Part shown: positions 1-32,494 of the stretch, piece after piece
How the letters are laid out: each line of letters opens with the position of its first letter
Numbering within the stretch: position 1 is the first letter of the stretch
Assembly: GCF_012641075.1 (NCBI RefSeq)
Contig: NZ_JAAXLJ010000025.1
Coordinates: 1-32,494 of the forward strand
Reading direction: 5' to 3'
DNA from: Secundilactobacillus angelensis
Lineage (GTDB): Bacteria > Bacillota > Bacilli > Lactobacillales > Lactobacillaceae
DNA: 32,494 nt
Notes under the pieces: generated by a model
What the model was told of the DNA's origin: nothing
Database searches by the model: none
What the model saw: the letters and a program-made list of their open reading frames with translations, nothing else
Translations under genes and position numbers: made by a program

Positions 1-100
1 AAGGATACACCTGTTCCCATGCCGAACACAGAAGTTAAGCTTCAGCACGCCAAGAGTAGTTGGGGGATCGCCCCCTGCGAGGGTAGGACGTTGCCACGCA
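1..100 (+). rRNA. rrf: 5S ribosomal RNA, 3' part
   Basis: The first ~100 bases match the interior and 3' end of a Firmicutes 5S rRNA. They include the conserved core around CCGAACACAGAAGTTAAG at about 21-38, the GAGAGTAGT-like loop and the closing GGTAGGACGTTGCCACGC. Roughly the first 18-20 nt of the gene lie outside the window. A terminator follows at once, so this is the last gene of an rRNA operon unless tRNAs were lost. Confidence 0.95.
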
Positions 101-103
101 AAT

Positions 104-137
104 AAAGCAGTCATCGAGTAATCGGTGGCTGCTTTTT
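104..137 (+). terminator. Intrinsic terminator of the rRNA operon
   Basis: Arms AAAGCAGTCA (104-113) and TGGCTGCTTT (126-135) form a 10-bp stem with one G-U pair, followed by a T run. It ends the rRNA transcript directly after 5S. Confidence 0.85.
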
Positions 138-314
138 CGTATCACCAAAGGTTTGTTCGTCGACACAGCCTTAAAAACGATTAGTGAATACTAATTTTTT
201 TAGTGGAAAGTTTACTTGTAAACCTCGCTGGATCAACGTTCTCGAAAATGGAGTTTGTGAACTCAAAAATGAGACACTCAAGTTTTATGAGAATATGATA
301 GAATTGTAAGGAAG
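138..314. other. Intergenic region with short palindromes
   Basis: No gene is seen. There is an AT-rich inverted repeat with a T run (ATTAGT/ACTAAT, 180-201), a 14-bp palindrome of GTTTAC and GTAAAC arms around TT (210-223), and a small GAGTT/AACTC hairpin (251-264). The 210-223 palindrome could be an operator for the downstream symporter, but this is only a guess from symmetry. Confidence 0.35.
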
Positions 315-323
315 TGTTATAAT
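315..323 (+). promoter_or_regulatory. Extended -10 promoter for the symporter gene
   Basis: TGTTATAAT is a perfect extended -10 element (TG-n-TATAAT, hexamer at 318-323). No good -35 hexamer is seen 16-18 nt upstream, as is usual for extended -10 promoters. The predicted RNA start near 330 leaves a short leader before the ATG at 347. Confidence 0.6.
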
Positions 324-346
324 TCTTTAGATTGAGGGGCTCGGAA

Positions 347-1645
347 ATGAAACGTTATCGAGGTTATCGCTTAACCTTAGGCTGGCAAATTATGATTGGG
401 TTAGTCTTAGGAATTATTCTTGGTGTAGTTTTTTATCAGAATAAGACAGCGATTAACGCAATGCAAAATATTGGGACCATGTTTATTAATCTGATCCAAA
501 TGATTGTTTTACCAATTGTTGTTTCTTGTTTAACTGTTGGGATTGCCAACATGGGAGACATTAAAAAATTAGGCCGCGTTGGTGGTAAAACGCTGATTTA
601 TTTCGAATTAATGACGACCGTTGCTATTATTCTAGGTTTGATAGTTGCTAATATCTTCCACCCTGGTGACTTCATTAATATCCACCAATTACATTCTCAG
701 GATATCAGTCAATATGTCGCCACTGCTAAGACTGCTAAGTCACACAGTGGTATCTGGGCAACGTTGATGGGAATTATTCCAACTAACTTCTTTAGCGCAT
801 TAAGCACTGGTGACATGATGCCAGTGATCTTCTTCAGTGTCTTCTTTGGACTTGGAACAGCGGCGATTGGTGAACAGGGGAAAATCATTATTAATTTTCT
901 TCAAGCCGTTTCTGAAGTGATGTTCAAAGTGACCAACTGGGTTATGCACGCTGCTCCGATTGGTGTGTGTGCGCTAATTGGTGTAACTGTGGCACAAATG
1001 GGACTGTCGGCGTTAGCACCGTTAGGCTACTTTATTTTCCTAGCATATGCCACAATGATCGTGTTTATCTTGGTAGTGATGGGATTAGTTGGCCGTTTGT
1101 TTGGCCTTAATATTTTTACCTTACTAAAAGTTATTCGTGATGAAGTTGTTCTAGCGTTTTCAACTGCCAGTTCAGAAGCAGCTTTACCAAGAATTATTGA
1201 TAAAATGGATAAATTTGGGGTCAGCCAAGGAATCGTTTCCTTTGTAATTCCTACTGGTTACACGTTTAACTTAGATGGTTCAGCTATTTATCAATCTCTA
1301 GCTGCACTGTTCCTCGCCCAGGCTTACCATATCCACCTTAGCCTTGGTCAACAAATCACCTTACTAGTTGTCCTAATGATCACTTCAAAAGGTATGGCAG
1401 GCGTGCCAGGGGCCTCATTCGTGGTGCTGTTAGCCACGATTTCCACGATTGGTGTTCCGATGGCTGGTTTAACCTTTATTGCCGGTATCGATCGTCTAGT
1501 CGATATGGGTCGGACTGCGGTTAACGTGGTTGGTAACTCACTAGCTTCAGTTGTGATTGCTAAATCGGAAAAAGAGTTTAATGAGAAGCAATCAGCGGAA
1601 TTTGCGGCGACTTTTAATAAGCCGAAGACAACAACTGCCGACTGA
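347..1645 (+). CDS. Dicarboxylate/amino acid:cation symporter (DAACS family)
   Basis: This is a membrane symporter of the glutamate/aspartate/C4-dicarboxylate family (GltP/DctA/TcyP type). The 432-residue length is normal. It shows the serine-rich re-entrant motif STASSEAALPR near residue 272, the NLDGS motif near 307 (NMDGT in most relatives), MAGVPGAS near 350 and DMGRTAVNVVGN near 385-396. The last motif has Asn where many Na+-coupled members have Asp; proton coupling is possible but is inference. Eight hydrophobic helices plus two re-entrant loops fit the hydropathy. The ATG at 347 is chosen over an in-frame TTG at 332, because AGGGG at 335-339 sits 7 nt before the ATG. It is a single-gene unit with its own promoter and terminator. 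The substrate (glutamate, aspartate, cystine or dicarboxylate) cannot be decided. Confidence 0.9.
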   Translation: MKRYRGYRLTLGWQIMIGLVLGIILGVVFYQNKTAINAMQNIGTMFINLIQMIVLPIVVSCLTVGIANMGDIKKLGRVGGKTLIYFELMTTVAIILGLIVANIFHPGDFINIHQLHSQDISQYVATAKTAKSHSGIWATLMGIIPTNFFSALSTGDMMPVIFFSVFFGLGTAAIGEQGKIIINFLQAVSEVMFKVTNWVMHAAPIGVCALIGVTVAQMGLSALAPLGYFIFLAYATMIVFILVVMGLVGRLFGLNIFTLLKVIRDEVVLAFSTASSEAALPRIIDKMDKFGVSQGIVSFVIPTGYTFNLDGSAIYQSLAALFLAQAYHIHLSLGQQITLLVVLMITSKGMAGVPGASFVVLLATISTIGVPMAGLTFIAGIDRLVDMGRTAVNVVGNSLASVVIAKSEKEFNEKQSAEFAATFNKPKTTTAD

Positions 1646-1664
1646 TAATTGAAAGTAAATTAAA

Positions 1665-1694
1665 AGCGCTCTGGGTAGAACCAGAGCGCTTTTT
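1665..1694 (+). terminator. Intrinsic terminator after the symporter
   Basis: A perfect 10-bp stem, AGCGCTCTGG (1665-1674) with CCAGAGCGCT (1681-1690), has a 6-nt loop and a T5 tail. Confidence 0.93.
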
Positions 1695-2149
1695 CGGTGC
1701 TGTCTCAATTGGCTGACAACCGCAAGTGAGGTTGATTCCCATCAAGCTATACTTGTGATTATCGTTAACAAAATTGACAGCGTTATAGTAAATTTTATGA
1801 TGATGGTTGACGTTTTAAAATGACATTCTTACGCTTTTTAGCACGGATTAACTACTCTAAAATCTCCCCACGCAGTTCCCTACATGGTTAAGCACATTAT
1901 TTAGTTGACCGACATCTCACTGTCGAATGGCCAACTCGGGCGCCGAGACTCAGACTGCTGACCCTTACTTTCCCAATTGAATCGAACAATAAACTGATAG
2001 CACTAACGGATACGTTCAGGATCTTCGCTAAAAATCAGTTGCAACGCTGATTACGAAGAGAGTACAGTGAATAATCAGTATATCAATCATGATAAAAACG
2101 CCAATATGAGGCAGGGAAAGTAAGCGACACAGTTCAAGAATCGAAATGA
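1695..2149. other. Gene-free, probably eroded region downstream of the M-box
   Basis: No intact gene is seen on either strand. On the minus strand a frame of about 65 codons, open but without a good start and ending in TAG near 2030, would encode a hydrophobic stretch containing GVFIMIDILIIH. It overlaps the end of the 31-codon frame that starts at 2245 but lies in another phase. This looks like the residue of a membrane protein gene, not proven. Scattered short inverted repeats (for example CTTACTTTCCC near 1965 against its complement near 2114) have no obvious role. Confidence 0.4.
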
Positions 2150-2245
2150 TTACCGATTGCTCCCGTAGAAGTGAGCTATGACAGCCCGCTTTCCCTGACA
2201 CGCGTGATAAGACTGCGATCCAGGATCATATGTTTCAGTTGTCAT
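2150..2245 (-). pseudogene. 31-codon frame behind the M-box; likely remnant of a Mg transporter gene
   Basis: A strong ribosome binding site, GGAGGTG at 2259-2253, lies 7 nt before an ATG at 2245. The frame starts MTTETYDPGSQSYH and stops with TAA after 31 codons. M-box riboswitches normally precede Mg2+ transporter genes (mgtE, corA or P-type ATPases), so the good start signals joined to a very short frame suggest the 5' end of a decayed transporter gene. The peptide itself matches nothing I recognise. Alternatively it is a real small protein or a leader peptide under Mg control. Confidence 0.4.
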
Positions 2246-2286
2246 AGTTGCTCACCTCCAGTTGTGCTTGCCGTGCGTTAGGCGAT

Positions 2287-2318
2287 AAAAAACGCTCAGC
2301 CAACGAATTGACTGAGCG
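2287..2318 (-). terminator. Intrinsic terminator, expression platform of the M-box
   Basis: Read on the minus strand, the arms CGCTCAG (2318-2312) and CTGAGCG (2299-2293) are extended by three more pairs inside one mismatch and followed by U6 (2292-2287). Its position about 30 nt after the aptamer and before the start codon at 2245 fits a transcription-terminating Mg2+ switch, in which Mg2+ binding favours the terminator. Confidence 0.85.
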
Positions 2319-2349
2319 CATTGATTTGCACACTTAAATAACCTAAAAA

Positions 2350-2518
2350 GGTTGTTTAGCCAATCGTTGAGCTTTAGCACTATACGGCGTAGTTATTGGA
2401 TAACAGCCACATTAGACCGAGCCTTTTTTTAACTCGGACAGCTGACTCATTGGCGTTTTTCGACGTTTCTGAGCAGTAGCGTTTTCCGTATAGGAGCCTC
2501 ACCTAACGGCTTATTCTA
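2350..2518 (-). promoter_or_regulatory. M-box (ykoK leader) magnesium riboswitch
   Basis: The minus strand carries the M-box hallmarks in order. The 5' block CGTTAGGTGAGGCTCC is at 2509-2494. It is followed by a CTATACGG arm, ACGCTACTGCTCAGAAA, the AAACGCCAATGAG block, a variable GC hairpin with an A-rich loop, and the 3' block CCGTATAGTGCTAAAGCTC (2387-2369). The 5' CTATACGG and 3' CCGTATAG arms are exactly complementary, as in known M-boxes. In this family the aptamer senses Mg2+ and represses transporter genes. Its own promoter (2531-2559) and terminator (2287-2318) are present, but no intact transporter gene follows. Confidence 0.9.
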
Positions 2519-2530
2519 TTTCCATACTTA

Positions 2531-2559
2531 AGTATACTTGATTTTATCAGAAATAACAA
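2531..2559 (-). promoter_or_regulatory. Sigma-A promoter for the M-box transcript
   Basis: On the minus strand, TTGTTA (2559-2554) and TATACT (2536-2531) are separated by 17 nt. Transcription would start near 2524, a few bases before the aptamer. Confidence 0.75.
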
Positions 2560-2601
2560 ATCATATGCTACCTAAAAATATCGTGAATTTGGCTTAATAC
2601 A

Positions 2602-3627
2602 TTATAATATTGCTATTAAAGCCGCTACTTCGTCTTCGGTTGTGGACCAACTCGTGACGAAGCGAATAGCGGTGTGGGTGCTATCAACTATTTCCCAGAA
2701 TGAGAAATCAACCTGTTTTTTGAGTTTTTCTAGTTGGCTGTTATTCACCACAACAAATTGCTGATTTGTGGGTGAGTCAATCAAAAATTGGTAACCTTTG
2801 TCTTTTAGAGCCTGTTTTAGTTTCATTGCTAAGACAATCGCATGTTGACTGATCTTGAAATACAAATTATCAGTGAACAGTGCATCAAATTGAACCCCAA
2901 TAAGACGGCCCTTTGCAAGCATGGCACCTTGTCGCTTAATTTTAGTTGTAAATCGCATTGGGACATTTTGGTGTGTGAACACCACGGCCTCACCTGCTAA
3001 GGCACCAACTTTCGTACCACCGATATAGAAGACATCACAGTATGTTGCAATGTCAGCCAAACTTAATTCATTTTCTGGACTCATTAACGCGTACCCCAGT
3101 CGAGCACCATCCATGAATAAGGTTAACTGATTAGCGCGACATACTTTGGACAAATCGGCTAGTTCTTGTTTGCTATAAAGCGTGCCGACTTCAGTTGCGT
3201 ATGAAATATATACCATACCTGGCGCAACCATTTGGCCATGGTTCTCATCGGCCTGCCAGTCATCCAAATAGGTTTGGAGATTGTTTGCTGTTACTTTACC
3301 GTCTACCCCTGGCAATGTGAGGACTTTGTGACCAGTATATTCAATTGAACCAGCTTCGTGAAAATTAATGTGACCGGAATCAGCCGCAACAACCCCTTCA
3401 TCACCATCCAAGAGGTTTGAAATAACGACTTGGTTGGTTTGTGTACCACCAGAAATAAAAAAGACTTCAGCCTCTGGCATTTGGCAAGCAGTTTTAATTT
3501 TTTCGGCGGCTCGCTTGGTATAGTCGTCTTGTCCGTAGCCGGGTTGAGCATCCATGTTGGTATCGACTAATGCCTGCAAAACTTTAGGGTGCGCACCACG
3601 AGAATAATCGTTTGCAAAGGGTAACAT
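2602..3627 (-). CDS. ltaE: Low-specificity L-threonine aldolase (PLP enzyme)
   Basis: It cleaves L-threonine or L-allo-threonine to glycine and acetaldehyde and belongs to the beta-eliminating lyase group of fold-type I PLP enzymes. The 341 residues show the N-terminal NDYSRGAHPKVLQAL segment, the FISGGTQTNQ cofactor loop, FMDGARLGYAL with the PLP-binding Asp, and GGTKVGAL near residue 205 with the Schiff-base Lys. The ATG at 3627 is preferred to an in-frame TTG at 3645, because AGAGG at 3639-3635 lies 7 nt upstream of it. No convincing terminator is seen after the stop; readthrough into the M-box region is possible. It could supply glycine and one-carbon units, which would link loosely to the folate genes downstream. 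Confidence 0.92.
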   Translation of the reverse strand: MLPFANDYSRGAHPKVLQALVDTNMDAQPGYGQDDYTKRAAEKIKTACQMPEAEVFFISGGTQTNQVVISNLLDGDEGVVAADSGHINFHEAGSIEYTGHKVLTLPGVDGKVTANNLQTYLDDWQADENHGQMVAPGMVYISYATEVGTLYSKQELADLSKVCRANQLTLFMDGARLGYALMSPENELSLADIATYCDVFYIGGTKVGALAGEAVVFTHQNVPMRFTTKIKRQGAMLAKGRLIGVQFDALFTDNLYFKISQHAIVLAMKLKQALKDKGYQFLIDSPTNQQFVVVNNSQLEKLKKQVDFSFWEIVDSTHTAIRFVTSWSTTEDEVAALIAIL

Positions 3628-3663
3628 GTTTTTTCCTCTTTTCAATGATGTAGTAAGTGTTTA

Positions 3664-3691
3664 TATATAGTTTACGCTATTTTTTAGTGAA
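3664..3691 (-). promoter_or_regulatory. Probable promoter of the threonine aldolase gene
   Basis: On the minus strand, TTCACT (3691-3686) and TATATA (3669-3664) are 16 nt apart, about 40 nt before the start codon. Confidence 0.45.
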
Positions 3692-3725
3692 TTGGCCGCT
3701 TGAAATGTCCTAGCCGGTACTTCTC

Positions 3726-3754
3726 TTACAAAATTAGCTTAAAAGAACTATACT
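3726..3754 (+). promoter_or_regulatory. Promoter of the small gene at 3791
   Basis: TTACAA (3726-3731) and TATACT (3749-3754) are exactly 17 nt apart. Confidence 0.7.
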
Positions 3755-3790
3755 TAAGGTGTGGATTTATTAAATTAAGGAGTGATCTTT

Positions 3791-4141
3791 GTGCTACAAC
3801 CAGGTGTTGTTTTATTTGATCAATTGAGTGATGAAGCTAAGTCTCGCGCCATTCATGATTTTATTGATTTCTATCTGAGAAAATATTCAAACAATAGTCT
3901 TGAAATTTTGACGGATTATCCCATTCAATACGAAGTAGAACAAATCAATCATGATATCCAACAGAATTCGAACTTCCATCCAGAACAACTCCGCGATTTC
4001 ATATATCAAAATGACGGCGAATTATTTGAACGTATCATTTCGTCACTTGATCAATCATTCATGGAAAATGGTGTCATGGCTGATCAATCGTTTGACGATT
4101 GGTATCAGCAAAAGTATGATGAAATTTCAAAGGGCCTCTAG
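3791..4141 (+). CDS. Small acidic protein of unknown function
   Basis: A 116-residue soluble protein, rich in Asp, Glu, Gln and Asn, with no signal peptide or membrane segment. I do not recognise the family. Helix-prone segments such as DEAKSRAIHDFIDFYLRKY and two FE/DD-rich stretches suggest a compact helical protein. The GTG at 3791 is chosen because AAGGAG (3777-3782) lies 8 nt upstream; an in-frame GTG at 3782 overlaps that site and is unlikely. It has its own promoter and a strong terminator, so it is a monocistronic unit between the threonine aldolase and an oxidoreductase. Confidence 0.75.
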   Translation: MLQPGVVLFDQLSDEAKSRAIHDFIDFYLRKYSNNSLEILTDYPIQYEVEQINHDIQQNSNFHPEQLRDFIYQNDGELFERIISSLDQSFMENGVMADQSFDDWYQQKYDEISKGL

Positions 4142-4159
4142 CCTGATAATTGAAGCCAA

Positions 4160-4199
4160 ACAAAAACCGGCGAAGCCTGAAGGGGCTCGCCGGTTTTTG
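4160..4199. terminator. Strong bidirectional-looking terminator
   Basis: AAAAACCGGCGA pairs with TCGCCGGTTTTT and the inner arms AGCC/GGCT extend the stem. The A run and T run would allow termination in either direction; the gene ending here is the one at 3791. Confidence 0.9.
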
Positions 4200-4461
4200 T
4201 AACAAGTTACCAAAATGGTAACGGGAATGTAGGTTGATAAGTAGATTAATTCCAATCCTAGGGGAGATTGAAAAGATGTCGGTTTTGCCTAATAAACCGG
4301 CTTGATGAGTAAAACGTAGTCTCTAAACTACGGGTAAAGAATAGCAATTATATTTTAAATCAAGCTTAAAAACACACATAAGGGTATATGTTAGCGCTGG
4401 ACAAATCAGATAGGTATAATGAGGAACTATAAACTTTGTATGGTAATTGGAGGATATTTTT
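4200..4461 (+). promoter_or_regulatory. Leader region with tandem hairpins and a possible -10
   Basis: No gene longer than a 9-codon frame is seen (ATG at 4276 behind GGGGAG at 4261-4266). There is an inverted repeat GTTACC/GGTAAC (4206-4222), a hairpin CGGTTT/AAACCG (4280-4299) and a hairpin CGTAGT/ACTACG (4315-4332). A TATAAT at 4415-4420 is a candidate -10 for the next gene, with no good -35. Confidence 0.45.
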
Positions 4462-5103
4462 ATGAAAGTATTTGTTATCGGTGCCAACGGTAATGTTGGT
4501 CGGTTGATCAGTAAGCAGTTAAGTGAAAAAGGTGAAGACGTTGTTGCGGGAATCCGCAAGCCAGAACAAGCTGCTTTCTTTGATGATTTGCACATTAAAA
4601 CTGCTCACGTTGATCTTTTGGGTCGGCCAGAAGAACTTGGCGTGACGTTAGATGGATTTGATGCTATCATCTTCACGGCGGGTTCCGGTGGTAAAACGGG
4701 TGATGATATGACGTTATTGATTGATCTGGATGGTGCCGTCAAGAGCATGCAAGCAGCGCAGATTGCTGGTGTTAAACGGTATGTGATGGTCAGCGCACTG
4801 TGGGCTGAAGACCGCAATCGCTGGAATGATGCTATTCGTCCGTATTATGCAGCGAAGTTCTACGCGGATGAATGGTTACGATACAGAACTGATTTAGATT
4901 ATACGATTGTTGAACCTGGCGCGCTCACTTTTGATGAGGGTACTGGAAAGATTAACACCGCTGGCATCGAAGGCGGATCAATAGCTCGTGAAGATGTGGC
5001 TAGTACCGTTGTAGCTACTTTGGATCAACCAAAAACCATTAATAAAACGATTCCGGTGGTTACTGGCGAGACACCAATTTCGGAAGCATTAAAAAACATT
5101 TAA
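4462..5103 (+). CDS. NAD(P)-binding oxidoreductase, atypical SDR (NmrA/YwnB-like)
   Basis: A 213-residue single-domain Rossmann protein. The N-terminal KVFVIGANGNVGRLI holds the glycine-rich dinucleotide loop (GxxGxxG), AGIRKPEQ fits the NADP-preferring arginine after beta-2, FDAIIFTAGSGGKTG follows beta-4, and PYYAAK gives a YxxxK pair near residues 132-136. The family includes NAD(P)H-binding redox sensors and flavin or quinone reductase-like proteins; the substrate is unknown. The ATG at 4462 has TTGGAGGA (4446-4453) 8 nt upstream; an in-frame TTG at 4447 lies within that site and is rejected. It appears to be transcribed alone or with the VanZ gene downstream. Confidence 0.85.
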   Translation: MKVFVIGANGNVGRLISKQLSEKGEDVVAGIRKPEQAAFFDDLHIKTAHVDLLGRPEELGVTLDGFDAIIFTAGSGGKTGDDMTLLIDLDGAVKSMQAAQIAGVKRYVMVSALWAEDRNRWNDAIRPYYAAKFYADEWLRYRTDLDYTIVEPGALTFDEGTGKINTAGIEGGSIAREDVASTVVATLDQPKTINKTIPVVTGETPISEALKNI

Positions 5104-5204
5104 ACACTATTCATGCACCTATCTTTCTAGATTATCCAGGGTTATAGTGATGATTGTTAATTAATCGGCGTTGCTATCAACTCACTTTTGAAGGAGGTGC
5201 TTGG

Positions 5205-5756
5205 ATGATTAATTATTCTCAATGGCTGCCATATCTAGCTTACGTGTTCATCGTCATGATTGGGATTGGTGTTCTAGCTGGTCAAAAGCGAACCATGGGC
5301 CAAATGGTGACCATCGTAACCTTTGGCGTTTATCTTGCTTTTGTGGGATATTTGACGTTAACACCAACTTCTTATGCGTTTGGCAGCGTGCCCACCATGC
5401 GACCGTTTTGGGTGGGGAATGCACCCACAAACCCAATTCCTTTCCGTGGAATTGAAATGGATTTCTATCTGAATATTTTGATGATGGTACCAATGGGTGT
5501 TTATCTGAGACTGCTTTGTAAGGCTGATTTTCGTCAGATCATCGGTATTGGTTTTTTAATTGGCATCAGTATCGAAACGACCCAGTTCATTTTAGATAGC
5601 GTGCTACAAATGTCTCGTTGGGTCGATATTAATGACATCATTACCAATGCTTTCGGTGTCGTGATTGGATACGTAATGGTTTTACTGTTACAGCATTCGC
5701 CACTAAAGCGACTGGTGAGGTATTTTTCAATCAGTTCACTGAGATTCACTAAATAA
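5205..5756 (+). CDS. VanZ family membrane protein
   Basis: A 183-residue protein with about five hydrophobic helices. It shows the VanZ hallmarks: GYLTLTP, NPIPFRGIEMDFYLNILMMVPMGVY, the acidic IETTQ segment, then RWVDINDIITNAFGVVIGY. VanZ-like proteins in lactobacilli are common and usually of unknown role; teicoplanin resistance is known only for some enterococcal members, so no resistance is inferred here. The ATG at 5205 is chosen because AAGGAGGTG at 5191-5199 precedes it; an in-frame upstream TTG at 5154 has no such site. About 100 nt separate it from the oxidoreductase gene. Confidence 0.88.
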   Translation: MINYSQWLPYLAYVFIVMIGIGVLAGQKRTMGQMVTIVTFGVYLAFVGYLTLTPTSYAFGSVPTMRPFWVGNAPTNPIPFRGIEMDFYLNILMMVPMGVYLRLLCKADFRQIIGIGFLIGISIETTQFILDSVLQMSRWVDINDIITNAFGVVIGYVMVLLLQHSPLKRLVRYFSISSLRFTK

Positions 5757-5760
5757 GACA

Positions 5761-5799
5761 AAAAAACGACTGGTCGATTTTTTCGGCCAGTCGTTTTTA
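5761..5799. terminator. Bidirectional terminator between VanZ gene and gnd
   Basis: AAAAAACGACTGGTCGA pairs with TCGGCCAGTCGTTTTT around a short T loop. It lies between convergent genes and has runs suited to both strands. Confidence 0.92.
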
Positions 5800-5813
5800 A
5801 ATTGTCTAAGTGA

Positions 5814-7250
5814 TTATTGTTCTTCGTACCATGGGTAGTGGAATGAACCATCGCGGTCGACACGCTCGTAAGTGTGGGCACCGAAGTAGTCACGTTGTGC
5901 TTGCAGCAAGTTAGCAGGCAATACTTCTGAACGGTATGAATCGTAGTAAGTAATTGCGGCACTCAGAGATGGTACTGGAACGCCCATCTTGATTGCTAAA
6001 GCAACAACTTCACGGGTTGATTCTTGATACTTCGCAGCAATGTCCTTGAAGTAGTCGTCTAACAGTAAGTTAGTTAAATCAGGCTTCTTGTCAAAAGCAT
6101 CAGTGATGTTTTGCAGGAATTGTGCACGGATAATGCATCCGGCACGCCAGATTTGTGCTAATTGACCATATTGTAGATCCCAATCGTAAGCTTCTGAAGC
6201 GAACCGAAGTTGTTCGAAACCTTGGGCATAACTCATGATCTTACTGAAGTAAAGGGCTTGGCGAATCTTTTCAACCATTTCCTTCTTGTCACCAAAGGTT
6301 TCGTTAGCTTTTGGTGCAGCTAAGGTCTTAGAAGCAGTGACACGTTCGTTCTTCATCATTGAAATGTAACGAGCGTAAACAGCTTCAGTAATAACGGATT
6401 GTGGTACTTGAACGTTCAAAGCATCTTCTGAACTCCACTTACCAGTACCCTTGTTGTTACCACGGTCTAAGATCATGTCAAGGATTGGCTTGCTCTTGTC
6501 AGCGCCAAGATCATCTTTACGAGTCAAAATATCAGCTGTAATTTCGATCAAGTAACTGTCGAGCTCGCCTTTGTTCCAGTCTTTGAAGATGTCAGCCATT
6601 TCGTCAACGGAAAGGCCTAAGACGTTCCGCATGATGTTGTAGCTTTCATCGATGAGTTCCTCATCACCATATTCGATACCGTTGTGCACCATCTTAACGT
6701 AGTGACCAGCACCGTTAGGGCCGATGTAAGTGACACATGGTTTGCCATCTTGATCAGCTTTAGCAGCAATTTTTTCAAGAATTGGAGCAACTAAATCATA
6801 AGCTTCTTTTTGACCACCGGGCATCAATGATGGGCCTTTAAGGGCACCAAGTTCACCACCGGAAACACCCATCCCGATAAAGTTGATTCCTGATTTATCG
6901 AGTTTGGCGTTCCGTGCCATTGTATCGTGGAAGTTAGTGTTACCACCATCAATTAAAACATCACCCTTGTCGAGCAATGGAATTAATTCATCGATAACAG
7001 CATCAGTTGGCTTACCAGCTTTAACCATTAAGAGGATACGACGAGGCTTTTCCAGTGAATCCACGAATTCTTCGATTGTGTGACTAGCGACTAATTTCTT
7101 GTCACCATGATCCTTCATCACTTGATCGGTCTTTGCAGCCGTACGGTTATAAATACCAACAGTGTAGCCGCGACTTTCAATGTTAAGGGCTAAGTTCTTA
7201 CCCATAACGGCCATTCCGACAACACCGATATTTGCTAATTTATCTGCCAT
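5814..7250 (-). CDS. gnd: 6-phosphogluconate dehydrogenase, decarboxylating
   Basis: It converts 6-phosphogluconate to ribulose 5-phosphate and CO2 with NADP+ or NAD+, the second dehydrogenase of the oxidative pentose phosphate route. The 478-residue length is normal. Visible are [15 protein letters not shown] at the N-terminal Rossmann fold, [20 protein letters not shown], the catalytic segment [16 protein letters not shown] near residues 183-197 with Lys and Glu, and the C-terminal tail [13 protein letters not shown]. It starts at ATG 7250 behind AAGGAAGG. It lies next to zwf on the same strand but has its own upstream region, and the codon use looks that of a highly expressed gene. Confidence 0.97.
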
Positions 7251-7296
7251 TACAAACCTTCCTTTAAAAGAAATATATTAGTTGAAGCACAACCTT

Positions 7297-7325
7297 AGTT
7301 TAACATTTCACAATCAGAATGTGAA
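7297..7325 (-). promoter_or_regulatory. Probable gnd promoter overlapped by an inverted repeat
   Basis: On the minus strand, TTCACA (7325-7320) and TAAACT (7302-7297) are 17 nt apart. An inverted repeat TTCACA (7307-7312) / TGTGAA (7320-7325) covers the -35 and spacer and could bind a regulator. Two more TTTCACA copies lie at 7393-7399 and 7429-7435. Confidence 0.45.
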
Positions 7326-7523
7326 GAATCTAATCCTATTTAAGCAATAAAAAATTTAGTGATAAAGTTAAGATTGTAGTGAAATGAAGTGCTTTCACAG
7401 AAATGATGGGGGTATAAAACCACTGAAATTTCACAAGTGGTTAAATTTAATAGGAAGTCATATCTGCACCAGTTCACCACACCACCGTCCCTTTGTAGCT
7501 AATGCAGTCTGTTTAAATGTCCT
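7326..7523. other. Intergenic region between gnd and the secreted protein gene
   Basis: No gene is seen. The two extra TTTCACA copies and a CCACT/AGTGG symmetry around GAAATTTC (7420-7440) are the only structure noted. Confidence 0.3.
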
Positions 7524-7973
7524 TTATTTCTTATGAAGAATATCACCCTTGCCAATCCACTTAAAACTGTGATGGTGCGAAATATATTCGGATGTCGGCT
7601 GTTCTTTCAATGAATGTCCTTTTTTGTAATACATGGTATCCATTTTGCCACCACGAAACATACCGCTCTTTACAGCATGGCCAATGATTCGATAGTAATG
7701 GCCATACTTTTTATACTTCACGTTTTTAGTGTAGATTTGGGGCATTCCTGAGGATTGATCAATCGTGTGATTCGCAGCAATAATGCTAATCGGACCAAAT
7801 CCCAAGGCACTTCCCTTAGGCAATTTCCCCTGGTATTTACCCCTTAGTACTTTAGGTGTGCCACGGTGCCAGGACGAAGCGCTAGCAGTTGGTGCTTGGC
7901 TTAACTGACCGATACCAAATACCATTGCAGCACCCAATGCGATTCCGATTAACAAGTTTTTAAATAGTTTCAT
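7524..7973 (-). CDS. Small secreted protein of unknown function
   Basis: 149 residues with a typical Sec signal peptide: MKLFKN, a hydrophobic core (LLIGIALGAAMVFGIG), and likely cleavage after the ASA near residue 33. The mature part begins with WHRGTPKVLRGKYQG, is rich in Lys, His, Tyr and Gly, and is strongly basic. It resembles small extracellular proteins common in lactobacilli, but I know no function. The ATG at 7973 has GGGAGG (7986-7981) 7 nt upstream; an in-frame TTG at 7988 lies before that site and is rejected. It sits between gnd and zwf, and the zwf terminator separates it from zwf. Confidence 0.8.
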   Translation of the reverse strand: MKLFKNLLIGIALGAAMVFGIGQLSQAPTASASSWHRGTPKVLRGKYQGKLPKGSALGFGPISIIAANHTIDQSSGMPQIYTKNVKYKKYGHYYRIIGHAVKSGMFRGGKMDTMYYKKGHSLKEQPTSEYISHHHSFKWIGKGDILHKK

Positions 7974-8045
7974 TTTCTTACCTCCCAATGAAATAATTAT
8001 AGTTCTCTTAGCAGCTAATCCGTTGGGTTTTTGTCATGTACTCAA

Positions 8046-8089
8046 AAAGGACTCACAATTTCTGCATGTACAGAAATTGTGAGTCCTTT
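8046..8089 (-). terminator. zwf terminator with a perfect 19-bp stem
   Basis: AAAGGACTCACAATTTCTG (8046-8064) is exactly complementary to 8071-8089 around a 6-nt loop. The U-rich side is on the minus strand, just after the zwf stop. Confidence 0.93.
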
Positions 8090-8106
8090 GATTTAACAAG
8101 CGTTAA

Positions 8107-9579
8107 TTACTTGTTTAAACGGTATACCCATTGACGGTGATCGCGTTGGATCAATTCGTCAGCAGCTGCAGGGCCCATTGAACCTGGGGTGTAGTTAGGG
8201 AATTGTGGTTGTTGCAAGTCCCAAACCTTGCGAATTTGGTCTACGAAGCGCCATGCGTAGGAAACTTCTTGCCAACTTGAGAAGTTGGTACCGTCACCCT
8301 TCATAACGTCATGAATCAAACGCTCGTATGGTTCTGGGGTAGCCTTTGAATCCTTCGCATCCACGAAGTAGTCCAAATTGATTGGTTCAGTTTGGAAACC
8401 TTGACCGTTAGTCTTAGCGTTCAGACGAAGTGTAAAACCAGCGTGTGGCTCGATGTACATTGTCAAAACGTTAGCTTCAAGCGGAGCGTTATGGTTTTGT
8501 GGGAATGAGAAGATATCGATCAAAGGCTTCTTGAAGACAACGTCCACACGGGTGAACTTGTCGGCTAACATCTTGCCAGTCCGGATGTAGAATGGGGTAC
8601 CTGACCAGCGGTAGTTATCAAACAATAACTTACCAGCAACGAAGGTGTCGTTGTTTGAATCGTGTGGGACATTATCCTCATCACGGTAAGCACGTTGGTT
8701 ATCGCCGGCACCATATTGGCCACGGACGAAGTTAGTTGAGGCTTCTGCAACGTTGTAAACCCGAAGTGAACGTAAGGCCTTCACTTTTTCAGCCCGGATA
8801 TCAACATCGGTGAAGGAAACAGGTTGCTCCATGGCTAGTAAGCTGACGATTTGCATAATGTGGTTTTGAACCATATCACGTAAGGCACCAGAGTTGTCAT
8901 AGTATGACGCACGTTCTTCAACACCCAATTTCTCGGATAAAGTCACTTGGATGTTATCGATGTAACGATTGTTCCAGAGGGATTCAACCAGGGTGTTACC
9001 AAAACGAACGGCTTCAATGTTTTGAATCATTTCCTTACCTAAGTAGTGGTCGATCCGGAAGATTTGTTCTTCATCAAATGACTTGCTTAAGGCATCGTTT
9101 AATTGTTGAGCTGAATCGAAATCGCGACCGAATGGCTTTTCGATAACGACACGGTCGAAACCGTCAGTATCGGTCAAGCCTTCAGTCTTCAAGAAACCAG
9201 CAACGGTACCGAAGAATGAAGGGGCAAGTGACAGATAGAAGATCCGGTTACCATTCAATTTATAGGTCTTGTCTAGTTCGTCAGCCCGCTTTTTCAGTAC
9301 TTGGTAGTGAGCCTTGTCGGTAACATCATGAGCTTCGTATACGAAGTGTGAAACGAACTTTTCGGCGTCTTTATCAGTTTTAGCAACGCCAAGTGACTTA
9401 AATACGTTTTCTTGAAATTGTTGATCGGTTAATTTTTCTCGAGAGGTACCAATCACACCAAAGTGTTCCCTTAAAGTACCCTTTTTATATAGGTTAAACA
9501 TGGAAGGATAAAGTTTACGGTAAGCTAGGTCACCAGTCCCGCCAAAGAAAATAAATAGTGAAGTTCTTTCTGTAGCCAA
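8107..9579 (-). CDS. zwf: Glucose-6-phosphate 1-dehydrogenase
   Basis: It oxidises glucose 6-phosphate to 6-phosphogluconolactone with NADP+ or NAD+, the entry step of the oxidative pentose phosphate (or phosphoketolase) route. About 490 residues. Motifs in order are FGGTGDLAYRKLYPS (cofactor loop), EKPFGRD, the active-site RIDHYLGKE near residue 180, YYDNSGALRDMVQNH, and FYIRTGKML. The TTG at 9579, giving MATERTSLF, is chosen because AAGGAG (9593-9588) lies 8 nt upstream; the in-frame GTG at 9588 overlaps that site. It is transcribed from its own promoter with a structured leader and ends in a 19-bp hairpin terminator. Confidence 0.96.
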   Translation of the reverse strand: MATERTSLFIFFGGTGDLAYRKLYPSMFNLYKKGTLREHFGVIGTSREKLTDQQFQENVFKSLGVAKTDKDAEKFVSHFVYEAHDVTDKAHYQVLKKRADELDKTYKLNGNRIFYLSLAPSFFGTVAGFLKTEGLTDTDGFDRVVIEKPFGRDFDSAQQLNDALSKSFDEEQIFRIDHYLGKEMIQNIEAVRFGNTLVESLWNNRYIDNIQVTLSEKLGVEERASYYDNSGALRDMVQNHIMQIVSLLAMEQPVSFTDVDIRAEKVKALRSLRVYNVAEASTNFVRGQYGAGDNQRAYRDEDNVPHDSNNDTFVAGKLLFDNYRWSGTPFYIRTGKMLADKFTRVDVVFKKPLIDIFSFPQNHNAPLEANVLTMYIEPHAGFTLRLNAKTNGQGFQTEPINLDYFVDAKDSKATPEPYERLIHDVMKGDGTNFSSWQEVSYAWRFVDQIRKVWDLQQPQFPNYTPGSMGPAAADELIQRDHRQWVYRLNK

Positions 9580-9620
9580 TACAGTCACTCCTTAAGTTTA
9601 ATGAGATAAAGTAGTCATTG

Positions 9621-9663
9621 ACGAGTGCATCATAGACAAAACAATTTCGTCTAGACCACTCGT
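9621..9663 (-). promoter_or_regulatory. Hairpin in the zwf 5' leader
   Basis: ACGAGTG (9621-9627) pairs with CACTCGT (9657-9663), and inside it AGAC (9634-9637) pairs with GTCT (9649-9652). With the -10 at 9678-9673, this hairpin would form almost at the 5' end of the zwf mRNA, where it could protect or regulate the message. Confidence 0.4.
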
Positions 9664-9672
9664 GTCGGAATT

Positions 9673-9678
9673 ATTATA
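9673..9678 (-). promoter_or_regulatory. zwf -10 element
   Basis: TATAAT on the minus strand (9678-9673), inside ATATAATAA, lies about 95 nt before the start codon. No strong -35 is seen; a 22-bp palindrome lies about 25 nt upstream. Confidence 0.5.
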
Positions 9679-9703
9679 TAACAAATTCCTAGTAAATAAA
9701 GGG

Positions 9704-9725
9704 GATTAAGAAAAGTTTCTTAATC
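9704..9725. promoter_or_regulatory. 22-bp palindrome upstream of zwf, possible operator
   Basis: GATTAAGAAA (9704-9713) and TTTCTTAATC (9716-9725) are exact inverted copies separated by AG. The site is just upstream of the zwf -10 region, so it could bind an activator or repressor. Confidence 0.4.
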
Positions 9726-9762
9726 AAGTTTTTAACTTCAATAAAAAGTTAACTATAAACCT

Positions 9763-9783
9763 ATATGAAAAAAGCTTTCATAT
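9763..9783. repeat. Short perfect hairpin
   Basis: ATATGAAA (9763-9770) and TTTCATAT (9776-9783) pair around a 5-nt loop. It stands in tandem with the larger hairpin at 9785-9843, downstream of the gene at 9899-10411. Confidence 0.5.
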
Positions 9784-9784
9784 A

Positions 9785-9843
9785 AAACGACAATTTTGAA
9801 AGAAAATTTTAGAAAATCAAATTTTAGCTCAAAATTGTCGTTT
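9785..9843 (-). terminator. Nested hairpin after the PgpA-like gene
   Basis: The 15-bp arms AAACGACAATTTTGA (9785-9799) and TCAAAATTGTCGTTT (9829-9843) match exactly, with an inner 7-bp stem (9803-9809 with 9819-9825). On the minus strand it is followed by TTTTATATG, a weak U run, so it could be the terminator of the gene at 9899-10411. The long AT-rich inner part is unusual. Confidence 0.55.
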
Positions 9844-9898
9844 ATTCGAATGAATGTCTGATACAAGCCAATCAAAATATTCTATTATTCAGCAAAGA

Positions 9899-10411
9899 TT
9901 ACGCGTATTTGTGTGCCAACTTTGCGCCGGCAGCTGCGGCAATGGCTGCAATAATATCATCTAAGAAGGTATTAACGCCCTTACCTTGTTCGGTGTCTAA
10001 CCGTTTTAAGATCCCGTGTTTGACCCGGTCTAAGTACCCAAAATTAGTCGTTGCAATTTTACCATAAATCCCAGAAATGCCTCCTTCGGCCAGCAGTTCG
10101 TCGACGCCAAAGACACCGGCATCGTTTTCGACGATACTCTGCAGGGGTTCAGGCAGCCCCTTTTTGGAGGCGATTTGATCCAAAGCAATACCAACCATGG
10201 CGTTGTTCATGACTTCTCGTTTATGAAGCACGTCAATTACGGCTGACATGGCCTCTTCTTCTTGGAGCTCGGGGATGAATTGCAGCTGCATTTTATACGT
10301 AATTGACGCAATATCCTCAAGTTTAATATCTTTTGATCTGAAGTAAGCTATGATACTGTCATAGGCGGCAGTATCCGGATACTTAAAGTTTCGATTATTC
10401 AACTTCATCAT
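9899..10411 (-). CDS. Phosphatidylglycerophosphatase A family protein (YutG-like)
   Basis: A 170-residue protein matching the Gram-positive YutG/PgpA group. The C-terminal half contains GVFGVDELLAEGGISGIYGKI, then TNFGYLDRVKHG and a terminal NTFLDDIIAAIAAAAG stretch with the conserved acidic pair. In this family the E. coli relative dephosphorylates phosphatidylglycerol phosphate; the Gram-positive members are soluble-looking and less well characterised. The start is ambiguous: ATG 10411, ATG 10408, or TTG 10402 (the best spaced from AAAGGA). It is divergent from the folate operon. Confidence 0.8.
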   Translation of the reverse strand: MMKLNNRNFKYPDTAAYDSIIAYFRSKDIKLEDIASITYKMQLQFIPELQEEEAMSAVIDVLHKREVMNNAMVGIALDQIASKKGLPEPLQSIVENDAGVFGVDELLAEGGISGIYGKIATTNFGYLDRVKHGILKRLDTEQGKGVNTFLDDIIAAIAAAAGAKLAHKYA

Positions 10412-10480
10412 CCTTTCAAACAGACGTTACTTCCAGTGTACCAAAAAACGTGACTGATAGGTGTCTAAAGCTGTAAAGGA

Positions 10481-10489
10481 TGGTAAAAT
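10481..10489 (+). promoter_or_regulatory. Extended -10 promoter of the folate operon
   Basis: TGGTAAAAT gives TG-n-TAAAAT with the hexamer at 10484-10489; the -35 region is weak. It lies 40 nt upstream of folB. Confidence 0.55.
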
Positions 10490-10528
10490 AGAAACAATTT
10501 AGTCGCATTTAGAGAGGGGAAAAGCCAT

Positions 10529-10894
10529 ATGGGCGTTATACGAATCAATAATTTAAAGTTTCATACCTTTAATGGTGTATTTCCAGAAGAACGGAAAAAC
10601 GGCCAACAGTTAGCAATTGATGTGGCCTTGCATTACCCTATTGAAGAGCGGGTCCAGCACGATGATTTAGATGAAACAATTAGTTACGCGGATGTAAACG
10701 AAGTCATTGATAAATTCGTTCATACGCATTCATATAAATTGATTGAATCCCTGGCCAATGAAGTGTTGAATCTACTACTAGAAAAGTTTCCAATGGCAAC
10801 TAAAATTACGTTAAAAATCCGCAAAGGCAGTGTCCCAATGCCGGGAATTTTTGATAACGTTGAAATCGAAGTATCAGGTGAGAATCATGGATGA
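10529..10894 (+). CDS. folB: Dihydroneopterin aldolase
   Basis: It converts 7,8-dihydroneopterin to 6-hydroxymethyl-7,8-dihydropterin and glycolaldehyde. 121 residues, the normal length. FHTFNGVFPEERKNGQ at the N-terminus holds the conserved substrate-pocket Glu, ISYADVNEVI is typical of the fold, and SYKLIESLANEVL contains the conserved LIE. It is the first gene of a six-gene folate operon with an AGAGGGG binding site. Its stop overlaps the folK start by 8 nt, indicating translational coupling. Confidence 0.95.
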   Translation: MGVIRINNLKFHTFNGVFPEERKNGQQLAIDVALHYPIEERVQHDDLDETISYADVNEVIDKFVHTHSYKLIESLANEVLNLLLEKFPMATKITLKIRKGSVPMPGIFDNVEIEVSGENHG

Positions 10895-11393
10895 GCGAGT
10901 TTATTTAAGCATTGGTTCTAATATTGGGGATCGCTTGGCCAACCTGACGCAGGCGGTGAATTTGCTAAAGGCGGATTCAGCGGTTCAAATTAACGCTGTT
11001 TCCTCAGTATATGAAACTCAACCTTGGGGCAATCTAGACCAGGCAAATTTCTACAATATTGCCGTGTCAATCACCACGACACTTGAACCGGCAGCGTTGC
11101 TTTCAGTGTTGCACGAAATTGAGCAGGCTGGTCACAGACAGCGACTCCAACACTGGGGACCAAGAACGATTGACTTAGACATCGTCTACTGGGGCAAGCG
11201 TCAGATCAACACACCCGAGCTCGTTGTCCCACATCCAAGAGCGCAGGAGCGCAACTTTGTCTTGTTACCCGTTCAAGAAATTGCTGGCGATGACCCTGAA
11301 GTGAAAGCTCAAGTTGACGCCGCATTACGGCAAAAGAGAGATACAAGTTGGATTAAGAAAGTAGAGGGAATCTCCATAAATGATGATAAATGA
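10887..11393 (+). CDS. folK: 2-amino-4-hydroxy-6-hydroxymethyldihydropteridine pyrophosphokinase
   Basis: It transfers pyrophosphate from ATP to 6-hydroxymethyl-7,8-dihydropterin. 168 residues. YLSIGSNIGDR at the start, SSVYETQPWG, and the signature GPRTIDLDIVYWG near residues 88-100 with the Mg-binding Asp pair are all present. The ATG at 10887 begins the family homology and uses GGTGAG as a ribosome binding site; in-frame residues upstream do not resemble FolK. Both ends overlap neighbouring genes in the operon. Confidence 0.96.
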   Translation: MDERVYLSIGSNIGDRLANLTQAVNLLKADSAVQINAVSSVYETQPWGNLDQANFYNIAVSITTTLEPAALLSVLHEIEQAGHRQRLQHWGPRTIDLDIVYWGKRQINTPELVVPHPRAQERNFVLLPVQEIAGDDPEVKAQVDAALRQKRDTSWIKKVEGISINDDK

Positions 11394-11952
11394 CGCAAAT
11401 CAAAAGAAAATTGAACAGGCCGTAAAAATGATCTTAGAAGCAGTTGGTGAAGATCCTGATCGTGATGGTCTTGTCGAAACACCGGCACGGGTGGCGCGGA
11501 TGTATGGAGAAGTCTTCTCTTCAGTGAACGCCCCCGCATTCGACAACTATAAACTCTTTCCGGTGGACGAAACCACTGAAATGGTGTTGATCAAAGATAT
11601 TTCGTTTTATTCAATGTGTGAACACCACCTCCTGCCATTTTTTGGGACGGTGGACGTGGCCTATATTCCTAATCATAAGCGGGTCATGGGCCTCAGCAAG
11701 ATTCCACGGCTGATTGATTACTGCGCTAAGCGACCCAACGTACAGGAACGGATGACGGTCAATATTGCCAAAGAATTGACGCGGATCTTGGATCCAAAGG
11801 GAATTGCCGTGTCAGTCTCAGCTCGCCACATGTGCATGGAGATGCGCGGTGTTGAAAAAACTGGTAGTCAAACAGAGACCAGTTATTATACTGGCGCGTT
11901 TAAGGAAGACCATGAATTGAAACAGGAATTTTTACAGCGAATTAACGGGTGA
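11380..11952 (+). CDS. folE: GTP cyclohydrolase I
   Basis: It opens GTP to form 7,8-dihydroneopterin triphosphate, the first step of pterin synthesis. 190 residues. The zinc and active-site segment CEHHLLPFFG near residues 75-84, PKGIAVSVSARHMCMEMRG with the second zinc Cys, and GSQTETSYYTG are clear. The start is ATG 11380 or 11383, both inside the folK end; AGAGGGAA lies about 10 nt upstream. The first pathway gene is third in the operon. Confidence 0.96.
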   Translation: MMINDANQKKIEQAVKMILEAVGEDPDRDGLVETPARVARMYGEVFSSVNAPAFDNYKLFPVDETTEMVLIKDISFYSMCEHHLLPFFGTVDVAYIPNHKRVMGLSKIPRLIDYCAKRPNVQERMTVNIAKELTRILDPKGIAVSVSARHMCMEMRGVEKTGSQTETSYYTGAFKEDHELKQEFLQRING

Positions 11953-11954
11953 TA

Positions 11955-13280
11955 ATGATGAACCAACAAGCCATTCATGAGAAGTATAACCAGCTGATTG
12001 AAAGATTTAATCAGGCCCGGTTAGTGGGTGATAATAACCGAGTACCACTGTTGAAAAAAATCGTAGCCGCGTTGAATCATCCTGACCAGCACTATCACGT
12101 GATTCACATTGCTGGTACCAATGGTAAGGGATCTACTGGGGCGATGTTGAGTGCCATTTTAGAGGCTCAAGGTTATCAGGTTGGTCGCTTTAATAGCCCG
12201 GCTATTTTAAATGATCGCGAGCAGATTCAGTTTAATCATCAATGGATCACCGAAGCGGAATTTATCGATAGCTATAACGAAATTAAACCAGTGGTGAAAC
12301 GGCTTGGGCTGACCACCACGGCCATTTCCATTTTCGAATGGCAGTTTTTGATCAGTCTGATTTGGTACCGTAATCAGAATGCTGACTACGTAATTTTGGA
12401 AGCGGGGCTAGGTGGCCTAACGGACGCCACCAATGCTATTAGCGCGCCACAGCTGACCGTTTTTACAAAAATTGCCATGGATCATATGCAGATTTTAGGA
12501 GATACATTGACTAAAATTGCCATCCAGAAATCTAAGATCATCAAACCTGGTACCTCGGCCGTGACCCTATATGATCAGGCACCAGAGGCCTTTAATGTCC
12601 TCCAAAAAGAAGCCCAAAGACAGGGTGTTTCATTGGTTGCCCCGAAAACGACGGCAACCATTTCTGCCCGCAGCTTCACCGGTATGATGGTTGACTTACA
12701 TAGTGACTTATTTCAGTGGTCTGGACTTAACTTAAACTTGGCTGGCGACTTTCAGGTGCAAAACCTGACCTTAGTCCTAACCGCAGTTGCGGTGCTGAAA
12801 ACCCAGAATGTTCGGTTAACGGATGAGGCAGTGAGAACTGGCTTGCAGCACGTTCAATTACCAGACCGGCTGACGGTTATTTCACAGCAACCACTAACCG
12901 TTGTGGACGTGGCTCATAATCCAGATGGGATAACCGCGCTGACAACCAGTTTAAAGCAGCTGGCGCCGCAGTATTCGTTAACTTGGGTGGTGGGCTTTTT
13001 AGCAGACAAAGCGGTGACACCAATGTTGCAACTGCTCCTGCCGTTAGCTGATCGTGTACTCACAGTGACGCCGGATAACCCCAAACGGGCGCTCTCTGGA
13101 GACGAATTGGCCAATCAGATACGTGCTATTTCACCTGAAACGCATGTTCAGGCCATGCCTGGCATGTCGCAAGCAATGCAAGTCGCTCGAACCACTTTAC
13201 CTGAAAATGGCATGATCGTGGTGGCCGGTTCCTTCTATGTTGCTCGTGAATTAGCAGCAATGGCGGTTGATCATGATTAA
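11955..13280 (+). CDS. folC: Bifunctional folylpolyglutamate synthase / dihydrofolate synthase
   Basis: It adds glutamate to dihydropteroate and folates with ATP and is a Mur-ligase relative. About 441 residues. The P-loop HIAGTNGKGSTGAML near residues 49-63, RFNSPAILNDREQI with the ligase-specific loop, EAGLGGLTDATNA, and the C-terminal VVDVAHNPDG motif are present. In-frame starts are GTG 11949, ATG 11955 and ATG 11958; the ATGs just after the folE stop are preferred. Many lactobacilli carry a second folC elsewhere. Confidence 0.94.
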   Translation: MMNQQAIHEKYNQLIERFNQARLVGDNNRVPLLKKIVAALNHPDQHYHVIHIAGTNGKGSTGAMLSAILEAQGYQVGRFNSPAILNDREQIQFNHQWITEAEFIDSYNEIKPVVKRLGLTTTAISIFEWQFLISLIWYRNQNADYVILEAGLGGLTDATNAISAPQLTVFTKIAMDHMQILGDTLTKIAIQKSKIIKPGTSAVTLYDQAPEAFNVLQKEAQRQGVSLVAPKTTATISARSFTGMMVDLHSDLFQWSGLNLNLAGDFQVQNLTLVLTAVAVLKTQNVRLTDEAVRTGLQHVQLPDRLTVISQQPLTVVDVAHNPDGITALTTSLKQLAPQYSLTWVVGFLADKAVTPMLQLLLPLADRVLTVTPDNPKRALSGDELANQIRAISPETHVQAMPGMSQAMQVARTTLPENGMIVVAGSFYVARELAAMAVDHD

Positions 13281-13857
13281 ATGGCTGATTGCGTCGAATA
13301 ATGCATTTAAAACCCGTGATTTGATCAACTGTTTGGCCTTCTATGGCGTTAAGGCGGTGCCGTATACTGATGAGCTGCCTCAATTGCAATTTCCAAAAGA
13401 AAATACCGTCAGTTATGCTGCTAATGCGTTAGATAAAGCACGATTTTTAGCAACCTACACGAATCAGGGTGTCATCGCTGATGATAGCGGGATTGAAGTC
13501 CCCGCCTTGGGCGAGCACTTCGGCGTCACAACAAAACGAGAATTGCACCAGGATATTTCCCATAGTGACAACCAGACTATTTTAAACGCGATGAGGGGTC
13601 AGATTGATCGGCGGGCGACGATGATCAGTACTTTGGTTGCTATCGCGCCAGGTAAAGCACCCGTAACCTCAGTTGGCCGAGTTAGTGGTACTATAGCAAC
13701 GAAAACTCGCGGAGACTATTCCACCGGTTTTGACAAAATTTTTCTTTTGCCCCATCAGCAGGTCACGTTAGCTGAGTTACCTGACGAGGAGCGATTACCG
13801 CTGACCCACCGTGGTCGTGCAACTAAGCAATTAGCGGCAGAATTGAGAGGAGTTTGA
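13273..13857 (+). CDS. HAM1/RdgB-family nucleoside triphosphate pyrophosphatase within the folate operon
   Basis: 194 residues of the ITPase/Maf-like HAM1 family, which cleave NTPs to NMP and pyrophosphate. Motifs are IASNNAFKTRDL (the TGNxxK-type loop), ENAL-like ANALDKARF, IADDSGIEV near residue 70, GFDKIFLLP (usually GYDPIF) and LTHRGRA (usually SHRxxA). The last two are divergent from housekeeping RdgB. It sits between folC and folP with an 8-nt overlap at its start. This placement suggests the missing pathway step, removing pyrophosphate from dihydroneopterin triphosphate; this is inference. Related lactobacilli have the same gene (called xtp3) in this operon. Confidence 0.88.
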   Translation: MIKWLIASNNAFKTRDLINCLAFYGVKAVPYTDELPQLQFPKENTVSYAANALDKARFLATYTNQGVIADDSGIEVPALGEHFGVTTKRELHQDISHSDNQTILNAMRGQIDRRATMISTLVAIAPGKAPVTSVGRVSGTIATKTRGDYSTGFDKIFLLPHQQVTLAELPDEERLPLTHRGRATKQLAAELRGV

Positions 13858-13860
13858 TCT

Positions 13861-15006
13861 ATGCAAATTCAGGAAATGACGGATGAGTTTCAAGAAGCCA
13901 CTGATTTTCAGAGCCAGGCCTTATATCAACTTGCCCAGCAACAGCAGTTAATTGCGTTGTTTTTTACGTCACTGGCGGCGTCAGAAGAGGCTGAACTGCA
14001 AAAACGGTTACGTCAACTAGATGCTGTGATGGTGGTAAGTGACGGTGATGTTTTCGGTTTATTAAAGTTGCCCGCACTACACCTTTTGGCGCAGCATTGG
14101 TTGAGCTGGTTCCCGGGTGATAAGGCTGGCGAACAGACCCTACAGCGAATTTTAACCGCCCACGATTTAGATTGGCAGGTTGCCGGCAAACGGTTTAAGT
14201 TACGTGACACGTCGATCGTTTACGGTATCATGAATATTACACCAGATTCATTTTACGATGGCGGTCGCTACACCACTATGGATGCAGTTTTAGCTCACGT
14301 GGACGAAATGCTGGCGGCCGGGGCGGATGTGATCGAAGTTAACGGGCAGACGACTCGGCCAGGTTATACTGAGGTCACGCCAGAAGTTGAAATTGAACGA
14401 ACGATTCCCTACATTAAAGCGATTACTAGCCGTTTTCCAGAGGCTATCTTAGCCATTGATACTTATAAAGTACCCGTGATGGAAGCGGCTATTGATGCTG
14501 GTGTAGCAATTATCAACGACGTCAATAGTTTTACGGATGAGCCCGCCAAAGTTAAATTGATGGCACAGTCAAATGTCGGATTGCTGACCATGTTGAATGG
14601 CCGTAATTTTGATTTTAACGTCATGACGGATGAAGCCCACCAGTTCTTTGAAGATAACTTAAATGAATTGACTGCAGCTGGAATCGATCGTGATCGAATC
14701 GCCATTGATCAAGGACTTGGCTATGCGAATGCGAAGGTCCAAAATGACGATCAAGATTACGTGATCATGAATAATACTGACCAGTTTAACGATCTGAAGC
14801 GACCAATGATGGTGGCCGTTTCGCGGAAGGGCTACATGGCTAATCTGCTAGGTTTAAAGAAGGACGAACGATTACCGATGACGCTGGTTAGCGAAGTGGC
14901 GATGATGCAAAAGGGCGGTAAAATTATCCGGGTGCATGACGTGAAAGAAACCCGCCAAATGGTGACGTTACTTGATCGGATTAACCAGGGTTACTGGCTC
15001 GCATAA
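13861..15006 (+). CDS. folP: Dihydropteroate synthase with N-terminal extension
   Basis: It joins 6-hydroxymethyldihydropterin pyrophosphate with p-aminobenzoate. 381 residues, longer than the usual ~270. About 115 N-terminal residues form a separate segment with no recognised motif, seen also in other lactic acid bacteria as far as I recall. The TIM barrel starts at VYGIMNITPDSFYDGG; loop 2 reads NGQTTRPG where most enzymes have a STRPG; the C-terminus has AVSRKGY and IIRVHDVKETR. AGAGGAG precedes the ATG at 13861. It is the last gene of the operon; a weak CACAAAT/TTTTGTG inverted repeat (15009-15032) is the only terminator-like element. Confidence 0.95.
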   Translation: MQIQEMTDEFQEATDFQSQALYQLAQQQQLIALFFTSLAASEEAELQKRLRQLDAVMVVSDGDVFGLLKLPALHLLAQHWLSWFPGDKAGEQTLQRILTAHDLDWQVAGKRFKLRDTSIVYGIMNITPDSFYDGGRYTTMDAVLAHVDEMLAAGADVIEVNGQTTRPGYTEVTPEVEIERTIPYIKAITSRFPEAILAIDTYKVPVMEAAIDAGVAIINDVNSFTDEPAKVKLMAQSNVGLLTMLNGRNFDFNVMTDEAHQFFEDNLNELTAAGIDRDRIAIDQGLGYANAKVQNDDQDYVIMNNTDQFNDLKRPMMVAVSRKGYMANLLGLKKDERLPMTLVSEVAMMQKGGKIIRVHDVKETRQMVTLLDRINQGYWLA

Positions 15007-15048
15007 CCCACAAATATTTCTGAGATTTTGTGAGAATATAATAAAATG

Positions 15049-15077
15049 TTGACTAAGTTTTCTTAATATGTTTTAAT
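15049..15077 (+). promoter_or_regulatory. Promoter of the aromatic amino acid operon
   Basis: TTGACT (15049-15054) and TTTAAT (15072-15077) are 17 nt apart. RNA would start near 15084, upstream of the leader peptide. Confidence 0.75.
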
Positions 15078-15105
15078 GTAAACAATCTAATAAGAGAAGG
15101 GATCA

Positions 15106-15168
15106 ATGACAATGACGACACAGTTAACTCAAGTTAATGCGTATTGGTACGGTTATTACTTTAGTTAG
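15106..15168 (+). CDS. Aromatic leader peptide (20 residues, ends YWYGYYFS)
   Basis: A short frame begins at ATG 15106 (or ATG 15112) behind AGAAGGG (15095-15101). After a Thr/Gln-rich start it encodes Tyr-Trp-Tyr-Gly-Tyr-Tyr-Phe-Ser and stops with TAG at 15166-15168. Six of the last eight residues are aromatic, and the next operon makes chorismate, prephenate and tyrosine precursors. The stop codon overlaps the first arm of a 10-bp hairpin. This is the arrangement of ribosome-stalling attenuation as in trp and pheA leaders: low charged tRNA-Tyr, tRNA-Trp or tRNA-Phe would stall the ribosome and change RNA folding. The mechanism is inferred; the peptide and hairpins are seen directly. Confidence 0.85.
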   Translation: MTMTTQLTQVNAYWYGYYFS

Positions 15169-15326
15169 CGTCCGCAGCTTTAAATGCGGACGCTCAAGCA
15201 AACGCGTTCGCGTCTAAAGCAAGCCGTCGATTTGTCGTGCCAGCTAGACGTGAAGTTCTAGCTGGACCATGATTGATTCCATTAAGGAAACAATGCAGCC
15301 AGCTAGATAGTCTAGCTGGCTTTTTT
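15167..15326 (+). promoter_or_regulatory. Attenuator: competing hairpins and intrinsic terminator
   Basis: Hairpin 1 is AGCGTCCGCA (15167-15176) with TGCGGACGCT (15185-15194). An alternative pairs GCTTTA and GACGC (15177-15182, 15189-15193) with GCGTC-TAAAGC (15210-15220). Hairpin 3 is CCAGCTAGA (15240-15248) with TCTAGCTGG (15257-15265). The terminator is AGCCAGCTAGA (15297-15307) with TCTAGCTGGCT (15311-15321) and a T6 tail. Hairpin 3 repeats the terminator arms exactly, so 15257-15265 can instead pair with 15299-15307 and block termination. No T-box consensus sequence is seen. Confidence 0.82.
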
Positions 15327-15351
15327 CGTACACAAATAAGGAGTGGTGATA

Positions 15352-15687
15352 ATGATGGTAACAAATGAAGATGAAACAGGCGTGTGGCAATCCAATCAAT
15401 TAACAGCTGCTCGCAAGCAGATTAATGATATTGATGACGAAATTGTGGCCCTTTTAGCACAGCGGTTCGATGCGGTGACAAAGGTGAACGAAGCTAAAGC
15501 TGCTGCCAACTTACCAATTATGGATCATGGACGAGAAGATCAAGTTTTAGACCGGGTTACCGGACAGGATTCTAATCCGGCAACAAAACGCTATATGCGT
15601 AACATTTTTGCTACCATCATGAAAAACTCCAGGGAATATCAAGATTTTTTAACGAAGACTAACCATCAAAAGGGGATTACGAAATGA
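15352..15687 (+). CDS. Chorismate mutase (AroQ type)
   Basis: It rearranges chorismate to prephenate, the branch point to tyrosine and phenylalanine. 111 residues, all helical, with the AroQ pattern: LTAARKQINDIDDEIVALLAQRF (Arg and the acidic helix 1), KVNEAKAAANLPIMDHGRED (second active-site Lys and Arg), and a third helix with IFATIMKNSREYQ. The ATG at 15352 is 8 nt after AAGGAG (15338-15343); an in-frame GTG at 15343 overlaps that site. It is the first structural gene after the attenuator and overlaps aroC by 4 nt. Confidence 0.93.
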   Translation: MMVTNEDETGVWQSNQLTAARKQINDIDDEIVALLAQRFDAVTKVNEAKAAANLPIMDHGREDQVLDRVTGQDSNPATKRYMRNIFATIMKNSREYQDFLTKTNHQKGITK

Positions 15688-16850
15688 ACTACTTAACAGC
15701 GGGCGAATCACATGGACCGCAACTGACAGGAATCATCGAAGGCTTACCAGCCGGTTTATTATTGGATATTGACGGTATTAATGCTCAATTAGCAGCGCGG
15801 CAAGGTGGTTACGGCCGTGGCAGTCGCCAAAAAATTGAACATGATCAAGTGACCATCGTCGGTGGCGTCCGTCACAAAAAGACACTGGGCTCACCCGTTG
15901 CGTTGGTGGTTAACAACCGTGATCATGCCCACTGGGGTAAAATCATGGATCCCATTGCAGATGAAACAGCCGAAAATTCATTGCGGACCGTTGAACGGCC
16001 ACGACCAGGTCACGCCGATTTAGTAGGTGGCATGAAGTACAACCACCACGATTTAAGAAACGTGCTGGAACGGTCCAGTGCCAGAGAAACCGCCATGCGG
16101 GTTGCAATTGGCGCCATTTGCAAGCAGTTTCTACAGCAGTTAGGAATTGACATTGTGGGTTACGTCCAACAGATTGGGCCAGTAGCTACGGATGATCAAG
16201 CACCGTTAGATGTTAGTCGAATCAATGAGCTGATTAGTCAAAATGATTTGCGAGTGGTTCAAGGCGATAAAGTGGACGAAATTCACACCTTGATCGACAA
16301 AACCAAAAAAGATGGCGATACCTTGGGTGGCATCATTCGGGTGGTCGCAACTAACGTGCCAGCAGGCCTGGGCAGTTACATCAGTTGGGATACTAAGTTG
16401 GATGGGAAAATTGCTGCAGCAGTCATGGGAGTTAATGCCATGAAGGGCGTTGAAATTGGCGATGGCTTCGAAGCTGCTACCAGTTTCGGCAGTCAAGTCA
16501 TGGATGAGATTGACTGGCATGAAGGTGAAGGATTTACGCGTGAGTCAGATCATCTCGGTGGCTTTGAAGGCGGGATGACCAATGGCATGCCAGTAATTGT
16601 TAAAGCAGCTATGAAGCCGATTCCAACTTTATACAAACCACTTCAAAGTGTTGATGTTGAAACTAAGGAAGTTAAAAAAGCTAGCGTTGAACGGTCGGAT
16701 ACGACAGCTATCGTACCTGCTTCTATCGTAATTGAAAGTGTGGTTGCCATTGAGTTAGCTAAGGCGATTACTGATACTTTCGATGGCAGCAACATGGAGC
16801 GATTAAAGGCACAACTTAAGGTTTACCGAGAAGAACTTAAAAATTACTAG
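15684..16850 (+). CDS. aroC: Chorismate synthase
   Basis: It forms chorismate from 5-enolpyruvylshikimate 3-phosphate, using reduced FMN. 388 residues, normal length. GESHGPQLTGIIEGLPAG at the N-terminus, RPGHADLVGGMKYNHHDLRN and ERSSARETA in the flavin site, and VERSDTTAIVPAS at the C-terminal side are family signatures. The start codon overlaps the chorismate mutase stop (ATGA). It sits in the operon order mutase-aroC-aroA-tyrA-aroK. Confidence 0.97.
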   Translation: MNYLTAGESHGPQLTGIIEGLPAGLLLDIDGINAQLAARQGGYGRGSRQKIEHDQVTIVGGVRHKKTLGSPVALVVNNRDHAHWGKIMDPIADETAENSLRTVERPRPGHADLVGGMKYNHHDLRNVLERSSARETAMRVAIGAICKQFLQQLGIDIVGYVQQIGPVATDDQAPLDVSRINELISQNDLRVVQGDKVDEIHTLIDKTKKDGDTLGGIIRVVATNVPAGLGSYISWDTKLDGKIAAAVMGVNAMKGVEIGDGFEAATSFGSQVMDEIDWHEGEGFTRESDHLGGFEGGMTNGMPVIVKAAMKPIPTLYKPLQSVDVETKEVKKASVERSDTTAIVPASIVIESVVAIELAKAITDTFDGSNMERLKAQLKVYREELKNY

Positions 16851-16861
16851 GAGGGTCAGTC

Positions 16862-18148
16862 ATGCGAGCACTAAAAAGTAAACCAGCAGCCGGATTACAC
16901 GGCGAACTGACCGTTCCAGGCGATAAAAGTATCTCCCATCGAGGTATTATGTTAGGTGCAATCAGCGAGGGCACCACCACCCTCACACATTTTCTAACTT
17001 CTGCCGATTGTTTATCAACGTTGGCTGCTTTTCAGCAGTTGGGCGTTCCAATTGAACGGCAGGGTACCACAGTTAACGTTCATGGCGTTGGGTTAAACGG
17101 TTTGAAGGCTAGTTCAACCCCACTTGATATGGGCAATTCTGGGACCACGACCCGGCTGATCATGGGCTTACTTTCGGGACAGCCATTTAGCACGACTTTG
17201 ATGGGTGATGCCTCCTTATCGAAGCGACCGATGAAAAGGGTCAGTGAACCTTTAGCTACCATGGGCGCAGATATCACGACTACCGATGGTCATTTGCCGG
17301 TCACAATTCGTGGTCAGCAGCTCCACGGCGTCAATTACCAGCTGAAAGTTGCTAGCGCGCAAGTTAAAAGTGCGTTGATCTTGGCCGCGTTACAAGCCAA
17401 TGAGCCCACAACACTGACGGAGTTACTACCGACCCGGGACCATACGGAACGGATGCTGACGGCGTTTGGCGGTGAAATTACTACCGCTGACGATGGCGTC
17501 ACCATTACAGTGCAGCCGCAGCCTCATCTGAAGGGACAATCCATGACGGTTCCTGGGGACATGTCCTCCGCAGCGTTTTTCATGACCGCGGCCAGTTTGG
17601 TTCCGGGGTCTGAAATCACGTTGAAAGATGTTGGGCTTAATCACACTCGAACGGGGTTACTCGATATCTTAAATGCGATGGGTGGCAAAATTAGCGTTAA
17701 GTCACAACCAACAAATGGTGAACCCATTGGCGACCTGACAATTCAAACTGCCAAGTTAGAACCTATTAATATTGGTAAGGAACAGATTCCAGCAGTCATT
17801 GATGAACTCCCATTAGTAGCGCTATTAGCGGCTAAGGCTGACGGTGTCAGTCGAATTACGGGCGCTGAAGAGTTAAGGGTCAAAGAAACTGATCGTATTA
17901 GTGCTATCGTGTCTGAGTTTAAAAAACTGGGAATTGCCATCGAAGAGTTGCCGGATGGCTTCGTTATCGATGGTCGCAAGCCATGGTACGTGGTTGACCC
18001 GGTATTAGATGCTCATGACGACCACCGAATCGGTATGGTACTGGGAATCGCAGCGCTGTTAGTTAAGACACCTTTACAATTAAAGGGTGCTGATAGTGTT
18101 CGGATCTCCTACCCTGAATTTTTCGACGACTTAGATCAACTATTGTAA
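16862..18148 (+). CDS. aroA: 3-phosphoshikimate 1-carboxyvinyltransferase (EPSP synthase)
   Basis: It condenses shikimate 3-phosphate with phosphoenolpyruvate. 428 residues in two inverse beta-alpha domains. VPGDKSISHRGIMLGA carries the phosphate-binding Lys and Arg, then LDMGNSGTTTRL, SLSKRPMKR, LRVKETDRI and DAHDDHRIGM. AGGAGGG precedes the ATG, 11 nt after the aroC stop. The LDMGNSGTTTRL loop resembles class II enzymes of Gram-positive bacteria, judged only by eye. Confidence 0.97.
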   Translation: MRALKSKPAAGLHGELTVPGDKSISHRGIMLGAISEGTTTLTHFLTSADCLSTLAAFQQLGVPIERQGTTVNVHGVGLNGLKASSTPLDMGNSGTTTRLIMGLLSGQPFSTTLMGDASLSKRPMKRVSEPLATMGADITTTDGHLPVTIRGQQLHGVNYQLKVASAQVKSALILAALQANEPTTLTELLPTRDHTERMLTAFGGEITTADDGVTITVQPQPHLKGQSMTVPGDMSSAAFFMTAASLVPGSEITLKDVGLNHTRTGLLDILNAMGGKISVKSQPTNGEPIGDLTIQTAKLEPINIGKEQIPAVIDELPLVALLAAKADGVSRITGAEELRVKETDRISAIVSEFKKLGIAIEELPDGFVIDGRKPWYVVDPVLDAHDDHRIGMVLGIAALLVKTPLQLKGADSVRISYPEFFDDLDQLL

Positions 18149-18161
18149 TGAGGTGATTGGT

Positions 18162-19028
18162 ATGACGACGGTATTGATAAGCGGTTTGGGACTGATTGGC
18201 AGTTCGTTGGCCCGAGTTATGAAAAAAAGCGACGTGCAGCCAACAATTTTGGGCGACGATCCCAACGATGACACCAGTCAGTTTCTGCTGGGTCAGGGGA
18301 TTATTGATGAACGGGTGAAGTTGTTAAAAGCAGCTTCGCGTGCGGACATCATCCTCCTCGCTGGCCCGGTTTCAGTCATTATTGATCAACTCGCGCAACT
18401 GACGGACGTCGATTTAAAGCCAGATGTCCTGGTGACGGATGTGGGGAGTACGAAGACACAGGTGATGGCCGCGTCACAGGCATTACAGCAACGCCATGTT
18501 GCCTTTATGGGTGGTCATCCAATGGCTGGCTCCCATCAAGCAGGCGGTCGCTTCGGCCGAGCCGATTTATTTGATCATGCTACATACTTCATCGTGGACG
18601 GCTCCCAGACGCTTGCTCAGGCAGCCCAATTTAAAGCTTGTCTTCAGCCGGCGAGGTTACGCTGGGTAAATGTTACAGCTAAAGCTCACGATGGCTTAGT
18701 CAGTGAAATCAGCCACGTTCCCCACGTGCTGGCAGCTAATCTGGTCAACACAGCTGACCATCAGCTCAAGCACGATTCAGTGGGATTAAGTGCCGCAGCT
18801 GGTGGGTTCAAGAGCACCACTCGAATTGCGGGTGCCGACCCCACCATGTGGACGGCGATTATGCTGAGTAACTCTGATGCAATTAGTGAACAACTCACTA
18901 CTTATATGACGCAGTTAAAGCAGATTCAAGACGCGATTGACGTACACGATACCGATAAAATCTACCAATTTTTTGCACATGCGAAATCAGTTCGAGAACG
19001 GTTAGACCAAGGAGGAGAGAAACAATGA
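18162..19028 (+). CDS. tyrA: Prephenate dehydrogenase
   Basis: It oxidises prephenate to 4-hydroxyphenylpyruvate for tyrosine synthesis, NAD+ dependent. 288 residues without an ACT domain. GLGLIGSSLARVMKK is the dinucleotide loop, TDVGSTKTQV, GGHPMAGSHQAG (active-site His) and ISHVPHVLAANLV follow the family order. The ATG at 18162 is chosen, as GAGGTG at 18150-18155 precedes it by 6 nt and an in-frame GTG at 18153 lies inside that site. Its stop overlaps the aroK start (ATGA). The lack of ACT suggests feedback control is left to other enzymes or to the attenuator. Confidence 0.95.
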   Translation: MTTVLISGLGLIGSSLARVMKKSDVQPTILGDDPNDDTSQFLLGQGIIDERVKLLKAASRADIILLAGPVSVIIDQLAQLTDVDLKPDVLVTDVGSTKTQVMAASQALQQRHVAFMGGHPMAGSHQAGGRFGRADLFDHATYFIVDGSQTLAQAAQFKACLQPARLRWVNVTAKAHDGLVSEISHVPHVLAANLVNTADHQLKHDSVGLSAAAGGFKSTTRIAGADPTMWTAIMLSNSDAISEQLTTYMTQLKQIQDAIDVHDTDKIYQFFAHAKSVRERLDQGGEKQ

Positions 19029-19552
19029 GAGCAATTTTAGTTGGCTTCATGGGTAGTGGCAAAACCACTGTTGGCGAGTTGTTAGCTGACCGGCTGCATC
19101 TGATGCACCGGGATCTGGATGATGTCATCGTAGAACGCGCTGGCAAAACAATTCAGCAAATCTTTGACGATGAGGGGGAAACCGCCTTTCGTCAGTTGGA
19201 ACACGATGTCTTAGCTGATACGTTAGCGAATAGTCAAGGTATCATTTCAACTGGTGGTGGTACGCCAATTCAAATGGCGAACTATCAATTGCTGCGAAAA
19301 TGCGATGTGCCAGTGATATTGCTCAACGTTAAACCGGAAACTGTTTTGGCCCGATTAGCCGATGATGGTAAGCGTCCCTTAGTTAAGGAACTAGGTGTTG
19401 ACGGCCTAATTGGTCTCAAGGCTAAGCGTGATACTAGATATCATGAAGTCAGCGATATTGAAATTGACACGGATGATCTCACACCAGAAGAAGTGGTGGA
19501 TGCCATTTTGACCCACGTTAAGTTCAGAAGTGTTCGTCATGACGCTGTGTAG
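19025..19552 (+). CDS. aroK: Shikimate kinase
   Basis: It phosphorylates shikimate with ATP. 175 residues. LVGFMGSGKTTVGELLA is the Walker A loop, RDLDDVIVERAGKTI the shikimate-binding DxxD region, FRQLEHDVL and STGGGTP bind substrate, and DDGKRPLV is the lid. AGGAGGAG precedes the ATG at 19025. Confidence 0.96.
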   Translation: MRAILVGFMGSGKTTVGELLADRLHLMHRDLDDVIVERAGKTIQQIFDDEGETAFRQLEHDVLADTLANSQGIISTGGGTPIQMANYQLLRKCDVPVILLNVKPETVLARLADDGKRPLVKELGVDGLIGLKAKRDTRYHEVSDIEIDTDDLTPEEVVDAILTHVKFRSVRHDAV

Positions 19553-19563
19553 GTGTTTTCGAG

Positions 19564-19815
19564 ATGGACTTAATTAATATATCACTGCGTAAACTGGACC
19601 GAATGACCAGTCAACGATACAGTGACGGCACAGGGATTAATTACCTAGTGAATAAAAGCCCCTTCCGGCAAAATCAGTACGGGGTGCATTTGGAGCTGGT
19701 CAATAGCGATGGCAAGGTCTATCAAAAAATTGAAGTGTATTTTAAACCTGATCAACTGATCTCTGAACCCTTTGAGGCTAATGGGAGGCAGTATCGATTA
19801 ACGTTGATCAAGTAG
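19564..19815 (+). CDS. Small protein of unknown function ending the aromatic operon
   Basis: 83 residues, 11 nt after aroK and before the operon terminator, so it is cotranscribed. The sequence begins MDLINISLRKLDRMTSQRYS and continues with alternating hydrophobic and polar stretches such as GVHLELVNSDGKVYQKIEVYF, which suggest a small beta-rich domain. I do not recognise it; it is not a prephenate dehydratase or an ACT domain by any motif I can see. The binding site is weak (AGGTG at 19551-19555). Confidence 0.7.
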   Translation: MDLINISLRKLDRMTSQRYSDGTGINYLVNKSPFRQNQYGVHLELVNSDGKVYQKIEVYFKPDQLISEPFEANGRQYRLTLIK

Positions 19816-19817
19816 GC

Positions 19818-19853
19818 AAGCGGCTGATTTCTTTTACGAACGGCCGTTTTTTT
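19818..19853 (+). terminator. Intrinsic terminator of the aromatic operon
   Basis: AAGCGGCTG (19818-19826) pairs with CGGCCGTTT (19841-19849) with two G-U pairs, followed by a T run. Confidence 0.8.
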
Positions 19854-19887
19854 ATGCTTTTGTTGAAAAGAGATTAAAAACTCCTAA

Positions 19888-19933
19888 AACCTGTTAATAA
19901 TGACTAGCCACTTGTCGATTAACAGGTTATACT
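19888..19933 (+). promoter_or_regulatory. Inverted repeat over the promoter of the secreted protein
   Basis: AACCTGTTAAT (19888-19898) and ATTAACAGGTT (19918-19928) are exact inverted copies with a 19-nt gap. The right arm abuts a TATACT at 19928-19933, a likely -10, and no good -35 is seen. Centre-to-centre spacing of 30 nt (about three helical turns) fits a dimer or tetramer regulator binding on one face. Confidence 0.55.
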
Positions 19934-19987
19934 CATCACTGCTATTAAATTCGCTGGTAGAAAGCGAACACACAAGGAGAAACGTAC

Positions 19988-20761
19988 ATGAAGAAATTAG
20001 TCATTTTATCAGGTAGCTTAATTGCCGCATTCAGTTTACTGGGTGCCGGTGCAGCTACTCAGACTCAAGCATCAGCTAAGACAACCGTCGCAGCAGGCAG
20101 CCCAAGCCTATCAATCAACAAAATTTACTCAAACTCGGCTTCAGTGTCGGGTAAGGCTAGCAAAGGTGTCAAAATTATTGTTGAAAACAGCAAGAAGAAA
20201 GCAATTGCTCATTCAACAGCATCTAAGACCACTGGGAAATACACTGTTAAATTGCCAGCTAAGCAAAAGACGGGGACAAAACTTTACGTTTATGCTAAAG
20301 CATCCAATGGACATTATTTTTATCGAATCATGAATGTTCAGGCTGCTTCATCAAAAACCACCACTAAGAAAATAACGCCCAAGAAGGCCGCTTCAACAAA
20401 AGCAGCAGTACACACCAATACCGTTAGTTCTAATCTCAGCACACCAACCGGTACATGGAAGTCAACTACTCAAAAAGGCTGGTTGATGAAGTTTAGCTTT
20501 AGCCAAAAAACTGGTTTGAATGAATACACTTATCAAGGTAAGAAAGCTACTCACGTGTTATCGAACGCACGTTATAGCGTTGATGCTAAAGGTGCCAGTT
20601 TCTGGAAGATCAACGTCACCGCTAAGGGTGGTGCTAAGTCAACCTTCTACATGCGTTTCACCAGCAACAAGCAATTTGTATTGGTCAACAGCAAGAACCA
20701 AGTGATCAATACTTCGGTTGGCAAAGCCCCAGCTGGTCACTACACTTTTAACTTACAATAA
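19988..20761 (+). CDS. Secreted protein with an Ig-like domain
   Basis: 257 residues. Signal peptide: MKKLVILSGSLIAAFSLLGA with likely cleavage after QASA near residue 30. Residues ~36-118 look like a bacterial Ig-like domain (SVSGKASKGVKIIVENSKKK, then TGKYTVKLP and GTKLYVYAKASNG). Residues ~119-155 are a Lys/Thr/Ala linker, and residues ~156-257 form a second, Lys-, Tyr- and Ser-rich domain beginning GTWKSTTQKGW. No LPxTG or membrane anchor is seen, so it is probably released or bound to the wall by charge. AAGGAGA precedes the ATG. The function is unknown. The gene has its own promoter and terminator. Confidence 0.82.
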   Translation: MKKLVILSGSLIAAFSLLGAGAATQTQASAKTTVAAGSPSLSINKIYSNSASVSGKASKGVKIIVENSKKKAIAHSTASKTTGKYTVKLPAKQKTGTKLYVYAKASNGHYFYRIMNVQAASSKTTTKKITPKKAASTKAAVHTNTVSSNLSTPTGTWKSTTQKGWLMKFSFSQKTGLNEYTYQGKKATHVLSNARYSVDAKGASFWKINVTAKGGAKSTFYMRFTSNKQFVLVNSKNQVINTSVGKAPAGHYTFNLQ

Positions 20762-20791
20762 TCTGTGATATTTTAATCTAATGAATACGTT

Positions 20792-20832
20792 GAAAGCACC
20801 ATTCTGTCATGATGACGGAATGGTGCTTTTAA
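20792..20832 (+). terminator. Intrinsic terminator after the Ig-like protein
   Basis: AAAGCACCATTC pairs with GAATGGTGCTTT, with inner GTCAT/ATGAC pairs, then T residues. Confidence 0.88.
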
Positions 20833-20891
20833 TTGTAATTAACGATTGGATGAGTTGCCTAAATCTAGTCCCACACAATGCCCGTTATCGC

Positions 20892-20919
20892 TTGCTTACG
20901 CCTACTTGTCTGGTACAAT
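20892..20919 (+). promoter_or_regulatory. Promoter of the oxidoreductase-MFS operon
   Basis: TTGCTT (20892-20897) and TACAAT (20914-20919) are 16 nt apart, and TGG before the -10 makes it an extended -10. Confidence 0.6.
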
Positions 20920-20951
20920 TACCATAGGATATTAGAATCGGAGGGGAGTTT

Positions 20952-21989
20952 ATGACAATCATGAAAGCAATCGGTGCAACTGCAGATCGGCAGTTAATTG
21001 ATTTGACGTTACCTAAGCCCACTGCCAGCTCTAATCAAGTACTGGTTCAAGTTGATGCAGTGTCCGTTAATCCAGTGGATACTAAGTTAAAAGAAATGGT
21101 TAACGAAGAAACCGCACCTAAAATATTGGGTTATGATGCAGTTGGCAAAGTGGTTGAAACCGGCGAAGAAGTGACGAAGTTCAAGGTTGGCGACCGCATT
21201 TTTTATGCTGGTAGTACTCAAGTGGCTGGTGCGGATGCAGAGTATCAGTTAGTTGATGAACGGCTGGCAAGTTTAGCGCCACGTTCACTGACCGCGGCCG
21301 AAATTGCTGCTATGCCACTGACGGCGCTAACTGCTTATGAACTGTTATTTGAGAAAATGCAGTTTGTCGGCAAAGCTAACCAGAATCAGAAGCGAACCTT
21401 GCTGATTGTCAACGGTGCTGGCGGTGTCGGCTCCATTATGTCTCAGCTAGCACATTGGGCCGGGATTACGGTCCTAGCCACTAGTAGTCCGAGGAATTTT
21501 GACTGGTTGAAACAAAATAAGGTTGATCATCCCTTAGATTATCATGGTGACTTGTTGAATGAGATCCACGAGTTAGGGTATTCATCTCTTGATGGGATTG
21601 CCATTTTATATAATCCCGAAGATTACTTCGATTTAGCCGCTGAACTGGTTAGACCATTCGGACACATTGGCTCGATTGTCGGTAGCCCAGTTGACCTGCC
21701 ACTGTACAAAATTAAAAATAAAGCTGCTAGTTTCGATTGGGAGTACATGTTTGCTAAGAGTGATGCTGACTACAATGTAAACAGTCAGGGGAAGACGCTA
21801 CAACTGGTTGCCCGACTACTGGATCAAGGTGTGTTGACGTCAACGTTGACGAAAGTACTCACGGATGGCATCAATGCAAAGACCTTGACCGAAGCGCATG
21901 AACTAGTGGGTGGAGGTAAGATTCACGGCAAGTTGGTTCTAACTGGAGCGTTTAACGCACCAGTAGAAGGTCGGAGTAGTCAGAAATGA
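20952..21989 (+). CDS. MDR-family zinc-type alcohol dehydrogenase / NADPH:quinone reductase-like protein
   Basis: 345 residues. SVNPVDTKLKEM near residue 40 is typical of the quinone oxidoreductase branch, ILGYDAVGKVVETGEEVTKFKVGDRIF is the GroES-like part, PLTALTAYELL precedes the cofactor domain, and VNGAGGVGSIMSQLAHWAG is the nucleotide loop. No catalytic or structural zinc cysteines are seen, so it most likely reduces quinones or enones without zinc. GGAGGGGAG precedes ATG 20952; an ATG three codons later is possible. Its stop overlaps the MFS gene start by 4 nt. Confidence 0.9.
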   Translation: MTIMKAIGATADRQLIDLTLPKPTASSNQVLVQVDAVSVNPVDTKLKEMVNEETAPKILGYDAVGKVVETGEEVTKFKVGDRIFYAGSTQVAGADAEYQLVDERLASLAPRSLTAAEIAAMPLTALTAYELLFEKMQFVGKANQNQKRTLLIVNGAGGVGSIMSQLAHWAGITVLATSSPRNFDWLKQNKVDHPLDYHGDLLNEIHELGYSSLDGIAILYNPEDYFDLAAELVRPFGHIGSIVGSPVDLPLYKIKNKAASFDWEYMFAKSDADYNVNSQGKTLQLVARLLDQGVLTSTLTKVLTDGINAKTLTEAHELVGGGKIHGKLVLTGAFNAPVEGRSSQK

Positions 21990-23143
21990 TTGCGACTAAA
22001 AAGGAAGTTCGTTTACCTTCACTGTTCATTGCCAACTTAATGCTAAATACAGGGGCAGCGTTTATGTGGCCGTTGACCACCGTCTATATGAATAAATCGC
22101 TGCATGAATCACTGACTACGGCAGGTGTGGTGTTGCTGGTGATGTCGTTAGTGATGATGGTCGGTAATTACATTGGAGGGGTTTTATTTGATCGTTGGTC
22201 GCCGTATTTGACTGGTATACTGGGTGCCGGCATCTCGCTGGTGGCGATGATTCTACTGATTTTCTTTCATGGCTGGCCGATTTTTGCAGTTCTGTTAGTG
22301 ATTGTGGGATTTGGTGACGGTATCAGTTTGACCGTGGGCAATTCCTTTGCTGCTACGATTAAGAGTGTTTCAGTCCGCAAGGTGTTTAATTTGATGTACA
22401 TTGCTTTAAACGTTGGTGTCGTGATTGGGACGTTATTGGTTGGGTACTTATTAAATCGTGGCGTGACCTTGGTCTTCGCCGTGACGACAATTTGCTATAT
22501 CTTACTCTTTGGGCTGATGGTGACGGAATTCAAAGTCGACGTTAAAGGTAACCAAACAGAACGTAAGGACGGTGGCCAAGTCCCAAGACTAAACCTAAAG
22601 GTGATTTGGTGGATCTGTCTGATGGTTTTTGCCATCTACACCAGTTATTCACTCTGGGAAAGCGTGCTGTCAGTTCACATGACGAATCTGCACATTCAGT
22701 TTAAAGACTACAGCCTTTTATGGACCATGAACGGCTTCTTGATTGTCTTTGGTCAACCACTGATGAACCGATTATTTGCTAGTCGGAAGCTATCAACTCA
22801 AATTGGGCTAGGGGTCTCGATTTTTGCCCTTTCATTCTTTGGTTTAATTTTTGCTCACCAGTATTCTGATTTCGTGATTATTATGATTGTCCTCACAATT
22901 GGTGAAATGATTGGTTTCCCGGGGATGCCCGCTTGGATCGATGGTCTGGCGGTAAATGGCAGCAAGGGTAAATATCAAGGAATGTATAACGTGGCGATAT
23001 CAGTTGGTCGAGCAGTTGGTCCACTATTCGGTGGGCTCATGATCGATTATTTTAGCTACCAATCACTGTTTTTCTGTGTTGGACTGGCTATGTTACTGGC
23101 ACTTGGTGGCGTGTTATTCAGTCATAGCAGGTTAACAGAATAG
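21986..23143 (+). CDS. MFS transporter
   Basis: 385 residues with about 12 hydrophobic helices. GNYIGGVLFDRWSPY near residue 55-69 is the loop 2-3 motif A (GxxxDR), and the second half repeats the pattern (NRLFASRK). It resembles drug efflux type MFS proteins; the substrate is unknown. Translational coupling with the MDR oxidoreductase suggests shared detoxification of one compound class, which is inference. Confidence 0.9.
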   Translation: MIATKKEVRLPSLFIANLMLNTGAAFMWPLTTVYMNKSLHESLTTAGVVLLVMSLVMMVGNYIGGVLFDRWSPYLTGILGAGISLVAMILLIFFHGWPIFAVLLVIVGFGDGISLTVGNSFAATIKSVSVRKVFNLMYIALNVGVVIGTLLVGYLLNRGVTLVFAVTTICYILLFGLMVTEFKVDVKGNQTERKDGGQVPRLNLKVIWWICLMVFAIYTSYSLWESVLSVHMTNLHIQFKDYSLLWTMNGFLIVFGQPLMNRLFASRKLSTQIGLGVSIFALSFFGLIFAHQYSDFVIIMIVLTIGEMIGFPGMPAWIDGLAVNGSKGKYQGMYNVAISVGRAVGPLFGGLMIDYFSYQSLFFCVGLAMLLALGGVLFSHSRLTE

Positions 23144-23144
23144 A

Positions 23145-23182
23145 AAATAGCCAGTTTTCCGATTTGGAAGACTGACTATTTT
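23145..23182. terminator. Bidirectional terminator between MFS and nitroreductase genes
   Basis: AAATAGCCAGTTTTCC and GGAAGACTGACTATTT pair with one mismatch and one G-U around a 5-nt loop, with A and T runs outside. It lies between convergent genes. Confidence 0.85.
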
Positions 23183-23189
23183 TGAATTG

Positions 23190-23939
23190 TTAGTTAACGT
23201 TAAAGCCTTGCTGTTTAATCACTTGAATGAGTTCTGCACGTAATTTAGGATCACGTTGCAGTTCTTGGACGATATGCTTGCTGAAAGTGATTTTTTTCAA
23301 ATGACTATTGCGATGCGCATAGTAGTCAGCGGTTTTCTCGTCATAGGCGGCTAATTGATCATCAAAATCAGCTGGTAGGTCATATTGATTACTAAAGTGC
23401 ATGAGTGGTTGTGGCAATCGTGGTTTCAAATCAGGCTGCTCAGCGGGATGACCAATCGCTAATCCTAACAGCGGAAAGGTTAATTCCGGTAAATGCAGCA
23501 GATCGATGACTTGTTGTGTATGGTTTAAGATACTGCCCATGATCGTACTGCCTAATCCGAGGCTTTCTCCTGCGGTAACGATAGCCTCTGCTGCAATAGC
23601 AACGTCAAAAGTGCTGGCCATAAACTTATCGAAGGAACGTAAAATGGTTGTATCAGCGTTGGCAGCTTCCGCAATTTTGAGGTTGCGGTGCTGGTCAGCA
23701 ACCAACATGAAGTAATGACCGCTTTTTTCTAGCCAGTGATGACCAGTAATATTGCCAAGTTCCTGTTTGATTGCCGGATCGGTAATGCTAATAATGCTGT
23801 ACTGTTGAGCAAAAGTGCTGGTAGCGGCGTGTTGAGCAGCTGATACCAGAGTGGTAATTTCACCACTAGTCAAAGGTTGGTCGGTATACTGACGGATGCT
23901 GCGGTGCTGATTTAATAGCGTCAAAATATCATTAGTCAC
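23190..23939 (-). CDS. Nitroreductase family NADPH-dependent flavin oxidoreductase
   Basis: 249 residues of the NfsA/FRP branch, FMN dependent. HRSIRQYTDQPL near residue 12 is the FMN phosphate contact, ATSTFAQQYSII the typical second segment, AAEAIVTAGESLGLGSTIMGSI the central helix, and LTFPLLGLAIGHPAEQP the start of the C-terminal excursion. GTG start at 23939, with GGAG 8 nt upstream. It is downstream of nrdI in one unit: the nrdI stop is next to its binding site. Confidence 0.93.
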   Translation of the reverse strand: MTNDILTLLNQHRSIRQYTDQPLTSGEITTLVSAAQHAATSTFAQQYSIISITDPAIKQELGNITGHHWLEKSGHYFMLVADQHRNLKIAEAANADTTILRSFDKFMASTFDVAIAAEAIVTAGESLGLGSTIMGSILNHTQQVIDLLHLPELTFPLLGLAIGHPAEQPDLKPRLPQPLMHFSNQYDLPADFDDQLAAYDEKTADYYAHRNSHLKKITFSKHIVQELQRDPKLRAELIQVIKQQGFNVN

Positions 23940-23951
23940 GGAATCGTCTCC

Positions 23952-24419
23952 TTACAGATCTAAAAATTGAAGCCGCTCGACTAGCTTTTTGTAAACTCGT
24001 GGTTCGTCGGCCGGGACACCACGCAGTTCGTAGTCATCAATAAAAGGCGCGTCGAATTTTTGGCAATAACGCCGGGCAGTTAAACAATACTGTTCGTTGA
24101 AGTTTTTGTTGCCACTACCAACCACCCCAATCAGTTGTTTAGCGTTATCGTGGTAATCAATGTATTCACCCATCACATTAGTCATGAGTTCCTTGACACC
24201 ATTGTCGATGCCGTTACCGCCATCTAAGTAGGTTGGCACAAAACAGAAGAATGGTTTGGCTTCGTCAGCGAAGTCAGTCTGTTCAGAAATTTCGGTTGCT
24301 TCGATTTCTGGCAGTCCCTTGTTTTTAAGGTGTTGAGCAAATGCGTAGTGGGTCAAGTGCTCGACAAAATTCCGCGTATTGCCCTCAATTGAAATAAATA
24401 AAATTCGTATTGGATCCAT
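23952..24419 (-). CDS. nrdI: NrdI-like flavodoxin (class Ib ribonucleotide reductase assembly protein)
   Basis: 155 residues. ILFISIEGNTRNFVEHL is the FMN phosphate loop (SxxGNT), PFFCFVPTYLDGGNG precedes the second flavin loop, and GVVGSGNKNFNEQYCLTARRY matches NrdI. NrdI supplies oxidant to build the dimanganese-tyrosyl cofactor of NrdF. No nrdE, nrdF or nrdH is in the window, which is unusual since they often cluster. GGAGG lies upstream of ATG 24419. It could serve as a general flavodoxin partner of the adjacent nitroreductase, but that is a guess. Confidence 0.88.
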   Translation of the reverse strand: MDPIRILFISIEGNTRNFVEHLTHYAFAQHLKNKGLPEIEATEISEQTDFADEAKPFFCFVPTYLDGGNGIDNGVKELMTNVMGEYIDYHDNAKQLIGVVGSGNKNFNEQYCLTARRYCQKFDAPFIDDYELRGVPADEPRVYKKLVERLQFLDL

Positions 24420-24474
24420 AGTGTTTTTCCTCCAAATAATCGATATAATGGTAGATGTTGTGTTGATGGCATAC

Positions 24475-24497
24475 GTGATACATACTGATAGTATTAC
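24475..24497. promoter_or_regulatory. Candidate operator between nrdI and tetR
   Basis: GTGATAC (24475-24481) and GTATTAC (24491-24497) form an inverted repeat, 6 of 7 matching, with a 9-nt gap. This size suits TetR regulators; the divergent tetR gene starts at 24611. Confidence 0.4.
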
Positions 24498-24551
24498 CAG
24501 TTAATTGTAGGCTATATATAGTAGTGAAAGCAAGAAGCAAAAATCTGGTCG

Positions 24552-24579
24552 TTTATTTACTCGTCAACTATGATATAAC
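24552..24579 (+). promoter_or_regulatory. Promoter of the tetR-prenyltransferase unit
   Basis: TTTATT (24552-24557) and extended -10 TGATATAAC (hexamer 24574-24579) are 16 nt apart. Confidence 0.5.
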
Positions 24580-24610
24580 AGAAATATAAAAAGAATGCAG
24601 AGGTGATAAC

Positions 24611-25186
24611 ATGACGGAAAAACAGGATTTAAGAGTGCGGCGGACGAACGAACAGATCACCAAAGCTTTCTTTGGTTTACTTAAGGATAAGGGATTTAAG
24701 ACCATGACGGTGCAAGACATTAGCAAGCGAGCACGGATCGGTCGGTCAACATTTTACAGCCATTATTATGATAAATATGATTTGTTGGAAAAATTAGTTG
24801 CTGAATATACGGAAGTTTTTCGGACGATTGTGGATCAGCGGTTCAGCGTACATACGCCTGAGATTGGCTCAAACACCGTTAAAGTGCTAATTATTGCACT
24901 GACCCAATATCGGGAGATCTTATTGCAGTTATTTGACATTCACACTGAAACGGCTGACTTGGAGCGGAACTTTAAAGAAATTTTGCGTTCAACGGCTTAT
25001 CAATATTTCCAGCACGTTGAATTACCAAGCGAAATTGACTTGCCGTTAGAGTATTTGAGTGATCTGTATGCTAGTAACGTGATGCTGTTTTTGCTGTGGC
25101 AGTTACGTCATGGAAAAAACGATTCTGTGATTCAATTTGGCGATCGACTACAAGAATTTGTATTAAACCCAATGCACGGGATTTAG
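24611..25186 (+). CDS. TetR/AcrR family transcriptional regulator
   Basis: 191 residues. The N-terminal HTH is TVQDISKRARIGRSTFYSHY (about residues 35-54), then YDKYDLLEKLV, as in the family. The C-terminal ligand domain is divergent. It lies 19 nt upstream of the prenyltransferase gene, in the same direction, and divergent from nrdI; it may repress either or both. AGAGGTGATAAC precedes the ATG. Confidence 0.9.
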   Translation: MTEKQDLRVRRTNEQITKAFFGLLKDKGFKTMTVQDISKRARIGRSTFYSHYYDKYDLLEKLVAEYTEVFRTIVDQRFSVHTPEIGSNTVKVLIIALTQYREILLQLFDIHTETADLERNFKEILRSTAYQYFQHVELPSEIDLPLEYLSDLYASNVMLFLLWQLRHGKNDSVIQFGDRLQEFVLNPMHGI

Positions 25187-25205
25187 TTAGCTATAGGAAA
25201 GGCAG

Positions 25206-26108
25206 ATGAAAAAGGTGTCAGTTATTAAAAAGGCCAACGCGCTGGTTCAAACTAAGTCAGTGGTGACTTCATTTATGCCATGTTTATTAGGGATACTATT
25301 TGCGGCTAACTACTATCACAGCTTTAATGTGGTGAACAGTTTGCTGATCATGATTAGTGTGGTTGCCTTTCACTTAGCCGTTAATGCACATAACCAGTAC
25401 AAAGATTATGAACGTTATAGAGGTAAAGACAGTCATAATAATATTCTTAAGAATTTTGACATCAAACCACTGCAGGCCCGTTCAACTATTTTAGGCCTTG
25501 CTTTACTTTCGATGATTATCGGTCTGTTCTTGGTTGATCGGACTGGGCTACCCGTTCTCTGGGTTGGCTTAGTGAGTTTTGCGGTGGGCTATTTCTATTC
25601 AGGCGGCCCATATCCAATTTCGAAGACCCCATTTGGAGAACTCTTCTCAGGTTTAACGATGGGCTACAACATCACTTTCTTGGCCACATATGTGAATATG
25701 TATCAGCTGATTGATGTTAGTGGGTTGTGGTATAAAACCTTTATTGTTGCCATCCCAGCAATTTTCACCATCAGCAATATTATGCTGGCGAACAATATTG
25801 CTGATCGGAAGGAAGATCCTGCACTGGGTCGTAAAACAATTGTTTATTATTGGGGTAAACAAGGTGGTATTCGGTTGTGGGAAGTGAGCTTTGTGATTGC
25901 CTACGTCGGGATATTGGCAGCAGTGGTTTTAGGCTACTTGCCAGTGCTGACTTTACTGGTCATCCTAACCATTCCCATTGTTTGGCGTAATACTCGTCGC
26001 TTTAGTGCACACCCGAAGAAGGAAACGACTTTTCTGTATGCCATTATTAACGCACAACTGATATTAGCGGTGACCGTTATTGGCGGTGGATTAGCGCTGA
26101 TTCTCTAA
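25206..26108 (+). CDS. UbiA/MenA-family prenyltransferase (likely demethylmenaquinone synthesis)
   Basis: 300 residues, about nine hydrophobic helices. NAHNQYKDYERYRGKD near residue 60 is the first Asp-rich prenyl diphosphate motif, with Asn at its start; NNIADRKEDPALGRKT near 198-213 is the second; GYFYSGGPYPISKTPFGELFSGLTMG lies between. MenA joins 1,4-dihydroxy-2-naphthoate (DHNA) with a polyprenyl diphosphate. No other men genes are in the window. Several lactobacilli make demethylmenaquinone from external DHNA, so a scavenging role is likely, and a second UbiA protein (as in extracellular electron transfer gene sets) is the other possibility. AGGAAAGG precedes the ATG. Confidence 0.88.
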   Translation: MKKVSVIKKANALVQTKSVVTSFMPCLLGILFAANYYHSFNVVNSLLIMISVVAFHLAVNAHNQYKDYERYRGKDSHNNILKNFDIKPLQARSTILGLALLSMIIGLFLVDRTGLPVLWVGLVSFAVGYFYSGGPYPISKTPFGELFSGLTMGYNITFLATYVNMYQLIDVSGLWYKTFIVAIPAIFTISNIMLANNIADRKEDPALGRKTIVYYWGKQGGIRLWEVSFVIAYVGILAAVVLGYLPVLTLLVILTIPIVWRNTRRFSAHPKKETTFLYAIINAQLILAVTVIGGGLALIL

Positions 26109-26148
26109 AAATAGTGCGACGTAACTAAGTAGAAACTAGAATTTAATG

Positions 26149-26187
26149 AAAAAACCATTTCGACTTTATTGGACGGAATGGTTTTTT
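26149..26187. terminator. Bidirectional terminator after the prenyltransferase gene
   Basis: AAAAAACCATTTCG (26149-26162) pairs with CGGAATGGTTTTTT (26174-26187) with one G-U pair. It can serve both the prenyltransferase (+) and the tetR gene (-) that converges on it. Confidence 0.9.
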
Positions 26188-26289
26188 ACGATGGACGGTT
26201 GTAATCTGAGATGTGCGCATTCTTAGACTATGTTGAAGTCATAAATAAGAACAAATCCTTCTAGGATGAACTCATACTAAAGTCAGCTA

Positions 26290-26904
26290 TTATTGACGAT
26301 GTTGTGTTTTATTCTTAAGTAGTGTCAATTGTCCCTTTTTACTAAGGGTCAATAAATTAGCTAAATCGTTAGCGTTGATATCTGGATGAATGCTCCAATA
26401 GGACAGCAAACCAATCACTTCGGCAGAACTTTCTGCTGAAATAAGGGTTCTTGCTTGTGTGTCTGATTTGGGTGCAATAGTTGCTAATCCATCAGCCACG
26501 CAATCTTCGATAACTTCGACTAATTTTTCAGTTAGGTGAGATCTGCTTGATTTATGTAGTAGGACGTCGATTAGCGGTAAATCGCTACTGAATTGGTTAA
26601 AAAAATTAAGATGAATCGTTGATAGCTGTCTAGTGAAGGAAGTCAGTGTTTGCTGTTCGAAAATTCCGTGGGCAAATATATAAAGTTTATTAACTAGGTA
26701 GTCCTCACAAGCTTCAACGAGTCCCTGTTCGTTCTCGAAGTAGTGATAAAAAGTGCCTCGGTTAATGGCAGCATGTTGACAAATCTCAACCACTTTAAGC
26801 GGTCTATTAGGCGTCTGATTCAGTAGATGAATAAACGAATTAACGATTTGTTGTTTGGTAGTTAAGTGCGAAGCATTATTACTTATCAGAAGATTATCAT
26901 CCAT
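26290..26904 (-). CDS. TetR/AcrR family transcriptional regulator
   Basis: 204 residues. The HTH is KVVEICQHAAINRGTFYHYF (residues ~37-56), followed by ENEQGLVEACEDYL. GGGGGGAT precedes the ATG at 26904. It is divergent from the giant surface protein gene, 427 nt away. An imperfect inverted repeat, GATATTG (26934-26940) and CAATACC (26946-26952), lies 30 nt upstream of its start and could be its own operator. Confidence 0.88.
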   Translation of the reverse strand: MDDNLLISNNASHLTTKQQIVNSFIHLLNQTPNRPLKVVEICQHAAINRGTFYHYFENEQGLVEACEDYLVNKLYIFAHGIFEQQTLTSFTRQLSTIHLNFFNQFSSDLPLIDVLLHKSSRSHLTEKLVEVIEDCVADGLATIAPKSDTQARTLISAESSAEVIGLLSYWSIHPDINANDLANLLTLSKKGQLTLLKNKTQHRQ

Positions 26905-27331
26905 ACTATTTATCCCCCCCAGGTTGATAATATGATATTGGCATTCAATACCAGCATTGTACCACTATGGCTTACTTTTTGTAACTTTTTCTGAACTAAT
27001 CATATGGCACTGTTTGCCTGCCCTTAAATGCTATTATATTAGCGAAAAGAGGCCATATCTCAGACACTAATCCGTATTGGCCTGCTCAATTTATTTCAGA
27101 AACTTAATTGATACCATAATAAAAAATAAAAAATCTCCCTAAAATAAACACTTTTAAACTAAATGTTTATAAGAATTAGTTGTCAGAGTTGTACAATGCA
27201 TGCTAGGTGTATGGTATGGACTATAAGTTATTACTTAAATTCCCGTTTCTTGGAGAGTAAGGGAGACAAGTTGCTCATACCGTTGCAACTCTAATAATTT
27301 TACTTTTTTAGTCTAAAAATGGGGGAATTTT
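26905..27331. other. Long intergenic region between tetR and the surface protein gene
   Basis: No gene is seen. Structure noted: the imperfect inverted repeat at 26934-26952, ATAAACA/TGTTTAT arms (27144-27150, 27164-27170), a TTGTACAA palindrome (27189-27196) next to GCATGC, and an AGTTGC/GCAACT hairpin just before the adhesin start. A TATAAG at 27222-27227 is a possible -10 without a good -35. The AT-rich leader before the surface protein is long, about 100 nt. Confidence 0.4.
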
Positions 27332-30300
27332 ATGATGCAAAAGAATCAACGTGGAGAACGTAAATTAGCTCGTGATTTAACAGATAAGAAATTGCATTAC
27401 AAAATGTATAAAATGGGCAAGCACTTCGTTTTTGCTGGCCTATTAACTTTTGGCTTCTCGGCAGTACTGGCGACCTTTTCGCCAAGCATTGTCCGTGCTG
27501 ATACGCAACAAACGACAACCACTGATACATCAGGTACAATTTCTGCGGCAGATGAATCTTCAACTACGGCTGTTTTGCAGTCTAGTTCCAGTCAATCTAC
27601 AGGCAGTGATGTTGCCTCTGATGCGCCAGCAACAGCTGATACTTCAACTGCTGATGCCACAACAACTAGTACGGATAAAGCCACCGCTAAAATTGCTAGC
27701 ACTGCATCATCTGACGCAGATAGCAGCAATGTGACTGCGGCAAAGAATGCGGCTACTACTGTTTCTAATACAACCAGTAACGCTAGTTCTAGCGCGCTAT
27801 CTGATAACAATGCAGCTACGACTAACATTACTAGCAAGACTGCATCTACTGACAGCAGCGACAACGTAAAAACCGGTCAAATTTCATCTGATTCAAATAC
27901 AACGACATTAGATTTAACTCAAAACTCAGTTAAGCTGGGTCAAAATGCTTCTAATGCAGCTTCTAGTGATGCAGACAAAACAGCCAGCGTTGATCTTACT
28001 GCTGCTCAAACTGCAGTATTGAGTAGTTTACCAACTGGTGATACTTACAAAGTTGGTGCAGACGGCACTATCACGATTGCTTTAAGTTCAGAAACTGATG
28101 AAACGACAATTACTTCGATTCAATCTCGACTGGTAACTGCCGGTTTTAAGTCGGTTAATTTAACGGTTTCGGCACCAGCAAGTACGTGGCGGACGTATGC
28201 GGGTGCAAGCACGTTGAGTTCGGAACAAACTCGCTCTGTTGGTAACGTTTTGTCAACTCCGGTTACTATGGCGGATGTTGCACTTTTAACTGCTGCTGGA
28301 ACTGGGACTTATACGGATGTAAATACCAATCAAGTAGTGACCGATGCCACAGCAACTCAACTTCAAGGCTACTATAACGATCTTGAAACAAAGTACAATA
28401 ATGGGAATCAAAATGCTCTTAAATTTAGTAACTTTCTGAACGGTGTTGATACTGCAACATTTGGCGGGTATATGAACTATCTTTCCGAAATTTATTACTA
28501 TTTCAATGGTTCCAGTGATAGTTATATTACACAGTTATCAGCTGCCTTAGATGGATTGTCCCCACAGCAGAAAGTAGCTATGGCACAGGATGCGTTTAAT
28601 GATGTTGGCTCAACTCCAATGGATTCACTTGAACATAACTCGGATACATTTTCGAATAGTCATATTTTAGTGGCTACGGATGATAATGTTGGTTTTTCAA
28701 GTAACCCACTTGGTTCATATACCCAGCCAGCAAGTATGAGTTCAGATTTCTATAATACTTTTAGTGAATTTGTAAACAGTATTTTTGCAACCTATATTGA
28801 TGCTATTGTGCCTTCTGCCGAGACGTATATTATTAATACGGTTTTGCCTGCTGTTAATACTGTTTCAGATACGCAGGAAGTGAGTGCAGCAACTGATGCT
28901 GGTGTTCAAGAAACTGTTGATAGCAGTTTGTATCAGTTGGTTCATTCGTTAATGACAATTGATGGGAGTTACTCATTGACGACCATTGTTCCCAAATTGG
29001 ATGCTATGTACAAACAGTTGGGATCTCTAGCGATTGCTGTTGGGGCTTCTTCCACTGAAACTCTTGCTGAGTATGTTGGGGCTGCGGCTTACGGTTCAGT
29101 AACTGGGACATCGGCTGCAAATGGGACGATGGAAGCGTTCCCTAATTTCTCTACGTGGAACAACGTCTATTACGATTATTCAAGGGCACTTGTTAGCACG
29201 TTATATGGTGCTGCTATGCTTGGAAAATACAAAGCCATCTCAATATTATATTCAGAAACGCCAACTGATATTGATTCAGTATGGACAGCATTAGGTGTGA
29301 CGGCCGCCACCAAACCGAGTGATATTGATGTGTCTAAGTTTGACTCTTCAATTGACACAACTAAAAGTACTCAAGTGGAAGTTTATCAACAAGGTGTTTG
29401 GGATGTTTATCACTATATCAAACCATTTTATGATGCTGCTCTAAAAGATGTTGCAGCTGGTACAAAGGTAACAGGAGCCACTGAAAAAGCAGCAATGGAT
29501 GCTGTTTGGAGTCGCGTGACTGATGCAACTCAAGGTGGCCAAACAATCACTGACAGTGCTGGTGATGCACTTACGCTAACCCCAGATGCCAGTGTTGATA
29601 CTTCAGAAACTAATCCGCATGAGCAAGCAAATTATGTCAGCCCACAGACTGAAGCATATTTGGTCAGTTTCTATGACGCTGCAGTGAAGGCTGACTCATT
29701 GTCATATTCTGAGCAGCCGGTGTATGCCACAACACTGACTAATGCAAGTGGCGATACGATCAGTACAACATACACTAATTATGGAGATCCAATTACCACA
29801 GATGCTAGTGGTAATGAGTTGACTGGTGCCTATGGAGATAGTATTGATACCTCTAAGTTGCCCAAGACAATTACAGTGGATGGTAAGAGTTACGACTTAC
29901 CAACAGATTTAAGTAAGTACACTGTTCCTGAGAATGGTGGGGTCATCAATATTGTTTATGCCGGCCAGACGGTTACAGAAGGAAAGACACAAACAGTTTC
30001 AGTTACTGCGACGGACGCACCAACAGGTCAGACTTTTGACTATACAATTACTAATAGTGATGGTGCAACTGTTTCGAAAGGAACTGGCGTGGCATTTGGC
30101 ACATCTGCTGCCAATGGCCTAACTCTTGATACAGGTCAGACCTTGACAATTTCTAATTATGCCACTGCCACTGTGACCCCAACTGTTACACCATCGGCAA
30201 CTTTAACGTATGATGCTGCACTGATTGACGGTGCTAATAACAATAGCTTAACTGATATTGTTGTTGCATATACCGATAAGTTTGCAGAGGACGCTTCTAA

Positions 30301-32494
30301 TTTACTTTCGGATGATAAAAATGTTAATACAAAATCAGACAAGTTCTCGGACGATCAATCTGATTTTGTTTCGGATTTGGCTAAAAGTGATTATGATTCA
30401 GCAGTTGTTTCTAATGATTTATCTGACTTAGGTAGTGATGTGAAAGCCATGAGTTCTGATACCACTAAGGTCGGTGGTGACTTCACTGACGAAGGTAGTG
30501 ATATTGGATCAAATCCTACTTCTGATCGAAGTGTGACATTCAGTAGCGATTCGGGTGTAGCTAGCGTTGATAAAGTTGACGTTATTAGCGATGCTGCGGT
30601 GTTAAAGAGTGATCGTACGGGTGCTGCCATTGCAAAGTCGAATGCGTTGAGCGATGACGCAAGTGATTTTAAGAGTGATCAAGCTAACGTCAATAGCGAT
30701 TCGGGAAACTTCTCAAATGATCAAAGTACTGTTGCTTCAGATCTGAGTGATAGCAGTACTACTTCAGATAAGTTGACTAGTGACCTTAACAAGGCTAGTG
30801 ATGATCTCAGTGATTTTGACTCCGATAATGCAAGGGTAACTTCGGATACAACTAAAGATTCCAGTGATATGGGAACGACTGGGACAACGGCTCAGAAGAA
30901 TGATTACACGAGTGATAGTGCTCAGCTGTCGAATGATAACAGTAATTACAAGACGGATTTGGGACTGTACAACAGTGCCAAGTCGGATCAACTGAATAAT
31001 GATAGTGCACAGTTAAGTAAAGATTTGAGTGACTTCAGTGACAAGCAATCTGATTTCAACACTGATCAATCCAATTTTTCCAGTGATGTTGCATTGTCAG
31101 ATACGCCATCAGGGACGATTTCAAATGAAATGAGTAATTTAAGCAGTGATTTGGATGGTTTGGGTACCGACAACACTGCAGTAAAGAGTGATGTTAATAG
31201 GGAAGCTAGCGATCTTGGAGCTGCTGAGACCTCGGACGAAAAGGTCACACTTCTAAGTGATGTAAATGGTAATAATAAGCAATATGATAGTGATGAAAAT
31301 ACGTATTTGAGCGACAGTAAAATATTGAAGTCGAATGCCTTGAGTAATGATCAGAGTGATATCAACAGTGACCAGAAGAAGGTTGACAGTGATTCGACCA
31401 AGGTATCAGATGATGAGAGCAACGTGGCTTCGGACTTCAGTGATAGCAATGCAAGCTCGGCAACGTTGTCGAGTGACTTGAGTAATACTGCCAGTGATTT
31501 GAGCAACTTCAGCAACGATAATAGTGATTTGAAGTCGGATACTACCAAGGAGACCAGTGATCTCGGTTCCAACTTAACTTCCGATCAGACCAAGACGTCG
31601 AACAGCAACAGTACGCAGTTAAGTAATGATCAGAGTAATTACAAGAGTGATTCTGATGTGAATAAGCAGAACGTCTTGAGTAACGACCAAAGTGCTATCA
31701 ATAGTGACCAGACGAAGATCAATGGTGATTCGAACAACTTCTCTGATGACCAAAGTAACGTGGCCTCAGATTTGAGTGATAGCAAGACCACATCAGCAAC
31801 GTTATCTAGCGACATGAGCAAGACCAGCAATGATCTGAGCAACTTCAGTGATGATAACAAGCAGTTAACTAGTGATGTCACGAAGGATTCCAGTGATCTT
31901 GGTTCCAACGGAATCTCCAATCAGATCACGACCTTGACTAGTGACAAGACGGAGTTGACCAGCGATGTCGCTAATTACAAGAGTGATTCTGGCGAATATG
32001 CGAGTGATCAAACGAGTGCGAAATCGAATGCCTTGAGTAATGACCAAAGTGCTATCAATAGTGATCAGACGAAGGTTGACAGTGATTCGACCAAGGTATC
32101 AGATGATGAGAGTAACGTCGCTTCGGACTTGAGTGATAGCAGTACCACCTCGGCTAAGCTATCCAGCGATTTGAGTGATACTACCAGTGATCTGAGCAAC
32201 TTCAGTAACGATAATAGTGATTTGAAGTCGGATACCACCAAAGATTCAAGTGATCTTGGTTCCGATGGAACCTCGGATCAGAACAGTGATTACAAGAGCA
32301 ACAGTAATAAGCTGAGCAGTGATCAGACAACTTATACCAGTGATTCGAATGTTAATACGCAGGATCAAACGACCGCAAAGTCGAATGCCTTGAGCAATGA
32401 CCAAAGTGCTATCAACAGTGATCAGACGAAGATCAACAGCGATTCCAACCAGTTCTCTGACGATCAAAGTACCGTGGCCTCAGATTTGAGCGAT
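27332..32494 (+). CDS. Giant Ser/Asp-rich heptad repeat surface protein with KxYKxGKxW-like signal (partial)
   Basis: The frame starts at ATG 27332 (or 27335) behind GGGGGA and stays open for 1721 codons to the window edge, so the C-terminus is missing. Residues 24-32 read KMYKMGKHF, close to the KxYKxGKxW signal motif but with Phe for Trp; a hydrophobic core follows, with likely cleavage after VRA at residue 56. Residues ~57-192 are Ser/Thr/Ala/Asp-rich. Residues ~193-830 hold a folded region I do not recognise, with many Tyr and helix-prone stretches. Residues ~835-955 look Ig-like (TVSVTATDAPTGQTFDYTI). From ~987 onward it is Ser/Asp-rich heptads with Leu, Ile, Val or Phe at position 1. 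Such signals belong to serine-rich glycoprotein adhesins, often exported by an accessory Sec system; an adhesin role and glycosylation are inferred. Confidence 0.85.
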   Translation, partial: MMQKNQRGERKLARDLTDKKLHYKMYKMGKHFVFAGLLTFGFSAVLATFSPSIVRADTQQTTTTDTSGTISAADESSTTAVLQSSSSQSTGSDVASDAPATADTSTADATTTSTDKATAKIASTASSDADSSNVTAAKNAATTVSNTTSNASSSALSDNNAATTNITSKTASTDSSDNVKTGQISSDSNTTTLDLTQNSVKLGQNASNAASSDADKTASVDLTAAQTAVLSSLPTGDTYKVGADGTITIALSSETDETTITSIQSRLVTAGFKSVNLTVSAPASTWRTYAGASTLSSEQTRSVGNVLSTPVTMADVALLTAAGTGTYTDVNTNQVVTDATATQLQGYYNDLETKYNNGNQNALKFSNFLNGVDTATFGGYMNYLSEIYYYFNGSSDSYITQLSAALDGLSPQQKVAMAQDAFNDVGSTPMDSLEHNSDTFSNSHILVATDDNVGFSSNPLGSYTQPASMSSDFYNTFSEFVNSIFATYIDAIVPSAETYIINTVLPAVNTVSDTQEVSAATDAGVQETVDSSLYQLVHSLMTIDGSYSLTTIVPKLDAMYKQLGSLAIAVGASSTETLAEYVGAAAYGSVTGTSAANGTMEAFPNFSTWNNVYYDYSRALVSTLYGAAMLGKYKAISILYSETPTDIDSVWTALGVTAATKPSDIDVSKFDSSIDTTKSTQVEVYQQGVWDVYHYIKPFYDAALKDVAAGTKVTGATEKAAMDAVWSRVTDATQGGQTITDSAGDALTLTPDASVDTSETNPHEQANYVSPQTEAYLVSFYDAAVKADSLSYSEQPVYATTLTNASGDTISTTYTNYGDPITTDASGNELTGAYGDSIDTSKLPKTITVDGKSYDLPTDLSKYTVPENGGVINIVYAGQTVTEGKTQTVSVTATDAPTGQTFDYTITNSDGATVSKGTGVAFGTSAANGLTLDTGQTLTISNYATATVTPTVTPSATLTYDAALIDGANNNSLTDIVVAYTDKFAEDASNLLSDDKNVNTKSDKFSDDQSDFVSDLAKSDYDSAVVSNDLSDLGSDVKAMSSDTTKVGGDFTDEGSDIGSNPTSDRSVTFSSDSGVASVDKVDVISDAAVLKSDRTGAAIAKSNALSDDASDFKSDQANVNSDSGNFSNDQSTVASDLSDSSTTSDKLTSDLNKASDDLSDFDSDNARVTSDTTKDSSDMGTTGTTAQKNDYTSDSAQLSNDNSNYKTDLGLYNSAKSDQLNNDSAQLSKDLSDFSDKQSDFNTDQSNFSSDVALSDTPSGTISNEMSNLSSDLDGLGTDNTAVKSDVNREASDLGAAETSDEKVTLLSDVNGNNKQYDSDENTYLSDSKILKSNALSNDQSDINSDQKKVDSDSTKVSDDESNVASDFSDSNASSATLSSDLSNTASDLSNFSNDNSDLKSDTTKETSDLGSNLTSDQTKTSNSNSTQLSNDQSNYKSDSDVNKQNVLSNDQSAINSDQTKINGDSNNFSDDQSNVASDLSDSKTTSATLSSDMSKTSNDLSNFSDDNKQLTSDVTKDSSDLGSNGISNQITTLTSDKTELTSDVANYKSDSGEYASDQTSAKSNALSNDQSAINSDQTKVDSDSTKVSDDESNVASDLSDSSTTSAKLSSDLSDTTSDLSNFSNDNSDLKSDTTKDSSDLGSDGTSDQNSDYKSNSNKLSSDQTTYTSDSNVNTQDQTTAKSNALSNDQSAINSDQTKINSDSNQFSDDQSTVASDLSD
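30290..32494 (+). repeat. 21-nt tandem heptad repeat array within the surface protein gene
   Basis: About 105 seven-codon repeats, typical form [LIVF]-[SN]-[SN]-D-[QLS]-[ST]-[DNK], for example INSDQTK, VASDLSD, LSSDLSD, FSNDNSD, LKSDTTK. The nucleotide period is 21. Position 1 is mostly hydrophobic and position 5 sometimes Leu, which would fit a weak coiled coil; Ser and Asp fill the rest. The array continues past the window edge. Confidence 0.9.
30635..32494 (+). repeat. Higher-order repeat units of about 115-119 residues
   Basis: Unit starts, marked by KSNALS-like or related sequence, lie at 30635, 30980, 31328, 31664, 32021 and 32378, giving lengths 345, 348, 336, 357 and 357 nt. Units at 31328 and 32021 share VDSDSTKVSDDES (type A); units at 31664 and 32378, and loosely 30635, share a FSDDQS- or FSNDQS-type segment (type B). 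A-B pairs are about 693-714 nt, 33-34 heptads. Confidence 0.75.

Follow-up and report, generated by a model that had tools for sequence, protein, structure and literature searches.

The aromatic amino acid operon of Secundilactobacillus angelensis is preceded, in the window (the whole stretch of 32,494 nucleotides that was analysed), by an element that we read, with a probability of about 0.8, as a ribosome-mediated transcription attenuator built as a seven-strand relay. A short leader frame is followed by some 150 nt of overlapping inverted repeats, which end in an intrinsic terminator. The original prediction, made from the window's letters alone, had proposed a leader-peptide attenuator here; the preservation of the frame across genera and the covariation of both foldings argue for it. 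The element is located between the dihydropteroate synthase gene, which ends at 15006, and the operon, whose genes follow in the order chorismate mutase, aroC, aroA, tyrA and aroK. The source genome is 2.6 Mb, and its AroC is 84-95% identical to those of its nearest relatives, which are Secundilactobacillus species. Elsewhere in the window, an M-box magnesium riboswitch occupies 2352-2517 on the reverse strand (129.7 bits). The genes of the operon are:

15352 to 15687, forward strand: chorismate mutase (type II), the first operon gene, starting at 15352 or 15355 (PF01817)
15684 to 16850, forward strand: aroC, chorismate synthase (profile matches)
16862 to 18148, forward strand: aroA, EPSP synthase (profile matches)
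18153 to 19028, forward strand: tyrA, prephenate dehydrogenase (PF02153 and PF20463; NCBIfam matches below cut-off or partial)
19025 to 19552, forward strand: aroK, shikimate kinase (PF01202; NCBIfam matches below cut-off)

The 5′ part of the element contains the following signals:

15049 to 15077, forward strand: probable promoter read from the sequence (TTGACT at 15049-15054, a spacer of 17 nt, TTTAAT at 15072-15077)
15094 to 15101, forward strand: Shine-Dalgarno sequence GAGAAGGG of the leader frame
15106 to 15168, forward strand: leader frame MTMTTQLTQVNAYWYGYYFS, 20 codons from the ATG at 15106 to the stop codon TAG at 15166-15168

The segment 15049-15077 is probably the promoter, judging from its sequence; it is absent from the output of a consensus promoter scan, and a stretch resembling ATGTTTTAAT lies upstream of the leader in many relatives. 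Shine-Dalgarno-like stretches also precede the relatives' leaders. The frame in the window ends in AYWYGYYFS, so that six of its last eight residues are aromatic, encoded by four Tyr, one Trp and one Phe codons. In 5,000 dinucleotide shuffles of 15007-15345, a Shine-Dalgarno-led frame with at least six aromatic residues among the last eight never occurred, and one with at least five occurred in three. The sequence and this shuffle test thereby confirm the predicted 20-residue frame ending in Tyr-Trp-Tyr-Gly-Tyr-Tyr-Phe-Ser.

How widely is this leader preserved? Within the genus, the DNA of the leader region has matches in 13 of 15 genomes, the window's own counted. In other genomes, a Shine-Dalgarno-led short frame with an aromatic tail is present in 30 of 40 stretches upstream of aroC, and its usual tail is Y-Y-Y/F-G/D-F/Y-A/Y-Y-F; one of these 30 (L065) also carries a T-box and may be spurious. 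The blocks downstream of the frame are similar in most aroC-upstream stretches, despite the differing first gene. The model R1, derived from 30 sequences, starts 3 nt upstream of the stop codon, reaches to strand 5 and includes the pairs 2:3 and 4:5 of the strands described below. It has matches in 179 of 397 Lactobacillaceae genomes, representing 27 of 40 genera and sometimes with two or three copies per genome, and in 14 of the 15 genomes of the window's genus, the exception (G008) also being without an aroC match. Among 299 genomes drawn from the class, 11 have matches, including the window's own. The class-wide matches inspected in the families f3 (four genomes), f15 and f43 have fitting leaders; of those in f9 and f21 (four genomes), the sole one inspected, L129, has no fitting leader. 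The search for related frames that had been suggested as a check thus finds the short Shine-Dalgarno-led frame upstream of the operon kept as a coding frame, with its aromatic residues, in relatives across many genera. One candidate member (L190:520-635) has a leader, MLYTSKLQLNITAWLSY, with few aromatic residues and lies upstream of a POT-like peptide transporter, as judged by eye.

From the stop codon on, the RNA contains seven consecutive strands with mutually exclusive pairings, and the intrinsic terminator comes last. These strands and three further segments are:

15149 to 15154, forward strand: strand 0, in the codons Tyr15-Gly16-Tyr17, pairing with 15222-15227 through a 6-bp core (scan z -7.0)
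15167 to 15176, forward strand: strand 1, starting at the stop codon (1:2 covariation, both sides changed in 7 of 8 pairs)
15184 to 15194, forward strand: strand 2 (1:2 and 2:3 covariation)
15204 to 15216, forward strand: strand 3, 15204-15213 pairing with strand 2 and 15207-15216 with strand 4 (covariation)
15222 to 15227, forward strand: strand 3′ (AGCCGU), complement of strand 0 (window-pair scan and in-register counts)
15240 to 15254, forward strand: strand 4, 15240-15248 pairing with strand 5 and 15245-15254 with strand 3 (covariation)
15257 to 15265, forward strand: strand 5 (4:5 and 5:6 covariation)
15272 to 15280, forward strand: linker complementary to the leader Shine-Dalgarno and start region (9 bp with 15099-15107, including G-U)
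15297 to 15307, forward strand: strand 6, the 5′ arm of the terminator (covariation and terminator scan)
15311 to 15326, forward strand: strand 7, the 3′ arm of the terminator and its six-U run (covariation and terminator scan)

The predicted hairpin over the stop codon is present (15167-15176 with 15185-15194, 10 bp). The alternative pairing exists as well, but its proposed extent, 15177-15193 with 15210-15220, is inexact; the contiguous core is 15184-15193 with 15204-15213 (10 bp), which continues outward past one mismatch. The hairpin arms that had been described as copies of the terminator arms are indeed identical 9-mers (15240-15248/15257-15265 and 15299-15307/15311-15319), and the antiterminator, 15257-15265 with 15299-15307, is exact over 9 bp. 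The terminator stem itself has 11 bp (15297-15307/15311-15321), and its six-U run is at 15321-15326. The original prediction lacked the pairing 3:4 (15207-15216 with 15245-15254, 10 bp), which connects the first switch to the last. The two pairings of the hairpin-antiterminator scheme stand, but the antiterminator would respond to the first hairpin only by way of 3:4. The helices accordingly fall into mutually exclusive sets, one of which contains the intrinsic terminator. The segment 15100-15333 folds 6.4 sd below its dinucleotide shuffles, with none of 200 equally stable.

Covariation supports two alternative chains of these helices. From a sequence-only alignment (A1), six aberrant loci were removed, and 31 of the 37 elements were used (L020, L031, L033, L034, L044 and L079 were left out as redundant or divergent). 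In the OFF chain (2:3, 4:5 and 6:7), 91.0% of the cells pair, both sides change in 22 of 34 pairs, and there are 63 double changes, as compared to a shuffled mean of 22.5. In the ON chain (1:2, 3:4 and 5:6), 92.0% of the cells pair, both sides change in 16 of 26 pairs, and 61 double changes stand against a shuffled mean of 22.7. None of 500 shuffles equalled either chain, and sliding the partners by 1-3 columns reduced the pairing to 23-44%. The covariation check that had been proposed for the hairpin arms thus comes out positively in both foldings. A model search of 100 chosen loci gave 101 matches, 95 of which entered pair scans after being thinned to 47 and 45 representatives; the wrong-strand or partial matches L068:2391-2505, L081:657-760, L169:1597-1656 and L173:567-658 were left out, as were L190 (weak leader) and L137 (frame picked wrongly). 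Among 703 window pairs in the 45 representatives, the duplex energies of own versus swapped partners were most distinct for 2:3 (z -10.9), 4:5 (z -10.4), 1:2 (z -9.5) and 3:4 (z -8.3), followed by the aromatic codons paired with the post-strand-3 loop (z -7.0).

This last signal corresponds to strand 0, which lies in the aromatic codons, 24-10 nt upstream of the stop codon, and pairs with the post-strand-3 loop; this pairing was absent from the original prediction. The window has a second 6-bp register, 15143-15148 with 15226-15231. The strand-0 alignment (A4) comprises 34 of the 50 printed elements; eight Phe-only or Cys-rich leaders were left out, together with L016, L027, L070, L124, L126, L127, L180 and L185, the last two of which have the two weakest duplexes. 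With eight of the 34 rows moved by one codon so that the Gly codon aligns, 261 of 332 in-register cells pair (78.6%; permuted mean 71.5, maximum 75.0 in 1,000 permutations), and double changes number 35 (permuted mean 12.9, maximum 28). When the rows are not moved, 72.6% of the cells pair, as compared to 67.0% in shuffles, none of which was as high (0 of 500), and the 23 double-change cells, against 12.5, were reached by 10 of 500 shuffles. The non-aromatic codon and the loop triplet often co-vary (AAC-GTT, AGC-GCT, AAT-ATT, GAC-GTC, and GGC with GCC or GTC); L123, L150 and L178 are misfits, and L044 is gapped. The conserved non-aromatic leader codon is therefore probably conserved because its RNA pairs. 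Across the 50 elements, the duplexes are often 8-12 bp long; in the window's genus the core has about 6 bp, and in L180 and L185 the duplex is weak. A further alignment (A5, 23 sequences) was set aside because its loop was badly aligned. Sequence and covariation thus point to strand 0 as a conserved pairing partner.

We also considered the post-strand-3 loop as an anti-start element. The start region with this loop scored z -5.9, two intended controls were stronger, and the idea was kept in part. In the 47 representatives, the aromatic codons with the loop scored z -8.9, the start region with the post-strand-5 linker z -8.6, and the upstream control 0.0. The signal for the start region with the linker (15272-15280) is lower in short windows (z -3 to -4).

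How would this element sense amino acids? We infer the stalling, the last relay steps and the role of strand 0 as follows. Translation of the leader would proceed as RNA polymerase synthesises the strands. When charged Tyr-tRNA (or Trp-tRNA) is scarce, the ribosome would stall at codons 13-17, about 12-24 nt upstream of the stop codon, and leave strand 1 free; 1:2 would then permit 3:4, and 3:4 would permit 5:6, so that the 6:7 terminator does not form and the operon is transcribed. When the amino acids are plentiful, the ribosome at the stop codon would hide strand 1, so that 2:3, 4:5 and 6:7 form and transcription ends. With strand 1 located at the stop codon and beyond it, starvation can mean “on” only in a chain with an odd number of strands. 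That the starved ribosome causes read-through is deduced from this parity and from the biosynthetic nature of the operon. With no ribosome on the leader, strand 0 and the start region would pair with the post-strand-3 loop and compete with 3:4, which would bring the default nearer to “off”.

We modelled the first steps by equilibrium folding with the ribosome footprint masked (assumed to extend from -18 to +13 relative to the A-site) and the RNA ends stepped. Across 31 elements, with strand 4 made and strand 5 not yet made, the mean P(3:4) was 0.59 when the stalled ribosome stood 27-12 nt upstream of the stop codon, 0.07 when it was on the stop codon or at most two codons away, and 0.24 for ribosome-free RNA; the shift between stalled and stop positions exceeded 0.3 in 21 of the 31, with no reversals. 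The calculation thus supports a shift by the mask from 1:2 and 3:4 to 2:3. In the window at this stage, P(3:4) was still 0.72 with the ribosome exactly on the stop codon. With strand 6 just made, the window's P(5:6) was 0.95-1.0 for stalls at Tyr13, Trp14, Tyr15 and Tyr17, 0.08 at Phe19 and 0.26 at the stop codon; the ribosome-free value of 0.81 counts against a strict “off” default. Masking strand 0 raised the mean P(3:4) from 0.24 to 0.48 in the 31 elements; however, masks over the start region (0.53), another leader segment (0.40) and an upstream stretch (0.33) also raised it, so strand 0 is not unique in this effect. The ribosome-free 0:3′ pair exceeded 0.5 in 13 of the 31. In this model, a strand-0 gate is plausible.

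The calculations at later stages bear on a simpler scheme, a plain two-state attenuator in which control rests on 4:5 and 6:7 versus 5:6 alone, the strands upstream of these being incidental or serving as a protein-binding site. The covariation of 4:5, 5:6 and 6:7 agrees with it. Once strand 5 is made, the window's 4:5 forms at equilibrium whatever happens upstream: with RNA ends at 15268 and 15290, each of the seven ribosome settings gave a P(4:5) of 1.0 and a P(3:4) of 0. Completing the terminator brought P(5:6) to 0.61-0.65 and P(6:7) to 0.35-0.39, likewise in every setting. In the cross-species comparison at the point where strand 6 has just been made, P(5:6) moved by more than 0.3 in 4 of 28 elements and was thus, by this 0.3 criterion, insensitive to the ribosome in 24, as the two-state scheme expects; it was below 0.2 in 15 and at least 0.55 in 8 regardless of the ribosome (three elements with a misaligned terminator were left out of this table). 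Because the final relay step rarely switches at equilibrium, either kinetics must decide the outcome or the energies used are inaccurate. However, three of the four strongest covarying pairings in the scan are 1:2, 2:3 and 3:4, and strand 1 begins at or beside the stop codon in aligned relatives. We therefore regard the two-state scheme as unlikely, although it is the best of the alternatives, and retain the seven-strand relay.

Next, we examined which amino acid is sensed. After the four wrong-strand or partial matches were dropped from the 101, 97 elements were sorted by downstream gene and 94 classed, L137 being counted with its wrong leader. The classes rest on sequence patterns, supplemented by profile scans of the L134, L149, L151 and L188 proteins; leaders were ranked by Shine-Dalgarno sequence, ATG and then the number of F/W/Y/C/H residues, which introduces a mild bias into the residue counts. 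Per last ten residues, the leaders before an MFS transporter (47 elements) average 3.6 Tyr, 2.0 Phe and 0.2 Trp, and those before chorismate mutase (12 elements) 3.9 Tyr, 1.7 Phe and 0.3 Trp. The leaders of the common-pathway enzymes, which comprise AroE (nine elements), AroA (one) and AroK (one), are Tyr-rich. Those before an ABC_sub_bind protein (15 elements, one of which, L137, is misread) average 4.0 Phe and 0.8 Tyr; the Lactobacillaceae ones examined are Phe-only, and those of other families also contain Tyr. The HTLGP protein (five elements) follows leaders with 3.4 Phe and no Tyr. SBP_bac_3 and an M20 hydrolase follow one leader each, both with five Cys, and NhaC (four Tyr) and POT also have one each. 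Three elements remained unclassified by pattern, one being the window's own, which is assigned to chorismate mutase by PF01817. Hence, the codons match the product of the operon, and codon identity tracks the downstream gene across the family. As R1 barely covers the coding frame, this agreement gives mostly independent support for the codons being what is sensed.

The original prediction had envisaged a single leader sensing Tyr, Trp and Phe jointly. The aromatic frame bears this out in part, but the codon counts and the masking model indicate that the window's leader would mainly sense Tyr: in the model, a ribosome stalled at Phe, or with its A-site on the last Tyr codon (9 nt upstream of the stop codon), acts like one close to the stop codon, which leaves Tyr13, Trp14, Tyr15 and Tyr17. 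For the ABC_sub_bind protein of L134, the NCBIfam TrpX match is below cut-off (318 of 390 bits) and the Pfam ABC_sub_bind match above it; the TrpX-type ABC transporters behind Phe-only Lactobacillaceae leaders are probably Phe carriers. In L094, L098, L102, L145 and L183, a small protein with an IHTLGPxxTDS-type start follows leaders with Phe as the sole aromatic residue. It is 176 aa long in L098 and L102, scans of the L098 copy against Pfam and NCBIfam gave no match, and it probably belongs to Phe metabolism. Cys-rich leaders with the same architecture are found at L149:501-607 (NCCCTCCMI), L188:505-611 (NTCCCCTCYM) and L189:506-607 (YCTCTR). Two of these precede a cystine-type binding protein and an M20 hydrolase, and the third lies at a contig end; the L149 protein matches the NCBIfam cystine binding protein below cut-off.

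Alternatively, a free aromatic amino acid or a product of the pathway might trigger arrest of the ribosome by the leader peptide itself, in the manner of TnaC, with no need for codon starvation. The tail is indeed kept beyond its aromatic content (Y-Y-Y-G-F-A-Y-F type). However, the non-aromatic position varies among Gly, Asp, Asn and Ser with the loop triplet mostly in step, so that RNA pairing can account for its conservation, and the occurrence of the same architecture with Phe-only or Cys-rich tails upstream of matching genes fits the reading of codons. Peptide arrest is thus even less probable than the two-state scheme, and codon starvation remains the preferred reading. The least probable alternative, a T-box or aptamer riboswitch with an incidental frame, could draw on the 41 T-box matches in the source genome (E <= 0.001, 11 above cut-off) and on the T-box about 1.8 kb upstream of aroC in G047 (L065:1992-2191), but no T-box (RF00230, E <= 0.001) is matched on the window's contig, no Rfam family reaches its cut-off within 15000-15360, and the coding frame is kept across genera. 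Rfam scans of 20, 20 and 16 related loci likewise returned no family at cut-off; as the T-box cut-off is 93 bits, such scans could miss T-boxes, and an E-value rescan of the 16 loci found one, in L065. That T-box sits near the position of the relatives' leader peptide, perhaps reflecting a swap of sensing systems.

The codon-reading relay also bears on the trpB motif (RF04312), which has been described as a strong riboswitch candidate most commonly associated with an amino acid ABC transporter gene, with a classic attenuator considered possible, in the part of the source available to us (PMC11109978). As described there, it resembles the window's element in having two hairpins, the second a terminator, with the right shoulder of the first as antiterminator (PMC11109978). 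In our reading it differs in having five strands as compared to seven and in its association with Trp as compared to Tyr or Phe. The window scores 26.6 bits against RF04312, below the cut-off of 59, which is exceeded in none of the 15 genus genomes; at E <= 1 the family gives many sub-threshold matches in the genus, so the weak match of the window means little alone. Among the 59 matches listed (in 56 of 198 genomes of the order), 30 loci scoring above the cut-off were taken (L152 and L196-L224). Each of them has a Shine-Dalgarno-led frame with Trp near its end, at least two Trp in 27, and any such frame appeared in 39 of 1,500 mononucleotide shuffles. These leaders mostly end in W-Q-S/N-W-R-R. 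By eye, from N-termini, most loci lie upstream of TrpX-like proteins, L200, L205 and L209 precede trpB, and no downstream gene was read for L196, L198 and L217. The first strand of the motif pairs with RNA lying around or downstream of the stop codon at -13.2 kcal/mol, as compared to -10.5 for permuted partners (0 of 5,000 as low); in about six loci the stop-region duplex is weak as measured, and some strands lie partly inside the frame. On these sequences, the trpB motif is probably a Trp attenuator and a shorter, five-strand relative of the window's element.

The attenuators of E. coli trp and pheA have four strands, of which strand 1 lies in the coding region and is covered by the stalled ribosome. 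The window's element shares with them a Shine-Dalgarno-led leader with codons for the end product, mutually exclusive hairpins and an intrinsic terminator before the operon; in contrast, its strand 1 is at the stop codon, would be freed by stalling, and belongs to a series of seven. The window scores 12.7 bits against Trp_leader (RF00513), below the cut-off of 41. Aromatic regulation in Gram-positives is reportedly treated by Panina et al. 2003, which lies outside the literature searched. Within the available parts of that literature, including PMC2965389, PMC2494555 and PMC3766115, we found no description of a Lactobacillaceae aromatic leader peptide. The uORFC-13-1 motif upstream of Acholeplasma aroF has 24 representatives in Acholeplasma and environmental sequences; it has a leader with at least one Phe codon upstream of an aromatic-pathway gene and then an apparent terminator, but the part of the source available describes no comparable relay (PMC8632094). 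Leader-peptide attenuation of Staphylococcus aureus ilv-leu is a Gram-positive parallel with genetic support, but, as far as the available part of the source goes, it uses Leu/Ile codons and another RNA scheme (PMC5794164). Leader-peptide attenuation has long been known, including in Gram-positives; as far as Rfam and the literature searched go, the relay form in the window appears to be new.

With this element, the common aromatic pathway of lactic acid bacteria would be governed by a leader-peptide sensor, a role in which T-boxes would be expected. A single architecture appears to be reused with different codons upstream of different amino acid genes, which yields substrate predictions, and it offers a testable explanation for the orphan riboswitch candidate RF04312. 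If, in addition, the sensing codons themselves act as a pairing strand (strand 0) in this control, read-through would require the ribosome to be on those codons and not at the stop codon, which would constitute a position-specific AND gate. More broadly, and at somewhat less than even odds, relay attenuators may form a widespread, previously unclassified superfamily of the Lactobacillales, with swappable sensor peptides for Tyr/Trp/Phe, for Phe, for Cys and, in the shorter RF04312 form, for Trp, a sign set by the stop-proximal strand 1 and the odd strand number, an AND gate based on strand 0, and RF04312 as a five-strand member.
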